Made by a program: the position numbers and the translations under genes. The notes below the pieces were generated by a model that saw only the letters and a program-made list of their open reading frames with translations, was not told where the DNA came from and searched no databases. Positions 1 to 64,000 of a DNA stretch of 64,000 nucleotides are shown in pieces. The stretch is from Stentor roeselii. Taxonomy: Eukaryota; Ciliophora; Heterotrichea; Heterotrichida; Stentoridae. The stretch lies in NCBI GenBank assembly GCA_006503475.1, contig RSEH01000028.1:1-64000 (forward strand). The letters are read 5' to 3'. The first letter of the stretch is position 1; each line of letters starts with the position of its first letter.

Positions 1-948
1 GCTAATGATGTTTCGATGATTCAAGAAGCGCATGTTGGAATTGGAGTTGCTGGAAAGGAAGGCACTCAAGCTTTGTTGGCTGCTGAATATACTATTTCGC
101 AGTTTTCTCATTTGACTAGAATGTTATTGGTACATGGAAGGTACTCTTACATAAGAATGTCGCGGTTCATCAACTATTACTTTTACAAGAACTTTATGAT
201 GGCCTTTTGTGAAGCATGGCTCGCATTTTACTGTGGTTATAGTGGACAACTGTACTATCTCGACTGGATTCCTCCATTTTATAACTTCTTTTGGACCAGC
301 TGGCCAAGTCTCGCATTTTTTTCATTAGAACAAGATGTATCTCCATCAGAATGCATGAAATATCCTAATCTCTACACGGCAGGTCAGAAAAACGCTTTTT
401 TTTCTACTAAAATTTTTTGGGGATGGAATTTATTGGCTTTCTTTTCAGCAACTTTTATATTTTGGTTCTCAGCAAGTAGTTTAGATGGCGGGGTAGGAGC
501 AGACGGACACGAGCCTACTCTATTTTGGATTTCAACAACAAGCTTCTTAATCCTAATGCATACAGTCAACTTAAAACTCATCATAACCAGCAAGTTCTGG
601 AACAAAATCAACCTGTAATCAATAAACAGACTCGCAATTTTACTATCATTCATAATATTTTACGTGATTCTTTACATGTTAAGTTCTCCAAGAGTAGCTT
701 ACAGATTTCAACCTGAATTTCCAAAAATGATTGGCTTAGTAATTTCACATGGAAAAACTTGGGTGATTGTAATCCTCGGGTCATTCATTGCACTGATTCC
801 TGATTATATCTATGAATTTGTAAAGTTGACTTATTTCCCAGATCCAATCGATAAAATAATGCAATACTTAAAAAAAGGAGATCAGATCATGGACGTTAAT
901 GCTTTTACAGAGAGAGGTGAAAAGCATGAAACTTCCAAGATAGATTAA
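1..948 (+). CDS. P4-type phospholipid flippase (P4-ATPase), C-terminal part
   Basis: This is the 3' part of a gene that enters from the left edge; about 310 residues are visible. The frame opens with ANDVSMIQEAHVGIGVAGKEG, the P-domain end typical of P4-ATPases (GDGANDVSMIQ...HVGIG). Hydrophobic segments follow that fit the C-terminal six-helix membrane domain. The family flips aminophospholipids to the cytosolic leaflet of plasma or endosomal membranes. One 15-nt intron lies at 615-629 (GTAATCAATAAACAG). Removing it joins two open frames in the middle of the membrane domain. The short tail ends at TAA. The next gene is convergent, with about 96 nt between the stops. The family call is firm; the exact lipid and membrane cannot be told. 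Confidence 0.9.
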
Positions 949-1044
949 ATAGATAAGATTTAATGAAAACTTTAATATCTATCAATATTTAATTCAAGTA
1001 TTGAAGAAAGTCTCATTACTTATCATTTACCTAAACCTTCATTT

Positions 1045-2205
1045 CTAATTATTTTGAATCATCAAGTCATTCGGATCTCTCACTTGGACTGACCAATACT
1101 CAACTCCTGCCATTTCTACACGAACTAGGAAAGGTTCATTCACGAATACTGTACATCCTAGAGCTAGTTTGCTTTGTCGAGGAAAACTATAAATACTCAG
1201 AGAGAAAAATTCACATTTAAAGTCACAGGCTACGAATATTGGAGGAAATTGGAGATTTGAATAACCTAAAACTCTCATTGATAACATTTTTTTTGGGTTT
1301 TTACCTGGCTGAAGTTCGGAAATTGGAACTATTTGGACGGTTTGCATACTTTTTAGCTGACTTGGGATAGTTTTACAGAGACCGGTAATCGTCCTTTTCT
1401 TAACATTACATTTTTTCTGCACCATCTCAAAAACATTCCTCAAATTCTCTAAAATCTCACTTTCCTTCTGATCACATTTCAATTCAGAGTCAAGCCCCTT
1501 AGCAACTCTCAATTCCTGAATAGCTTCCTGATACCTTTCAGCAGCATTAAAAGCAAGAGCTCTATTAAAATGCAAGTCAGGATTTTGCCTATTTAAAAAT
1601 TTGATAGCCTGGGAATAAGACTTAAGCGCCTTTTCAATTTCATCAAAAGAAGTTTGATTAGTAAAGAAATTCGTTAAATGAGCATTTCCAAGAATATACC
1701 AAGACTCGCCATCATTCAAATCAAGTGCAAGTGCTTGTTTCGCAAGTTCAATACTTTTGACCACGCAATCTTTTTTCTCTTCAGGTCCTTCCAAGAACCT
1801 AAAAACAATAGAAAGCTTTCTTAAAGCGTCTTTGCGAGGACCTGACTGTTCCAAGCTTCCTTCAAAGCACCTTCTAGCCTGTGGATAGTCTTTTTTCGCG
1901 TAAAAGACTTCTCCTAAAGTTGCCCAGGCCTCGAAGTTTCGCGGGTCAAGACGAATGCTTTTTGTGAGAAGGTCTTCTGCTTGTTTTTCGTAAGTTTCTG
2001 TCATTGTCAGAGCTTTTCCCTTGAAATAGGTCAGTCTTGCCTTTATAGGCTTTGATAGCTGGTCAAAGTTTTCAACATGGTCCACCTGGTCTTTTATTGA
2101 CTTTGATAAAAGATTCACTTGGACTTGGTCTCGAGTTTCATGGAAGTTAACCAGTTCGAGTATTTGCCGGTCTAAAGAATTTAGCAACTCAGAAATGTCT
2201 TCCAT
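1045..2205 (-). CDS. TTC5/Strap-like TPR protein with C-terminal OB-like domain
   Basis: A 386-residue protein with TPR-type helical repeats over roughly residues 60-250 (for example NFEAWATLGEVFYAKKDYPQA and GESWYILGNAHL). A beta-rich C-terminus of about 100 residues ends in VQVRDPNDLMIQNN, resembling the OB-fold end of TTC5. In animals TTC5 is a stress-response cofactor that also takes part in tubulin mRNA autoregulation; neither role is shown here. The ATG at 2205 lies only 5 nt from the ATG of the divergent gene at 2211, so both genes must use overlapping or nearly leaderless 5' ends. No intron is needed. The TPR call is firm; TTC5 orthology is probable from the combined TPR plus OB layout and the length. 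Confidence 0.75.
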   Translation of the reverse strand: MEDISELLNSLDRQILELVNFHETRDQVQVNLLSKSIKDQVDHVENFDQLSKPIKARLTYFKGKALTMTETYEKQAEDLLTKSIRLDPRNFEAWATLGEVFYAKKDYPQARRCFEGSLEQSGPRKDALRKLSIVFRFLEGPEEKKDCVVKSIELAKQALALDLNDGESWYILGNAHLTNFFTNQTSFDEIEKALKSYSQAIKFLNRQNPDLHFNRALAFNAAERYQEAIQELRVAKGLDSELKCDQKESEILENLRNVFEMVQKKCNVKKRTITGLCKTIPSQLKSMQTVQIVPISELQPGKNPKKMLSMRVLGYSNLQFPPIFVACDFKCEFFSLSIYSFPRQSKLALGCTVFVNEPFLVRVEMAGVEYWSVQVRDPNDLMIQNN

Positions 2206-2210
2206 TATAA

Positions 2211-3632
2211 ATGCTTGAAGTCAGGGTTAAGCAACCGGATGAAGTCTTGCTTGAAAGAAAACTTAGAAATCCTTTGGGTGTTGTTGAAAGTGAGACACGG
2301 CCTAGGACTGATTTCTTCAGGAACAAAATGAAAGATATGATTAACTACCACTTGGACTATGCAAAATTTAGAAAAAAAATTATCAGTGAGGAAGACCTCG
2401 AAAAAATACAGAAATATGAAGAATCTGACACACCTAAACGAGTGTATCACAAGAAATCTAAAAGTGCTCTGTTTGAAATGAAACCTGAGCCTAAACAGTT
2501 GCGAGATGCTCTTCTTTCTAAAGTCTCTTGTTTTGAAAAAATTTCGGGACTGGTTAAAAGTGCAGAGCGGGTGACATACGCCCTAAGCACTCTAGAAGAC
2601 TTAAACTCATCCTCCACCTACCAAACCTTAACCTCAAAACTCGAAAGTCTCTCTCAAATCTTCTCATCTCTTCAAAAAATCACTTCCGAAGAACAAAACA
2701 GTTTTCACTACCTTCTCACTCTTCTAGACACCATCACTAAAAAGCAATCATCTGAATCCTCAACGACTAAAAAAGACCTTCAAGAAAAGCATTTAAAAGA
2801 CCTTCAAACAATTTCCCAAAAATACGAAAACCGTATCCAAGGCCTATTAGAGCACAACAAGGCTCTTTCCTCCCAAAAGAAAGAAAACAAGTTACTTACA
2901 ACCTTCAAGCAACGTATCGAATCACTCGAATCTCTTCTCTCCTCTTCAGAGAAGCGAGTCTCAGAAAAGTCAGATCAAATAAAAACTCGTTCTTCAGAAA
3001 TCAATTCATTAAATCAAGCTCTAATCCAAAAAGACGAGGAAATAATAAAACTAAAAAAAGACCTGAAAGACTTAGACGATTTAAACTCATTGGACAGAGA
3101 TAGTTACAGGAATCAAATACATGAACTTAATGTTGAAGTTGCTAGAGTCAAACAGTCCTGTCAAGAGTCGCTCGTCGCAAATGAGATGAAAATGGCTGAA
3201 TTGCAGTACTTGGCAGATTCTCATCGATTTCGCATGGAACAAGCAATTGATGCACTTAGTAAGGCAGATGAACATCTGGAGTACTTTAAACAACAGGCAG
3301 CTGAAAGAGAAAGAATCATTGAAAATGAAAATTTTGAACTTAGAAAAGAAGTAGAAAGACTTGATCGTATCACTTTTAACTTAAAGGACGAAGTTGAATC
3401 TGTTAGTAAAAATTTTGAAGTTCAACAACTGCAGATGTCCAGAAGTAAAGAAGATGAAATTTCTCAGTTATCGAAAATGATAGAAAAACTTGAAATGGAA
3501 AATGGAAATTTGATGAAAAGTAATAAAGAATTAAGTGTCATGAATAATAAACTTGAGTCTGAAATCTTCAGATCAAAAGAAAGCAAATCTCTAAAAACCA
3601 GCAAAACCGAGAAAAAGATAAAAAAAAAGTAA
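2211..3632 (+). CDS. coiled-coil protein of unknown function
   Basis: A 473-residue protein that I do not recognise. The N-terminal 90 residues are basic and charged. From about residue 130 to the end it is almost continuous predicted coiled coil, with long runs of E, K, Q, S and L in heptad-like spacing, and it ends in a lysine tail. Such proteins in ciliates are often cytoskeletal or basal-body parts, but nothing here proves that. The first ATG is preceded by TATAA and shares this 5-nt gap with the start codon of the divergent TPR gene. The stop lies 29 nt from the stop of the convergent p23 gene. Confidence 0.75.
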   Translation: MLEVRVKQPDEVLLERKLRNPLGVVESETRPRTDFFRNKMKDMINYHLDYAKFRKKIISEEDLEKIQKYEESDTPKRVYHKKSKSALFEMKPEPKQLRDALLSKVSCFEKISGLVKSAERVTYALSTLEDLNSSSTYQTLTSKLESLSQIFSSLQKITSEEQNSFHYLLTLLDTITKKQSSESSTTKKDLQEKHLKDLQTISQKYENRIQGLLEHNKALSSQKKENKLLTTFKQRIESLESLLSSSEKRVSEKSDQIKTRSSEINSLNQALIQKDEEIIKLKKDLKDLDDLNSLDRDSYRNQIHELNVEVARVKQSCQESLVANEMKMAELQYLADSHRFRMEQAIDALSKADEHLEYFKQQAAERERIIENENFELRKEVERLDRITFNLKDEVESVSKNFEVQQLQMSRSKEDEISQLSKMIEKLEMENGNLMKSNKELSVMNNKLESEIFRSKESKSLKTSKTEKKIKKK

Positions 3633-3661
3633 AGACAATTATTAAGAGAGTCTAATGTTAA

Positions 3662-4174
3662 TTATTCTGTCTTTTTCTCTTCACTTTTTTCTTCTTCTTT
3701 AGTCTCATCTTTCTTCTCCTCATCTTCCAAGTCCCCAAGGTCAGCTTCTTCCTCATCATCCGAGTCTTCATCAGGCAAATCATCAAAATCATCAGGGTTA
3801 TAATCAATATTCTTTTCATCTGCTTCATCCTCATCAACCCACCTAGACCAATCAACAGTGATATTATTGAATTTCGCCTTTTCCTTAGTAAGTCTCGGCC
3901 AAAACGCTCCAGTCTCATTTTTTTTCGATATGCTGAACTGAATACAATAGTCAGTCACCTTCCACTTCGTAGTCTCAACAACGACTTCTTCATACAAATT
4001 CAAGTTCAACTTGTAAACCGCATTCGTGACTCGATTTTTCCCTTCAAAATGAAGCTGCCCGTCTGGGGTAAGCGTGATCGAACGGCCTTCTTCTGATAGG
4101 TTCTTCGCTTCGAGAGTCAGGAAAACTAGCTTTTTGTGCTGGGCCCATTTGACAGAGACGACTGAACTTTCCAT
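3662..4174 (-). CDS. p23/Sba1-type HSP90 co-chaperone (CS domain)
   Basis: A 170-residue protein. Residues 1-115 form a CS (p23-like) domain, with VKWAQHKKLVFLTLEAKN at the start and the p23 signature WPRLTKEK...NITVDWSRWVDEDE at its end. The C-terminal 50 residues are an acidic tail rich in D and E, as in p23/PTGES3. The family binds the ATP-bound HSP90 dimer and slows its cycle in the cytosol. The start is in TAATAAATGG context, 46 nt from the divergent gene at 4221. Length and layout match the family. Confidence in the family is high. Confidence 0.92.
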   Translation of the reverse strand: MESSVVSVKWAQHKKLVFLTLEAKNLSEEGRSITLTPDGQLHFEGKNRVTNAVYKLNLNLYEEVVVETTKWKVTDYCIQFSISKKNETGAFWPRLTKEKAKFNNITVDWSRWVDEDEADEKNIDYNPDDFDDLPDEDSDDEEEADLGDLEDEEKKDETKEEEKSEEKKTE

Positions 4175-4220
4175 TTATTAGATCATTCTAGAAGTGAAGA
4201 GAAAAAAACATATCTTATAA

Positions 4221-5933
4221 ATGGCTGAAGAAATTGAAAATTTGAAGAAAATTCTAAATGAAATCAAAAAAACACCGGAAAAGTTCTTGGGGAAGTATTT
4301 GGATTATTTGAATTTTGAGGGATTTATTGGGGTTCAACAGGCGAATAGACTTGTGGAGATTGTTTTTAATGAAGTTCAGGTTAAGGGATGTTTGGTGGAT
4401 TTTAGCGACGATCGTAGAGAGTAAGATGTATTAAGAACTGTTGAGGTTAAGGAGGTTTTAAGGATTTTGGAAAGGCAGTTGGAAAAGGTGGTTGAGGAAC
4501 GGGGGATGAAAGGGGGTGGGATCAATGTGAAGATGAAGAAGATTGATTTTAAAAATGTGAATTTTCAGGAGTTCTCGGATAGGGTCCAACAAAATTCCAT
4601 ACTCCTCCCGTCCGAAATCGATTCATCCCACTTATTCAAATCACTAAAAATTTTTTTACACACAATTCGAATCCTAGTGGACCCAGAATTCCTAGACCTT
4701 CTTCATATCAAGATAAAAAATTTAAAAATTCCAAATTCGATGCTGTCCTCATCTCAATCAATCTGTTTGCTAAACGATTGGTACCATTCAAGCCACCCCA
4801 TAAGCGACTTACGAAGCCGTATAATGAAAACAATTCAGGAATTCGAGGTTTTCAAATCAAATCCTCTGAGCATGGACGAGAGAAGTTCATTAGACAGTCT
4901 TGTTTTTTCTTTAAAAAACGAATTGACGAAGGCTCCGTCAAAATCAACATCATCAGAAAATATTATCGAAAAGTCCCGACAAGGACTGAGTGAAATTTTT
5001 TCCCATTATGCAAAACAACAGTTTTTACTTGGAAAAAATCCAACTTTTGACCTGATACAAAAAAATCTTCAGGTTTTAAATCAGGCAAAATTTTTAAAAT
5101 TTTGTAAAGATTTCGAAATCGCTCAGATTAACCCTACTGAGCGACAGGAAAGAAAAAGAGTTAAGAAAGTTGCGGAATTGTTTAAGAAACATTCTGATTT
5201 TAATAAGGATATGCATGAACATCAGTTTTTTGCTGCTTTGGAAGATGTTTCGGGATTTTTTATTGATTTGGAGTATGACCAGAAACATGCTACTAATTGG
5301 AGAAATTTACCGGTTAGTGAAAAAATTAAGAAGTTCTTTGAATTGATGGGATTTCATGACCCTGGGATCTATTTGAAAAAGATGAAAGATTTAGGAAGTC
5401 ACTTCGGAGTAGACCATACTCGATTACCTGAAAACGACCTTTCAAAGAAGTACAAGCACGACTCAGAAAAGTTCAAAAGAATGAAAGCAAACGTGGAACA
5501 ATGGAAACTCCAAAAAATCTCAGAAAAAAAAACCTCAGAAAAAAAATCACAAGAAAGACAAAGAACCAAGAAAAGCCTACGAAAACTTGACTGTTACTCA
5601 TCAAGATTTCAAAGTAGTCACCGAAAAACAATAAAATCCATAAAAGACGAGCGAAGCGAGTTAGAAGAAAGCAAACCCTTCACGATCCAGAGCCTTCAAT
5701 CTCTAAAAATGGAAGACTTATCCAAACTTGACAAAGACTTCTACATAAAAGACCTAGTACCCGAAGAAGACGAGTTCATAAACGAATACCTTGAAAACCG
5801 TGCAACATCAACAAGAGCACGTTTAACAAAAAGCATGTCAGAAGTATCCCTAGCACCCATTACGAATTTTCCCCAAATAATAAAAAGATCAGACAATCAA
5901 CTCTCAAAGTTTTCATTAAAAAAGTTTAAATAA
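4221..5933 (+). CDS. unknown charged protein, one 15-nt intron
   Basis: Two exons make a protein of about 565 residues. The intron is 4421-4435 (GTAAGATGTATTAAG); without it the frame would stop at a TAA. The start has TATAAATGG. I see no known domain: the N-terminal half is helical, the middle has a block around FFELMGFHDPGIYLKKMKDLGSHFG, and residues 345-400 are strongly basic (KKTSEKKSQERQRTKKSLRK). The stop TAA at 5931-5933 directly abuts the stop of the convergent hydrolase gene (5934-5936). Base composition switches sharply inside the gene: G+T-rich to about 4580, A+C-rich to about 4990, G+T-rich to about 5400, then A+C-rich. Confidence 0.75.
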
Positions 5934-6785
5934 TTACCTTTTGTTGACACTTTTACTTCTTCTAACATTAATCTTCTGCCCTGTAGGCGGCTTCTGATAA
6001 ATCCAAGGCACATCAACAAGACCATTATAGTCATCGACAGGCTCCACCGTGATGCCCGACTGTGAAAGAAAAGAGGCAATAGGCAAGATGAGGTCGTCAC
6101 AATAGTCAAAGTTATTATGAGACATCTCTGCAGGCAAGAATAAAGAACTGGGACCTTTGCAGACTTCATGCAACTTCTGAGAATGACTGTAAGGTATCAC
6201 TGAGTCTTTTATTCCGTGCACGAAAAATGTCGGGCAGGTCACAAAAGGCATAATTTTTATATTTTCGAATCTTTCTTTTACTAACTTTTCTCCTAACTTA
6301 CCTGCGATGTCTTTCGCTGCTGATTTTATCGATGTGTATGGAGACATCAACATTAAACAACAGATTTTACGGTTTCTTGCAAGAAAGGTCGCTGGACCTG
6401 AACCGATTGAACGGCCGAAGACGATTATGTCTTGGGGCTTGTATCCTAGGTTTACTACGAAGTTGTAAACGCATTCTGAGTCGTTTAAGATCGTTTCTGA
6501 ATTCGGACGACCTGAATAAACTCCGTAGCCTGGGTACTCGACAGCGAGTATGTGAATGTGAAGAACTGACCTAAGAGTGTCTAAGATGTCGAATGACAGG
6601 CCTAAGTCCTCAGCATTTCCATGAAAGTAAATCATTATCTTGCTTGAGCCTTCGTGATATTGTAACAACAAGCATGGGATGGAAACCTGGTCAGGTATTT
6701 TAGGAACCCAGATAAGATTCTCATGGTAGTCTTCAACATTGTAACTACTTGAAGGTGCTGGAAATATTATTCGATTTAGTTCCAT
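5934..6785 (-). CDS. ABHD17-like alpha/beta hydrolase
   Basis: A 283-residue serine hydrolase. Visible motifs are the oxyanion-loop FHGNAED, the nucleophile elbow GRSIGSG, the acid-loop region HGIKDSVIP and the late His in MSHNNFDY, all in the order found in ABHD17/FAM108. Animal ABHD17 enzymes remove palmitate from membrane proteins. Those have an N-terminal Cys cluster for membrane binding, which I do not see here, so substrate and location are open. The C-terminal 30 residues are basic. The gene is convergent with the one ending at 5933, with no base between the stop codons. Confidence 0.88.
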   Translation of the reverse strand: MELNRIIFPAPSSSYNVEDYHENLIWVPKIPDQVSIPCLLLQYHEGSSKIMIYFHGNAEDLGLSFDILDTLRSVLHIHILAVEYPGYGVYSGRPNSETILNDSECVYNFVVNLGYKPQDIIVFGRSIGSGPATFLARNRKICCLMLMSPYTSIKSAAKDIAGKLGEKLVKERFENIKIMPFVTCPTFFVHGIKDSVIPYSHSQKLHEVCKGPSSLFLPAEMSHNNFDYCDDLILPIASFLSQSGITVEPVDDYNGLVDVPWIYQKPPTGQKINVRRSKSVNKR

Positions 6786-8643
6786 AAGTATTTACAAAGA
6801 AAATAAAGGTTTTCTATACCACTTAAAAGGGTACCATGAAGGTAAGCTAATAAAAATAATAGTAATTTACTGATATTATTAAGTTCTAATTAGCTTAATA
6901 TTCCATCAGATTATATCATGTAAAAATTTTTTTTATTCTAAATGAAGTTCTTTAACACCTTTCAAAATTTCCAAAATATTGAAAAATCTAAAACATTGAA
7001 TAATAGTTTTTAATCGATTCAAAGTAAAAGCTTACTTTAAGTTTCTGAAGAACAATAATTAAGACCTTTTGCTGGGGTTTTAATTTCAGCGAAGCAGATG
7101 TCTCTTGATGTTTCATGTGGTTACGCACGTTTTGAAGCAAATATCAAATTTTGACTGAATATCATGATTTACTCACTTGAAAAAGAAAATAAAACTTTAA
7201 GGGAAGTTTTTTTTAAGGTAATTTATTTTTATTATTTTTGAAAAGAGAATCAAAGACATTTTATTAATGTTGGTTTTGATCACTCAGTCGAAAATATTTA
7301 AAAAAAGTGAATTGATAAAATTCATTGATTATGGATGAAACAAGGATCATGCTTGAGTTATACTTCAATTATATATAACTCTCGAGTCTTATGGATAAGT
7401 AGTGCAAAAATTCTCCATTACGATTAATACTCAGAAGTTTTAATTTCAATTTTTCTCATTTGATTAAATGGAATACTCTATAAACTCGAATTTCAAAATC
7501 TACTACTGGTTGGAGAATAGTGAAAATAGAATTTTGCTTCGAAATAAAAAACCATGAGTAGTCTGATTTAAATTAATACTTATTCTAAATCGTGTGTAGT
7601 CTTTGATTAAATTCAGTTGCTAAAACGACTATTTGTCTGATATTTCCTCAGGTTTAATCAAGCTAGGAGGGAGATGTTTTTATTTATTAAATTCAATTTT
7701 TAAGGAATTATAGCTAATGCATGAATAAGAGAGAGGATAGAATTGTGAAAATACAAAATATTTTTGCTTTTTTTATGATAAGAAAGTTGTTTGGATTATT
7801 TAAGATTTCAAGTTTTTCTCTTATCAGGTTTAATTAAACTTGTTATAGATTAGGATTAGGTTAACTTGACTACAAGTCTGAATCAATTTGATGGATGAAA
7901 TAATGGCATATTTTTTGATTGAAATAAATTCTAATTATATCTTATAGAATTTAAAGCATATATGAGCTTCATCTCGTTATTCACTGTAAGGGAAATATGC
8001 AATTTTAAAACGATTCCATTGTGAGTATCAAAACTTAGATGTGCCATAATTCGAGTCTTTGTTGTTAACACTTGAAATATTTAAAAAATCATTCAAATAC
8101 ATTCTTCTTCACTAATATTCTTCTATTCGCTTGAATTTCAGTGATTTGCGCATAGTGAGCTGATTCTGAGCAAGTATTTCCATTACTATGTTTAGCTGTT
8201 ACTATCTCCCTGTTATATTTTTAAGTTTTTCATTTATTTCATCGATTAGTTTTTAATAAAGACGATATCAATATTTTCAAGTGCTACATGGAGAGAGATT
8301 TGGATATCTATATCTGAATTTTATCCTATTCTTTTAAATTAATTACTTGTGGAATAAAATTATATGAATAAAGGAAAAGTCAATTTGCAGACAATTTAAA
8401 GAATTTGAAATATCCTTGTAAAGCAAACTTAGAATTAAAATCTCATTTTTCTATAATCATTCCCTAAAAATTTACATAATTTTGTAAATCCTCTAAAATT
8501 TAAGTATCCATAAAATATAATGTTCTGATTAATCTTCATCTAACTATAAAAATTATGAAAATCATAATATTCATTCTCTAAACTTTTCTAAAAAAATCTA
8601 TTAAGAGCCGAATAACTAAAATTCTAATCATTCTAAACTTATC
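6786..8643. other. AT-rich non-coding stretch
   Basis: About 1.86 kb with stops in all frames. I see no conserved protein, no tRNA-like box and no clear tandem repeat. A short TTAGGATTAGG lies near 7847. This is the longest gene-free stretch of the window and separates the 5' end of the hydrolase gene from the 3' end of the membrane-protein gene. Confidence 0.6.
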
Positions 8644-9252
8644 CTAATTTTCCTTCTTCTTGCCTTGAATTTTCTCAATTTTTTTGTGATGTTTTTCCTT
8701 CAAAGTTTCAGTGATTTCTCTCAATTCTATAGCTTTTTCAATCAAAGATTTTGGTTTTTTGATAGAGGAGACTTTTCCAAGTATCATGCAAGCTTTCGAC
8801 ACATAAGAAAAAACAATACAGAAGTCAAAAACAAGAAAATAAGCAATAGTTATTTTTTTCCCTTGACTCAAAAGATCTCGTTGTCCTTGGCACTCATCTT
8901 CACTTGAAACCTTTAAATATAAGCGAGCTCCCCAGATCAAATAGAACAAATCCATAAGCAAGTCAAAGAAAATGAAGCAAATGATGTAATATTTCGTGAA
9001 TCTATAGCAAGTATTTGGAAAATGCTTGCTGAATATAAAGACTGCCAAGATTCCGCATTCAACTATGATGATCAAAGAGGAAAGATCTATTAGGTCAGTC
9101 ACTTTGCCTTTACAGATACTCCTTGACTCACTAGTCGATAATAAAAAGAAGCCGACTGAAAATTTTATCATCAACCGGATCAGGTGCAAAGGGGATGAAG
9201 CAGGTTTCTCATGCGATAAGCAGTATTTGATTGATTTGTGATCTGCACTCAT
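8644..9252 (-). CDS. four-TM membrane protein, unknown
   Basis: A 202-residue protein with about four hydrophobic segments (near residues 24-38, 52-75, 84-112 and 132-155). A basic, charged cytosolic-type tail follows from residue 160 (KSLIEKAIELREITETLKEKHHKKIEK). I do not recognise the family. A PEX11-like or other small four-helix membrane protein is conceivable but not supported by a motif. The start ATG follows an A-run and is the first in frame. The gene stands alone between two AT-rich gaps. Confidence 0.65.
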   Translation of the reverse strand: MSADHKSIKYCLSHEKPASSPLHLIRLMIKFSVGFFLLSTSESRSICKGKVTDLIDLSSLIIIVECGILAVFIFSKHFPNTCYRFTKYYIICFIFFDLLMDLFYLIWGARLYLKVSSEDECQGQRDLLSQGKKITIAYFLVFDFCIVFSYVSKACMILGKVSSIKKPKSLIEKAIELREITETLKEKHHKKIEKIQGKKKEN

Positions 9253-10513
9253 TTTTTAGTGAATTTTTACAGAATTAATCATATATTGTTGAGAATATAG
9301 TATGGATCAACTGTTTTAGCAATAGAAGATTATTTGATATGATCAGGTGTAAATTTTTAAGAGTATTTGAAATTGGGTTATTTGTTTTTGAGATTAAGGA
9401 AAATTAAGAGTTAAAAAAAGTTGAGTTAGGAATTTTATAAATTTTATATTTTTGGATTAGACTTTAACAAAAGATATTTAGTTTTAGACAAAGCTTTAAG
9501 ATTTATGGTGATAAATTCCGTTCTAAGCTAGTATAATAAGAGTTTCTTGTAATTTTAATGATTTAGCTGGATTTTTAAATTGATTAATATTACTAGGTCT
9601 TATTATTTTATAAATTTAAGTATTTTATTCAAAGTTTACAGAAAATCATCAGAATTAAACTTACTAGAAGTATTTAGCCATTTTATGTCAATGAATTGAT
9701 TATGAGTAATCGAAATTTTCTTCAAAATTTATGTATAAGAATAATATAGATGAAAAAGCATATTCAATAGCTATTTAAATTAAGTTGATTCATAAAAGGA
9801 TTAAAATAGCAGCACAATCTTTTCGACTTTCAATCTAATTTTGTATAGATAAATTGTAAGTTTCGATAAGAGTTATTATGCTGAAAAATTATGAGCTTTG
9901 ATGTGCTTTGATTTAGGATAAAATTAAGCGGGCTGAAAATTTTCAATATCTTTAAAACATCCTGATTACAAAAACAAAGAAGAAAGATTACAATTAGAAG
10001 TTTTATATACAAAATTTTCGAAAGTTTGCGATAATTGGTTTATTGTTAATGTTTTAATTGTCCTTATTATTCTGCTATGAATGCTTTTAACGTAATGAAA
10101 ATTTATATTCTGTGAAAAATGCAATCAAGAGAGATTTGCCAATCATTTAAATATTAATTTAATATCAATAACTTAATAAATTAGAACTACAAGAACTTTC
10201 AACCAAGAATCGTTTTTATTTGATTTTCATTCTCTTTTATATTTCTAGTCTCGCTATCTTCAAGCAATTAAACTTAGATTTCTTGTAAATTAATAAAGCA
10301 AACAGAATTGGATCATTATATTATCTCTAAAAAAAAACTAATCGACACCCAAAAAAGCCACTTTTATTTTTCCGAACTTTCAAATAACCCCCCTTCAGTC
10401 AAAAGTGCCTTTCATAAAAAAGTTCTTGTAAAATCTAGAGCACTCATCCTAGCTATCGAACATAAAAAATCAATAAAATTCCTGATATTAAAGTTTTAAC
10501 GCATAACTTATAA
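9253..10513. other. AT-rich non-coding stretch upstream of the WD40 gene
   Basis: About 1.26 kb, very AT-rich, with no convincing gene. An open stretch without an ATG runs from about 10308 to 10499 and ends just upstream of the WD40 start. I could not find a 15-nt intron that would give it a start codon, so I do not call it. Confidence 0.55.
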
Positions 10514-12577
10514 ATGAATTGTCAAAAGTGTTTACACAGTCCTTCATTCCTCTGCCACTGTTCAAACGTTTATATCTGTGATCTTCATTTCGGAAGTCAC
10601 ATAGCTTCAGAAGGAAACCACAAATTCGAAAGACTAGCCAGCACTATCTCTCCATCTGAAAAGTCCCTACTCTTCAAAAAACTTCAAAATAACATCTCAC
10701 ATCTACAACACCTAAAATCAACTATTCTCAAAGAAACCAAGACCCTAATAAACTTCATCGAAAAGAAAACATCTGAAAAAATACTAAAAATAAATCAAGA
10801 GATAAAAAATTACTGCAATTTTTTTATCCAAAGTCCTTTTCAAACCTTAAAAATCGAAGAAATCAAGAAAATTTCAAGCACTGAGCTCATCTTAGAAACA
10901 TTTGACACTCAAATGGTGAAGAAGATGGTTGATAAATTGTTTAGCAAAAATTTGATTGTTTTAGAAAGTGACAGCAGAAAAATAAAAGAGATGAAAACTC
11001 GGAGATTCCTTCAAACTCATAATGGAGGATTCAATTGTTTGGTGATTTCTAAAGATGGGAAAACTTTAGTCACTGGATCTCAAGATGCTTCTGTTAGACT
11101 CTGGGATTTTGCTGATAAAAGGCAAGTCGCTTGTCTCACTGATCATAAGTCTACTGTTTGGAGTTTGGCACTTTCTAGTAATTCTTCTTTGCTTGTGTCT
11201 GGCTCCTCGGATAGAACTGTTATTTTATGGGATGTCGAAAAAAGATATGCAAAAACAGTTTTTAATGGACATTCAGGAGCAGTTTACACAGTAGCCTTCT
11301 CAAAAGACAACAACAATATAATATCAGGCAGCGGAGGCCAAGAAATCATAATCTGGAAAATATCCTCAAATCAAAATTTAAAAATACTAACAGACGACGT
11401 AATCTGGTGTGGAATATTTTCTTCAAAAAACCTTTACTTCTCAGGAATTGGTTCAAATTTAACAATCTGGGACTTATCCACATCCAAGAAACTTGAATCA
11501 ATCGAAGGACACGATTCAGACATTCGGTCAATAGCGATCACAAGTAACAACCATTTCATCATAACAAGTTCAGACGACACTTTCGTTAAAATCTGGGAAA
11601 TGCGATCAAAAAAGCTTTACGGTACTTTAAAGCAACACACTGCAGCGGTTTGTTCAGTTTCAATAACGCCTGACGATCTGTTCATAGTCTCTGGCTCCTG
11701 TGATCAGACAATAATTATCTGGAAAATCTCATCAAGATCTTTCATGCATAAATTTTCCTTCCACGATGATCACGTTTATGCAGTTTCTGTCTTCAACGAC
11801 CTGATTTTTTCTGTTTCTCGTGATTCTAGAATTGGTATTTCAAAAGTTTCTACAATTGAATTTCAGAACTTCTTGAGTGTCAAGCCTTTTAAGGTAGGTT
11901 CTGAATCAATCAAAGATAATCTTGTGGCTTTTGGAAGTCTTGACCGTGTCGCTCTTTATGACCTTAGCGAAAATTCAAAAGAAATAATTTTTCAAGGGCA
12001 TCTTGGGCCAGTGCAGTCAGTTTCTATTTCTTTTAAGCTGGACTTCTTGATCAGTGCTTCGACGGGAGATTCGAAAAATTTACTTGTTTGGGACTTAAGC
12101 ACGAAAAGTCTGAAAGCAACTCTTGTAGGCCATGAAACTTCAGTTTTTTGCATTGATATTTCAAGTAATGATCTGAAAGCTATCTCTGGTGATTTTAACG
12201 GAACTGTTAGATTGTGGGACTTGAGCAGCTTTAGACAAGAGTTCTTGTTTTTTGGGCATACTGCTTGTGTTTATTCGGTCAAATTCAGTAAAGGTGGAAA
12301 CTTCGCTGCTTCTGGAGGAAGTGATAGGAAAGTGTTTGTTTGGGATGTGATTAATAAAGTTCTACATGCTTGCTTTGATGGACATGAGGAGACTGTTTGG
12401 AAAGTGCTTTTCACTGATGATCAGATGATTGTTTCTGCAGGTCTTTATGATGGTGTTAGGGTTTGGAGCTTAACTGAAAAAAGATTGAAGAATCGGTTTA
12501 AGGATTTAAGTGAAGCGGGGGGCTGGCTGGAGTTGAATGAAGAAATGAAAGGTGAAATGATTCGTTATTTATTTTGA
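10514..12577 (+). CDS. zinc-finger/coiled-coil/WD40 repeat protein (copy 1)
   Basis: A 687-residue protein. Residues 1-40 hold closely spaced Cys and His (CQKC...CHC...CDLHFGSH...H), a B-box-like zinc site. Residues 50-110 are helical. From about 165 to 670 there are around a dozen WD40 repeats (for example SGSSDRTVILWD and AASGGSDRKVFVWD), probably two propellers. WD40 proteins serve as scaffolds; no partner can be named. The start is in TATAAATG context. A paralogue of exactly the same length lies on the other strand at 49634-51697 and matches in layout throughout. No intron is needed. Confidence 0.88.
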   Translation: MNCQKCLHSPSFLCHCSNVYICDLHFGSHIASEGNHKFERLASTISPSEKSLLFKKLQNNISHLQHLKSTILKETKTLINFIEKKTSEKILKINQEIKNYCNFFIQSPFQTLKIEEIKKISSTELILETFDTQMVKKMVDKLFSKNLIVLESDSRKIKEMKTRRFLQTHNGGFNCLVISKDGKTLVTGSQDASVRLWDFADKRQVACLTDHKSTVWSLALSSNSSLLVSGSSDRTVILWDVEKRYAKTVFNGHSGAVYTVAFSKDNNNIISGSGGQEIIIWKISSNQNLKILTDDVIWCGIFSSKNLYFSGIGSNLTIWDLSTSKKLESIEGHDSDIRSIAITSNNHFIITSSDDTFVKIWEMRSKKLYGTLKQHTAAVCSVSITPDDLFIVSGSCDQTIIIWKISSRSFMHKFSFHDDHVYAVSVFNDLIFSVSRDSRIGISKVSTIEFQNFLSVKPFKVGSESIKDNLVAFGSLDRVALYDLSENSKEIIFQGHLGPVQSVSISFKLDFLISASTGDSKNLLVWDLSTKSLKATLVGHETSVFCIDISSNDLKAISGDFNGTVRLWDLSSFRQEFLFFGHTACVYSVKFSKGGNFAASGGSDRKVFVWDVINKVLHACFDGHEETVWKVLFTDDQMIVSAGLYDGVRVWSLTEKRLKNRFKDLSEAGGWLELNEEMKGEMIRYLF

Positions 12578-12654
12578 GTAGCTTTATGAATGAATCAATT
12601 AATATATTAGGGAATATCAAGTCTTCATCTAATTCATATCAATGTATAATTATA

Positions 12655-13016
12655 ACCCTAATAAATAAATAAGCTTTTTAACACCTGTAATTATTTCAGC
12701 CATTAAGTAAGCCAATTTCAACCAATTAAACTTAACACCCTTCAACAAATTTATGATTTTTAAATTAACACCCTAACACCCTACAGAAAATAAACAACAA
12801 AATCAACACTCTATACAAAAAGTTAACACCCTAACAACAGTAAGTTAACAAAAGAAAACTTTACAACAGAAATTAACACCATAACACCTACAGCAAAATA
12901 AACAACAGAAATTAACACCCTACCCACATAAAAATAAATTCAGAAATAACACCCTACATCAAAATAAGCACCCTAAACTATCAAGCTATAATTTTCAGCC
13001 ATTCCAAAATAACACC
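12655..13016. repeat. degenerate telomere-like repeat tract (TTAACACCCTA motifs)
   Basis: At least ten variants of AACACCCTAACA-type motifs lie in the same orientation, C-rich on the + strand. The best is TTAACACCCTAACACCCTAC at 12765-12784. Others lie near 12731, 12823, 12872, 12912, 12948 and 12969. They sit in a larger imperfect repeat with TACAG and AAAATAAACAACA spacers. As I recall, the heterotrich telomere repeat is CCCTAACA, which these copies match in phase. The tract ends 37 nt before the next start codon. Confidence 0.65.
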
Positions 13017-13053
13017 CGGATCAAAAATTTCCTTCCTCGTATCTTTCCTATAA

Positions 13054-14448
13054 ATGGACTTAAACTGTGTGCGCCGAATCACACTAAAAGCAGCAGATCT
13101 CGAAAACGACCCAGTGACCGAAGTACTCTCTACCTAGGAAGAGCTTGAAATTCTGCGTAAAAAGCTCGAAGAGATAAAAAAAAGCCAAAAAGAAGCCCGA
13201 AGCCCGGACTACTTAAAATACTCAAAAGAAAAACTTATCCAAATCCTAACCGACCGCGACCGAGACCATCGAAAAGTAGAAACTTTTTACCGAAACCAAA
13301 TCGACGAGTTAGAAGCCGAGCTAAGCGACAATCGCGAGCTGATAATTTCCTTGATTGACGAAAGAAACGACGTTGACTTAGAGCTTTCCCAAGTGCGAAA
13401 ACAGAAACAAGAATTTAAATCTCAAGTCCAGTACCTCGAAATCGAGCTAAACAAGCGTTCAATGGAAACTTCTGAAATTTCTCACAAGTTAGATCTCGCC
13501 CAGAAGCAGGTAACTCGCCGTTCCCAACAAGTTCAAGAAGAACAGCAAAAAATCGATCTTCTTAACACCCAGATCACTTCACTTCAGTCCTCACTTTCAC
13601 TTGAAAAAGGACAAGTTCAAGATTTAACTAAAAAAATTCAATCACTTGAAAAAGACCTTCAAAATTCCTTTAAACAAATAGAAGACCTTCAAAAATCTCT
13701 TTCAGAAATGAGTAAATCAAAGATCTTCACTGAAAACTTGACAGACAAAAAGCTTCAAGACGCAGTGACCCAGTTATCAATGATAATCCTGAATAAAGAA
13801 AAAAGTTACACCCTGTCACCTGAGACTCGATACCTGGTAAACCAAATCTTCGGCGAGAACTGTTCAAAAATCATCGAAGCTTCCGATTCAAAATTCCAGA
13901 AACTATCAGAAACATGTAAATCTCTTCGTGATGATCATACAAAACTTGCAGGTATCACCGAGTTGATCCTTCAAGAATTCACCCGTTTATTCAAATGGGT
14001 TGAATTTCAGAATGATTTAGTAAAAAATGAAGATTTTACCCAACTTTCTTCAAACTTTCACAGTGAAATGCCTTCTCTCTCTGAGAACTTCAATGAAACT
14101 GTCCAATTCCAGCATGACCCTGAACTCGCTTTAAAGCTTTCTGCAAGATTAAGTGTGAAAGAAAAAGAAGAAAGCATTTCTTCTGGAAGACCAATGTTCG
14201 GCTCTGTAAATTCCGAAGAAGCTGAAAAAATGCAAAGAAAAGTGAAAGACCAGAAGAAAGAAATCGAAGACTTAAAGAACAGTCTTCACGACGCTTATTT
14301 ATCTGAAAGTCAAATGCGAGAAGAAATCAACGAGCTGAAGAGCAGTCTTTCATCTTTAAAGAAAAATACTCCTAAATCTGAAATGCTACGATTTCTTCAT
14401 TGCCAGTCACTAATGATGGAAAAACTGCTGAAACCAGAACCTGTGTAG
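13054..14448 (+). CDS. coiled-coil protein of unknown function, one 15-nt intron
   Basis: About 459 residues in two exons. Exon 1 starts at an ATG in CTATAAATGG context and codes for 23 residues. The intron is 13123-13137 (GTACTCTCTACCTAG), and the frame then runs open to TAG. Residues 25-250 are long coiled coil (QVQYLEIELNKRSMETSEISHKLDLAQKQ). A less helical middle follows, then a second coil near residues 385-440. No catalytic motif is seen. The gene starts 37 nt after the telomere-like tract and is convergent, at 14 nt, with the small gene at 14463. Confidence 0.78.
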
Positions 14449-14462
14449 ATAAAGTTTAATAA

Positions 14463-14804
14463 CTATCGCGCACTTCTCATCTCTTTCGCTAAACTATCCT
14501 CAATTTTCGTGTTGATTATCAATTGGGTCTTAAGCCCGCGTGCCAAGTACTCAATCTGCGCAAGGATCACTTCACTAAGCCTGTTGAAATCTTCACTTAA
14601 AGAAGACATTCGATTTCGGCCAATGTTTTTCCATTCAGGTCTTTCCATCAGTTCACTTTTAAGTTTTTTCAGCTCTTCCGTGCTTTTCAAGTCAACTTGT
14701 AAGCTTTCTAAAAGTTTCTCAAAACTTTCAATGACGACTTCTCCTTGTTTCACATTGTTTACCCTGGTGACTGAAGAAGTTGCTTTCCTGGAACAGCAGT
14801 TCAT
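14463..14804 (-). CDS. small helical protein with N-terminal MNCC
   Basis: A 113-residue protein of unknown function. It begins MNCCSRK, a Cys pair next to basic residues that could be palmitoylated for membrane binding (inference). The rest is helical and charged (LLESLQVDLKSTEELKKLKSEL, then LSEDFNRLSEVILAQIEYLARGLKTQL). It lies 14 nt before the start of the next gene on the same strand's downstream side, and its stop is 14 nt from the stop of the convergent coiled-coil gene. The frame is open from a clear ATG. It is plausible but unproven as a protein. Confidence 0.6.
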   Translation of the reverse strand: MNCCSRKATSSVTRVNNVKQGEVVIESFEKLLESLQVDLKSTEELKKLKSELMERPEWKNIGRNRMSSLSEDFNRLSEVILAQIEYLARGLKTQLIINTKIEDSLAKEMRSAR

Positions 14805-14818
14805 AATTATTAATTACA

Positions 14819-15886
14819 TCAGTCCCGCCCGTTGAAGTCGGAAAAGACCAGTTCTCGGATAAGGCCCATTATTTTAGAAGCGTTTTCACTTTCGTATTCT
14901 TGATCCTGCTCTCCAAAGGCTCTGATGAAAAAGCGGTTTGGTTTTGTTGGGTGGAGAAAAACTGCATCGACTTCTGAGACTTTATATGAACTGACTTTTT
15001 TACCGTCGATTGTTTGAAGGACATGCTTTCCGTCTTCACCTTTACGGAGGATGAGAGTTACACTTGTGGTTGTTAAAAGCCAGATTCGCTTTACTGAGAA
15101 CTTTTGGTAACTTGAACGTGCCTCGGCGACGGTGCTTCGGTATTTTAAAAGCTCTTCTGCCATTTCATGCTCGATTTTTATGTGATTTGCTAATTTGTCA
15201 ACTATTTCTTTTTCGTATTCTTTGATTGAGTCGACTTCTTTTTTTACTTTTAAGTGTTTTTCCTCTAGCATTAAAATGTCGATGTTTCTTTCTCGGATCT
15301 GTGAGTCAAGTTCTAAACTTTTTTCTTTAACTAAGTCGATTTCTGATATAAGTCCTATTTTTTCTTGTTTACATTTCTCGATATTTACTCGAATTACAGA
15401 AATTTTCGATTTTAAGGACTCGACTTTCTGCTTTAATGTCTCGTCACTTGTGGAAAGAGTAGAGATGTTTGATGCGAGTTCTCTGATTTTTTATTACTTT
15501 TCAAGGTTTTCAATACTTGGAGCGAGTTTTAGGTTTTCTTTGATGAGTTGTGAGTTGTCTTCTTTTAGTTTCGAATTTTGTTGTTCTAAGAGAAAAAGTC
15601 CTCGAGAGTCGGTCATGTGGTCCTTGTTGGAACTGGAGCCTTCGAACATCTCGAGTTTTTTTATTTTGTGGTCGAGGTCTTGAGTTACCAGGTTCAAGAT
15701 GCTTATTTGGTGGATCTGAATATTTCGTACTTTTTCTTTTAGCGATTTTTCGGTTTCAAGAACTTTTTCGGAGAGCTCTTCTAGTTTGGATTTTAAGGAT
15801 TTTCTTTCTTCTCTTTCACTTTTTATCGCGTTTTTCAGGTAGTCTAAAGTGTTTTTCAACTTGTCAACAGTCCATCCTTCTGCCAT
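14819..15886 (-). CDS. coiled-coil protein with PH-like C-terminal domain, one 15-nt intron
   Basis: About 350 residues in two exons. The intron on the minus strand is 15483-15497 (GTAATAAAAAATCAG). Residues 1-245 are coiled coil (VDKLKNTLDYLKNAIKSEREE). The last 100 residues look like a small beta-rich domain, IWLLTTTSVTLILRKGEDGKHVLQT...YKVSEVDAVFLHPTKPNRFFIRA, then a helix. This strand pattern resembles a PH-type fold that may bind lipid or protein (inference). The small MNCC gene follows 14 nt downstream on the same strand. Confidence 0.75.
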
Positions 15887-16089
15887 ATTTTTTATTTATG
15901 ATGAGATTTCAGGGTGGACTGGAGATTTAGTTTTTAGGTTGTTTTAGTATTTTTAGGTTTTTTTAGTATTTTTAGAAGTTTTAAAAAGACTTAATATCCA
16001 AAAATTTTATGATAATTTAGAAATTATTCATCAGTTATATCAAGTGTCTGAGAATCACTATATCTCATTAAACCAATCAACCTAAAAAT

Positions 16090-16539
16090 TTAGAATCTAA
16101 GTTTGCTGAATAAGAACTTGGTGTGAAGACTTCCAGCTTTCTCGCCCTTCTTGACTGTTGCCTGAGAAGTATATTTCTTGGTAAGAACATTTCTAAGTTC
16201 TTTTCTAAGTTCTTTCCTAGACTTAACACTGGCCATTTTTTCGTCATTGACAACTCCTTTCAAGTCAAGGTCTCCAGAGAGAAGATATCTAGTTGGTAGA
16301 AGATGTTGATAATTGACATACTTGACAAAAGCTCTCACTCGAGTACGTCTTTCCTGCTTCTTCTCATGCATCTTCGCAGTGATGAACAAAGGAGCCTTCT
16401 TGACACCAGCGACTAAAGCGTGAGGGAAGGACCTGTCCTTGGTGCCTTCATCATAACACTTGACGACGACTGCCTTCTTTCCTGCGTTTCTTCCGGACAA
16501 GACAATCACGACTCTGCCTGGCTTGATGAACCTCACCAT
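16090..16539 (-). CDS. RPL27: large-subunit ribosomal protein eL27
   Basis: A 149-residue basic protein. It has the eL27 pattern: VRFIKPGRVVIVLSGRNAGKKAVVV at the start (KOW-type fold), then DRSFPHALVAGV, FVKYVNYQHLLPTRY, and the family end FLFSKLRF. It is part of the cytosolic 60S ribosome. Length is close to other eukaryotic eL27 proteins. The start has TAATAAATGG. No intron is present. The divergent PGS1 gene starts 184 nt away. Confidence 0.97.
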   Translation of the reverse strand: MVRFIKPGRVVIVLSGRNAGKKAVVVKCYDEGTKDRSFPHALVAGVKKAPLFITAKMHEKKQERRTRVRAFVKYVNYQHLLPTRYLLSGDLDLKGVVNDEKMASVKSRKELRKELRNVLTKKYTSQATVKKGEKAGSLHTKFLFSKLRF

Positions 16540-16723
16540 TTATTACAATTCGTGATTTAGATTCATTTCCTTTCTTTGACGTGGATTTCTTGAATTTCTT
16601 GAAATTCTTGATTTTCAGGATTTTATTTAAGTTTTAGACTATGAAAACCTTCTGACTTTTTCGATAAGGTCTGTGTTTTTATGTGAATAAACCTTCAAAA
16701 ACTTATCAAAAATTGACTTAAAA

Positions 16724-18283
16724 ATGTCTGCTGACGTTCTTAGACAGGTTCACTCGTTTTTAGTAAAAGAAAAAGGAAACCCGTTCTTCACTGTTCAGAG
16801 TCACAACATAGAAATCCTTCACTCACCTATTGACTTCTACCTTGCAATATGTGTAAGATTAAAATAGAAAGGAATAAGAATTGCTTGTAAAAGAATCGTC
16901 ATCACCTCGCTTTATATGGGCGAAGGGCCTCTTGAACATTATTTACTTGATCAAATCTTTAATAAAATCGAAGTGAATGACTCGATTCGCATGAGTTTTT
17001 TAGTTGATTATCATCGAGGTCAGAGAGGGGACAAGTTCAACTCTGTCAACTTTTTTCATCCTTTTAAAGCGAATTTTCATCCAAATCTTAACATTCGAGT
17101 TGGATTTTACAATCATTGTCGACCTTTCTTTGTTCCTTCTAAAATTTTGCAAGAGGTTAGAGGAGTTCAACATTTGAAGATGGCAGTTTTTGATGATAAT
17201 GTTATTTTGACTGGAGCGAATACTAGTGAGTCTTATTTTACTGATAGGGAAGATAGGTGGATTGTTTTTAAAGAGTGTAAGGAACTTGCTGATTATTGTG
17301 ATGATCTTGCGAATTCGGTTATTGATTTTTCTTATCAGATGAATGATGAAGGGAATTTAGAAGTAAGTTTTAAACAGCTTCCCAGGTATATACCGAAAAA
17401 ATTTGAGGATAGGAGGAAGATGATTCAGGATCGTGTTAAAATGTTTAAGTTTATGCAGGAAGAAAAGGAAGATATTAAAATCAATCCTGAACCCGAATTC
17501 CCAAAAGATAAAGAAACACCTGATGCAAGTGCCTTAAAAATTCTAGAAAGACAAGCAGACCAGAAGACAAGATTGAAAAAAGCTATAAAAAGAACTGATG
17601 TTTTTAATATTCTGAAAGAAATGCCTGAAGAGTACAATATTATCACTGGATCTGGTGGGTGGAAAAATGAAATAATACCGACTGGTGGACCTGTTTATCT
17701 CTTTCCAAGTCTTCAGATGAACTATTTCGGCTGCAATGATGATTATGAGTTCTTGAAAATGATTTTACCGAAGTTCGATTCCCTTTTTATATCATCAGCT
17801 TATATGAACTTTCCTCGTGAGATAATTGAAAGTCTTAAACAAGTAGAAAAATTATCTCTACTTTCGGCTTCTCCTTATGTAACAGCCATCTAGGCAAACA
17901 GCTTTATCGGAGACGGAGTAAAAAACTGGATTCCTTACTTTTATCAGGCACTTCGAAACAAAATGATCAAAGATCTCCCAAATGCACAATTTTCAGAGTA
18001 CTTCAAAGAAGGTTGGAGTTTTCATAGCAAAGGGATTTGGGCGGAAGGACCAGGAGGAGTTTTTTTCAGCAACATAGGAGGGTCCAACTTTTCACATCGA
18101 TCATTTTTCAGAGACATTGAATTTCAAGTATACATGTCAAGCGATTGTCCACAGTTCAGAAAAGAGCTTTTAAAAGAAAAAGACCGTATCTGGAAATTCG
18201 CTGAAAGTGACCTAAAAAAGTACCAATTAAAATACAAATTTCCTACACAAGTTTTAGCTAGATTATTTAAGAACTTTTTGTAG
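16724..18283 (+). CDS. PGS1: CDP-diacylglycerol-glycerol-3-phosphate 3-phosphatidyltransferase (PGS1)
   Basis: About 509 residues in three exons. Introns are 16853-16867 (GTAAGATTAAAATAG) and 17879-17893 (GTAACAGCCATCTAG). The protein is of the phospholipase D superfamily with two HxK sites: HLKMAVFDDNVILTGANTS followed by YFTDREDRW, and HSKGIWAEGPGGVFFSNIGGSNFSHRS. This order and IVITSLYMGEG near the start are typical of PGS1. The enzyme makes phosphatidylglycerol phosphate, the first committed step to cardiolipin in mitochondria. The 15-mer at 17363-17377 has the intron pattern with A10 but no stop, so it may be a hidden third intron. The start is the first ATG; no classical presequence is evident. 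Confidence 0.9.
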
Positions 18284-18334
18284 ATAATGAAAGATAACTA
18301 ACACTAATTAAAGATTTTATATTAGAGGATAATT

Positions 18335-18380
18335 ATTATTATCTTAATAATAAAAATATTATTATCTTAATAATAAAAAT
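18335..18380. repeat. two perfect 23-nt tandem copies, AT-only core
   Basis: The unit ATTATTATCTTAATAATAAAAAT occurs at 18335-18357 and 18358-18380. Each copy contains ATTATTA and TAATAAT and so can form a weak hairpin. It lies in the 252-nt gap between PGS1 and the OSCA-like channel gene, which otherwise shows nothing. Confidence 0.8.
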
Positions 18381-18535
18381 ACTATCTTTCACTTATAAAC
18401 CTTTGTAAATTCCCGAAATCCTCTAGTTAAACTTGATTAATAATCATAATCCTCAAACAATCACATTAAAAATAATCATCTCTCACTACTCCCCCTCTCA
18501 AAAACTAAAAACTTTATCTTTCCAACCCTTCAAAA

Positions 18536-21439
18536 ATGTCAGAAGGTGAAAAAATTGATCCTGACAGACAAAGCCTGGTACAAGACCCAGTGAACATCGC
18601 CTTAGCCGAGCTCCACAACGTAAACTCCAATCAGAAGGCAACAAGAGTAAGAGACCTTTCACAAAGTGCCTCTTCTGCAGATCAGACCTGCAAATGTTGT
18701 TCAATGTCAGCTGTAGAAGCAATTTAGGACCCTCCTTTATTTTCTTTGACATGCAACCTGATTAATCTAGGCCAGTTGGGTGTTGGTTTTCCGTTATTTT
18801 TTTATACAATCAAGGCCTTTCTGCTGATGATCCTCTTAGGTGCAGTGCTATGCGGACTGCCCTGTTCGATCTACAATTACTCAAAGTCGAAGTCTTTGGG
18901 CGACAAGCCGTCAAACTGGGCGTCTGAGTCTTCGATCCATGAAGAAGAAGACCCGATTTGGCAGGGGATTTTATTTTTTCTTTACTTTTTACTGATGATT
19001 TTCTGCATCATTATTTTTCATCGCTTTATTCGCAATAAAATCGTCGATATTGACTCTTTGAATATCACTCCTTCCGATTTCACTGTCATCGTCAAAGGCC
19101 TGTCAACGGACACTGATTATGAAGACTTAAAAAAATTCTTACAGGAAAATTCAGCTCCTTTCAAACAATACGCAGAAGTCGTGGCCATCAGTCCCAGTTA
19201 CAACATCTCTGAATACGTCGCAAAGACCAAAAGACTCAGAAAAATGAAAGCCATGGTAACTCAAATCGAAATGAATAAAAATTCTCGCATGTTCAGAAAA
19301 GAGAAAAAAAAAGAAGAACTCAATCGAAAAATTGAAGAAATCGGAAAATGGAAACACGAATTCGAAAATTCTGATAATTTGAAGTTTGAACAAGGAACTT
19401 CTGCTTTTGTCACTTTTCGAAAACAGACTGAGGCGAAAGAAATTATCGACTATTGGAGACAAACTGAACTAGAGACCTTTTCAAGATATCTCACGTTATG
19501 CCTTCATAAATACCTGTTCTCTCGAAGGACTTATCAAGGAAATGTGATTAAAATTGAACAGGCACCTGAACCTTCTGATATTATTTGGGAGAACTTGAAT
19601 GTCAGCAACTGGGTCAAGTTCGTGAAAAAAGCGAAAACTTTTGTGGTGACTTTGATTTTGATAGGAATTTCATTTGTTGTAGTCTTGTCGATCAAGATTT
19701 ATGAGTACAATGTTTATGTTGAGTCAGGGAAAAAACATATCTCGAATTCAGAAAACGTGAAAATTAAGATGATCTCTTTTTTCTTGTCTGCTTCGATTGT
19801 GATTCTGAATCAAATTATTGGTATTGGCATTCGGTACTTTTCCAGATATGAAAAACCCTCGACTTGGACGAACTACAACATTTCGGTTTTTCATAAACTT
19901 GTTGTTTCGACTACTTTGAATACGATTGGATTGCTGACAATTGTTAACTCTTATGATATTCAAAAAGGGTATACTGGGGCTAATGGATTAGATATTCATT
20001 GGTTTTCGAATGATTATGGATTACCTACTGATCTGTCTAACTTGTTGCTGATAGATGCTTTTGTTTTACCACTTATACTGATTTATCATCCTAAGTACTT
20101 GGCTAAGCTGTATAAAAGGAAAAAGGTCAGGGATGGCAAGTTGAATATCACTCAGTTTGAAGCTAATCAACTTTGGACTAATCCAGAAATAGATGTGGCT
20201 GAAAGATCTGCGAGATACGTTAGAACTTTCATGGTGATTCTATTTTTTTCTCCAATCTTCCCACTAGGTCTGATCCTAGGAATCGCTTGCTTTCTGATTC
20301 TATACTGGACAGACAAGTACCTTCTACTTCGAAGATACTGCAGACCAAAGACCTACGGTAAAGACATGACTTTGGCAGTAGTAAAATGGTTGCCAATCAG
20401 CCTGCTAGCCTTCACAGTACTTTTCAAATAGATATCAAACCTCGCAGTTCAATACTTCACTCACAAAAACTCCCGAAAATTCATAATCGCTCCATTCATG
20501 GGACTAATAATTTCCATCTGCTACTTTTTATTCCCTTTCCGAAAATGCTGCGGCAAGAAAATCAACGCAGAAGACGCAGTTGCCTTCAACGTGACTCAAG
20601 AAGAAAACGACTTCAAAAAGCAGAACTTGAATTTTCATGATGATTACATCAGGTCAAACCCAGTGACTTCGAAAGCTGGATGGAGTGACTGGCTTGCTGA
20701 AGTTGAAAGTAAGATTTAATTAGAGTCGAAAGGTTTAGACGCTAGGAACCAGTACCAGCTTATGTATGAGAAGACTATTAACAGGGCTGGGGTTTTTAAT
20801 TATGCTGATTCGAGACCTTCATCGAATTATTTGAATGAAATTTCGGGATATGCTTATGTTGACCCAAGTAGATACTCGTCTGGTAGTGAAATGTATGAAA
20901 GGTATTCAGTGATGATGGCTAAAAGACCTGAAAGTGGATCGAAACAAGCTGGGTATGAATATGTTCCTCCTACTGTTGGTAGTCAGAATAACCCTGTGAT
21001 TGGAAGTAGGAATAATCAAGGACTGCATCCGCCTGGACATCAGGGTATTCATCCTTCTTATCAGCAGCCTTCTCCTTCTTATCAACAGCCTTCTCCTTCT
21101 TATCAACAGCCTTCTCCTTCTTATCAACAGCCTTCTCCTTCTTATCAACAGCCTCCTCCTTCTTATCAACAGCCTTCTCCTTCTTATCAACAGCCTTCTC
21201 CTTCTTATCAACAGCCTCCTCCTTCTTATCAACAGCCTTCTCCTTATCAGCAACCTCCTTCTTATCCAAACCCGGCTTACCCTCCTCATCAGGGCTATCC
21301 GAATCCTGGCTATGTGCCGAACCCTGGAAATCCTCTGGATCCAGGCTACCGCGTGAATCAGGGAATCTATCAACCTGGACATCCTGTTTATCCTCCTGCT
21401 AACCCGAATCTACATGCATTTAATCAGTATTATAAGTAG
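18536..21439 (+). CDS. OSCA/TMEM63 (CSC1-like) mechanosensitive cation channel with Pro/Gln-rich tail
   Basis: Four exons give about 952 residues. Introns are 18713-18727, 20417-20431 and 20709-20723, all 15 nt. Two N-terminal membrane segments precede a cytosolic RRM-like domain ([10 protein letters not shown] ... [13 protein letters not shown]) that ends in the family signature [17 protein letters not shown]. About eight further membrane segments follow. OSCA/TMEM63 proteins are stretch- or osmo-gated cation channels. The C-terminal 230 residues are cytosolic and include eight 7-residue [14 protein letters not shown] repeats, then [16 protein letters not shown]. Such tails are not typical of the animal or plant family. 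All three introns restore the frame exactly. The fold call is strong; channel activity is inferred. Confidence 0.87.
21053..21235 (+). repeat. 21-nt coding minisatellite (PSPSYQQ repeats)
   Basis: After a first PSYQQ (21053-21067) there are eight tandem units of 21 nt at 21068-21235 coding PSPSYQQ or PPPSYQQ. The copies are nearly identical at DNA level, which points to recent expansion or homogenisation. The unit is a multiple of three and free of stops in several frames, so long spurious open frames appear on both strands here. Confidence 0.92.
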
Positions 21440-22309
21440 GTCATAGTTAGAGATTAATTAGAAATTCTTTGATTTTTTATTTTCAATATTTTGCTCGGTT
21501 CTTTGTAATAGTGTGAAAAAAAGAGATGAAGCTAGGTCTTAGTTTTCAATTAAAGTCTTGGATAGTAAAGAAATAGGTTATTTTGGAAGATTAGAAGACC
21601 AGGAGTGATTCACTTATGATTTTCTTATATTCTTTAGATGAATATAAAAGAAATCACATAGGTCAGAATCATTAAATTTCATAATCTATTGTTTTTGTAA
21701 ATAGTTGACATTAAACCTTTGTACAGGATACTTTCTTAAGGGTTTTTCATAAAATATTTTATCTTAAGGAGAATTGCAAGGCTCATATTAAACATGAAGG
21801 AGCCATTCACAAACCAGAGTTATTAACAGTACTGAATAAGTTATCTTTACCTTTTTTCCCTATTTTAAAAACAAGCCGAAGCATGTTTTATTAGAAATTT
21901 CATGCTTGAAAGTAACCATTTTATAAAGATTTTAATAAATTTAAAATATTGATCATCAATTATTATCACTGATTGTTCACCTATAAAAAAATGAGATCTA
22001 AACTTAAGCTATTTGATTCCTTAACACTAAAGACTCAGAGTAAAAACAAAGCAATATCCTGTTTCTTAATTGTTTAAATACCTCATATTAACAGGTTTCA
22101 GTCATCAATGATATTAAAGATCCCAAACCCTGCAAACCATTAAAACCTAAAAAATCATTCAAAATTTCTACCTTCAACACTAAACGACCCTAAACCTCAC
22201 CTTTTCCATTTTCTCACATCTCACTAAAAATCACAAAATCCTTCCTTCAAAACAAAAACCCAATCCTCCAGATCAAATCTAAAAACCCTTTTCTCCAAAC
22301 ACTTAAAAA
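21440..22309. other. non-coding gap between channel and transporter genes
   Basis: About 870 nt, AT-rich on the left. In the last 200 nt it becomes A+C-rich with short CCCTAAA-like words (near 22190). I see no gene, tRNA or clear repeat. The right part presumably holds the promoter of the transporter gene. Confidence 0.55.
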
Positions 22310-23791
22310 ATGATAAACTTTTCAGGAATAGGTACAACAAGTGAAGACTTCTGCTCATTTTTCCTTCTAAAGCAATCCCTAGTGATAACTCTGAGTTCTT
22401 TTTCAATGGGTAACAAATAAAAAGGCTACCAACTAGGTATCCTAAACACGACCGAGTCCCAACTCTGCTCCTACTTCGCCTGGGGAAGATTAAACTGGGT
22501 CTTCATCACACTCGCCTCAAGTCTCTTCTGCGTAGGTGCAGGTCTCGGAGCCTTGATCTCAGGAAAGCCGACGAATTACTTCGGCCGTCGAAGATGTTTA
22601 CTCGCAACCAACTTCTCCATGGTAATCATTTCATTCCTGGTAAAAGCCACAAAGACTTTAATTCCCATTGACTACTTCTACTTAATCTGCAGGTTTCTTA
22701 TGGGAGTCTGCATCGGGGTCTGCTCTTCAGTGCCTCCGATTTTTATCAATGAACTCGCTCCTCGTAATTTGAAGAACCAACTCGGAATTTTCATTCAGAT
22801 GATGATCAGCTTCGGGATTTTTGCATCGTTTTTTGTTGGGTGGGTCTCTGGTTTAGTCATTTTTGATACTTTCTGGAACTGGGCTTTTCCTTATCTTTTT
22901 CCTGTCATCCCTATCGCTTTGCAGTCGTATTTTTTTTTGATTAGGTTTAAACTTGATACGCCAAAGTGGCTTTTGTGTAATTCAAGACAATGTGAAGCGG
23001 AAAGTGTTTTGAAGAAAATTTATCTGCCTTGGGCTTGGCAGCAAAAGTTGAATGAACTTGAAGCTGATCAGTCTTCTAGTAGGATGACTAAAGATTTACC
23101 TGGAATTTTAACGAAAAGTTTAGAAAGACCGACTTGTTTGGCTTATGTTTTGTGTATTTTTCAGCAGCTTTCGGGGGTTAATGTTTTGATTTTTTATTCT
23201 GATCAGGTTTTTAGGAAATTTGAGGATTTTGATGGATTTTCGATTTATTTGACTTTGATTCTTGGGTTTTGTAACTTTTTGTTTGTTTTGCCTTGCTTTT
23301 TTTATAATAGGTGGTTTGGAAGAAAGGCTTTGCTTTTGCAAGGGTTTTTGGGGATGTTTGGTTGCTATGCTGGACTTATTGCTTTTTCTTATTTTGATAT
23401 GATGATTCAGGATCATTGGGTTATATTTGTGTTGATCGTCATTTCAATCTACTTTTACGAAACATCTCTAGGAACTTTTGTCTGGATTTTCGTTACAGAA
23501 CTAATGTCATTCAGATGGGTAGGTCGAGCAATCTGTGTACAATGGATCTGCGCAGCATGTATCTCAGGTCTATATCCAGTCCTCTTCAAATTTAACCTTC
23601 ACTTCGACTTCAAACTCCTCTACATGTCCTTCGCACTAAGCTGCGCGATCGGTTTCATAGTGATCTACAACTTCACAATAAACGTAAAAGGTTCCGAGCT
23701 AGAAAACATAATCCAAAAAATCAGCAGTAGTCCTTCTCTCTTACAAAATAGCGAATCATCAACAGTAAGACTTTCCGATCAATTAAACTAA
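22310..23791 (+). CDS. MFS sugar transporter (GLUT/HXT type)
   Basis: About 488 residues in two exons; the intron is 22410-22424 (GTAACAAATAAAAAG), located just before GYQLGIL, the family's G-Y-x-x-G-V/I start of TM1. Other family marks are NYFGRRR (loop 2-3), VPPIFINELAPRNLKNQLG, QQLSGVNVLIFYS (TM7) and NRWFGRKALL (loop 8-9). Twelve membrane segments fit. The usual PETKG end is replaced by NVKGSEL. It likely moves hexoses across the plasma or an internal membrane; the substrate is not decidable. The sequence is A+C-rich at both ends and strongly G+T-rich at 22900-23420 without any break in the protein. Confidence 0.9.
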
Positions 23792-23846
23792 TTAACTAAT
23801 CCTCATCCAAACCAATCCCATATCAAAACAAAAAAAAAATCCCCAG

Positions 23847-23854
23847 TATAAATA
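23847..23854 (+). promoter_or_regulatory. TATA box of the U6 gene
   Basis: TATAAATA lies about 28 nt upstream of the likely U6 5' end. This is the position expected for the TATA element of an RNA polymerase III type 3 (U6) promoter. No upstream proximal element could be recognised. Confidence 0.7.
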
Positions 23855-23874
23855 CATTTCCTTGCAATACAATT

Positions 23875-23980
23875 GGAGCCCATTGGGTCATCCGATTAAA
23901 TTGGAACGATACAGAGAAGATTAGCATGGCCCCTGCGCAAGGATGACACGCTCAAATCGAGAAGTGTATCCAAATTTTTT
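23875..23980 (+). ncRNA. U6 spliceosomal snRNA
   Basis: The core is almost identical to U6 of other eukaryotes: TTGGAACGATACAGAGAAG, then ATTAGCATGGCCCCTGCGCA and AGGATGACACGC. The ACAGAGA box (23911-23917) pairs with the intron 5' end, and the AGC triad is at 23923-23925. The 5' hairpin (GAGCCCATTGGGTC) and the intramolecular stem-loop end (CTCAAATCGAGAAGTGTATCC) are diverged. The gene ends in six T (23975-23980), a Pol III terminator. The 5' end is inferred from the TATA distance. A protein gene starts only 18 nt after the T-run. This RNA must splice the 15-nt introns seen here. Confidence 0.96.
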
Positions 23981-23998
23981 GGCAAGTCTTCGAAATAA

Positions 23999-26254
23999 AT
24001 GGAATTTCGAAAGTCTCAATGGACCGAGTCGATCTCCTCCCTTCTTCGAAAGACGGAGCTGAACCTGATCCGCATCCAAACGCCCTTCCATGAAGAATAC
24101 CCGAGAAACTGTGGGTCAGCGACTTACCATACTTCTTTTTACGACAACGGAGAAGCCATCCAAAGACCGCCAACGGATTTCAAGGACTTCAAAGACACGA
24201 AAGACTTCCGGGAAGACTCAGTGCCGCAGATTCAACAAGAAATTATTTCAGTCAAAAATTCGATTGAGAAGATGCTGAATGAACGGCTTAAAAGTCAAAA
24301 AAAAGACATTGAAAATATCGGTGATCGATTAACTAACTTAGAAGTTCGATCCACTGATTTAGACAGGTTCAAGGAAGAGACAAAGATTTCTTTGAATAAC
24401 ATTGAAAAGAGATGTCAAAGTGAAATTAAAAGAATTGAACAGTCAGCGAAAGGCTTTGTCACGAAAGAAGACCTGAACATCGCGGTGGACTCTCTTAGCA
24501 AAGCGAGTTTGAATAGCTTTAAAGGTCTTGAAAGGGAAATTGAAAGTATTAAAAGTGGAGACTTTGACGTCAAACAAGAAGTCTTCCGCATGGCTGAAGA
24601 TAAAATGAGAGACGTTTCTAAGAAATTCGTCTCTCTCAACGAATTCACCTTGTTCAAAGAAGGAGTCCTTTCTGAGTACGATGACAGAATGAAGAACTTA
24701 GAACAAGCCATCGACTTAAGACTAGAAAAATTCAAATCTTCTTATGAAAGAGAAGAAACCGTCTTCGAAAAGAAAGTTTTCGACTTAAAGCACAATTTCG
24801 ACGAAAGAGAAGAAAAAATCACCAGAAAAATCCAAGAAGTCGAGAAAAACCTTGAAAAAACCTCGAAAAAGCACCAAGAAGAAAAAGCAGGTCTTTCACA
24901 AGAAATAGAAAAACTGGCTGGAATGATAGACGTGACTGAACTTGAATACCGCCTCGACGCTCTTGAAACCAGTCTCAACCGTCTTCCAAAACAAGTCGTT
25001 CAACCTGACCTTTCCGGACTTGCACAAAAGCAGGACCTGGCAGGACTTCAATCAAAACTCGCAGATTTAGAAGTCTACAAAAAAAACCTGGACCAGCGAA
25101 TTTTTGAAATCGAGAGAAAAGTTCAAGAACTTGAATCTGCTGAGTCTTCTGAAATCGATGCAGACTTGGGAGGACCGATGAAAGGAGTCACTTTTGGAAA
25201 ACTTGAAGAAGAGAAGAAGACCTCGGCCTTCACTAATATTAATATTGAGAACTTTGGGGAAAGTGACAGTGATAGTCAGTATATTTCACCTCATACCTCG
25301 CCTATGAATCAACTTAATATATTGAAAAAACCTGGAGACTTTGAAATCAAAGCGAAAAGTGACTTGCCTAAGAGAAAAACGGATCTTATCGTTGTTGATG
25401 AGGACCCTGACATTGAAAATAAAGATAATTCTTACTCCAAACCAGCGAAAAAAACTGAAGTTAAGCATTTTCCAGTTGAAAATGTAAAAGTTGAAAGTAA
25501 AAAGTCCTTCGAAGACTCAGGAAAACTTTTCAAATCCAAAGAAAATATCGAGGAAAACTTCAAGGGGAAAAAAGAAGAACCTGTGAAAGGACTGAAAGAA
25601 AATAAAGGAATTAACTTGTTCATCCCTGAACCTGACTTGAAAAAGTCAGAATCAAATTCAAGTGACTCAGAAAGCTCTGACTTCGGACTCGGCCTCAGCA
25701 ATAAAGCCCCGAAGCCTTTAACAAAACCTTCTCAATTAGAGGTGAAAGGCAAATCTGAAATTCCTGCAAAAATCACCAAACCTGTTCAAAGTCCTTTAAA
25801 AATAGAAGATGATGAAGATGAATTCGGATTTTCTTTCGCTCCTATTCTTAAACAGCAGAAACCCGCATTGAACCCTATTCAGGCAAAAAATACTTCACAA
25901 AAAGTAGAGGAAATTAAAATAGTTCAAAAAAATGAAGACTTGCAGGTCTCAGGACTTGTTGATTCTCAGTTTGAATTGTTTGTTGCGAATGAAATCAAGA
26001 TTTGTGTGGATCAACTAAAAGTAGGGATTTTTGGAAAGGCCTTGGTAGAAAAAAGTCTTGTTGAAAGTGCAAAACCTGTACCGAAAAAGATCCCTGATAG
26101 CATTAAAGGAATGAATATGCAGAATTTTTTAAGCAGGGAAAGTTCATCTGGTAGCTTTTCAGGAGAATCTGGAGGATCTTCAGAAAAATCTGGTTCTGGA
26201 TCTGGGTCTAATTCCGATGTAGACTTCAACCAAAGCATTGAATCCTTGCCTTGA
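23999..26254 (+). CDS. large coiled-coil protein with acidic/Ser-rich tail, unknown
   Basis: A 751-residue protein with no known domain. Residues 70-395 are long coiled coil (IQQEIISVKNSIEKMLNERLKSQKKDIENIGDRL). Residues 395-650 are low-complexity and charged with many Ser, Lys and Glu (SESNSSDSESSDFGLGL). Residues 650-700 form a possible small folded block (FELFVANEIKICVDQLKVGIFGKALVEK), and the end is a Ser/Gly run. The ATG is in AAATAAATGG context and lies 18 nt after the U6 terminator, so its promoter must overlap the U6 gene. Function is unknown; a cytoskeletal role is only a guess. Confidence 0.75.
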   Translation: MEFRKSQWTESISSLLRKTELNLIRIQTPFHEEYPRNCGSATYHTSFYDNGEAIQRPPTDFKDFKDTKDFREDSVPQIQQEIISVKNSIEKMLNERLKSQKKDIENIGDRLTNLEVRSTDLDRFKEETKISLNNIEKRCQSEIKRIEQSAKGFVTKEDLNIAVDSLSKASLNSFKGLEREIESIKSGDFDVKQEVFRMAEDKMRDVSKKFVSLNEFTLFKEGVLSEYDDRMKNLEQAIDLRLEKFKSSYEREETVFEKKVFDLKHNFDEREEKITRKIQEVEKNLEKTSKKHQEEKAGLSQEIEKLAGMIDVTELEYRLDALETSLNRLPKQVVQPDLSGLAQKQDLAGLQSKLADLEVYKKNLDQRIFEIERKVQELESAESSEIDADLGGPMKGVTFGKLEEEKKTSAFTNINIENFGESDSDSQYISPHTSPMNQLNILKKPGDFEIKAKSDLPKRKTDLIVVDEDPDIENKDNSYSKPAKKTEVKHFPVENVKVESKKSFEDSGKLFKSKENIEENFKGKKEEPVKGLKENKGINLFIPEPDLKKSESNSSDSESSDFGLGLSNKAPKPLTKPSQLEVKGKSEIPAKITKPVQSPLKIEDDEDEFGFSFAPILKQQKPALNPIQAKNTSQKVEEIKIVQKNEDLQVSGLVDSQFELFVANEIKICVDQLKVGIFGKALVEKSLVESAKPVPKKIPDSIKGMNMQNFLSRESSSGSFSGESGGSSEKSGSGSGSNSDVDFNQSIESLP

Positions 26255-26480
26255 GCAGGTAAAATACCAACTAAGTAATGATAACTAAAATAAACTCTAA
26301 TGACTACCAATTAATCATCAATCACTCCCAATCCAAAACCCAATCAACTTTTCCAAAACCGCTAAAACCCTTCACCCTCCTCACCTTCCACCCCACTCTC
26401 CTTCTCCCTCCTTTCCACTTCTCTAAAATCTTCTAATTCCAAAATGCCAAATTGTCTTATCTAATCTGAGATTATAATTA

Positions 26481-29400
26481 ATGGCGGATATAGACACCAA
26501 CCTGTACTCTCGTCAAATCGGTACCTTCGGCATGGAGATGATGGGCAAGTTGATCCAACTCAAGGTCTTGATCTCAGGCTTGCGAGGCGTGGGAGTCGAG
26601 ACGGCAAAAAACTTGATTCTAGCTGGTCCCAATACAGTCGTCGTTCACGACGACTCCTTAGTGGCCCTTTCAGACCTGGGCAGCAACTTCTACCTGACCC
26701 AAAGTGACGTGGGTGCTCGTTCAAGGGCAGAGGCCTCAGTTGACAAGCTGCAGGAGCTCAACCCTCATGTTCGAGTTTCAACTCATAAAGGAAGCCTCAC
26801 AAATGACTTCCTTATTCAGTTTGATGTGATCTTCTTGTCTGAAAGTGACTTGAACACACTTGAAAGAGTCAATGATTTCTGTAGAAACAACGGACAAAAG
26901 CGCATCGGGTTCATTTCTTGTGAAGCTTGGGGAGCTGCGGGGTATGGCTTTGTTGACTTCGGTCATGAGTTTAAGAGTTTTGATAAGGATGGAGAAAATA
27001 ACAGGTCGTTTATTATCTCGAATATCACGAAAGCTAATCCAGGGATTGTGACAGTTCATGAGGAAAAAAGACATACTTATCAAGATGGTGACTGGGTAGT
27101 GTTCAAGGAAGTGCAGGGAATGAGTGAGATTAATAACTTGCAGCCTATGGAAGTGAAGTTCGTGTCGCCTTTTTCATTTTCTATTGGAGATACCTCAGCG
27201 TTTTCTGATTATACTCGTGAAGGGATTGTTGAACAGGTGAAGGTTCCTACGAATTTCAACTTTAGGAGCTTGAGAGAGTCACTTTTGAACCCGGCTACTA
27301 ATGAACATCCTTTGAATATCACTGACTTCGGGAAATTCGGAAGAGCTGAACAACTTCATATTGTCTTTTGGGCTGTTAGAGAGTTTCAGAGAAAACATGG
27401 AAATTTACCCGCCTTGCATAATGATCAACATGCTCAGGAGGTCTTTGCTATTGCTAATGAAATCAATGCTCGTCAGAAGGAACTTGGACATTTTAATGTT
27501 GAAGCGGTGGAAGAAAGTGTCGTTAGGTATGTCAGTCGATTTGCTAGGGCACAGGTCAGTCCTGTTGCTTCTTTCTGGGGAGGAATTATGGCTCAGGAAA
27601 TTGTTAAGTTCACTGGAAAATATACACCTATTCAACAGTGGCTCCATATTGACTTCTTTGAAATCATACCTGATAGTGCTGACTGGTCACCACGAAACAG
27701 CCGATACGACGACCAAATCGCTATAATCGGAAACGAAATCCACAACAAAATTTCCTCATCACGAAGTTTCCTAGTAGGAGCAGGAGCTCTAGGCTGCGAG
27801 TTCTTAAAGCTCTACGCCCTAATGGGAGTATCAGTAAACGGCGGAGAAGTGGTAGTAACCGACGACGATTCAATCGAAATTTCAAACCTAAACCGTCAAT
27901 TCCTCTTCAGAAGAGACGACGTAGGGCACAGCAAGAGCGAAAGAGCGGCTCTAGCCGCTCAAAGAATGAACAGCGACATCAACGTGATCTCCAAGCAAGA
28001 CCGAGTAAGTCCAGAAAACGAGCACATCTTCCACGACGACTTTTGGCATTCGCGAGGCTTCGTCACGAACGCCGTGGACAACGTCAATGCCCGTCTTTAC
28101 GTTGACAGTCGATGCGTGTGGTACGAGCGGCCACTTCTTGAAAGTGGAACTTTAGGGACCAAGGCTAACACCCAGGTGTGTTTACCTCACAAGACCCAAA
28201 GTTACGGCGACTCTCAAGACCCGCCTGAAGAAAGCATTCCGATGTGCACTTTGAAAAACTTCCCTCACGCCATTGAACATTGTATTGAATGGGCCAAGGA
28301 CGAGTTTCATGGAGCTTTCAGTGATACTCCTCAAGAAGTTAACAAGTACTTTGAAAACCCGACTGTTTATCTTGCGTCTTTAGGGTCTGCTGGGAATTCA
28401 ACAGTGCAAAAAGACAAGCTTCAGAAGATTAAAACTTTTATCGCCCTTCTGAAAAACGCGTCATTTGAAGAATGTGTGAAAGTAGCACGTGAGTCTTTAC
28501 AAGAGTCTTTCCACAATCAAATCGCTCAACTTCTTCATAACTTCCCTCTGGACTACACGACAAAAGACGGAACTCCTTTCTGGTCAGGGCCAAAGCGTGC
28601 CCCTACCCCAGCTCATTTCGATGTAAACGACGCGGTTCATTTAGAGTACATTGTTGCAGGGGCTAATCTCATGGCCTACATCTTAGGAGTGCCTCAGAAT
28701 CGAAACGTGGAACAAATCAAAGAAATCGTGAGTCGCGTTCACGTCAAGCCCTTCGCCCCGAAGGTCATCGCGATTCAAACCGAAGAAAACCAGGCAGTTC
28801 AAAACCTTGGAGAAGACGAGCAGATCTTATCCGCCTTGCTGCAAGAAATGAAAGTCGCTGACCCGGCAGTGGCAGGAAGACGAGTGAATCCAGTAGTCTT
28901 CGAAAAAGACGATGACAGCAACTTCCACATCGATTTTATCACACAAGCTGCTAACTTGCGCGCTAGGAACTATAAAATCCCTGAAGCTGACAGACAGAAG
29001 ACGAAGATGATTGCAGGGAAAATCATTCCAGCTATAGCGACGACTACAGCGATGATTGCAGGAGCAGTGGCAATTGAACTGTACAAGTTACATCTTCATG
29101 ATAATGTTGAAAAGTTTAAAAATACCTTCGCGAATCTTGGAATTAGTACAATTTTATTCTCTGAGCCTTTACCGCCGATGAGAACGAAGAGTAAAGATTA
29201 TGATCCTATTGTCATGGGACCTGTCAAGGCTTATCCTGAAGGGTTTTCGACTTGGGAGAAACTTACTGTCGCTGGACCTTGCACCTTGCAACAGTTTATT
29301 GATGCTATTTTAAGGGAACATAAGTTGAAGACGAATATTGTTAGTTGTGGAAAGACTTGTCTTTATAATGGATACTTGCCAAAGGGAAAACATGCTGATC

Positions 29401-29549
29401 GACTAGGCAAGTCTCTTCATTTGTTGTTTGAGGAAGTCAGTGGACTTAAGATTATCCCTGGAAGAAGGTACTTGGCTGTTGAGGTCTCTTGTGAAGGAGA
29501 AGAAGATGGAAGTGACTATGCGATTCCTGTGATTAAGTACACCTTTTAA
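26481..29549 (+). CDS. UBA1: ubiquitin-activating enzyme E1
   Basis: A 1022-residue protein, the usual E1 size. It has two ThiF-type adenylation halves: GLRGVGVETAKNLILAGP near residue 34 (inactive half) and GAGALGCEFLKLYALMG near residue 430 with the active-half DDDSIEISNLNRQFLFR. The catalytic Cys is in PMCTLKNFPHAIEH (about residue 589). The C-terminal ubiquitin-fold domain begins near residue 920 (ALL-rich region ending in YAIPVIKYTF). The enzyme adenylates ubiquitin and passes it to E2 enzymes. No intron is needed over 3 kb. UBA1 rather than UBA6 or UBA7 is the natural choice for a protist. Confidence 0.96.
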   Translation: MADIDTNLYSRQIGTFGMEMMGKLIQLKVLISGLRGVGVETAKNLILAGPNTVVVHDDSLVALSDLGSNFYLTQSDVGARSRAEASVDKLQELNPHVRVSTHKGSLTNDFLIQFDVIFLSESDLNTLERVNDFCRNNGQKRIGFISCEAWGAAGYGFVDFGHEFKSFDKDGENNRSFIISNITKANPGIVTVHEEKRHTYQDGDWVVFKEVQGMSEINNLQPMEVKFVSPFSFSIGDTSAFSDYTREGIVEQVKVPTNFNFRSLRESLLNPATNEHPLNITDFGKFGRAEQLHIVFWAVREFQRKHGNLPALHNDQHAQEVFAIANEINARQKELGHFNVEAVEESVVRYVSRFARAQVSPVASFWGGIMAQEIVKFTGKYTPIQQWLHIDFFEIIPDSADWSPRNSRYDDQIAIIGNEIHNKISSSRSFLVGAGALGCEFLKLYALMGVSVNGGEVVVTDDDSIEISNLNRQFLFRRDDVGHSKSERAALAAQRMNSDINVISKQDRVSPENEHIFHDDFWHSRGFVTNAVDNVNARLYVDSRCVWYERPLLESGTLGTKANTQVCLPHKTQSYGDSQDPPEESIPMCTLKNFPHAIEHCIEWAKDEFHGAFSDTPQEVNKYFENPTVYLASLGSAGNSTVQKDKLQKIKTFIALLKNASFEECVKVARESLQESFHNQIAQLLHNFPLDYTTKDGTPFWSGPKRAPTPAHFDVNDAVHLEYIVAGANLMAYILGVPQNRNVEQIKEIVSRVHVKPFAPKVIAIQTEENQAVQNLGEDEQILSALLQEMKVADPAVAGRRVNPVVFEKDDDSNFHIDFITQAANLRARNYKIPEADRQKTKMIAGKIIPAIATTTAMIAGAVAIELYKLHLHDNVEKFKNTFANLGISTILFSEPLPPMRTKSKDYDPIVMGPVKAYPEGFSTWEKLTVAGPCTLQQFIDAILREHKLKTNIVSCGKTCLYNGYLPKGKHADRLGKSLHLLFEEVSGLKIIPGRRYLAVEVSCEGEEDGSDYAIPVIKYTF

Positions 29550-29639
29550 TCTTACTTCTTTTGGATAATTTCAGGTTTTATGTATTGGTTTAAGATTAGT
29601 TCTTTTGGATTTTTCAACGATTTTTTTGAATTTCGATAA

Positions 29640-30053
29640 ATGGAAAGTAAAAACAACGTCTTGTGTGTCAGAGTCAATCTTGCGGAATCTGTGAAAAAGA
29701 GACATGTCAGTAGTTTTGGGGTGAAACCAGTGAAGCCGCCTATCCATAAATCTACTCTTTCTTTGAATATTCCTTCTGAGGCTTCTCCTCGCATGGTCAG
29801 AATCAAAAAATGCCTTCACAGTCAAGTCACAGGTGGTAAAACAGGTTTAAAAAACCAGACAACTCTTGCAAAAGCAAGTCTTTCCACCTTAAACTTAATC
29901 CCCAAGGTGAAATTTCATCCAAACAAAGAAAACGTGAACCCTTCTGAAATTTCATCAACTTTACTAAAAACCTCTCGAAGACAAGCTCTTAATTCAATCC
30001 TCCTCACAAGCCACTCAACTAAAAGACTTATAAAATCATTAAAACACTGCTAA
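29640..30053 (+). CDS. small basic protein with KEN-box and D-box-like motifs
   Basis: A 137-residue basic protein, not recognised as a family. It has KENVNPSE near residue 99, a KEN-box form, and RQALNSIL near residue 117, which fits RxxLxxI of a destruction box. These are degrons read by the APC/C in dividing cells, so it might be a cell-cycle-regulated protein such as a securin-like or mitotic regulator. This is inference from short motifs only. The start is in GATAAATGG context. Its TAA overlaps the TAG of the convergent SF1 gene; the two coding regions overlap by 4 nt. Confidence 0.6.
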   Translation: MESKNNVLCVRVNLAESVKKRHVSSFGVKPVKPPIHKSTLSLNIPSEASPRMVRIKKCLHSQVTGGKTGLKNQTTLAKASLSTLNLIPKVKFHPNKENVNPSEISSTLLKTSRRQALNSILLTSHSTKRLIKSLKHC

Positions 30054-31186
30054 AAATAATCCACACCAGGAGGTAGCAAGTCTTCTTCTCCAACAGGGTC
30101 TTTTTTTTCATTAGCTTTTTTCTTAGAGTTCTTTTGATAAATCTTTGAATTCTTGATAAGACTTTTTTCAAACTCACTGATTTGAATGCTAACTCCAGTG
30201 ATTCTATTAAATTCTTCAAGTTCTTCATCAAGAGTCTTTTTCTTATTTTTCCTATTAGGACAGTCCTGAGCGACATGATTAGTTTCATTGCAAAGTTCGC
30301 AAGACCATCCTAAAGCAAGAGGACGATTAGGACAAGCATATTTTTTATGTCCTTGTTCCCAGCAAAACTCGCACCATTCGGAGTTATAAGTAATTCCAAG
30401 TCGATTTTCAGCTCCAATCCTCATAAGTTCATATCTTCTATTCTTGTTATCCTCATCATCCAACTTCCCATTGAGTATCGGTTCTAATATTTCACAACAT
30501 CTTTCAATATTAGCTTCACTGTCAGAAACAATCAAGACATGCATAGGTTCATCTTCATTTTCGAACTGATAATTTTTACCTCTAGAAGCCCCTCGTCCTC
30601 GAATGTAAATTTTACATTTTGTTCTTTTTTCTAAGATTTTTTGAGTTTTTCCTCGAGGACCGAGAATGAGAGACACGTAACTTTGGGCTGGGGTTTCTGT
30701 GAATTGAGGAATGTAAAGTTTTCGAGAAGCTGTTGGAGGACGGTAGTCTGGAGGCGGCTTGTATTGAGGGTCGATTCGGAGACATTCTTCGATGCAAGTG
30801 TTTCGCTCTTTTTGAAGCTTTTCTCTTGCTCGCACTTCTCGCGTGTTCACTCGAAGACCTGATTTTGGGTCGTATATTGGCTCTGGTGATGGAGAACGCA
30901 CTTCGAAGTCTTGGATTTCTAAATCGTTTGCTGTTAGTCTTCTGGATATGTCCTCGATTCGGAATTGACGGAGGATTAACTCTACTTGGTCTGAGGATAG
31001 GAAGTCTGGAATGTAGGTTAAGGCTGGAGGGTAAAAACTTTTGTCGGTACTCCAACGGGAATTACTGGATTTTGCTTTTAGCACGTCTAATTCTTTTCGG
31101 TTCACTCGGAATGTGTCGCCGTCCTCCCATCTAGATCTCTTCCGCGGCTCAGCTGGAACAACCGCATCAACCTTATGTATTTCCAT
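30050..31186 (-). CDS. SF1: splicing factor 1 / branchpoint-binding protein
   Basis: About 378 residues starting at MEIHKVDAV (ATG at 31186; a longer frame upstream lacks an ATG). Order: a U2AF-ligand-like motif RKRSRWEDGD near residue 15, a helical region with SSDQVELILRQFRIEDI, the KH domain RKLYIPQFTETP...LILGPRGKTQKILEKRTKCKIYIRGRG, a QUA2-like helix, and two CCHC knuckles (CEFCWEQGHKKYACP, CELCNETNHVAQDCP). SF1 binds the branch-point A during early spliceosome assembly in the nucleus. In this window every intron has A at position 10 of 15, the presumed target. No intron is present in the gene. It diverges from the SHIPPO gene with 39 nt between starts. Confidence 0.93.
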   Translation of the reverse strand: MEIHKVDAVVPAEPRKRSRWEDGDTFRVNRKELDVLKAKSSNSRWSTDKSFYPPALTYIPDFLSSDQVELILRQFRIEDISRRLTANDLEIQDFEVRSPSPEPIYDPKSGLRVNTREVRAREKLQKERNTCIEECLRIDPQYKPPPDYRPPTASRKLYIPQFTETPAQSYVSLILGPRGKTQKILEKRTKCKIYIRGRGASRGKNYQFENEDEPMHVLIVSDSEANIERCCEILEPILNGKLDDEDNKNRRYELMRIGAENRLGITYNSEWCEFCWEQGHKKYACPNRPLALGWSCELCNETNHVAQDCPNRKNKKKTLDEELEEFNRITGVSIQISEFEKSLIKNSKIYQKNSKKKANEKKDPVGEEDLLPPGVDYF

Positions 31187-31225
31187 TATGTTGATATTAA
31201 TTCTAAATCGCTTCAATATATTAAT

Positions 31226-32458
31226 ATGAAAAAATCAACACCAGCCTGGAGTTTCGTAGGCAAACCAACTCGTCGAATCACTAAAATAGAAACTCTTCCA
31301 GGTCCTGGGTCATACCAGCCAAAAGACCCGACTTTAGACACTTCTCCTCGTTGGGGAACCACCAGGTCTCCTCGACTTCCAGAGACTCCTAGCAAGTCGC
31401 CAGGTCCTGGTTCCTACTCATTCGAAAGTCGATTGCGAGGGCAGACTTTTGGGTAAAGACTAATCAGTTTTAGCAAAGCCAAGCGTCTTGATAGAAGCGG
31501 ACTTGAAGACACTCCAGGACCTGGGGCGTATTCGGTTGAGCTTAAGAAGTCAAGTCTGAATATTTCTTTGAAAAACACTAGATATGAAGGGAAACCAAAT
31601 GGACTTCCTGGCCCAGGCAGTTATTTATTTAGTGATAAGTTCAATTCGTCTCCAAGTTACTCAGTTGGGAAAGCAGTTAAATTGAAAATTGTTCCGAACT
31701 TGTTGCCTGGCCCAGCAAACTACTCATTATCCCCCATCAAGGCAGGCCCATCTTGGAAATTAGGAACAGAAGACAAAGACAACCAAAACTTCTGTAAAAC
31801 CCCAGGTCCCGGAAGCTACTTCCAAGAAACCAAATCTTTTTCTCCATCTTTCACGATGAAATCAAGATACGAAAGCAGAAAGCGAGAAGAATCTCCAGGT
31901 CCCGGGTCGTATTCCCCAAGTGAAACAGAAAAAAGACTGAAAATTTCTGTGGGAGTCGCTGAAAAAATGCCTTTTAAGCCTTCACCCGTTCCAGGGCCTG
32001 GAAGTTATTCTCCTTCTGCGAATTACTTCAAAAAACTTGGGTCTTTCAGCAGGACTGAGCGAAGGCTGATAGAAGTTTTGAATAAAACTCCTGGGGTCGG
32101 AAGCTATGAAAGCAAATCGACCTTGAATGGGCCGAAGTTTAGCTTGAGTAGTAAACATATGCTGAAGGATCCTTCGGTACCTGTAAAGTTTATTTAGGGA
32201 CCTGGGTCTTATACTCCGAAACCTTGCTTTAAAGAACTGCCCAATGTTAAGATTGGAAAAGAGAAGAGGGTCAATGAATTTTTCACTGATGTACCTGGTC
32301 CTGGAAGTTATCGACTTGAAGCGAAGACGGATGGGCCTAGTTGGAAGTTTTCCAAAACTCCAAAACATAAATCATGGAAACAAGAAGTACCAGGTCCAGG
32401 AGACTACGAAATAAAATCCACAATTCCCAACGTGGCATCCTATTATAATATAACTTAG
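31226..32458 (+). CDS. SHIPPO/PGP-repeat ciliary protein (ODF3/CIMAP-like)
   Basis: About 400 residues in three exons; introns are 31453-31467 (GTAAAGACTAATCAG) and 32183-32197 (GTAAAGTTTATTTAG). The protein is made of about 12 SHIPPO repeats of the form xPGPGSYxxx (LPGPGSYQP, SPGPGSYSF, TPGPGAYSV ... VPGPGDYEI), spaced 25-40 residues. The second intron falls inside one PGPGSY motif, which supports the splicing. The family binds axonemal or cortical microtubules (ODF3/CIMAP in sperm flagella). In a heavily ciliated cell an axonemal role is likely. The start is 39 nt from the divergent SF1 start. An upstream ATG in frame at 31175 overlaps SF1 and is less likely. Confidence 0.9.
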
Positions 32459-32617
32459 AATCCTTCTTCAAAAAAAAACCGGATTTTTCTTATTAGTAAC
32501 AAAATCAAAAAAAAAAACTCCTTCTAAAACCTCTCAAAAACCCTAAAACAATAAAAATTCCAAATAACCAAATAATAAACCTACCATATTCCCCTTTCAC
32601 TGGCAATCCGTTCATAA

Positions 32618-33517
32618 ATGGTATTCTCAACGAAATTTTTAAAGCGATATCCATCAAGACTATTAAAATCCTTCAAATCAGCAGCGATTCTATCACCAAA
32701 CTACTTCAAATCAGTTCAAGAGATGGAAAAAGTGCTTCGACTTCTCGACCTGATTGGTAACCTCGAAGGCCCTTCAGTGGAATTCCTTGCCGAGCACAAA
32801 TGGGACTACAAACACGAAGGTCATGACTGGGCGCATATCTGTCCTTTCGGGCCTATTCAGTCGCCTATCCGAATAACAACAGAAGAAACTCACCGATCTT
32901 CGAAGTGCTTTGAAGAAAAATACTATCCACTCGAACTTCAGTATTCTCCAATCATGACACGAGGAAGGTTCACAAAAAGAATTTATGTCGTTCATGGGGA
33001 TTATGGAAAAATGCTTGTTTATCCACCTGTGGATAAGAAGAAGCCCAGGGTGTTCGAATCGGTTCAGTTTCACTTTCATGCACCTTGTGAACATGAAGTT
33101 GATGGAAATTTGTATGACTTGGAAATGCATTTGGTTCATAAGGATATCAGGAAAGGAACTTATAATGCGGTTCTTGGATTTATGTTTAAAAATACTGGAA
33201 AATTCAACCCTTTTATTCAGAGCACTATTGATGCACTTGAGAAACCTGAGAAGATTGACTTGGCGGAACTTTTGAAAGAAGATCCGCAGTTTTACTTTTA
33301 TCATGGATCGCTTACTACTCCACCTTGCTCTGAAAATATTTTGTGGTTCTTGACTTCTAAGGTTATGGAAATGGATGAAAAACAACTCAGGTTTTTCACT
33401 TCTAGGTGGGCTGGAAATGAAGGATATGCTGAGGGCAAAGGGAATAATAGGGAGTTGCAGCCACTTTATAATAGACCTATCATTTATTTTGATGAGGTGA
33501 ACAAAGGTAAGGAATAA
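32618..33517 (+). CDS. alpha-class carbonic anhydrase
   Basis: A 299-residue protein that reversibly hydrates CO2. Visible: WDYKHEGHDWAHICPFGPIQSPI, the zinc ligands H152 and H154 in FHFHAPCEHE and H171 in LEMHLVH, and the Thr in GSLTTPPCSE (near 233). The late RELQPLYNRPI matches the family end. The proton-shuttle His (His64 of human CA2) does not align clearly. The first 50 residues precede the domain and are basic (KFLKRYPSRLLKSFKS), which could be a mitochondrial targeting sequence, but this is a guess. No secretory signal is evident. The start has CATAAATGG. Confidence 0.93.
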   Translation: MVFSTKFLKRYPSRLLKSFKSAAILSPNYFKSVQEMEKVLRLLDLIGNLEGPSVEFLAEHKWDYKHEGHDWAHICPFGPIQSPIRITTEETHRSSKCFEEKYYPLELQYSPIMTRGRFTKRIYVVHGDYGKMLVYPPVDKKKPRVFESVQFHFHAPCEHEVDGNLYDLEMHLVHKDIRKGTYNAVLGFMFKNTGKFNPFIQSTIDALEKPEKIDLAELLKEDPQFYFYHGSLTTPPCSENILWFLTSKVMEMDEKQLRFFTSRWAGNEGYAEGKGNNRELQPLYNRPIIYFDEVNKGKE

Positions 33518-33565
33518 TTGATTTCATTGAGAATGGTATGAGTTATTAGTTTTTTTGATAATTTA

Positions 33566-34330
33566 ATGTCTTTATGCAAAATATTGGAAGCTCCTCCTGT
33601 CGGAGAAACTATGCATTCTGCTGGACAGTGCTATTGTCATTTATGTAGTTGCGGAGAACATCGCTGTCCTTATGAAGAACGAAAGTCAAGATATAACCCA
33701 TCATCCCTAAAATCAATCTACCGAAAAGACTACCCCCGTAAGCCTCTCAGTCGTTCAGAGTAATAAAAATTCAGAAAATGCCTTCCGAAAACCCCTCTCT
33801 ACACACACGAGAAACGTAAAGACCTGATCAGCACATCTCAACACGACTTCCCACCAAACGAGTCGATAAAAACGAAATCCGCTAAATATGTGCGTCAAAG
33901 TAATTTAGGAGCTTTGAAGTTTTCAGGTCTCACGAACTACAAAAGCGACTTCCCGAACTGGGGCAACTACGAGTTCATCAACATCGGTAACTTCAAAAAG
34001 TCTTACGTGACTCACGGCGTTCGACTCAGTCCTTTCACGACCTACACACAGGAATTTGGAAATAAAATTGAAGCTGCTCGGTTTAAAAGTCAAAGTCGTG
34101 TTAATGCGAGAAACCCTTTGCCTGGAAAAGGAGAGTTTTTTGGATATACCACTTCAGGGCAAACTTTTGTTAATTTTGGAAAGGATAAGTTTCCTAAAAG
34201 GGTCAAGTCCAAGATTGATGGGATTGTGAAGATGATGTCACCGCCTAAGGTTTATGATACGATTTATAGAAGCGAGTTTAATAAAAAAGAGTCTCCACAG
34301 GTTTTTAAGAAGAAAAGAAACATGTATTGA
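33566..34330 (+). CDS. SAXO-like axonemal microtubule stabiliser (FAM154)
   Basis: About 249 residues in two exons; the intron is 33760-33774 (GTAATAAAAATTCAG). The N-terminus carries CYCHLCSCGEHRCP, the Cys-rich signature of SAXO/FAM154 proteins. Repeats like STSQHDFPP and TNYKSDFPNW follow, resembling the microtubule-binding Mn repeats. The C-terminus is basic. SAXO proteins stabilise ciliary and centriolar microtubules. It lies close to the SHIPPO gene, both on the plus strand, with the carbonic anhydrase between. Confidence 0.82.
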
Positions 34331-34409
34331 GATGTAAGTGAATTAATTTTAAGTGGTGTTAGAATTACCAAACCTTTAAAAATTCAATTCTTTCCGTTAT
34401 TACCTAAAA

Positions 34410-35990
34410 TCAGTTATTTTTGATAGGTTTCATAGCAGGGAACAGTAAAACTTCCTTAATATTATTCTTGTTACAAAGTAGCATAACAAGGCGATCCAAC
34501 CCGATCCCCCAGCCCGCAGTCGGTGGGAGTCCATATTCAAGACTTTTACAAAAGTCCAGATCAATATCCTGAGCCTCCAGATCCCCTCTTCCCTTCATTT
34601 CAGCCTGTTGCAGAAACAATTTTTTCTGAATATAAGGGTCATTCAACTCTGTATAAGCATTGCAAATTTCCTGACAATTGACAAAAAGTTCAAACCTTTC
34701 AGCCAAGCCTTCCTTTCCCTTGACCCTGCTGGGCTTGGCCAAAGGACTCATGATCTGAGGATGATCAGTTAAAAAGGTAGGCTGAACACAAAGCGGTTCA
34801 ATAAACTTCCCACAAAGCTTGTCAATCATCCGAGCGGCAGTTTTCGGTTCAGGTACTAAAACATCAAACTCTTCACACAAGTCCTTTAAAAACTCCTCAC
34901 TTTCCTTACTCGACAAGTCATCCGGGAAGGTCCTAGCAGTTTTATTTTGAAGTTCTTGAATCATGGAGACTCTTTTAAAAGGTTTTTCAAAACTGATGAC
35001 TTTTTTTCCTTCCTCATCATCAAAGGTCACTTCAAACGACCCATTCAAAGAAAAAACAAGAGAACTGAGGAAGTCTTCAGTGAAAGTCATTAAATCATGG
35101 TAGTCAGCATAAGCCCAGTACATTTCGCAAGTTGTGAATTCAGGGTTATGGGTATGGTCAATGCTTTCATTTCTAAACTGTTTTCCTATTTCATAAACCT
35201 TTTCCAGACCCCCGATGATGAGCATCTTTAGATAAAGTTCAGGTGCGATTCGCATGAAAAGGTCAAGATTCAGGTCCTCATGATGCGTTTTAAAAGGTTT
35301 CGCCGCAGCGCCTCCTGCGATAAGGTTCATCATCGGAGTTTCGACTTCCAGGAACCCTCGGTTGTTTAGAAAGTTTCGAAGAAAGGATAAGATTTTTGTT
35401 CGCTTTTTGAAGACTTCTTGGATGTCTTGGTTTATCATCAGGTCCAAATACCTTTGACGAAATCGAGTTTCTTGGTCTTTTAATCCTGAATGGCCTGGCA
35501 ACATGTGAAGACAGTAGGAAAGTTGATCGATTTCTGAAGGAACTATACTTAAAGTACCTTCCTTGCCTTTTGGGTTTGACCTGCTGGGGAATCCTGAAAC
35601 TCCAATTATGTCTCCACGATGGATTTTTCTTATTGTTTCAAAGTCTTTCAGGTATGAAGACACATCTGCCATGATCTGAAGATGCTGGCCTTCTGAGAGT
35701 AGAGTAATAAAAATCAACTTTCCGTAGTCTCTAATCGTCACGACTCTTCCAGCGACTGATACCTTTTCGTTCACTTTTTCTCCACTTTTCAGATATTCAA
35801 ACTTTTCACTTATTTCTTGAAAAGAATGAGAAACTTGGAACTTATGAGGATAAGGATTGACGCCTTGATTTTTTAGGTCTTGAATAGTTTTACTACGGTT
35901 CTCGAAGTAAGCCACTGGGTCGATCTGGTCAGTTTGATTGAAAGAAGAAAAAAATCTGAAAGATCTCCATTTAATCAAACTTTTGATCAT
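34410..35990 (-). CDS. lysyl-tRNA synthetase, class II
   Basis: A 526-residue enzyme that charges tRNA-Lys. It has an OB-type anticodon domain (residues 75-180, [21 protein letters not shown]), motif 2 ([26 protein letters not shown]) and motif 3 ([13 protein letters not shown]). The N-terminus [19 protein letters not shown] is basic, hydrophobic and free of acidic residues. It looks like a mitochondrial presequence, so this may be the organellar or a dual-targeted form. The protein lacks the Lys-rich N-terminal extension of many cytosolic forms. No intron is needed. Confidence 0.95.
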
Positions 35991-36028
35991 TTTATAATTG
36001 TTGATAAGGGTAAGGATTTTATTCTACA

Positions 36029-37360
36029 TTAATTACGATCGCTAGATAACTTTTTTATCTTGTTGTTGACTGAAACTAGTTGGGAGTAGTTTAGGGATAA
36101 TTGGTACTCTAATGAAAGCTTTCGTTTCTTACTTGTCAGGCTTTTACTGTTGTTTGGAATTTCTCTGTATTCTGCTTCGAGTATTTCTTTACTTTTCATT
36201 AGTTGATCTCTTCGAGTGTAGATTTCTTCTAATGCATTGTCTTTGTCGATTAATTGCTCTAGTTTTATTGTTCCGATCATTCTTTTTTGTTCATTTTCTA
36301 ACTTTAGAGGAGAGTTTCTTATGCTGACAGGCGAGTTTTTCAAGTTAACAGGTGAGCTTTTCTTGTCACTAGGTGAGTTTTTTACATCAAAACGTGGGCT
36401 ATCTCCTTCAAAATAATTTTTTTTATCATCAAAATTCAATTTTTTATCATCCAGATTCACCCCCTTAAAATCACCATCAAAATTCTTCCTATCAGAATAC
36501 AAATCCTTAACCTCTAAAGGTGAACCTTTTCCCTGACCCGGTGAATTTTCCAATAAAAGCGGTTCCCTTCTAAAGCAAGCAAGTATTTCAGTTAAAATTT
36601 CATTACATTCCTGAAGATCCTTAAGTTTCAAATTGATAGTCTTAAGTTCTTCCTCATACCCAAAAATCGAAGAATCCTTCAACGACTTAAGTTTTTTTAT
36701 CTCACTTTCAAGATGCTTAACTTTCAAAATGGCTTCAGGCAGCCTTGAGTCCTGTTCCGGAGCAAGTTGTTGAAGTTCAAGTTTCTCCAACTTAAACTCA
36801 ATACTTTTGATAGTCTCCGCTTCCTGTTTCGACTCCTCAATCCTTCCAAGCGATTGAGTTAAAAGCAAGACCTTTTCCTGCAATTTTTCTTTGTTTTTTC
36901 TTAAAAAATCAATTTCAAGTCTCGCTTTTTCTAATGATTTTTTTTTCAGTTCTTTATGAATCAAAAACCTATCTTTTAATATCTGCACTTCTTTTACAGG
37001 ACTTTTAAACCGCTCTGGAGAACTACTTGCTTCAGAAGAATGACTTTTGACACTTGTAGGACTTTCTTCGCTTGTTCTTTGTTTCGGTTTGATGAACTCG
37101 ATTTTCGTTGAGAACTTTGAACAGGTTTTTGATTGATCGGGCAAAGTAGGAAGGTCTTCATGGACCTCGGGGATGACTGTTAAGGAAGGTTGGTAGTCAA
37201 GAGACCGATCTTTTAAGATGTAAGAAGAAGTCATCTGGATTTCGATTCGATTCGGCGAATCTGATGAACGTTTTCGCACACTCCAGACGTGGTCAAGCGA
37301 ATTTTTGAGTTTTTGCAAAATCGAGTCTTCGTGAGTGAAGAGGTGAGAATGAGTTTCCAT
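36029..37360 (-). CDS. coiled-coil protein with NSP repeats, unknown
   Basis: A 443-residue protein. Residues 120-265 are coiled coil (LKKKSLEKARLEIDFLRKNKEKLQEKV). Residues 290-350 are low-complexity with repeated short blocks such as NSPSDKKSSPVNLKNSPVS, likely phosphorylation-rich. A second helical part ends the protein (LTSKKRKLSLEYQLSLNYSQLVSVNNKIKKL). No known domain is visible. The start is in TAATAAATGG context, 127 nt from the divergent gene at 37488. Confidence 0.72.
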   Translation of the reverse strand: METHSHLFTHEDSILQKLKNSLDHVWSVRKRSSDSPNRIEIQMTSSYILKDRSLDYQPSLTVIPEVHEDLPTLPDQSKTCSKFSTKIEFIKPKQRTSEESPTSVKSHSSEASSSPERFKSPVKEVQILKDRFLIHKELKKKSLEKARLEIDFLRKNKEKLQEKVLLLTQSLGRIEESKQEAETIKSIEFKLEKLELQQLAPEQDSRLPEAILKVKHLESEIKKLKSLKDSSIFGYEEELKTINLKLKDLQECNEILTEILACFRREPLLLENSPGQGKGSPLEVKDLYSDRKNFDGDFKGVNLDDKKLNFDDKKNYFEGDSPRFDVKNSPSDKKSSPVNLKNSPVSIRNSPLKLENEQKRMIGTIKLEQLIDKDNALEEIYTRRDQLMKSKEILEAEYREIPNNSKSLTSKKRKLSLEYQLSLNYSQLVSVNNKIKKLSSDRN

Positions 37361-37487
37361 TTATTATGAAAGACGAGGACTAAGAATCACGAGAAAATAT
37401 TAAGAAGTGAATAAATACTTGAATCTTCTGAAAATGAAGAAAATAACTATTTTTAAGAATATTGGATTAATATTTCATTTCTTAACC

Positions 37488-38012
37488 ATGGCCAGCTCTT
37501 TCGACGCTTCTGATATTTTAAGGAATTCTTTTCGTAAGTTAGAAACAGTCGCTATCAAACTCCCGATGATTAAAATCGAAGTTGAAGTCTTGGAAAAGCC
37601 CTGCCCCAAGCCTCAAAAGTTCAGAAATTCTTTCCAGGCCTTAAAAAAACCGAAACAAAAACTCGCTTTGAAGGTAAACGATTTGACTGATAAGATCTTT
37701 AAAGATCTTCCTGTGAACATGAATAAAACTTTAGTAGTTTCTCCGAAACTTACAACGAAAATCATTGCTTCAGCTGAATCTTCTCTTTTGAATGAAAGGA
37801 CTGAACATAAGAAAAGATTTGAAAAAAGACAGAAACTTGTCAGCTGGGCTCGAAGGAAAAAGTCGCCTTTTGAACATGTTTTTAAAGACTTGTCGGGAAA
37901 TTCGGAATTTTCTTCGGAAAAAAGGGAGAAGGTTAATGCGAGCACCCTTGCAAGGCCGGTATCTCCTTGGCTGTATCAGGGAAGGTCTCGTTATTACTCG
38001 GTTTTTTCTTGA
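37488..38012 (+). CDS. small basic protein, unknown
   Basis: I choose MASSFDASDIL at 37488 (context CCATGG), giving 174 residues. An in-frame ATG at 37407 would add 27 residues, rich in Ile, Phe and Lys and coded by AT-rich leader-like DNA. The protein is basic with Lys/Arg clusters (KKRFEKRQKLVSWARRKKSPFEHVFKDL). No domain is recognised. A short protein of this kind could be structural or nuclear, but nothing decides this. Confidence 0.55.
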   Translation: MASSFDASDILRNSFRKLETVAIKLPMIKIEVEVLEKPCPKPQKFRNSFQALKKPKQKLALKVNDLTDKIFKDLPVNMNKTLVVSPKLTTKIIASAESSLLNERTEHKKRFEKRQKLVSWARRKKSPFEHVFKDLSGNSEFSSEKREKVNASTLARPVSPWLYQGRSRYYSVFS

Positions 38013-38339
38013 GAAGTAGTTATGGTAAAATATCCTGAGGTGATTAGGATAGTTAGATATGAAATATTAAGAAATATGAAAAAATCTTTCGTAGAAATAA
38101 CTAAGAGTTGATTATCTGCAACTTGAGAAGGAAATATTGAAATTTTCATGTTTTAGTATTTTTAGCAGGGGTTCTTAGAGATGTGAGAAATTATCAAGAG
38201 CCATTTCATTGTAATTCTTATCCATCCCTTTAATTTTAACAAAAGTTCACCGATTTCATTATGAATCTATAATTTTTTATCCTATGAATCCACAGAAGTT
38301 ATTCAAATTACCTTATTCACTATCTTTTATTCAAACTAA
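38013..38339. other. non-coding gap between convergent genes
   Basis: A 327-nt AT-rich gap between two stop codons. I see no gene, repeat or RNA in it. Confidence 0.5.
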
Positions 38340-38687
38340 TTACTTTAATTTATCCCCTAACTCTTGACAATGTTCACAAAAAGTTGGAGTCTTTTTCCTC
38401 TGCGATTTCAAATGATCCTTACTAAACAGCTGAAGTGATACAACTCTTGAAGGATACACCAGAACCCTCTGGTGTTTTTTTGATTGTTTATTTTTGAAAT
38501 CAAAAGAAGGAGAAATTGCTCGAAGTCTCGGCAATTTACTCTCTCTAGGCGACAAAGAATTATAATTTGAATCCTGAAATAATTGAATCAAATTAAAAGG
38601 ATTGTTTCTCGGGTCAGGACTAGAAATCTTTTTTTTCCCATTCTTGATTTTCAAGGAAACAACAGGAAAAGGTCCTAGATTCAACAT
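38340..38687 (-). CDS. small basic protein with CxxC near the end, unknown
   Basis: About 115 residues from MLNLGPFPVV (ATG at 38687; the longer frame upstream would overlap the VPS35L coding region). It is basic and Ser-rich, with FCEHCQELG close to the C-terminus, a lone CxxC. The function is unknown. Its start codon lies only 7 nt from that of the divergent VPS35L gene. The frame is open and its codon use resembles that of its neighbours, but the protein is not confirmed by any family. Confidence 0.5.
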   Translation of the reverse strand: MLNLGPFPVVSLKIKNGKKKISSPDPRNNPFNLIQLFQDSNYNSLSPRESKLPRLRAISPSFDFKNKQSKKHQRVLVYPSRVVSLQLFSKDHLKSQRKKTPTFCEHCQELGDKLK

Positions 38688-38694
38688 TATTAAA

Positions 38695-41322
38695 ATGGAC
38701 ATTTCTTCCTGGACCTTACGAAAGCGAAACTACGCTTTAGAGACTTCAAAACTGGCTACCAGGTCATCAGTGACAAATTCTCACCCCCTTGAGCCATCCT
38801 CCGATCGAGTGATGGTCTCAGACCTGAGCGACCCTCTGAATTTCTTACGAAAGGAAAAGCGAGTAGTAGTAGTAGAAGAATTCGCCCCTCTTCCTAAAGA
38901 CGACCCATCCGAGTACTGGGCATCTTTAAGCAGCGTGACATCGAAAAAGTACGCAAGTACCGAAGGGTTCAAGATCTACTCAGACGCTTCAGAAGATGAC
39001 CCGAAGCCGATTCCTCAGACTTTTTCTCGTCTGGAGTTGCTAGAAAAAGACAACAAGAAGAAAATGAACGAAGTCTCCTACGTTTCTCACAAAGAGTTCA
39101 ACAATCACATCCTTCTACTCACCAAAGAAATGGAACAGGCCTGGAACCAAAACGACCGAGTAAAGACCTTGAAACTCGCCATTCAATCAACCAAGCTACT
39201 CCGAGACGTCCAAAGCCAAAGTTTCTACCCAGCAGTCTTCATGACAATCACTGAAATGCTTGATACCTTCGGCCTTCTCGTCTACAACCGTCTAATCGCG
39301 ATTGCCTTTGAAGGAAAGTCAGAAGTAGGAGATTTCGACCCTAGTCAAGTAAATGAAAATTCAAAAGAAACAGCTTTAAACTGGCTTTTAAAAATTTCTT
39401 GCATTCGTGAACTTCAGCCGAGACTTTACATTGAGATGTCTTTGATAAAGAACTATAAATTTTTATGGGATGACGAGCATTCAAAGGTCTTAGTTCGAAT
39501 TTCTCAGCAAATTAGAGGAATTGGAAGTCCAGTCATGGCTTGTTATGCAGGAATGTATTTGACCAAGCAGGTCATCTTTCTCGGCATCGGCGACCGTGGC
39601 TTCTTGTTGAACCTGGTGGAAGACCTGTGCCATTCACTGGTCGGGGTGAACCCCGACCAATACGAGCTCTGTGTGCCTGCATTGTCTTGGATTTTTTATT
39701 GTACTGCGCTTTCCAGTTCTAAAGAACAACTTTTCAACTTGATTGAACGCCTTAGACCTGTCTTTGAGTACCGCGGGGATATCTTGAGGATCATCATTGA
39801 AGAGTACCCAGTGGACCATGTCTTGGCGAATGTGGACTACTTCCTTCAATTTCTATCTAACATGAAAAACGTCTCAGATCGAATGGAAATCGCGGGAGGA
39901 CTTGCGAAGATTTACCTGAAGTCACCAATTGACGACTCCGCCATGAAACTTATCAACAAGCTCTGGTTGGAAATCTCTGAAAATGGAAACTTGAACATAA
40001 AAGTCTATCTTCGAGCCTCTCAGAACTTCCTGCAGTTATTTTTCAAGAAATTCGGGATCCAACAGATAAACATCCTGCTTAAAGACATCCTTTCTCATCT
40101 TCGAGGAGATAGACTGAAGAAAGACTGGACGTCTCATGTGACTGACATGCTGAACATGATAGTCGCAAACTCACGGGACTTGAACATGTTGCTATCCTTG
40201 GAGCAGTTCCTTCCGTTACTAGATGAAGTCCCTCAACAGAAGAAGTCAGAACTATGCAACAAAATAATTGACAACTATTCACGAGAAGAGATCCGAGAAG
40301 CGATTTCAAATCCATTAATGATCCACTCTTTATTCACCATCACCCGAGTGGTTCATGACAATCTCGATACAAACGAGCCGAACCCTGAGTTAATAAATCG
40401 AGTTTCTAACCTGGTCTGTAAATTCATCAGAAACGTAATAAAAAAATAGCTAAACTTCGGAAAAAACCTTGAACAACATCTTACTGTTTTAACTGAAGCT
40501 AGAAGTTCTTTTATCCAGTTTGATGAAGTCACTGAAGTCCTGGTCAACTCAGTTCTTGACATTTCAATGAAAGCTCATAGGTTGGTGCAAGGAAAACACA
40601 ATTTCAAGACTCATGCTTTTTTAAAGGCTTGTGTTTCTTACGCCCATATCACGATTCCTTCAATAGACGACGCGAAGAAGCAGTTTAGACTTTCACTGTT
40701 AACGGCTCAGGTGGCTTTGATTAACAATTTGATAGGCGAGGCTGAGTCCATTGTAAAGACCGCGATTTCCAAGATCCCTGTGATGGCTGAAGAGGAAGAA
40801 CTGAGCCAGGTAGAAGAGAACCTCAACTCTTTAGTGGGCTTGATGGTCTTGTTGCCTGACAACCCAAGCGACGACGAGAACTGCAAGTTTTTCTTACCTG
40901 CCCATGGCCTGATTAATGCATTGAACTCTTTAAACAAAAGATATGAGAAGCTGAAATATCGCCTTCTGGTTAATATCCTTTGGTATCTTTCTTCTCAGAC
41001 TCAATCGAAGCTACCGCTTCGAATCTTCAGAGTCGATTCTAATGATAAACTCATGTCAGGCAATGAAAGGTTCAAAGCAAGTCAAATGGAACTCATTCAG
41101 ACCATCACTGAAGAAATCTTGAACTTCGTCGGAGAAGTCGGCGAACTCAAAACAATCGACGACGGGTCCTTCGATATTTTAGTAAAATTCACCTTGGCAC
41201 TGGAAAAAGTCTTTTTTGCTGAAAGTAACTCACAGGTCGCTGTAGTTATCAATAAAGTCATCGCGATTTGTAAGAAATTCAGAGGCGAGGCACAATGCAA
41301 GATGTTGAGAACAGTTAATTAG
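38695..41322 (+). CDS. VPS35L: VPS35L (retriever complex subunit, C16orf62)
   Basis: About 870 residues in two exons; the intron is 40435-40449 (GTAATAAAAAAATAG). The protein is an alpha-solenoid like VPS35, with the layout of VPS35L: a disordered N-terminal 130 residues, then helical repeats such as LLTKEMEQAWNQNDRVKTLKLAIQSTKLL and LYIEMSLIKNYKFL. After the intron NFGKNLEQHLTVLTEARSSF matches the VPS35L pattern. VPS35L with VPS26C and VPS29 forms retriever, which recycles cargo such as integrins from endosomes with SNX17 and the CCC complex. Length (human about 960) is close. It shares its 5' region with the divergent small gene, and its stop is 5 nt from the convergent one. Confidence 0.87.
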
Positions 41323-41327
41323 TTAGG

Positions 41328-42758
41328 TTAAAGCATTGGAAACGTCTTCTGCGTTAAAATCGGCGACTTTGAATTACTTACTCGACGACGCAGGTCCTGC
41401 AATGGCGAAAACTTCAATCGAGGCACGTGGACCCAGGACTTCTTCTTATCAGGACTGGAGTATTTCGACTCTCCTTCACTTCCACGAGTGATAAAAAGTT
41501 TTTTCTGCTCACTTGAGCTTCTTTTAACTTCAGAGCGCTTTAATTGTTTGAAGTTTCCTGTATGTGAAGTCCGAAGTTTTTCAAGAGCTGAGACTGAATC
41601 TCTTTCAACTCTTGAATGACTGAAAAAATCGACGAATTTCGTGGATTTCATGATTTTTTCACATTCTTCTTTCATGTATTCAGAAAGTTTGACTGTTCTA
41701 GGGTTTTTAGGTTCTTTCGATGCGAGTTCAAGATGATAGATCAGGTCTGGTCCCAGGTCTTTCACGGGTGACTCGACGGATTCTGTAACGACTCGCTTCA
41801 CAGGGCCGGACTCGAAAGGCTTCTGGTAAAAGTCGATGTGTCTGGCATGTACAAGCCAGATGCGATTATTTTCATCTTTCACGAACTCACCCTGAATAGT
41901 CTTAAGTCGAATATTGCTGAATATTTCAAGATAAGCATAAATCCTTAAAAAAATCATTTCACAGTACTTTTCAGGACTCGTTAAAAACAACCCCAGGTCC
42001 TCCTCATCTGAAAAGTTTCCTTGAAGGTCAGGTAAATTTGGGTGTTCTTGAAATCTGTAACTGTGAACAAAGCTCTCACCGATGCTATTCTTGCATTTAA
42101 GGACACTTTGAATGTAAGCAATTGTTTTCCATTTACTTGAACTCGGCCTTTCCCAGGCAAGGGCTGTGAACTCGTTTTCACTCATGACCTTCAAAGCGCC
42201 TTCTTCTTCAAAACAACTTAACTCGTCTTGGTCATTCGAACAGTCCTTCGCCATGTATCGAACGCAGGCGATTTCTTTGCTTGTTTCGACCCCCGCCGAT
42301 GAAATCATCAGTCGGTTGTTCTGAAGCTCTTCTCGCCGACGTGTTCGGGAAATGTTGGAGATTTGTTTTGTCACTTCTTGGATTTTTAACCGGTCGTAAG
42401 ACTTTGAACACTTTAAAAGCTTTTCTCGAGTTGTTTGGATGTAACTTGTCGCGCGACCGAAACGGAACAAGGCAATGTCTGGAGTGTTCAAACGGATTGA
42501 GTTGTCGTTTGAAATGTCGGAAAGTCTCTCGAGAAGCCAGGTAAAACCTTTTAAGGATGGGGATGTCGGGATTGACGATTTACTTGGCTTGTGGCTGAAT
42601 AAGTAACTTGACTCGAGCTTGCACATCTTGCAGGAACATTCGTATTTGAACTGAGCGATTTCGAAAATTGATCGGGGATTTGAGTCTGACCTTTTGTAGA
42701 CGAGAGGGGTACTTGCTCGGAAGGAAGGGATGTGAGTTCGAACGTCGATTTCTTCCAT
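41328..42758 (-). CDS. unknown protein with a CxC...C cluster and conserved-looking core
   Basis: A 476-residue protein. Residues 38-50 hold ECSCKMCKLESS, a small Cys cluster. Residues 260-320 contain FLRIYAYLEIFSNIRLKTIQGEFVKDENNRIWLVHARHIDF, whose D-E-N-N-R-I-W-L pattern I associate with uncharacterised ciliate proteins. The C-terminal 100 residues are Ser/Arg/Lys-rich. I cannot name a family. The start is at MEEIDVRTH. The stop lies 5 nt from that of VPS35L. Confidence 0.7.
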   Translation of the reverse strand: MEEIDVRTHIPSFRASTPLVYKRSDSNPRSIFEIAQFKYECSCKMCKLESSYLFSHKPSKSSIPTSPSLKGFTWLLERLSDISNDNSIRLNTPDIALFRFGRATSYIQTTREKLLKCSKSYDRLKIQEVTKQISNISRTRRREELQNNRLMISSAGVETSKEIACVRYMAKDCSNDQDELSCFEEEGALKVMSENEFTALAWERPSSSKWKTIAYIQSVLKCKNSIGESFVHSYRFQEHPNLPDLQGNFSDEEDLGLFLTSPEKYCEMIFLRIYAYLEIFSNIRLKTIQGEFVKDENNRIWLVHARHIDFYQKPFESGPVKRVVTESVESPVKDLGPDLIYHLELASKEPKNPRTVKLSEYMKEECEKIMKSTKFVDFFSHSRVERDSVSALEKLRTSHTGNFKQLKRSEVKRSSSEQKKLFITRGSEGESKYSSPDKKKSWVHVPRLKFSPLQDLRRRVSNSKSPILTQKTFPML

Positions 42759-43009
42759 TTTAAGGATTAGATGGCAGGGTTAGGGAAAGTTTAGTAATTA
42801 GGAAGTTTTGATTAGAGGTTTTAATAGGGTTATATCAATTTTATTTTAGAAGTTAAAGAAATTTAATGAATTTTTTGAAATTTGGAGTTTCAAAGGTTTA
42901 AAATTATTTTCTTGGAAATTTTTATTCTTGTTCTTTGATTAACTTTATACTTTAATCTTTTACTAAGAATTTACATGATGTCTATATTTTCAATATGCTT
43001 ATAAATAAT

Positions 43010-44671
43010 ATGGCCTTCTGTGATGAACTGTGCTGCTTCAATATTGAATGTAAACTTAAAGGTACCCTTGAAGTGAATTACTCAGGATATCATAAGGTTT
43101 GTGAGAATCATGTCAAGTTTATTAAAAATAATTTTTTCAAATGTGACTTTTGTGAGTCGATTGTTTTGCAAACATTGATTCCTATTCCAGAAAGTCTTTC
43201 AAATGAAAATGAAGTAAATGAAAATTCATTGAATGAAAATGAAATTTCCATGGATTCTAATGAAGATAAAAATGTATTCTGCTTTGATTGCCGTGAAGTC
43301 TGCGATATAAAAACTCTTGATTGTGGCCATAAAGTTTGTTCTAATTGTTATTCAAAAACCTTTTGCGAAATTTGCTACAAAAGAGAGGAAATAGGATCAT
43401 ATCCTAATTGGTATGAAACAACAACTTCTAGTTGCATTTGCATTAATTGTAATAATAAACATCAGTATCCAAATACTTTTACATGTGGTCATTTTGCATG
43501 TAATTCGTGCATTATTAGCAAATGTTCCAAATGTTATACTGATGTTAATCAAGGACCATGCTCTTCTTGTGGACAATCTGCTTATTTATATAAGGCGATG
43601 TATTTTTATGAAACTAACTTTCAGGATAGTGAATGTACACATATGTTTTGCTGGACTTGTAAAGAAAACTCTGAAACTTGTAGAGAATGTGAAAAAGAAG
43701 ATGAATATCAAGCTGGGCTCAATTCCTGCGATAGTTATTCAAAAGATTCTAATTCAGAAGTTGAAAATGAAGATTCTAGTATTCTTAATCATATTAATGT
43801 GTCTTCAAAAAGATTAGATGAAAAGAATGAATCAGGTCATTTAAGTATCAATGAAAATTTATATCCTAATAGCACTCTAATTATAAAGGATTCTTCAAAT
43901 GAAGCTTCTTTTCCGAATTATTCATTCAAATTAATTAGAAATTCAAAAATTTATAAAGAAACATCAACATCAGTTGATTTGAATCAAAATTCTTCTTTCC
44001 AAAACTCAGAAAATTCAAAAAATTCGATTATTCAGGAATTACCACAGGATTCATTTGTTGGAGATAATATCGAATGTAAAAACTGTTCACAATTGAGTAT
44101 TCCAGTCAAGTTGAAATGCCACCATGAAGGATGCAAGCTCTGCGAAACTGAAGAAAAATGTAAAGACTGTAATGAACAAAATCAGATACTTTGTATCAAT
44201 TGTAAAAAATTACCACAAAATTATGCTGTTTTTAAATGTAAACATGTTGCTTGTTCTAATTGCATTTATTTTGAATGTTCCAGTTGTAGCGTGGCCAAAG
44301 AAAAGTGCTCAAACTGTGGTTTGGACAAGTATTTATGTATTCCCATTGAATGGAAAAAAAAAAATACATTCTGCGACCATAATGTATGTTTTGACTGTAT
44401 TTCACAATCAACAGCATGCAAAGAGTGTAAAAATGGTCAAATTGAAGAAGAAGAAAAAAAGAGCAAATCAAATATTTCAAAATCTTCAGCTGGTAAGAAT
44501 TCAAATCAAAAAAAAGTTGGTAGCACGCCTAATCAAAAAAAAGTTGATAGCACGCCTAATCAAAAAAAAGGTAGTAGCATGTTGAATCAAAAAAAAGGTA
44601 GTAGCGTGTTTAATCAAAAATATTCTATTAGTAAAAGTGGATCATTATCTGGATCCACCAGTAAAAAGTAG
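43010..44671 (+). CDS. Cys-rich multi-zinc (RING-like) protein, copy 1
   Basis: About 553 residues from MAFCDELC (43010), chosen because the paralogue at 47281 starts MQFCDEYC; an ATG at 42995 adds only five residues. The protein has about 16 Cys pairs in RING/zinc-ribbon-like spacing (FCFDCREVCDIKTLDCGHKVCSNC...). A unit near residue 350 reads CKNCSQLSIPVKLKCHHEGCKLC ... NYAVFKCKHVACSNCIYFECSSC and recurs in the paralogue. Residues 230-345 are Ser/Asn-rich linker. The tail has four 9-residue NQKK repeats. It may bind zinc and act like a multi-RING protein, perhaps an E3, but this is inference. Confidence 0.75.
   Translation: MAFCDELCCFNIECKLKGTLEVNYSGYHKVCENHVKFIKNNFFKCDFCESIVLQTLIPIPESLSNENEVNENSLNENEISMDSNEDKNVFCFDCREVCDIKTLDCGHKVCSNCYSKTFCEICYKREEIGSYPNWYETTTSSCICINCNNKHQYPNTFTCGHFACNSCIISKCSKCYTDVNQGPCSSCGQSAYLYKAMYFYETNFQDSECTHMFCWTCKENSETCRECEKEDEYQAGLNSCDSYSKDSNSEVENEDSSILNHINVSSKRLDEKNESGHLSINENLYPNSTLIIKDSSNEASFPNYSFKLIRNSKIYKETSTSVDLNQNSSFQNSENSKNSIIQELPQDSFVGDNIECKNCSQLSIPVKLKCHHEGCKLCETEEKCKDCNEQNQILCINCKKLPQNYAVFKCKHVACSNCIYFECSSCSVAKEKCSNCGLDKYLCIPIEWKKKNTFCDHNVCFDCISQSTACKECKNGQIEEEEKKSKSNISKSSAGKNSNQKKVGSTPNQKKVDSTPNQKKGSSMLNQKKGSSVFNQKYSISKSGSLSGSTSKK
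44504..44611 (+). repeat. 27-nt coding tandem repeat (NQKKVGSTP type), four units
   Basis: Units lie at 44504-44530, 44531-44557, 44558-44584 and 44585-44611. Each begins AATCAAAAAAAA and codes for NQKK plus five variable residues. A partial fifth follows. The A-runs make slippage likely. Confidence 0.88.
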
Positions 44672-45039
44672 ATTAATTTTTTTGAGAAAGGATGCCTTAA
44701 CCAAATATCAAATTATTCAAGATGAGTTAGGTGATAATCACTCGAAAGTAAATACAGGGCCAGAGCTTGAAAGTTATAACGTAGAGGTAAATAAACATAT
44801 TTTGATAATTTAATTCATATCTATAAATGGAAGTAGACTTTTGAAGAATAATCATTTATTAATCGTGATTAATAGATTATCACTAAATTATTATGAATTC
44901 CTATCTAATTTTATATTTAAAGTAATCATCATATCTTAATATATGATTATAAAACATAAACTATATGATTAATGTAAACACAAATATATCTTATATCTGA
45001 AAATCACAATTTGATGAACTTCCGATAGTAAATCTCCCC
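44672..45039. other. AT-rich gap
   Basis: A 368-nt AT-rich gap after the Cys-rich gene. I see no gene or repeat; it lies before the 3' end of the decayed gene. Confidence 0.5.
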
Positions 45040-46257
45040 CTACCCATAATCTGGCATTGCCTTAGTTTGTGTTGTTTTACAGTTTCCAAAACTGCTTAAT
45101 TTAATGCTATTGGAATTTCCTCTAAAATGATCACTAAATACAAAATTAATGACAAACTGATGTAATTTCCCTAAAACTATGACCATATCATCTTTAACTG
45201 AAAACTTTTCTCTAGCTATAAGTTTTATTTTGACAGTAGATAATTTAGATATATCAATCAAATTTAATCCCTGAGAGTTGATAAAGATTATTGCGAAGAT
45301 GCTATCAAGATCAATCGGATTAGCTAAAGATATATCATTAGTAAATTCTTCAGCTGAGTCTTTTCCGAAAGTAATGAGATGATCTCCTATATACCTCTTG
45401 GAAGATGGAATTCCTGAATGATTCACAAAAAATTTCATGCCAGCATAACCTGAAAAATTAGCCTTTGTAATACTATCTCATATTCATGCGAATGATTTTG
45501 CATTTCATACAATTTCTCAAAATCAACACCTTGTCGTTCCAGTCCGCTTTCAATAAGGGAATATAAATAGTTTCTATTGATAAATCTTTTGAAAGCATCA
45601 AAAGATCCGATTATAAATGAAAATATTAGATCAAGCATATCCAAAGGTACTCTCTGCAATCATAAATCCTTTTTTATTTCGCCTCGAAATATTTTATTGA
45701 TTCCTTTTTCAAAAAAAAGGTAAAAATGAGTATTCAGCTCAGATATAAACATATTAAAGTCAATTTCAATTGTGCTATCAGGCCAGCAGTACTGCCGGAA
45801 AAATTCTTTTTTTCCCTTATAAATCATGAAGGAAAATGGTCGACCTTTATAAACACTATAAACATAATGAGTATAATTCAGAGTTTCCGTAAAATTATAA
45901 TCCTTTTTATGCATGAGTACCCCAAGCAGGATGATATAGCACCTATCAATTAGATTGTCACACTCTGGAAGCATCCAATCATTTTGATAGGCGTTGACTG
46001 ATTCATTTGTCCTCCAGTTTTCAATCCAGTCTTGAAATATTTAACTGCTGCTTGATAACCACATCTTCATATACAAAGAATTCGAGCCACCTGGTATCCT
46101 GATTCAAAAGAGTTTCCAGCTGGTTTTCTTTGGGTCTTCCAAGATTTATTTTGAAGATGTTGAGTTCTTCAAAGGTTTTTCTGCATTTTTCAATGAAATC
46201 AAAGATTGGCCTTGTTGTTTTTTTATAGACTTTGACAATTTGATCAGCCCTTTGCAT
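45040..46257 (-). pseudogene. decayed protein-coding gene of unknown family
   Basis: Several open pieces lie in order on the minus strand and read as one protein of roughly 400 residues once their breaks are ignored. I count about three interruptions, none of which fits a 15-nt GT-AG intron. The text looks like real protein (for example MLPECDNLIDRCYIILLGVLMHKKDYNF and SGYAGMKFFVNHSGIPSSKRY), without a family I can name and with no sign of a virus-like origin. The flanks are AT-rich. It lies between the two Cys-rich paralogues. It could instead be several short genes, which I think less likely. Confidence 0.55.
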
Positions 46258-47280
46258 TATTGTCTATATTTTACATCAAAATGGAAGACTTTTAGGAGGT
46301 CTTTAGCATAATTATCTCACTAGTTATTATCTTGTCTAACCTAATAATTTTGAGAGCCTGCGATTAGTTCAAGAAAAATATTATAATACTTAAGAATACT
46401 AAGAATATTAAAATCTTATAAAATAAGTATCCTAAAGATGTTTAAAACTCGACTAACCCTATTCAGGTACCGATCAACTAGTACCTAAAAACCCCAAAAA
46501 GTATTTCAAGCCTATAAGACCTCAAAACAAGGATATCTCTAAATATTAGATAATTCATTTGTCTTAGTTTCAATAATTAATTCTTATACTATCAAGTTAA
46601 ATCCTAATTTTTTATCATGATAGTAAACTTAGAAGTATTAGGAGAAACTTAATTCCTAACAGCTTTAAAACAACATAAAGAAAATTAATCGATGTCTTTG
46701 ATGAATTCAAGTCATTTAATTATAAAAATTTCTTTTAAAGTAAATCAACTTCCAAGACTCTTACTCAGAACTTTCAGGAATCTAATAAGGTTTTAAAAAA
46801 CAAACTATTTTAAGTAAATATTTGAGATTTCAGAGTTTGAAGGAAATTATTTCGTTAAATGATAAGCAAAATCATTTGATAACATTCTAAGTTTATCATT
46901 TTTATATGAATTTAGATTATCTTTTTCTTGATGCTAATAAGATTGTCTTGAATTTTTTTTTTTTTCACTTGCTGGTTCTTCAAATATAGAATTCCGAGTG
47001 TAAAACTGGTAGTTTCACTTTTTTTTGTAGCTAATTCTACCTTCTCTTTGCGATTTTATTCTTTCTAGACTAGTGCTTTCCAAATACTTTATCCTAATTT
47101 TAATTTGATATAAACTCTATCAATTATCTAGTAATTTCTATTCTCTACATTCCTATTTATATACTTGGTACTTTGCTACAGGCTATCTTTATCTAATCGT
47201 AAATTTCAGACATAAATCTACTATAATTTTAAATCTATTTACAATTTTCTATAATTTCCTTAGAATCAAGAGTAATAAAT
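46258..47280. other. AT-rich non-coding stretch
   Basis: About 1.02 kb between the decayed gene and the second Cys-rich gene. It is AT-rich with stops in all frames. A poly-T run lies near 46957 and a second T-run near 47021. No gene, RNA or clear repeat was seen. Confidence 0.55.
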
Positions 47281-49485
47281 ATGCAATTTTGTGATGAGTA
47301 CTGCGCTGCAGGTCCTGAGGTCTGCCCAAATAAAGGTATTTACCCATTAAACCCAAATGGATACCACAGAGTGTGTGAGTCTCATACAAGTTACTTCAAA
47401 GAAACATTAGGAAAATGTGGCTATTGCGAATCTTTATTCTTTACTAATATTCCATTGAACTATTCAGAACCCAATCAATCATTCCAAGAAAATATAGAAG
47501 TTCTTCCTGATCAAAGTTCTCTCTTAGAAAACCCTATCCAAGATCCTTTGCATTTTCAAGAAAAATGCCAGAACTGTTCAAAAATCAGTCTCATTATCCA
47601 GTTAAAATGTTCTCATTTAGGATGCCTGTCCTGTGAGAATGAAGGAAAATGCATCTTATGTGAAAAAAACAAAAAAAATTGTATTAATTGTTCAAATACA
47701 GCTCAAAATTACGCTGTTTTTCGATGTGGTCATGAAGCATGTATTGATTGCATCGTCAGCTTTTGCAAGAAGTGTGAAGATAAGGGAAATCCTCAAAAAT
47801 GCTCAAGATGCAATTTAAGAAAAAATATTTGTCTTGCTGTTGACTTTGGAAATGAAGGAAAAAAATGTGAGCATATTTCTTGCTTTGGATGTATATCAAT
47901 GGGGAAAAGATGCCTTGTATGCCTGGATAATACCGGAAATTTCATAGAAAATAAAATCATTGAAAGTTCAAGTAAATCAGAAGAAAAAAAAAAAACTGAT
48001 TGTCCGAATTGTTCTAGTTTCAGCTTCCTTTTAGAACTAAAATGCAGACATATTGGTTGTGAATCATGTAAAAGTGAAATAAAATGCAAATATTGCAAAA
48101 AGAATGAAAAAATTTGCATTAATTGTAATGGGATAGCTCAAAATATGGCTTATTTTGAATGTAGACATTTTGCATGTGTTGATTGCATCAATGAATATTG
48201 CAAAAAATGTAATAGTAAAATAAAGCAGATATGCAAAAGATGCAATATAAATAAATATTTGTGTCTTAAAACTCCTTCGAAAATTGATGATAACTGTTGT
48301 CAGCATCCTTCCTGCTTTGAATGCATTTGTCGTGGGATAAATTGCAATATTTGTAATGATAATTATGATGGCTCTAAATGTCCTAATTGTGGGAGAAATG
48401 GCATTTTGATTGAAGCGGAATGTAAACATCTAGTTTGTCAAAATTGTGTTGATTATGCATGTGCCAAGTGCTGGCAAGGCCAAGAATGTTGCATTAATTG
48501 CGAAGATTATTATCAAGAAGAATATTCTTTTGACTGTGGCCATTTACCTTGCAAAAAATGCTTGAAAGGTTATTGTAAATTATGCAACAAAACACAAGAA
48601 AAGAATCTTTGCATTCACTGCAAAAAATCAAAAATAATTTTACAAAGCAGTTCTAATAATTCAGTTAAGAAGCATCCTTCATGCTATTCATGTATCCAAC
48701 TTAATAAACATAAAATAGAAGAAAAAAAAGGCTCTAAAATTAAAAAAAATGAAGAAAAATTTCCTAATCATTGTGACAAGTGTAAAAAAAAAAAAGACTG
48801 TAAAAAGCTGAACTGCGGTCATAATATCTGCAATCCATGCTTAAAAAATAAAACCGTTTATTGCCCACTCGAATGTCGATTTTATACTTGCAACTCATGC
48901 CGTATTCAAAAAATATGCTTTCCTTGTGAAAGCGGTTCTGAATATATTTGTTTGAATTGTTCTGAATCTCATCAATGCACTTGCATGAATTGTGGTGATT
49001 TAAATTCAAAACCTTTAAATTGTAAACATCGTTACTGTTCTAATTGCTCCGAAGTATTTGAAAATGTGTGTATTTATTGTATGGAAAAAGATTCAATTTG
49101 TTTTATTTGTTTATCAGAAAATTATGAAAAGACTCTTTTGGAATGTGGGCATATTGCATGTGAAGCTTGTAATAGAGATAAACTAAGTGAATGCTTTGAT
49201 TGTTTATTTTCTAAAAATGAGATAAAATTAGAGATTACAACTGAATCTGCAAGTTGCTTTTGGTGTGGGAATAAAAGTTGTGAGTATTTAACACTCGCAT
49301 GTGATCACAAAGTTTGTATAAATTGCATATATTATGATTATAAAATTTATAGCTACTCCTGCTGCTATTGCCCGAACCGAACATGGAAAAAAATATGCTA
49401 CCTTTGCCTTGGAGTTCAGAAAATTAAGGTAAATGACAATGAAACTTTGACATTATGCTGCAATAAGCATATTCCTTACTATTAG
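47281..49485 (+). CDS. Cys-rich multi-zinc (RING-like) protein, copy 2
   Basis: A 734-residue protein related to the one at 43010. The N-terminus has the shared form FCDEYC...GYHRVCESH...CGYCES. Two long units (about residues 98-225 and 245-365) follow the pattern CxNCS...LKCxHxGCxxCE...KCxxC...NYAVFxCxHxAC..CI..CxKC...KCxRCN...C.H.SCFxCI...CxxC. Further Cys/His blocks run to the end, so several dozen Cys could bind many zinc ions. AT-rich codon use and Lys/Asn-rich linkers differ from conserved neighbours. No catalytic residue is visible. A ubiquitin-related or scaffold role is only inferred from the RING-like spacing. Confidence 0.78.
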   Translation: MQFCDEYCAAGPEVCPNKGIYPLNPNGYHRVCESHTSYFKETLGKCGYCESLFFTNIPLNYSEPNQSFQENIEVLPDQSSLLENPIQDPLHFQEKCQNCSKISLIIQLKCSHLGCLSCENEGKCILCEKNKKNCINCSNTAQNYAVFRCGHEACIDCIVSFCKKCEDKGNPQKCSRCNLRKNICLAVDFGNEGKKCEHISCFGCISMGKRCLVCLDNTGNFIENKIIESSSKSEEKKKTDCPNCSSFSFLLELKCRHIGCESCKSEIKCKYCKKNEKICINCNGIAQNMAYFECRHFACVDCINEYCKKCNSKIKQICKRCNINKYLCLKTPSKIDDNCCQHPSCFECICRGINCNICNDNYDGSKCPNCGRNGILIEAECKHLVCQNCVDYACAKCWQGQECCINCEDYYQEEYSFDCGHLPCKKCLKGYCKLCNKTQEKNLCIHCKKSKIILQSSSNNSVKKHPSCYSCIQLNKHKIEEKKGSKIKKNEEKFPNHCDKCKKKKDCKKLNCGHNICNPCLKNKTVYCPLECRFYTCNSCRIQKICFPCESGSEYICLNCSESHQCTCMNCGDLNSKPLNCKHRYCSNCSEVFENVCIYCMEKDSICFICLSENYEKTLLECGHIACEACNRDKLSECFDCLFSKNEIKLEITTESASCFWCGNKSCEYLTLACDHKVCINCIYYDYKIYSYSCCYCPNRTWKKICYLCLGVQKIKVNDNETLTLCCNKHIPYY

Positions 49486-49633
49486 TAAGAATAAATAGAT
49501 TAAAATTTAGTTAGTTTATTAAAAATCCTAGATTTAACCAACTAATATGTAACAAGATACTCTTAATAAGTCCTTTTACAATAAAAAGATCACATAAAAA
49601 TTCTTCTCCAAAAAAACCTCATTTTTTACTATT

Positions 49634-51697
49634 TTAAAAAAGAAACCTACTAAGTTCACCCTGGATCCCTTTATTCTTCAAAACCCAATCCTTAGCCTCC
49701 ACGCCATCCTTAAAGCAAAAAACAAGCCTTCCATTTTCAACACTCCAAACAAAAACCCCTTCAAAGCAATTAGCAGAAACCAAATTTTTATCATCATCAG
49801 TGAATAAAACTTTCCAAACAATCTGCGAATGTCCATCAAATCTAAACTGAATCCTTTTTTCCAAAACATTCCAAAGCAAGACTATTTTATCACTTCCTCC
49901 AGAAGCAGCGAATCGAGCATCTTTAGTGAATTTAACCGAATAAACAAAGCCACTATGTCCTTCAAAAGTCGCAAAAACTTTAAAAGTCTTCAAGTCCCAA
50001 ACGACGACCAAAGATTTCGCATATCCAGACAAGGCAAGAGTTTCATCAGCCGAGATATCAACACAAAAAACAGAATCTTGATGAGCGTTTAAATAAGCAA
50101 CAATTGAAAAGCTTTTCAAATCGCATAAAATCAAATTTTTTTTCACTGATTGAGAAGAACTCAAGGCAAATTTAAAACTTTTCGATAAACAAACAGCCCA
50201 AACAGCCCCTTCATGACCCTTTAACAGAACTTCTTCTGAGTTCTTCCCAACGTTGAGAATCACAACATCTGTAAAACTTCCAAAAGCAACTAAGTCATCT
50301 TTGAAAACTTCTGAAGATGATTTAAATGTCTTCTTATTAAAAAAGCACTTGAAAGATAAAGAAGATAGTGAAGCAAGGCCTATTCGTGAGTCACGAGAAA
50401 CAGTAAAAATCTGGTCATCGATAGAAACTACTCCGTAAACGTAAGAATTGTGAAAAGAAAACTGATGAATTTTTAAACAAGTTTTAATACTCCAAACGAT
50501 GACGGTATCGTCGCAAGAAGATGAAAGGATTGAAAGGTTGTCCTCCGTCACTGAAACTGAAGTCACCGTCTGGGAATGTCCTGAAAGAGTTGCGTAAAGC
50601 GACATGGAAACCATTTCCCAGATTTTTACTGTTTTGTCTGCTGAGCAGGTGATCAAGAAACGATCGTCTCTTGATTTTGTGATGCTTCTTACTGATGAGT
50701 CGTGCACTTTTATTGAGTAGATGTTTTCTTGTGAGTTTAGGCTTAGAATGCTTAAGTAGCTTCCCACTCCGTAGAAGAAGTTGTCGCTTGATGACATTAA
50801 ACCGCACCATATTGTACTGTATGTTGGAATTGTTTTTAGGCATTCAGGAGATGATGTACTCCAGAGCTTCAGCTGGTTACCTGCACAGCCTGAGATTAGG
50901 AATTTTGAATCGTTTGAGAAACTTATACAGTATACTGCTGCTGAGTGGCCTGTGTAAATTTGATGAGATCTTCTTTTTTGAATGTTCCATAAAATTACTG
51001 ACTTGTCAAGTGAACCTGTTGCTGCCCAGGCACAATCATAAGATAAAGCAACAGACCAAACAGTAGCTTTATGTTCAGTCATGCAAGCAATTTGTGTATA
51101 AGTTTCAATATTCCATATCCTCAAAGAAGTATCCTCAGAGCCAGTAAAAATCATTTTCTTATCACTCGAAACAGCAAGACAAGTCAATCCTCCATTAAAA
51201 GTCTGCAAAAACTTATTCGTCCTTAACAACTTAACCTTTTGAGGGTCATTATCAAATCCAAAAAAGTCAACCTTGCAAATATCCTCAATCTTCCTACAAA
51301 CCTCATCAATTTCCAAATGATTCAAAACCATTTCAGAAGTCGTAATACTTTTAATCTCTTCTAAATCTCCCGTCGCAAACTTATTTTTAATCGATAACTT
51401 TAAATACTTCTGAATCAACTCATCAATCTTTTTATTGAAATCATAGCAAAAACCATTCAACTTATGAATAATTTTAGAAATTTTTATAATGAATTCAGTT
51501 TTAAACCTGGAAAGACTTTCAATTCGAGAAGCGAGTTCTTTTTCCAGTATTGATTTTTCCAAAGGGTTGATGGTATTGACAAGTTTTTGACAGTTGTGAA
51601 GGCCATCAGTTGCGAAATGCTCAGCAAAATGCAGTCGGCACATTGAAAACCCACAACAAATGAAATAAGGATCATAGTTGCAATCAGCACAGTTCAT
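49634..51697 (-). CDS. zinc-finger/coiled-coil/WD40 repeat protein (copy 2)
   Basis: A 687-residue protein starting MNCADCNYD (ATG at 51697; the two codons upstream begin with TTG). It is the paralogue of the plus-strand gene at 10514 and has exactly the same length. The N-terminal zinc site is CADC...CCGFSMCRLHFAEHF...H. Shared blocks include FLQTFNGGLTCLAVSSDKKMIFTGSEDTSLRIWN and FAASGGSDKIVLLWN. Around a dozen WD40 repeats end at residue 670. The two copies lie 37 kb apart on opposite strands, so this is an older dispersed duplication. It diverges from the gene at 51720 with 22 nt between starts. Confidence 0.88.
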   Translation of the reverse strand: MNCADCNYDPYFICCGFSMCRLHFAEHFATDGLHNCQKLVNTINPLEKSILEKELASRIESLSRFKTEFIIKISKIIHKLNGFCYDFNKKIDELIQKYLKLSIKNKFATGDLEEIKSITTSEMVLNHLEIDEVCRKIEDICKVDFFGFDNDPQKVKLLRTNKFLQTFNGGLTCLAVSSDKKMIFTGSEDTSLRIWNIETYTQIACMTEHKATVWSVALSYDCAWAATGSLDKSVILWNIQKRRSHQIYTGHSAAVYCISFSNDSKFLISGCAGNQLKLWSTSSPECLKTIPTYSTIWCGLMSSSDNFFYGVGSYLSILSLNSQENIYSIKVHDSSVRSITKSRDDRFLITCSADKTVKIWEMVSMSLYATLSGHSQTVTSVSVTEDNLSILSSSCDDTVIVWSIKTCLKIHQFSFHNSYVYGVVSIDDQIFTVSRDSRIGLASLSSLSFKCFFNKKTFKSSSEVFKDDLVAFGSFTDVVILNVGKNSEEVLLKGHEGAVWAVCLSKSFKFALSSSQSVKKNLILCDLKSFSIVAYLNAHQDSVFCVDISADETLALSGYAKSLVVVWDLKTFKVFATFEGHSGFVYSVKFTKDARFAASGGSDKIVLLWNVLEKRIQFRFDGHSQIVWKVLFTDDDKNLVSANCFEGVFVWSVENGRLVFCFKDGVEAKDWVLKNKGIQGELSRFLF

Positions 51698-51719
51698 TAT
51701 CAATTATCTCTCCCTATAA

Positions 51720-53312
51720 ATGGTCGAAGATATCTTTGAAATCGCTTCAGGACTACTAAACCTAGAAGGTGAAGGAGACATAGTTTTAGTAAAAATCACA
51801 ATCAGCCAGTTATGGATGCTGTCATTTATCAACTTTGATCAAGAATCTGAGAATTTTTATTCACTTTGCAATGACCTGAAAATCGAGTTGTTAGAATTAA
51901 CTGAAAAACTTACGGTCTCTGTCAAAGCTGATGTCAGTGAAAACTTGAGGCGAATAGGAAGACTTTTTTATCGAGTCTTTTTATATAAACTGCAACTTTC
52001 TGAGTCTTGTTTAGAAGAGGTTCTCATCGACGCGGATCCTCTAAAAATCAAGAGTTTTATGAATTTATTAGAAAGATCTTTTGACTTGTTCATAAAAAAC
52101 AACAACGATTACAACTTTTTCACGAATTTTTATGAACATTTGTTAGACCTGTTAGAAATTTATGGATTTAAGAGAAGTGTTTATATCGAAATGATGATTT
52201 TAGATTTTATGAACTTTGAGATTCCTTTTAAAACCTTGAAAGAAGCAGTTATTTCAACTAATACAGGAGACTTCATCGATTTAAATCGATTAGAAGAAGA
52301 AGACCCAGGAATAACTAACGATTGTCTAACAAGTAAAAAAGTGATTTCCCTGATATTCGAAGAAATCTTCAACAAAAAATCAGGAGTCCCTCCTCTTGCC
52401 ATAGTAAAAGACATCCTCAGAGACTCCTGCATTAACATCGCCTTTCCACCCCTTGTGATTTCAGAGCTTGTCAACTATTTCTTCTCAACCATTGGAAAGT
52501 TCTACGAAGAGCATAAAGTCAATTCAATCCTTTACAAGTTCGAACGCGAGCACAACGAAGAACTATCTTCAAGTTCATTAGACCAGAGACTTCTTGATTT
52601 GCAGTTCCTTCGACCGAAGACAGCAGCACCAAGTGCTTTATACGAGGCAGGAGCTGTTCTTACTTTCCATCCATTTGGCTTTAAAGACTCTTCTCGACTT
52701 GTGTACGACCGACTTGTTCGTTTTGGACGATTTTCAGGAGAATGCAGTGAAAATGACGTGTTTTTACATGAAAAGTTCAGCACGTTCAACACTTTAATAA
52801 TCTGTGCAAGTGCCGGGTATTATTTAAGTGATGTCTCAGTGGAAGGGTACTTTTTTAGGAATCTTGAAGGAAATGAGAAGGTTTCAGTGAAAGAAGGGTC
52901 GATTTTTCAGCTTGGGCCTGAGATGGTCCTTGCTATTAACAAGATTGACAGAGAAACTGACCTGGTTAAAATTATTGTAAAAGTCAGAGTGATCAAGGGA
53001 GGAGGACTCGCAGGAGCTTATTTGTATTGTGTACTTGAACCTGCTTGTCCCAAGATCAACGTCGGGAGAGACCCCAACTCGAAAGGACTCGTTATTTTAG
53101 ACTGCACTAATAAAGTTAGTGCTAATCATTGCTTTTTAGGACTTGATGGAAATGATGTTTATCTACAGGCTATTGAAGGGAAAAAAACTTATATTAATTT
53201 GAAAAATCTTGAACAGGTTCTGAATCGGGTACCTTCAGACTTTTACAGAATTGATAAAGAGGAGAACTTCTTGGCAAATGAAGTTTTGTTTAAGTTTGTT
53301 CCGAAGGGCTGA
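51720..53312 (+). CDS. protein with C-terminal FHA-like domain, unknown
   Basis: A 530-residue protein. The N-terminal 300 residues are helical with no known domain. A first beta-rich part lies at about 315-415 (FGRFSGECSENDVFLHEKFSTFNTLIICASAGYYLSD). The C-terminal 100 residues resemble an FHA domain: KINVGRDPNSKGLVILDCTNKVSANHCFLGLDGNDVYLQAIEG has the GR and the S-x-x-H order of FHA. FHA domains read phosphothreonine, so it may be a signalling adaptor (inference). The start is TATAAATGG. It has no intron. Confidence 0.7.
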   Translation: MVEDIFEIASGLLNLEGEGDIVLVKITISQLWMLSFINFDQESENFYSLCNDLKIELLELTEKLTVSVKADVSENLRRIGRLFYRVFLYKLQLSESCLEEVLIDADPLKIKSFMNLLERSFDLFIKNNNDYNFFTNFYEHLLDLLEIYGFKRSVYIEMMILDFMNFEIPFKTLKEAVISTNTGDFIDLNRLEEEDPGITNDCLTSKKVISLIFEEIFNKKSGVPPLAIVKDILRDSCINIAFPPLVISELVNYFFSTIGKFYEEHKVNSILYKFEREHNEELSSSSLDQRLLDLQFLRPKTAAPSALYEAGAVLTFHPFGFKDSSRLVYDRLVRFGRFSGECSENDVFLHEKFSTFNTLIICASAGYYLSDVSVEGYFFRNLEGNEKVSVKEGSIFQLGPEMVLAINKIDRETDLVKIIVKVRVIKGGGLAGAYLYCVLEPACPKINVGRDPNSKGLVILDCTNKVSANHCFLGLDGNDVYLQAIEGKKTYINLKNLEQVLNRVPSDFYRIDKEENFLANEVLFKFVPKG

Positions 53313-53415
53313 AGTAATTTTAATGATTTTTTTTAATTTTGAGGGTTTTTTTTTAGTTAAAACAGATTCGTTTGTGGATTTTAATAGTTTTCATCAATTA
53401 TCTTTGAATTATTAA

Positions 53416-55246
53416 ATGAGAACTTCACGATCGATTCATACTTCAGAATACTCTCCTGTAAATACTTCTAACTCAGCTCGAACCAGGTCTCAACGTTTTC
53501 GCTTGTCTGAAGCGGCTTTGATTCCTGTTAAAGAGTCGCTGCAACAACCGAAGCTGAACCGCTTGCGTCAGATAACCTCTCGACAGAAGTTGGAAAAAAA
53601 AGAAGTTCCACCTGAAGTAGCTGCTCAAGTTGTCAAGAATTATATTCTTCCGATGTTTGAGAGTGATACCCGAGCTAAGCTAGATATGCTACGATCAGAA
53701 ACTTTCAGACATAAAGCATCATTTAGCCAAGAAGGTGCAACAGTATATTCAGAATTAAAGCTAAGTGAAAAGTTGAACAACGAGATTGAGTCACTAGAGA
53801 AAAAACTCCATGAAATATCCCAAACCTTAAAAGACAATACTCAAGAAAAAGAAAAAGTAACGCAAGAAAACAAAAAACTGCTACAAGACCTACTCGACAC
53901 AAACATTAACCTACAAGTCCTGCTTCAAGATAACATCCGTTTGCAACGAGAACTAGCAGGTTTCAAGCTAAGCATCGGGCACATGCGAAACCAAGTAAGT
54001 AAATACAAGTCAATGTACGAAGAGTGCATAAAAGAACAACAAAGACTAGGAAAACAAGTTTCAGAAGAAAAAGCATTAAATGATATCCGATTTTTTTCAA
54101 TTCTTTTCCTTAACCTTCCCAAATAAAACAAAAACACGAGCCGTTCAACTCGAGTACGAAAATTCTTTAATGCAACTTGAAAAAGAAATAATGGCCGATC
54201 GCATCACTGGCTTTTACAAGTCGCTCGATAACATCATCGGGACCTTCGGAATTCAGGTAAAACTCTGTGATGAAAATTTGATGATCTTCAAACAATCTAA
54301 ACAAATAATAAAAAATCAGGAAGAAGTCATTCTTAACTTCTCGAATGCTGCTCAGGAAAGAGACTTGCTTAGAAGGGATTACATTGAATTAACTGAGATT
54401 AAAGCTGAACTTACTAAACAAAAGGAAAAAATCACTAAGATCTTTAAGGAAAAATTTACTTCTATGCAAAAGGAACTTAATGATGCTGTTGAAATCAGGG
54501 AAACTCTTAGGGATAAACTTGAACAGGCTGATAAAAAGTATCTTGATATTGCAGAGGAGTTTAAAAGGTTTAGGCAAAAAATGAAGGCGAAGTTTTCAGG
54601 GATTTCTGATAAGGAAGAAAAGTTTTGTAAGAATTGTCAGAAGTCGTTTTTTGAAAGTGAGAATTTTAATTGGTCTTGTAGAGTTCATGCCAGTAAGATG
54701 AGTGGGGAAACTTATTGGTGCTGTGGGAAAGTTGGGAAGGATTCTGTTGGATGTATCGTGTCAAAACACATAAGCAAAGATGAGGAAGATCTAATCGAAG
54801 ATGAGAATCTAAACGGAGTATTGAAATTTTGCTCAGTATTTACTAGATAGGCATGTAAAGATGTAGGCCATACCCTAACTACTTGTTTTAGGGACCCTAA
54901 TCTTAAAACAGGAGTCGATATTTTTGAAGAAAAGAAAAGACTAAAAGAATTGAAAAGAAATAAGAAAAGATCGAGCCAGAGCTTTGAAATTCAGAGTAAA
55001 ATGAACGTTTTGCTTAGTAATAAAAGTGCTCTGCTGCATGAAAGTTACATGAATTATGATGCTGATGAGTTACTTTTTGATGATTTGAATGAGATCAAAG
55101 AGGAAGTTGATTTTCTTGAGGCAAAAAGTATGAATCGGGTCGTTATTGAGCAGAAAGCGGTTAAAAAGGAAGAAAATAAGAAACCATTGAGGAAAAAAAC
55201 TACTCGTCTTACTGTTTATACCAACTTGAAAATGGACGATGATTAA
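53416..55246 (+). CDS. coiled-coil protein with C-terminal zinc-like cluster; carries a 40-nt insertion
   Basis: Read as one gene of about 591 residues. The frame opens at 53416, is shifted at about 54084-54123 by a 40-nt TA-bounded stretch, and resumes as KTKTRAVQLEYENSLMQLEKEI. A 15-nt intron lies at 54836-54850 (GTATTTACTAGATAG). Residues 110-420 are coiled coil. Then FCKNCQKSF...CRVHASK...YWCCGKVGKDSVGCIVSKH and, after the intron, ACKDVGH form a Cys/His cluster that likely binds zinc. The C-terminus is basic and acidic mixed. Function is unknown. If the 40 nt stay in the mRNA, the protein ends after about 236 residues. Confidence 0.72.
54084..54123 (+). other. 40-nt TA-bounded insertion in a coding region (IES-like)
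   Basis: From TA at 54084 to the TA at 54124 is 40 nt, pyrimidine-rich (ATTTTTTTCAATTC..., CCTTCCC). Removing one TA copy plus the segment restores the frame exactly as ALND-KTKTRAVQLEY. Kept, it codes for the hydrophobic IRFFSILFLNLPK and stops. It has no GT...AG ends. ATATCC at its start and TTCCTTAAC inside resemble U12-type signals. Confidence 0.5.
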
Positions 55247-55512
55247 CAAATTAATTATTTAGTTAAAACTTTTATTAGTATCAAGAGTGGTTTTACGAAA
55301 ATCGTATGAGAATGATTTATTTTATTTTATTGATTCAAGATTTTCTATGCCTTATTATTACAAAAATATTTAATTAAATTAACTGAAATAAGTTCACGCT
55401 AATCAGCCACTAATTTGAAAATAAAACCTCTAAAAACTATGATAAATACTAAAAAAATTACAAAAATTCATCATTACTTAAACATTTAAACAATCTATAA
55501 TAAATAACCTCC

Positions 55513-56307
55513 TTAAAACTCCTTACTCAACTTTTTCTTCTTCTTCACCTTTTCCTTACTTTTTACCTTCCTCATTTTTTTCTCCACCCCCTTTGGACTG
55601 ACATTATCCCCTAAAATTTTCTTCGCCTTTTCAAGTTTATCCTGAAACTTCGAAATAGTTTCCTGATTATTTTCAAATTCTTTTTCAATTTCCATAATTT
55701 TGGTTCTCTGAAAATTGACTTTTCCCAGTTCTTCTATTTTCTGTTCAAGTTGAATATTGACTCCGACTTGCCTTCTGAAGTTTTCTTCTAATTCTTTCAA
55801 TCTTTTTTCCATCACCGGCATGAAATTATTGGAAGGTTGAGAGTTTCGAAGCTTTTCTTCATACATGTCGGTCAAATATTGGATTTCTTGTTTATGTCTT
55901 TGCTTTAGTTGACGGTTTTCATCGATTAAGTGAGAGTTTTCGACTTTTAACTCGGATATGTTCATTTCAAGAAGACGAATTTGAGTCATTTGACTGGATA
56001 TTTTGTTGTTTAGGTTTTTTAGTTCGAGTTGAAGGTCGTCGCGGGGTAGTGGAGCATAGGTTACTTTTGGAGTTTCAGCTATTTCGGAGAAGAGTCTTGG
56101 GGACTCCAAATGTTTAAAAGGCTCAATTACTTCCGGGCCAAGGCTAATCATATTTTTGAGTTTTTCATCAATAAGTGACTTCTTCTGACTATTCTTATAA
56201 GTCAATGCTTTCGACTCTTCCATGACTTTCCTAGATCTCTGAATCGCTTCATCTATTTTTAACGAGCTGGTTATAGACGAGAAGTCCGTAGGAGAATTTT
56301 CATTCAT
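55513..56307 (-). CDS. coiled-coil protein, unknown
   Basis: About 264 residues from MNENSPTDFSS (ATG at 56307, after TTTATAAAC). A longer upstream frame gives a Trp/Ile-rich stretch and runs towards the divergent gene, which is less likely. Residues 95-240 are coiled coil (LQLELKNLNNKISSQMTQIRLLEMNISELKVENSHL), and the end is Lys-rich. No domain is recognised. The stop lies 266 nt from the convergent gene. Confidence 0.7.
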   Translation of the reverse strand: MNENSPTDFSSITSSLKIDEAIQRSRKVMEESKALTYKNSQKKSLIDEKLKNMISLGPEVIEPFKHLESPRLFSEIAETPKVTYAPLPRDDLQLELKNLNNKISSQMTQIRLLEMNISELKVENSHLIDENRQLKQRHKQEIQYLTDMYEEKLRNSQPSNNFMPVMEKRLKELEENFRRQVGVNIQLEQKIEELGKVNFQRTKIMEIEKEFENNQETISKFQDKLEKAKKILGDNVSPKGVEKKMRKVKSKEKVKKKKKLSKEF

Positions 56308-56398
56308 GTTTATAAATCCATTCAAATTAATCCAAAACCAAATAAAACCGCAAATCCAAATCCAAGCCTGCATCAATCCAAGCCCTACCCTATAAATA

Positions 56399-56677
56399 AT
56401 GGACCTTCAAACAAAAAAGTCAAAAAAGCCCCTAAAAGACTCAGAAATCCAAGAAATTTTCCTGAAATTCAAAAAACCCAGATCACTTCTTCTACTAACC
56501 CATGACACAACTCTTAAAAAAAAACCATTCCAATCAGATCTCCATGAATCCTTAAAACTTCCTCTAAAAATCAAGCAAAACCAGCAAAGACTGAATTTTC
56601 GTTACCCAAGACTTTCATCCTTTTTACTTCAACGTCCCTGTAGCGATTTAGTCCCACATCCAAAACATAATAATTAA
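56399..56677 (+). CDS. 92-residue basic open frame just before the MORN gene
   Basis: A frame with an ATG in CTATAAATAATGG context. It codes a Lys/Leu-rich protein (SKKPLKDSEIQEIFLKFKKPRSLLLL) with no known domain. Its TAA lies 6 nt before the ATG of the MORN gene and in the same reading frame. It could be a small gene, an upstream ORF on the MORN mRNA, or the real N-terminus if the stop is bypassed. No 15-nt intron that removes the stop is visible. Confidence 0.45.
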   Translation: MDLQTKKSKKPLKDSEIQEIFLKFKKPRSLLLLTHDTTLKKKPFQSDLHESLKLPLKIKQNQQRLNFRYPRLSSFLLQRPCSDLVPHPKHNN

Positions 56678-56683
56678 TTTCAA

Positions 56684-59407
56684 ATGGATTCTATATCAGG
56701 AACTTTCCTTTGCGATGTTTACAAGTCATTCCCCAAACTGCTGAACTCTCTTCTAGTAGCTTCTTATAACTACCTTCCAAGAAAGCATTTCGAATTAACT
56801 AAAGGAAAAAAATTTGTAAAGCCAAATAAGTCCTCAAACGACCAAATCTATACCGGCGAGGTCAACTCTTCAAACAAAAAATCCGGCTTTGGACTACTTT
56901 TTATCAACATTGAAGCCGTGTATGAAGGGCAATTTGAAGACGATGTCCCTAAAGGTGAAGGTCGTTTATTCAAGCCTTGGCTGATCTACGAAGGAATTTT
57001 TGATGACTTGAACTTATCGAACGGGAAGATTTTTAACATGAAAGACTCAAGCGAGTACGAAGGTGGATTAAAAAACATGAAAGCCCATGGAAGGGGGAAA
57101 CTTGTCTGTAAAGACCAATATATTTATGTTGGGCAGTTCAAAGATGGACTCAAAGACGGCATCGGAGAAATGACCTGGGCCAATCAAGACAAGTACATCG
57201 GCGAGTTCTCAAAAGACAAACAACATGGCACTGGACGATTCACTTCAGCTGATGGAGCCAGTTATGAAGGAGATTGGGTTCTTGGGAAAATGCATGGAAA
57301 AGGTGTTTTATCTGTAAAAAACAATTATACTTATGATGGAATGTTTGTTGCAGGACTCAAACAAGGAAATGGAAAATGCAGGTGGAATGATGGAAAGTCT
57401 TTTGATGGCTTTTGGATGAAGGGCAAATATGACGGCTATGGAACTGAAATCTCTGCTAAGGGGGAGGTCTTGGAAGGAATTTGGAGAAATGGAGTCTTTA
57501 AGTTTAACCAAAATGATGAAAAACCAACTCTTCCTGATAGGTCTCAAAGGGTCATTTTGTTAACTGAAGAAAACTCGAATAGTGAAATTTTGGCAAAAAG
57601 TGTCAGGTTAGGGATTAATGATGAAAAGTCTTTGAGAGATGGAAAAAAACTTGAGAGTTTTGTTAAAGATAGCTTTCAAATCAACCCTATGCATATGAAA
57701 ACTGACTCAAATAAAAAAGAAGAATCAGATGAAGAAGATATTGAGAAAAATGAAATAGAAGAAAAGAAGAAAATAGAAGAAAAGAAGAAAATAGAAGAAA
57801 AGAAGAAAATAGAAGAAAAGAAGAAAATAGAAGAAAAGAAGAAAATAGAAGAAAAGAAGAAAATAGAAGAAAAGAAGAAAATAGAAGAAAAGAAGAAAAT
57901 AGAAGAAATTCAGAGAAAAATTGAAATCGAAGAAAATCAGAAAAGGATTAGAAAAGAAGAGGATCGGAAAAAAGAAGAGGATCGGAAAAAAAAAGAGGAT
58001 CGGAAAAAAGAAGAGGATCGGAAAAAAGAAGAGGATCGGAAAAAAGCTGAAAAAGAAAAAAATCAGAAAAAAGAGAATAAAAAAAAAGAAAATCAGAAAA
58101 AAGAAAATCAGGAAAAAATTGAAATGGAAGTGAATCTGAAAAAAGAAGAAGATCAAAAAAAAGAAAACAAAAAAAATATTGAAATTGAAGAAAATCAGAA
58201 ACATATAAAAGACGAAGAAAATCAGAAACATATAGAAAACGAAGAAAATCAGATATGGGAAATAAAAGAAGACCAAAAAAATGAAGAAAATGAAGAAAAT
58301 AAAAAAATTAAAAAGGAAGAAAATCATGAAAAAAAAACCGATAAAATAAAGTTTAAAATAAACATTTCTGGAATCAAGGACCCAGAAGAAGATAAATCCT
58401 CAGAATCCGAAAACGAACTCAATAACATGGGTCCCGGAATCAAAGAATTATTATTTTCAAAAAGTTCTCAAGGTGAAAGTTTAGTATCTCGAAATCTCGA
58501 AGAAATCGATAAAGATTTCGAGAACTCATCAGTTTCTTCAAAAAGGAATAACCCGATGGTTGATTCAAGTATTAGAAGCGATCAATCTGAGGCTGTATTA
58601 ACAAAAAAAATCACTATTCAAGGACCTCTCCCTCCAAATATCCGTATTGAAAAAGTGATAATAAAAAAGCCTCAAGTAGTTCCTTTAATGGAAATAAGAG
58701 CACGTGTAAGAAATGATCCACTTTTTCAGATTTCTTATCAAAAGTTAAAACAATTAGGAAGTTTTCAGTATGATGATCAGAAAATTGATGGAATTTATAT
58801 TGTTGAACAGTGGATACCTTTGAATAAGGAAAAGAACTATAAAGGATTTGTGGATGAACAACAGGTTCCTAAGGGAAATGGAGTTTTACTGCAGAGGGGA
58901 AGGATTTATCAGGGAGGATTTCTTGCTGGGAAAAAACATGGACTTGGAAGGCTAATTACACCACTTGGAAGGGTTTATGAAGGGTACTGGTTTAAAGGAA
59001 GGAAACAGGGATTTGGAGTTTTTACTTCGGAAACTGAAACTTATTGTGGGGACTGGTTAAAAGGACTCTACCACGGCCTGGGGGTACTAGAAAACTCTCA
59101 AGGCTGTTACGACGGTGAGTTCATTTTCGGTATCTGTGAAGGCCAAGGAATTCTTCATTTCAAAGACGGTTCCTCCTTCTCAGGTCATTTCAAAAACGGG
59201 ATGCGTCACGGTTACGGGAACTTAAAATTCGGAACTGAAATTTCCTACGACGAGTGGAAAGAAGGTGTAAAAAAAACCCTTGAAATAACCACAACAAAAA
59301 AAGTGACCCCACATCTCGACCCAAAACCCGAAGAAATAAAAAATTCTCCAGAGTCAAGTATATCAAATTCAGACTCAGAAGTTGACATTCCACACGAAAT
59401 CGATTAG
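56684..59407 (+). CDS. MORN-repeat protein with Lys/Glu-rich middle
   Basis: A 907-residue protein. Residues 45-275 hold about eight MORN repeats (YEGQFEDDVPKGEGRLF, YVGQFKDGLKDGIGEMTW, YEGDWVLGKMHGKGVL). The middle, about 345-560, is E/K-rich, with eight perfect IEEKKK units and several EEDRKK units. Residues 710-860 hold about six more MORN repeats (YQGGFLAGKKHGLGRLI, YCGDWLKGLYHGLGVLE). MORN repeats bind membranes or proteins, often in cilia and the cortex. The 15-mer at 56816-56830 fits the intron pattern with A10 but has no stop, so VKPNK may be spliced out. The stop is 4 nt from that of YKT6. Confidence 0.88.
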   Translation: MDSISGTFLCDVYKSFPKLLNSLLVASYNYLPRKHFELTKGKKFVKPNKSSNDQIYTGEVNSSNKKSGFGLLFINIEAVYEGQFEDDVPKGEGRLFKPWLIYEGIFDDLNLSNGKIFNMKDSSEYEGGLKNMKAHGRGKLVCKDQYIYVGQFKDGLKDGIGEMTWANQDKYIGEFSKDKQHGTGRFTSADGASYEGDWVLGKMHGKGVLSVKNNYTYDGMFVAGLKQGNGKCRWNDGKSFDGFWMKGKYDGYGTEISAKGEVLEGIWRNGVFKFNQNDEKPTLPDRSQRVILLTEENSNSEILAKSVRLGINDEKSLRDGKKLESFVKDSFQINPMHMKTDSNKKEESDEEDIEKNEIEEKKKIEEKKKIEEKKKIEEKKKIEEKKKIEEKKKIEEKKKIEEKKKIEEIQRKIEIEENQKRIRKEEDRKKEEDRKKKEDRKKEEDRKKEEDRKKAEKEKNQKKENKKKENQKKENQEKIEMEVNLKKEEDQKKENKKNIEIEENQKHIKDEENQKHIENEENQIWEIKEDQKNEENEENKKIKKEENHEKKTDKIKFKINISGIKDPEEDKSSESENELNNMGPGIKELLFSKSSQGESLVSRNLEEIDKDFENSSVSSKRNNPMVDSSIRSDQSEAVLTKKITIQGPLPPNIRIEKVIIKKPQVVPLMEIRARVRNDPLFQISYQKLKQLGSFQYDDQKIDGIYIVEQWIPLNKEKNYKGFVDEQQVPKGNGVLLQRGRIYQGGFLAGKKHGLGRLITPLGRVYEGYWFKGRKQGFGVFTSETETYCGDWLKGLYHGLGVLENSQGCYDGEFIFGICEGQGILHFKDGSSFSGHFKNGMRHGYGNLKFGTEISYDEWKEGVKKTLEITTTKKVTPHLDPKPEEIKNSPESSISNSDSEVDIPHEID
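57755..57898 (+). repeat. 18-nt coding tandem repeat (IEEKKK), eight units
   Basis: Eight units of 18 nt (ATAGAAGAAAAGAAGAAA) run without change from 57755 to 57898. A second, less regular 18-nt series (GATCGGAAAAAAGAAGAG) follows at about 57961-58050. On the minus strand both give a false open frame rich in Phe. Confidence 0.93.
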
Positions 59408-59411
59408 TTAC

Positions 59412-60011
59412 CTAATAAAGTTTGCAACATTGGTTGTTCTTTTTTGCTCTTTTATAAAAATCATAAGAAACTGTTGATAAATCTTGACTTTTCTGCATTA
59501 GAGTCTCGAGAGTTTCTCCTCTTTTTAATAGCTGGTCAATGTTTTTATGCATGATTTCAGTGATTTGGTTCAGTTCTGATTCGATTTTCATTAGACGGTC
59601 AGCCTCTGCAGGGTTTTGATACTTTTTCAGGAACTGTTCCAATGGGGCGAAGTTCAGGTCAGTGTCTCTTGTAACTGACTCCCAAGACACTCCGCTTTGA
59701 AGGAAGTTCTGCATTAGTTCAGAGATCATTGAAAAGACCACTCGTTGGGGGTACTCGTTGTCTGTTATCACTGTCATCCCCAGAGAGTTGGGATGAATTG
59801 CCACGTAACAGATTCCCATGTCGTTTTCGAGGTGAACAGCTGTTCGATCACCTGGATTCGCTCTTCCACAAACTGTTCTTGCTGTAAAGTTTATATGTTC
59901 GCGCATTACTCTTCGTTGGATGTAACCCACAAATGAAAGCTCGTTCGCACTTCCCAAACATATCGCATTTTCTTGTCTCCACTTGAATAAGTGAATACTA
60001 ATGAGTCGCAT
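59412..60011 (-). CDS. YKT6: R-SNARE YKT6
   Basis: A 199-residue protein. Residues 1-120 are the longin domain (IHLFKWRQENAICLGSANELSFVGYIQRRVMREHINFTARTVC). Residues 135-190 are the SNARE helix with the zero-layer Arg in QLLKRGETLETLMQKSQDL. It ends QCCKLY, a Cys pair in place of a transmembrane helix, as in YKT6, which is anchored by palmitate and prenyl groups. The last four, CKLY, are an unusual CaaX box. YKT6 works in ER-Golgi, endosomal and autophagosome fusion. The start has TATAAATG. There is no intron. Confidence 0.94.
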   Translation of the reverse strand: MRLISIHLFKWRQENAICLGSANELSFVGYIQRRVMREHINFTARTVCGRANPGDRTAVHLENDMGICYVAIHPNSLGMTVITDNEYPQRVVFSMISELMQNFLQSGVSWESVTRDTDLNFAPLEQFLKKYQNPAEADRLMKIESELNQITEIMHKNIDQLLKRGETLETLMQKSQDLSTVSYDFYKRAKKNNQCCKLY

Positions 60012-60087
60012 TTATAATGTTAGCCTATAATGGGAAATGGAGGCAACCCTATTTAAAAACTAAATTCTTCATTCTTATAACTTAATC

Positions 60088-61131
60088 ATGGACAAGTCCT
60101 ACCGAATAGACAGGACCTTTGCTTCTCGTGCAGGGTCTCCAGGTCGAATTCACAGTCCTCGAATGCGTTCGCCATCACCTCGAATGCGTCCAATATCTCC
60201 CCGTCTTCAAGAAATGCAAAGATATCGTCGAATGTCTCCATTTGAAAAGATCACTAGTCGCCAGTCAATCAGTAACACGATGCTACCGCCTTTTTTGCAA
60301 GTAAAAAACTCAGGAGTGACTGACCTGCTAAAGGCAATTCCCATCGGAAAGGTCAAAACTGCAGATACCAGCACAAATGAACTTAATAAACAAGACCGGG
60401 CTGAAAAAATGACTCATTTCACGGAAACCATTGCCGGAAAAACTAATGTTTCTCCTGATTTTTTGAACTTTATTTTTGATAGCAAATTGCAGCAGGATCA
60501 GCCTTTGATCAGGGTTGGAAAAATTGAACTTACTAGGAAGGATCTTAGTTGTTTAAGACCTGGGAAATTACTTCCTATCAATTTGATTGATGCTTGTTTG
60601 AGCTGTTATAAGAAAAAGAATAAGAAATTGCTGCAGAAGTCTAATACACATCCACGAGTAATAATCGTGAAAACCAACTTCGCAAAAAAAGTCTTCCAAA
60701 GTAAAGAAAAAATCTCAATAAGGTCTAAAAAAAACATGTTAAACTTCGACTACCTTCTTTTTCCCCTCGACATAAGTTACTGGACACTTCTCGTAGTAAA
60801 CTGCCGAGAAAAAAGTGCAGTATACTACGACCCAATGGGTATCGAAAACAACGACAAGACAATTTTTAACTGTCTCTACGATTTTCTAAAGCAAGAGTTA
60901 AATTTCCACCAAAACTTCCAAATAGAAAAAACACGCTGGAGACACCTCGACTACAAAAGAGTAAACGAAGTAGAGCCCTTCGACCACATCGACACCGAAA
61001 TCTACATCCTAAGAATGGCTCTCAAGGTATGCACAGGTCGCGACCTCGAAATAAACCCAAAAAAAATGAACGATTACCGGAAAGACCAAATAGCAATTCT
61101 ATTAAAATACGGCACAAAAGTAGTTTACTAA
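60088..61131 (+). CDS. SENP/Ulp1-like (C48) fold, probably catalytically dead
   Basis: A 347-residue protein. Residues 1-70 are disordered with SPR repeats (GSPGRIHSPRMRSPSPRM). From about 135 it follows the C48 Ulp1 layout: FDYLLFPLDISYWTLLVVNCREKSAVYYDPMG, FLKQEL, and FDHIDTEIYILRMAL ending with MNDYRKDQIAILL. At the places of the catalytic residues, His of HW is Tyr231, the Asp is kept (Asp248), and the Cys of DCG is Thr303. The upstream Gln is also not seen. So it should not cleave SUMO, but could bind it or serve as a scaffold. The fold match is by motif order only. The PHGDH gene starts 29 nt downstream on the same strand. Confidence 0.72.
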   Translation: MDKSYRIDRTFASRAGSPGRIHSPRMRSPSPRMRPISPRLQEMQRYRRMSPFEKITSRQSISNTMLPPFLQVKNSGVTDLLKAIPIGKVKTADTSTNELNKQDRAEKMTHFTETIAGKTNVSPDFLNFIFDSKLQQDQPLIRVGKIELTRKDLSCLRPGKLLPINLIDACLSCYKKKNKKLLQKSNTHPRVIIVKTNFAKKVFQSKEKISIRSKKNMLNFDYLLFPLDISYWTLLVVNCREKSAVYYDPMGIENNDKTIFNCLYDFLKQELNFHQNFQIEKTRWRHLDYKRVNEVEPFDHIDTEIYILRMALKVCTGRDLEINPKKMNDYRKDQIAILLKYGTKVVY

Positions 61132-61160
61132 ATTCCTTCACCTCCACAATTCTAATAAAA

Positions 61161-62375
61161 ATGAAAGTCCTGATCGCCGACCTTTTCAGTCAATCAGCTC
61201 TCGACGAGCTTTCCCGAAGTGGTATCGATTTGATCTACGACGCGAATTTAAACGGTGACTCTTTAAAAGCTTCTCTTTCAACCCACAATCCTCCAGTATT
61301 GGTGGTGCGTTCAACGAAAGTGACTTCAGATCACATCGCAGCTGCTTCAGGACTCGAGCTGATAATTCGAGCAGGGGCTGGAGTTGACAACATCGACACT
61401 CAAGCCGCTTCAAAGAACGGCATCTTTGTAGCGAACTGTCCAGGGAAAAACTCAGTCGCTGTTGCAGAACTCGTCATGGGACACATTCTTTCTGTCGACC
61501 GTCGACTTCCAGAGAACTATCAGCTTCTCAAGCAAGGCAGGTGGAATAAAGGCGCCTTTGCTGAGTGCATCGGCATCAAAGGACGTAAACTTGGAATCAT
61601 CGGCTTAGGAGCCATTGGACGAGAAGTCGCTGTCAGAGCGAAAAGCTTTGGAATGGACGTCTGTGGAACTGACCCTTTTGTTTCAGCTGAAGTCGCCAGG
61701 GGGTTCGGAGTTGAGTTCCTTGGAAGTATTCAAGAAGTAGCTCGTGAAAGTGACATCATCACTTTTCATGTACCTTCAACTCCTGCGACGAAAGGTATTA
61801 TAAATTCACAGTTCTTGACTATATGTAAGGAAAATGTTGTGATTATCAATACGTCTAGAGGGGACTTGGCTAATGAAGCTGAAATTTTAAAGGAACTTGA
61901 TGCAAGACCTGGATTTTGGTATGCTTGTGACGTGTACTCAGGAGAACCTGCTGCTAAGGAATGTGAATTTGTACATCCTTTGGCTTCACATCCGAAGGTT
62001 TATGGAAGTCATCATATTGGAGCGAGTACTAAACAAGCTGAAACAGCGATTGGCTTAGAAGCTTTGAGGATTATTCTTCAGTATAGCAGGACTTCGAAAG
62101 TAGATGCTGGAAATTTAGTCAATATGCAAAGTGTCTCTAAAGCTCGACATGCTTTAGTCATTCGACATACCGGGCAAGCCTTAGCCCCTGTTTTGGCTTT
62201 ACTTGCTGAAAAAGGTGCTAAAGTGCAAGAAGTGGAAAATAAAGCTTTTCGTGATGGAGTCGCTTTCACTGCTACTGTTTCTGTTGATGGTGATCAAGTG
62301 GTTTTAAATGAAGTCGTTGCTGGTCTTAGTGGAAATCATGGAATTATCAACATCAGTTTAGTTAATTTAGCTTAG
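61161..62375 (+). CDS. PHGDH: D-3-phosphoglycerate dehydrogenase
   Basis: A 404-residue enzyme of the D-2-hydroxyacid dehydrogenase family, the first step of serine synthesis from 3-phosphoglycerate. Marks are IRAGAGVDNIDTQAA, the NAD-binding GLGAIGREVAVRAKSFGMDVCGTDPF, the NTSRGDLANEAEIL segment and the catalytic His in HHIGASTKQAE. The last 90 residues are a short ACT-like tail. The longer open frame starting upstream overlaps the SENP-like gene and is not used; ATG at 61161 is chosen. Its 3' end overlaps the convergent gene by 9 nt. Confidence 0.92.
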   Translation: MKVLIADLFSQSALDELSRSGIDLIYDANLNGDSLKASLSTHNPPVLVVRSTKVTSDHIAAASGLELIIRAGAGVDNIDTQAASKNGIFVANCPGKNSVAVAELVMGHILSVDRRLPENYQLLKQGRWNKGAFAECIGIKGRKLGIIGLGAIGREVAVRAKSFGMDVCGTDPFVSAEVARGFGVEFLGSIQEVARESDIITFHVPSTPATKGIINSQFLTICKENVVIINTSRGDLANEAEILKELDARPGFWYACDVYSGEPAAKECEFVHPLASHPKVYGSHHIGASTKQAETAIGLEALRIILQYSRTSKVDAGNLVNMQSVSKARHALVIRHTGQALAPVLALLAEKGAKVQEVENKAFRDGVAFTATVSVDGDQVVLNEVVAGLSGNHGIINISLVNLA

Positions 62376-62813
62376 GTGGTACTGACGTGATAGAGAATCG
62401 ATGTATTCTTTGTTTGGTATTCGGTTTGGCTTTGGAGAAGATGAAGAAATTGAATGATTTGAAGCGTGTGAATTAAAGTCTCTTGAAAAAAAACCACGAA
62501 AGTTCATATGAAGAGGTCTTCGGATCAAGGCCCTCTTTGATTGATAGTCTTGGACACTCACTGCTGAAAAACATTCTGAAATTTCTTTTCTCACTATTTT
62601 CGCCTTGAAAAAGGCCCTTAACGGTCTCTGGCACTTTTCAAAGGACCTGGTCCTCTGATGTGAAATTTCCTTGAACTGAACTGAGTGACTTTTAACACCT
62701 GAAGTAAGTCCCGGTCTGTTTTCCCCTCCTGTTACTTCCCTCTTTTTATTCTCCAAAAGCGGGGTTCGAGGCAAGACGACCACAATTTTTTCCCTGAGTC
62801 TATCCAAAGCCAT
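62367..62813 (-). CDS. small basic protein, unknown
   Basis: A 148-residue basic protein rich in Arg, Lys and Ser. It starts MALDRLREKIVVVLPRTPLLENKK in TTTATAAATGG context. No domain is recognised. The last three codons are shared, in antisense, with the PHGDH stop region (9-nt overlap). It lies 20 nt downstream of the kinesin-13 stop on the same strand. The strong start context supports a real gene. Confidence 0.6.
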   Translation of the reverse strand: MALDRLREKIVVVLPRTPLLENKKREVTGGENRPGLTSGVKSHSVQFKEISHQRTRSFEKCQRPLRAFFKAKIVRKEISECFSAVSVQDYQSKRALIRRPLHMNFRGFFSRDFNSHASNHSISSSSPKPNRIPNKEYIDSLSRQYHLS

Positions 62814-62833
62814 TTATAAAGGTCCTAAGCTAA

Positions 62834-64000
62834 TTAATCATCAATTCCTTGTAACAAATCATCATCATTATTTTCAAGATTAAAAACATCCATGACTGCC
62901 TTGTTCTTTTCGAACATTAGAGTAAGTTCTTCTTCTTGTCTGAGATGTTCATTGAAAACTCTGAGTTTTTCTCTGATGCCTTTGATCATGTCTTCTTTGA
63001 TGTTGAGGACTGAATCAAGTTCTCGGACGTAATGATCAACATCAGATCCAGGTTTATCTACTTCAGCAAGAAGTCCCATCTGATGTTTAATAATATCAAC
63101 CATTTCATCAATCATTTTTCGATGAGAATTAATCAAGTCCTCTTCTTCAGCAAGAATAATTCCAATGAGTTGTTCATGTTTTTCACTTAACTCTTCCATA
63201 TTAACAGCAGGTTGTTTTTTTTCTACAACTTTTGGATGCATGTAAGGATTTTGTGCAATATTTTTTCCTCCACTTATGCCAGACCCGATTTTACTTTTAA
63301 ACTTGTTGTCTTCTTTTCCTGATTTTTTGAATAAAAGTCTACTGGAGTCTTCTTCATTGCGAATAGGTTTAGGTGGAGGAAGAGCTTCTTCGGTGTCTTC
63401 CAGGTTGTACCTGACGACATTCGCGTTTTGACGAGGAAGCATCAGGGCGTTTGCGAGTTTATCGTCGGAGTTCTTCGGCTTGTCTCCTTTTTTTAGTTCT
63501 TTTACCCTGTCAGCGTATCTCAGGGTGTTAAGCGTGTGCTCGCAACTTAAGAGGCCTGGAGATACGTTTGCGATCATCACTGTTCGACAGTTGCCTAAAA
63601 AGGAATCTTTTAGGACTTGGGTCAGTTTGCTACCTCTGAAGGGAGTGTGTCGCTTTTCTTGGTCTAGAGCTCGGATGCATTCTTTTAGCGCTAATAAGGA
63701 TTTGTTTATTTCAGCTCCGTCCATGCGGGTTTTGAAATCGGCTCCGCTTACGTCGGCTCCACGCTCGGAACCTGCGAGGTCGATGAAACTCATCTTGCCC
63801 ACTACGGACTTGCCCTGTCTCAAGTTAATTTCAAGAATAGCATGAGACCTAGACGAGTCATCATTGGCGCCAGTCTGTCCAGTGGTTCTAGCTTCCATTC
63901 CAGTTCCAATTAATTTCATGAGATTATCAACAGTTTCAACAGGTTTATTCTGAAGTCCAACAATATTCACATTTTGTTTCGCATCTTCCCTAGCAAAAAG
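62834..64000 (-). CDS. kinesin-13 family microtubule depolymerase, C-terminal part
   Basis: The 5' part lies beyond the right edge; about 388 residues are visible. The motor end includes [16 protein letters not shown] at the edge, [15 protein letters not shown] (switch I), [15 protein letters not shown] (switch II), [19 protein letters not shown] and [17 protein letters not shown], in kinesin-13 form. A neck/tail coil follows ([36 protein letters not shown]). Kinesin-13 removes tubulin from microtubule ends, in spindles and in flagellar length control. The family call is firm; KIF2/KIF24 subtype is not decided. Confidence 0.93.

Follow-up and report, generated by a model that had tools for sequence, protein, structure and literature searches.

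What is a run of degenerate telomere words doing between two genes of a ciliate contig, and what process put it there? The window, as we call the whole stretch of DNA analysed, comprises bases 1-64000 of contig C196 (212,713 bases), in an assembly of 44.39 Mb and 522 contigs. A preliminary description of the locus had offered three origins: the scar of an end fusion, an alternative telomere-addition site, or a minisatellite grown from a telomeric seed. The features that concern us are the following.

10514..12577, + strand: upstream gene model of 687 aa with WD40 repeats and a TGA stop (gene model, domain scan)
12679..13016, + strand: degenerate telomere-word array with ten TAACACC words, the C-rich strand being the + strand
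12762..12923, + strand: tandem-repeat part of the array as found by TRF, unit ~54 bp, 2.9 copies, 70% match, score 158
12765..12783, + strand: exact-phase doublet TTAACACCCTAACACCCTA, two telomere units, seed-like (sequence reading, motif search)
12873..12888, + strand: second doublet TTAACACCATAACACC, the sole A/G variant doublet found in the genome
13054..14448, + strand: downstream gene model of 459 aa with a predicted 15-nt intron at 13123-13137

The array is far too rich in telomere words for its base composition. The preliminary description had counted at least ten telomere-like motifs, all C-rich on the + strand, with one stretch in exact phase, and both observations hold: every one of the ten TAACACC words in 12679-13016 is on the + strand, where 5000 first-order Markov copies of 12655-13016 contain a mean of 0.19 such words and at most 4, and the phased stretch is TTAACACCCTAACACCCTA at 12765-12783. 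AACACCC does not occur on the - strand within 12679-13016. The window holds eight copies of AACACCCT, six of them inside the array, against 1.57 expected, a count reached by none of 100 shuffles. Exact matches to TTAACACCCTA are limited to three words; when up to two mismatches are allowed, the whole window has 23 matches against 15.2 expected, a number attained in 2 of 100 shuffles, so that chance readily yields the looser motif. Two telomere units are the most that stand in phase. With its 54-bp unit, the array has the head-to-tail tandem structure of more than ~10 bp that defines a minisatellite, and it also carries the species' own telomere repeat, as a short interstitial telomeric sequence does, given CCCTAACA at contig ends and the doublet at 12765-12783. 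A DNA search of the whole genome, in which simple repeats are skipped, returned the self-match only and no second copy.

The telomere itself is (CCCTAACA)n, read at contig ends of the present genome, which bears out the telomere identity given in the preliminary description. Perfect telomere 24-mers number 547, and all 100 of those listed (contigs C5 to C70) are no more than about 160 bases away from a contig end, to the extent that contig sizes or cut loci reveal it. A near-identical telomere-word sequence is found near the starts of two contigs on opposite strands (C174:66-119, +; C357:96-149, -). The Rfam ciliate telomerase RNA family gave no match above its cut-off; a single match at E 3.1 fell below it, as did matches in 6 of 14 control genomes. 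The genome is gene-dense (324 kb modelled). Gene models were permitted introns of 15-17 nt only and use 31 of 15 nt, 7 of 16 nt and 9 of 17 nt. TGA ends 34 of 205 complete gene models and is therefore a stop codon in the present genome; Stentor uses the standard genetic code. The repeat and these genome features fit a heterotrich-type ciliate, and the telomere-capped contigs suggest that the genome is somatic. The next gene starts 37 nt to the right of the array, as first described (model start 13054 versus array end 13016), and its product has no Pfam match at E 0.001. Elsewhere in the window are a U6 spliceosomal RNA gene (23876-23978, +; Rfam RF00026, 97.1 bits), a 21-bp tandem repeat of 9.2 copies and 97% match at 21052-21245, within gene model 18536-21439, and A/G-rich long tandem repeats with units of 9-60 bp at 57753-58332, within gene model 56684-59407.

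Readings of the locus as a one-off do not survive a genome-wide word count: the preliminary description had said that its reading would fail if the motif recurred in many intergenic tracts unrelated to one another, and such tracts are what the count found. There are 240 matches to TTAACACCCTA versus 19 to the reversed word, and 107 pairs of TTAACACC spaced 8-38 bases apart versus 0 in the reversed-word control. Two or more close telomere words occur at no fewer than 68 places, merged by hand from 100 of the 240 TTAACACCCTA matches and 100 of the 107 TTAACACC pairs plus two further word lists, and some of the single-pair places may fall in coding sequence. Three of these places are at contig starts (C174, C276, C357) and 65 are elsewhere, 11 of the latter on contigs whose size was not seen. 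The sample comprised 10 kb around each of 20 clusters, 3 kb around each of 20 places taken from the TTAACACCCTA list, and smaller pieces besides.

The islands take two forms: compact tracts of 2-7 head-to-tail 8-nt units, and filler arrays, in which each unit joins at least one telomere word to locus-specific filler and measures 12-165 bp, varying among loci. Since compact tracts run head to tail for 3-7 units of 8 nt, the words represent telomere units, not A/C-rich text that arose by chance; several compact relatives, such as L054 and L056, have the phased run expected of a short interstitial telomeric sequence, which the window array, with its two units, does not reach. The window array is a decayed filler array, among the most degenerate of the class. 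Location is largely intergenic: among the window array and L010-L029, 20 of the 21 lie between genes and L016 overlaps a gene model, and all 33 TRF arrays that contain two or more telomere words, from loci chosen for those words, count as intergenic. The 20 TTAACACCCTA-list places divide into 11 in gene models (partial genes on 3-kb pieces) and 9 intergenic, and small clusters in coding models are found at L034 (three words), L043 (two) and L045 (two). One compact tract, L050, lies on the window's own contig beyond the window and on the opposite strand (C196:76481-76513), with the end of one gene on one side and a ribosomal P1-type gene, by its 3' end, on the other. In L020 (4258-5965), a TATA-binding protein gene and a divergent methyltransferase gene have another compact tract between them, 77 and 22 nt from their starts.

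The compact tracts also carry a second repeat. In ten of them, with 55 units in total, units depart from CTAACACC 28 times, and 22 of these departures are the same change, first base C to T, giving TTAACACC; the first unit is biased in this count, most of the ten having been found by patterns that begin with TT. A count free of this bias agrees: AACACCTTAACACC occurs at 40 places in 29 loci, and AACACC(A or G)TAACACC at a single place, position 12875 in the window array. For the 38 AACACCTTAACACC places on contigs of seen size, the nearest contig end is 2.6 kb away or more, and the two on C161 have a known left distance of 9 kb. None of 15 true ends shows the T variant, although the sequence examined at 13 of them covers just 37 bases at the junction; the outer part of true end L007 is irregular in other ways, and an assembly consensus could hide scattered variants. 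A single change at a single position is not the product of random decay, for which the TTAACACC variant is far too specific. It might instead stem from telomerase errors confined to one position, from germline telomeres in which repeats are mixed, or from selection acting on the word. Mixed-repeat telomeres are known from Paramecium and Tetrahymena. We tentatively raise the idea, which we think has a modest chance of being right, that a second telomere repeat, TTAACACC (on the G strand TGTTAAGG, versus TGTTAGGG units), unseen at the somatic ends read, left the interior tracts as its fossils; either telomerase would err at one template position with the consensus hiding it, or germline telomeres would differ and leak into interior sites during repair.

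The edges of the compact tracts are likewise nonrandom. Right edges end 1-3 bases past AACACC in 17 of 23 cases (p = 0.0004), or in 17 of 26 when three loci that were cut too short (L064, L068, L072) are counted against (p = 0.004), whereas 4 of 15 true ends do so. The junction phase is CCCTAA at 5 of 15 true ends and CCCT or CCCTA at 14 of 23 tracts, two distributions that overlap yet differ over few cases. This phase bias counts against a random captured fragment. When the flanks of the compact tracts were compared for telomerase-RNA-like sequence, only five 8-letter words were found in common, each in two or three loci.

Could the window array instead be a true or former chromosome end, either an alternative telomere-addition site or the scar of a left end? 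Its strand is right for a left end, as the preliminary description had noted, and many alternative addition sites are known in Blepharisma stoltei (PMC9942806). Across the class, however, orientation says nothing of ends: when strand is compared with contig half, 26 of the 48 loci on contigs of known size point outward, as by chance. For only one of these 48 loci is a contig end closer than 5 kb. Moreover, no second contig matching the neighbouring gene was found in the assembly, and the TTAACACC variant of the interior tracts is absent from the short reads of the 15 true ends. We consider a chromosome end at this locus very improbable. A subtelomeric origin of the islands as a class was rejected, the median distance to a contig end being ~46 kb over the 48 loci. 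Fusion of two chromosome ends would place telomere words at an interior site, but it would leave G-rich and then C-rich repeats on one strand, and the window array, with no opposite-strand AACACCC, does not have this head-to-head order. Head-to-head word pairs are rare genome-wide (7 sites versus 1 for the control), and no listed array has one, though a single-word place on the list (C130) does; tail-to-tail pairs are found at 11 sites versus 1 for the control, again with none at a listed array. We accordingly give the fusion scar almost no credence. The array might, finally, be non-telomeric, low-complexity A/C-rich intergenic DNA that resembles telomere by chance, as 5' flanks are A/C-rich, ten non-telomeric intergenic tandem repeats are present in the background part of the sample, and loose word matches in the window are near chance level. 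The exact 8-nt head-to-tail phase of the compact tracts, the 0 given by reversed-word controls and the Markov copies, with at most 4 words against 10, make such a coincidence highly unlikely.

A different alternative concerns function rather than origin. The words might form a telo-box-like promoter element that binds a telomere-binding or Myb-type protein and aids transcription start of the gene to the right. The orientation table covers 31 arrays carrying three or more words (27 plus four, L056-L059, that were read by eye); classes were made by hand for L016, for L050, L051, L052 and L054 (one side by eye for these four) and for L056-L059, of which L059 is uncertain. The second small cluster of L027 was merged, and L019 (two words only), L034 (words inside a coding model) and two-word clusters such as L031, L032 and L045 were left out. 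The C-rich strand reads into the next gene, and so is its sense strand, at 22 of the 31 arrays versus 17.6 expected (0.567; p = 0.076). Counting sense or nearest gene gives 18 of 25 informative loci (one-sided p = 0.022), under a nearest-gene rule that was set after part of the data had been seen, and 18 of 26 (p = 0.038) with the near-tie L024 (21 versus 23 nt) counted against. Eight of ten compact tracts are 9-138 nt before an ATG (p = 0.12), and some precede housekeeping genes: RPS13 (L054), a methyltransferase (L055) and a mitochondrial pyruvate carrier (L028). The L020 tract precedes a methyltransferase gene, with the TATA-binding protein gene divergent, and the gene behind the L029 tract we take to encode a chaperonin-like protein. 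Ten chosen flanking proteins were scanned, and the ribosome-related neighbours are RPS13 at L054 and the ribosomal P1-type gene, by its 3' end, at L050. In upstream flanks outside arrays, AACACCC occurs 7 times in sense and 0 in antisense and CCCTAA 22 versus 4 times, more than three scrambled control words (1:1, 2:2 and 0:2).

Against this promoter role stands, above all, the general skew of the genome. Outside arrays, gene 5' flanks have C 0.173 and G 0.103 on the sense strand (142 flanks), and downstream flanks C 0.117 and G 0.152 (127 flanks), so that a C-rich tract upstream of a gene is expected on the sense strand; the + strand C-richness of the window array beside a + strand gene fits this skew. 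The gene models in the window and in L010-L049 have 5' flanks that are A/C-rich and 3' flanks that are G/T-rich on the sense strand, and TTAGGG is found 15 times after genes versus 4.9 expected. By their neighbours, 12 of the 31 arrays are divergent, 10 are tandem-sense, 4 are tandem-antisense and 5 are convergent, a mix close to that of background intergenic bases outside arrays (51% tandem, 31% divergent, 18% convergent). Between tandem genes, 10 arrays are sense and 4 antisense (p = 0.09), and the five arrays between convergent genes include L050. Upstream flanks show no excess of complete 8-nt telomere words (2 sense, 1 antisense), the nine intergenic places from the single-word list divide into 4 sense and 5 antisense, and the core is barely better kept than the filler. 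The telo-box reading, which was prompted by early arrays before ATGs, is thus weakened by the convergent and antisense cases and by the general C-rich 5' skew; a promoter role of the arrays is weakly suggested, and we judge it unlikely.

Over 25 TRF arrays from 23 loci, the match to consensus is 94.7% in the core and 92.9% in the filler (Fisher p = 0.014), and the core is the better kept in 20 of the 25; the window array has 88.9% and 90.1%, respectively. Because the loci were chosen by exact core words, this small gap does not amount to constraint. Constraint on the core was considered and rejected, the array alignments showing a small difference only, and core and filler are similarly conserved, as for near-neutral repeats.

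We therefore favour, with moderate confidence, the minisatellite option of the preliminary description, the best supported of its three: the array would be an old, decayed minisatellite grown from a short interstitial telomeric sequence. A few telomere repeats would have been placed internally, probably in break repair by telomerase or through captured telomeric DNA. Insertion at an empty site we infer rather than read from an orthologous comparison. Tandem duplication would then have taken in one flank of the seed, a step backed by comparison between loci, since a word repeated with locus-unique filler in units whose length varies by locus indicates that the duplication included one seed flank. 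The copies would subsequently have decayed. No function is needed, and the best reading is that the islands are mostly neutral; the weak sense-strand bias, the few clusters in coding models and the better-kept core count against neutrality. In all likelihood the window array is one unremarkable, decayed example of the telomere-seeded minisatellites that form a class across the genome, and the class, above all its variant repeat, is the more interesting result.

How does this class compare with known systems? Vertebrate short interstitial telomeric sequences were inserted in one step at breaks (PMC7215372, PMC8537989). The islands resemble them in being short tracts at many unrelated interior sites with one orientation per tract and no fusion pattern. 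They differ in that many loci are minisatellites with locus-specific filler, in that much of every compact tract consists of the second repeat type, TTAACACC, and in that there is no common flank resembling a telomerase RNA copy, although no telomerase RNA was found for comparison. As in plant telo-boxes (PMC3022908), telomere words are found in 5' flanks, sometimes before translation-related genes; unlike them, the islands are multi-copy arrays at tens of loci, and their weak orientation bias is confounded by base skew. Blepharisma stoltei (PMC9942806) has the identical telomere repeat, CCCTAACA, and introns mostly of 15 and 16 bp, similar to the 15-17 nt of the present models. Its alternative addition sites are read-level ends on some molecules, whereas the window array is a fixed interior array, and it reads TGA as Trp, whereas TGA is a stop here (34 of 205 gene-model stops); Blepharisma was rejected as the source of the genome on account of this stop. 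In the literature listings covered, outside which most subscription papers lie, no title or abstract opening describes such arrays or the TTAACACC variant in heterotrich ciliates.

These findings describe a compact, ciliate-like genome in which tens of interior telomere islands probably seeded minisatellites and so preserve a natural archive of how telomere DNA has been put to use in chromosome interiors. If the genome is somatic, such islands occur in organisms that fragment and re-cap their chromosomes in development. The recurrence of a single variant raises a testable question, namely, which repeat the telomerase or the germline telomere carries in the present lineage.
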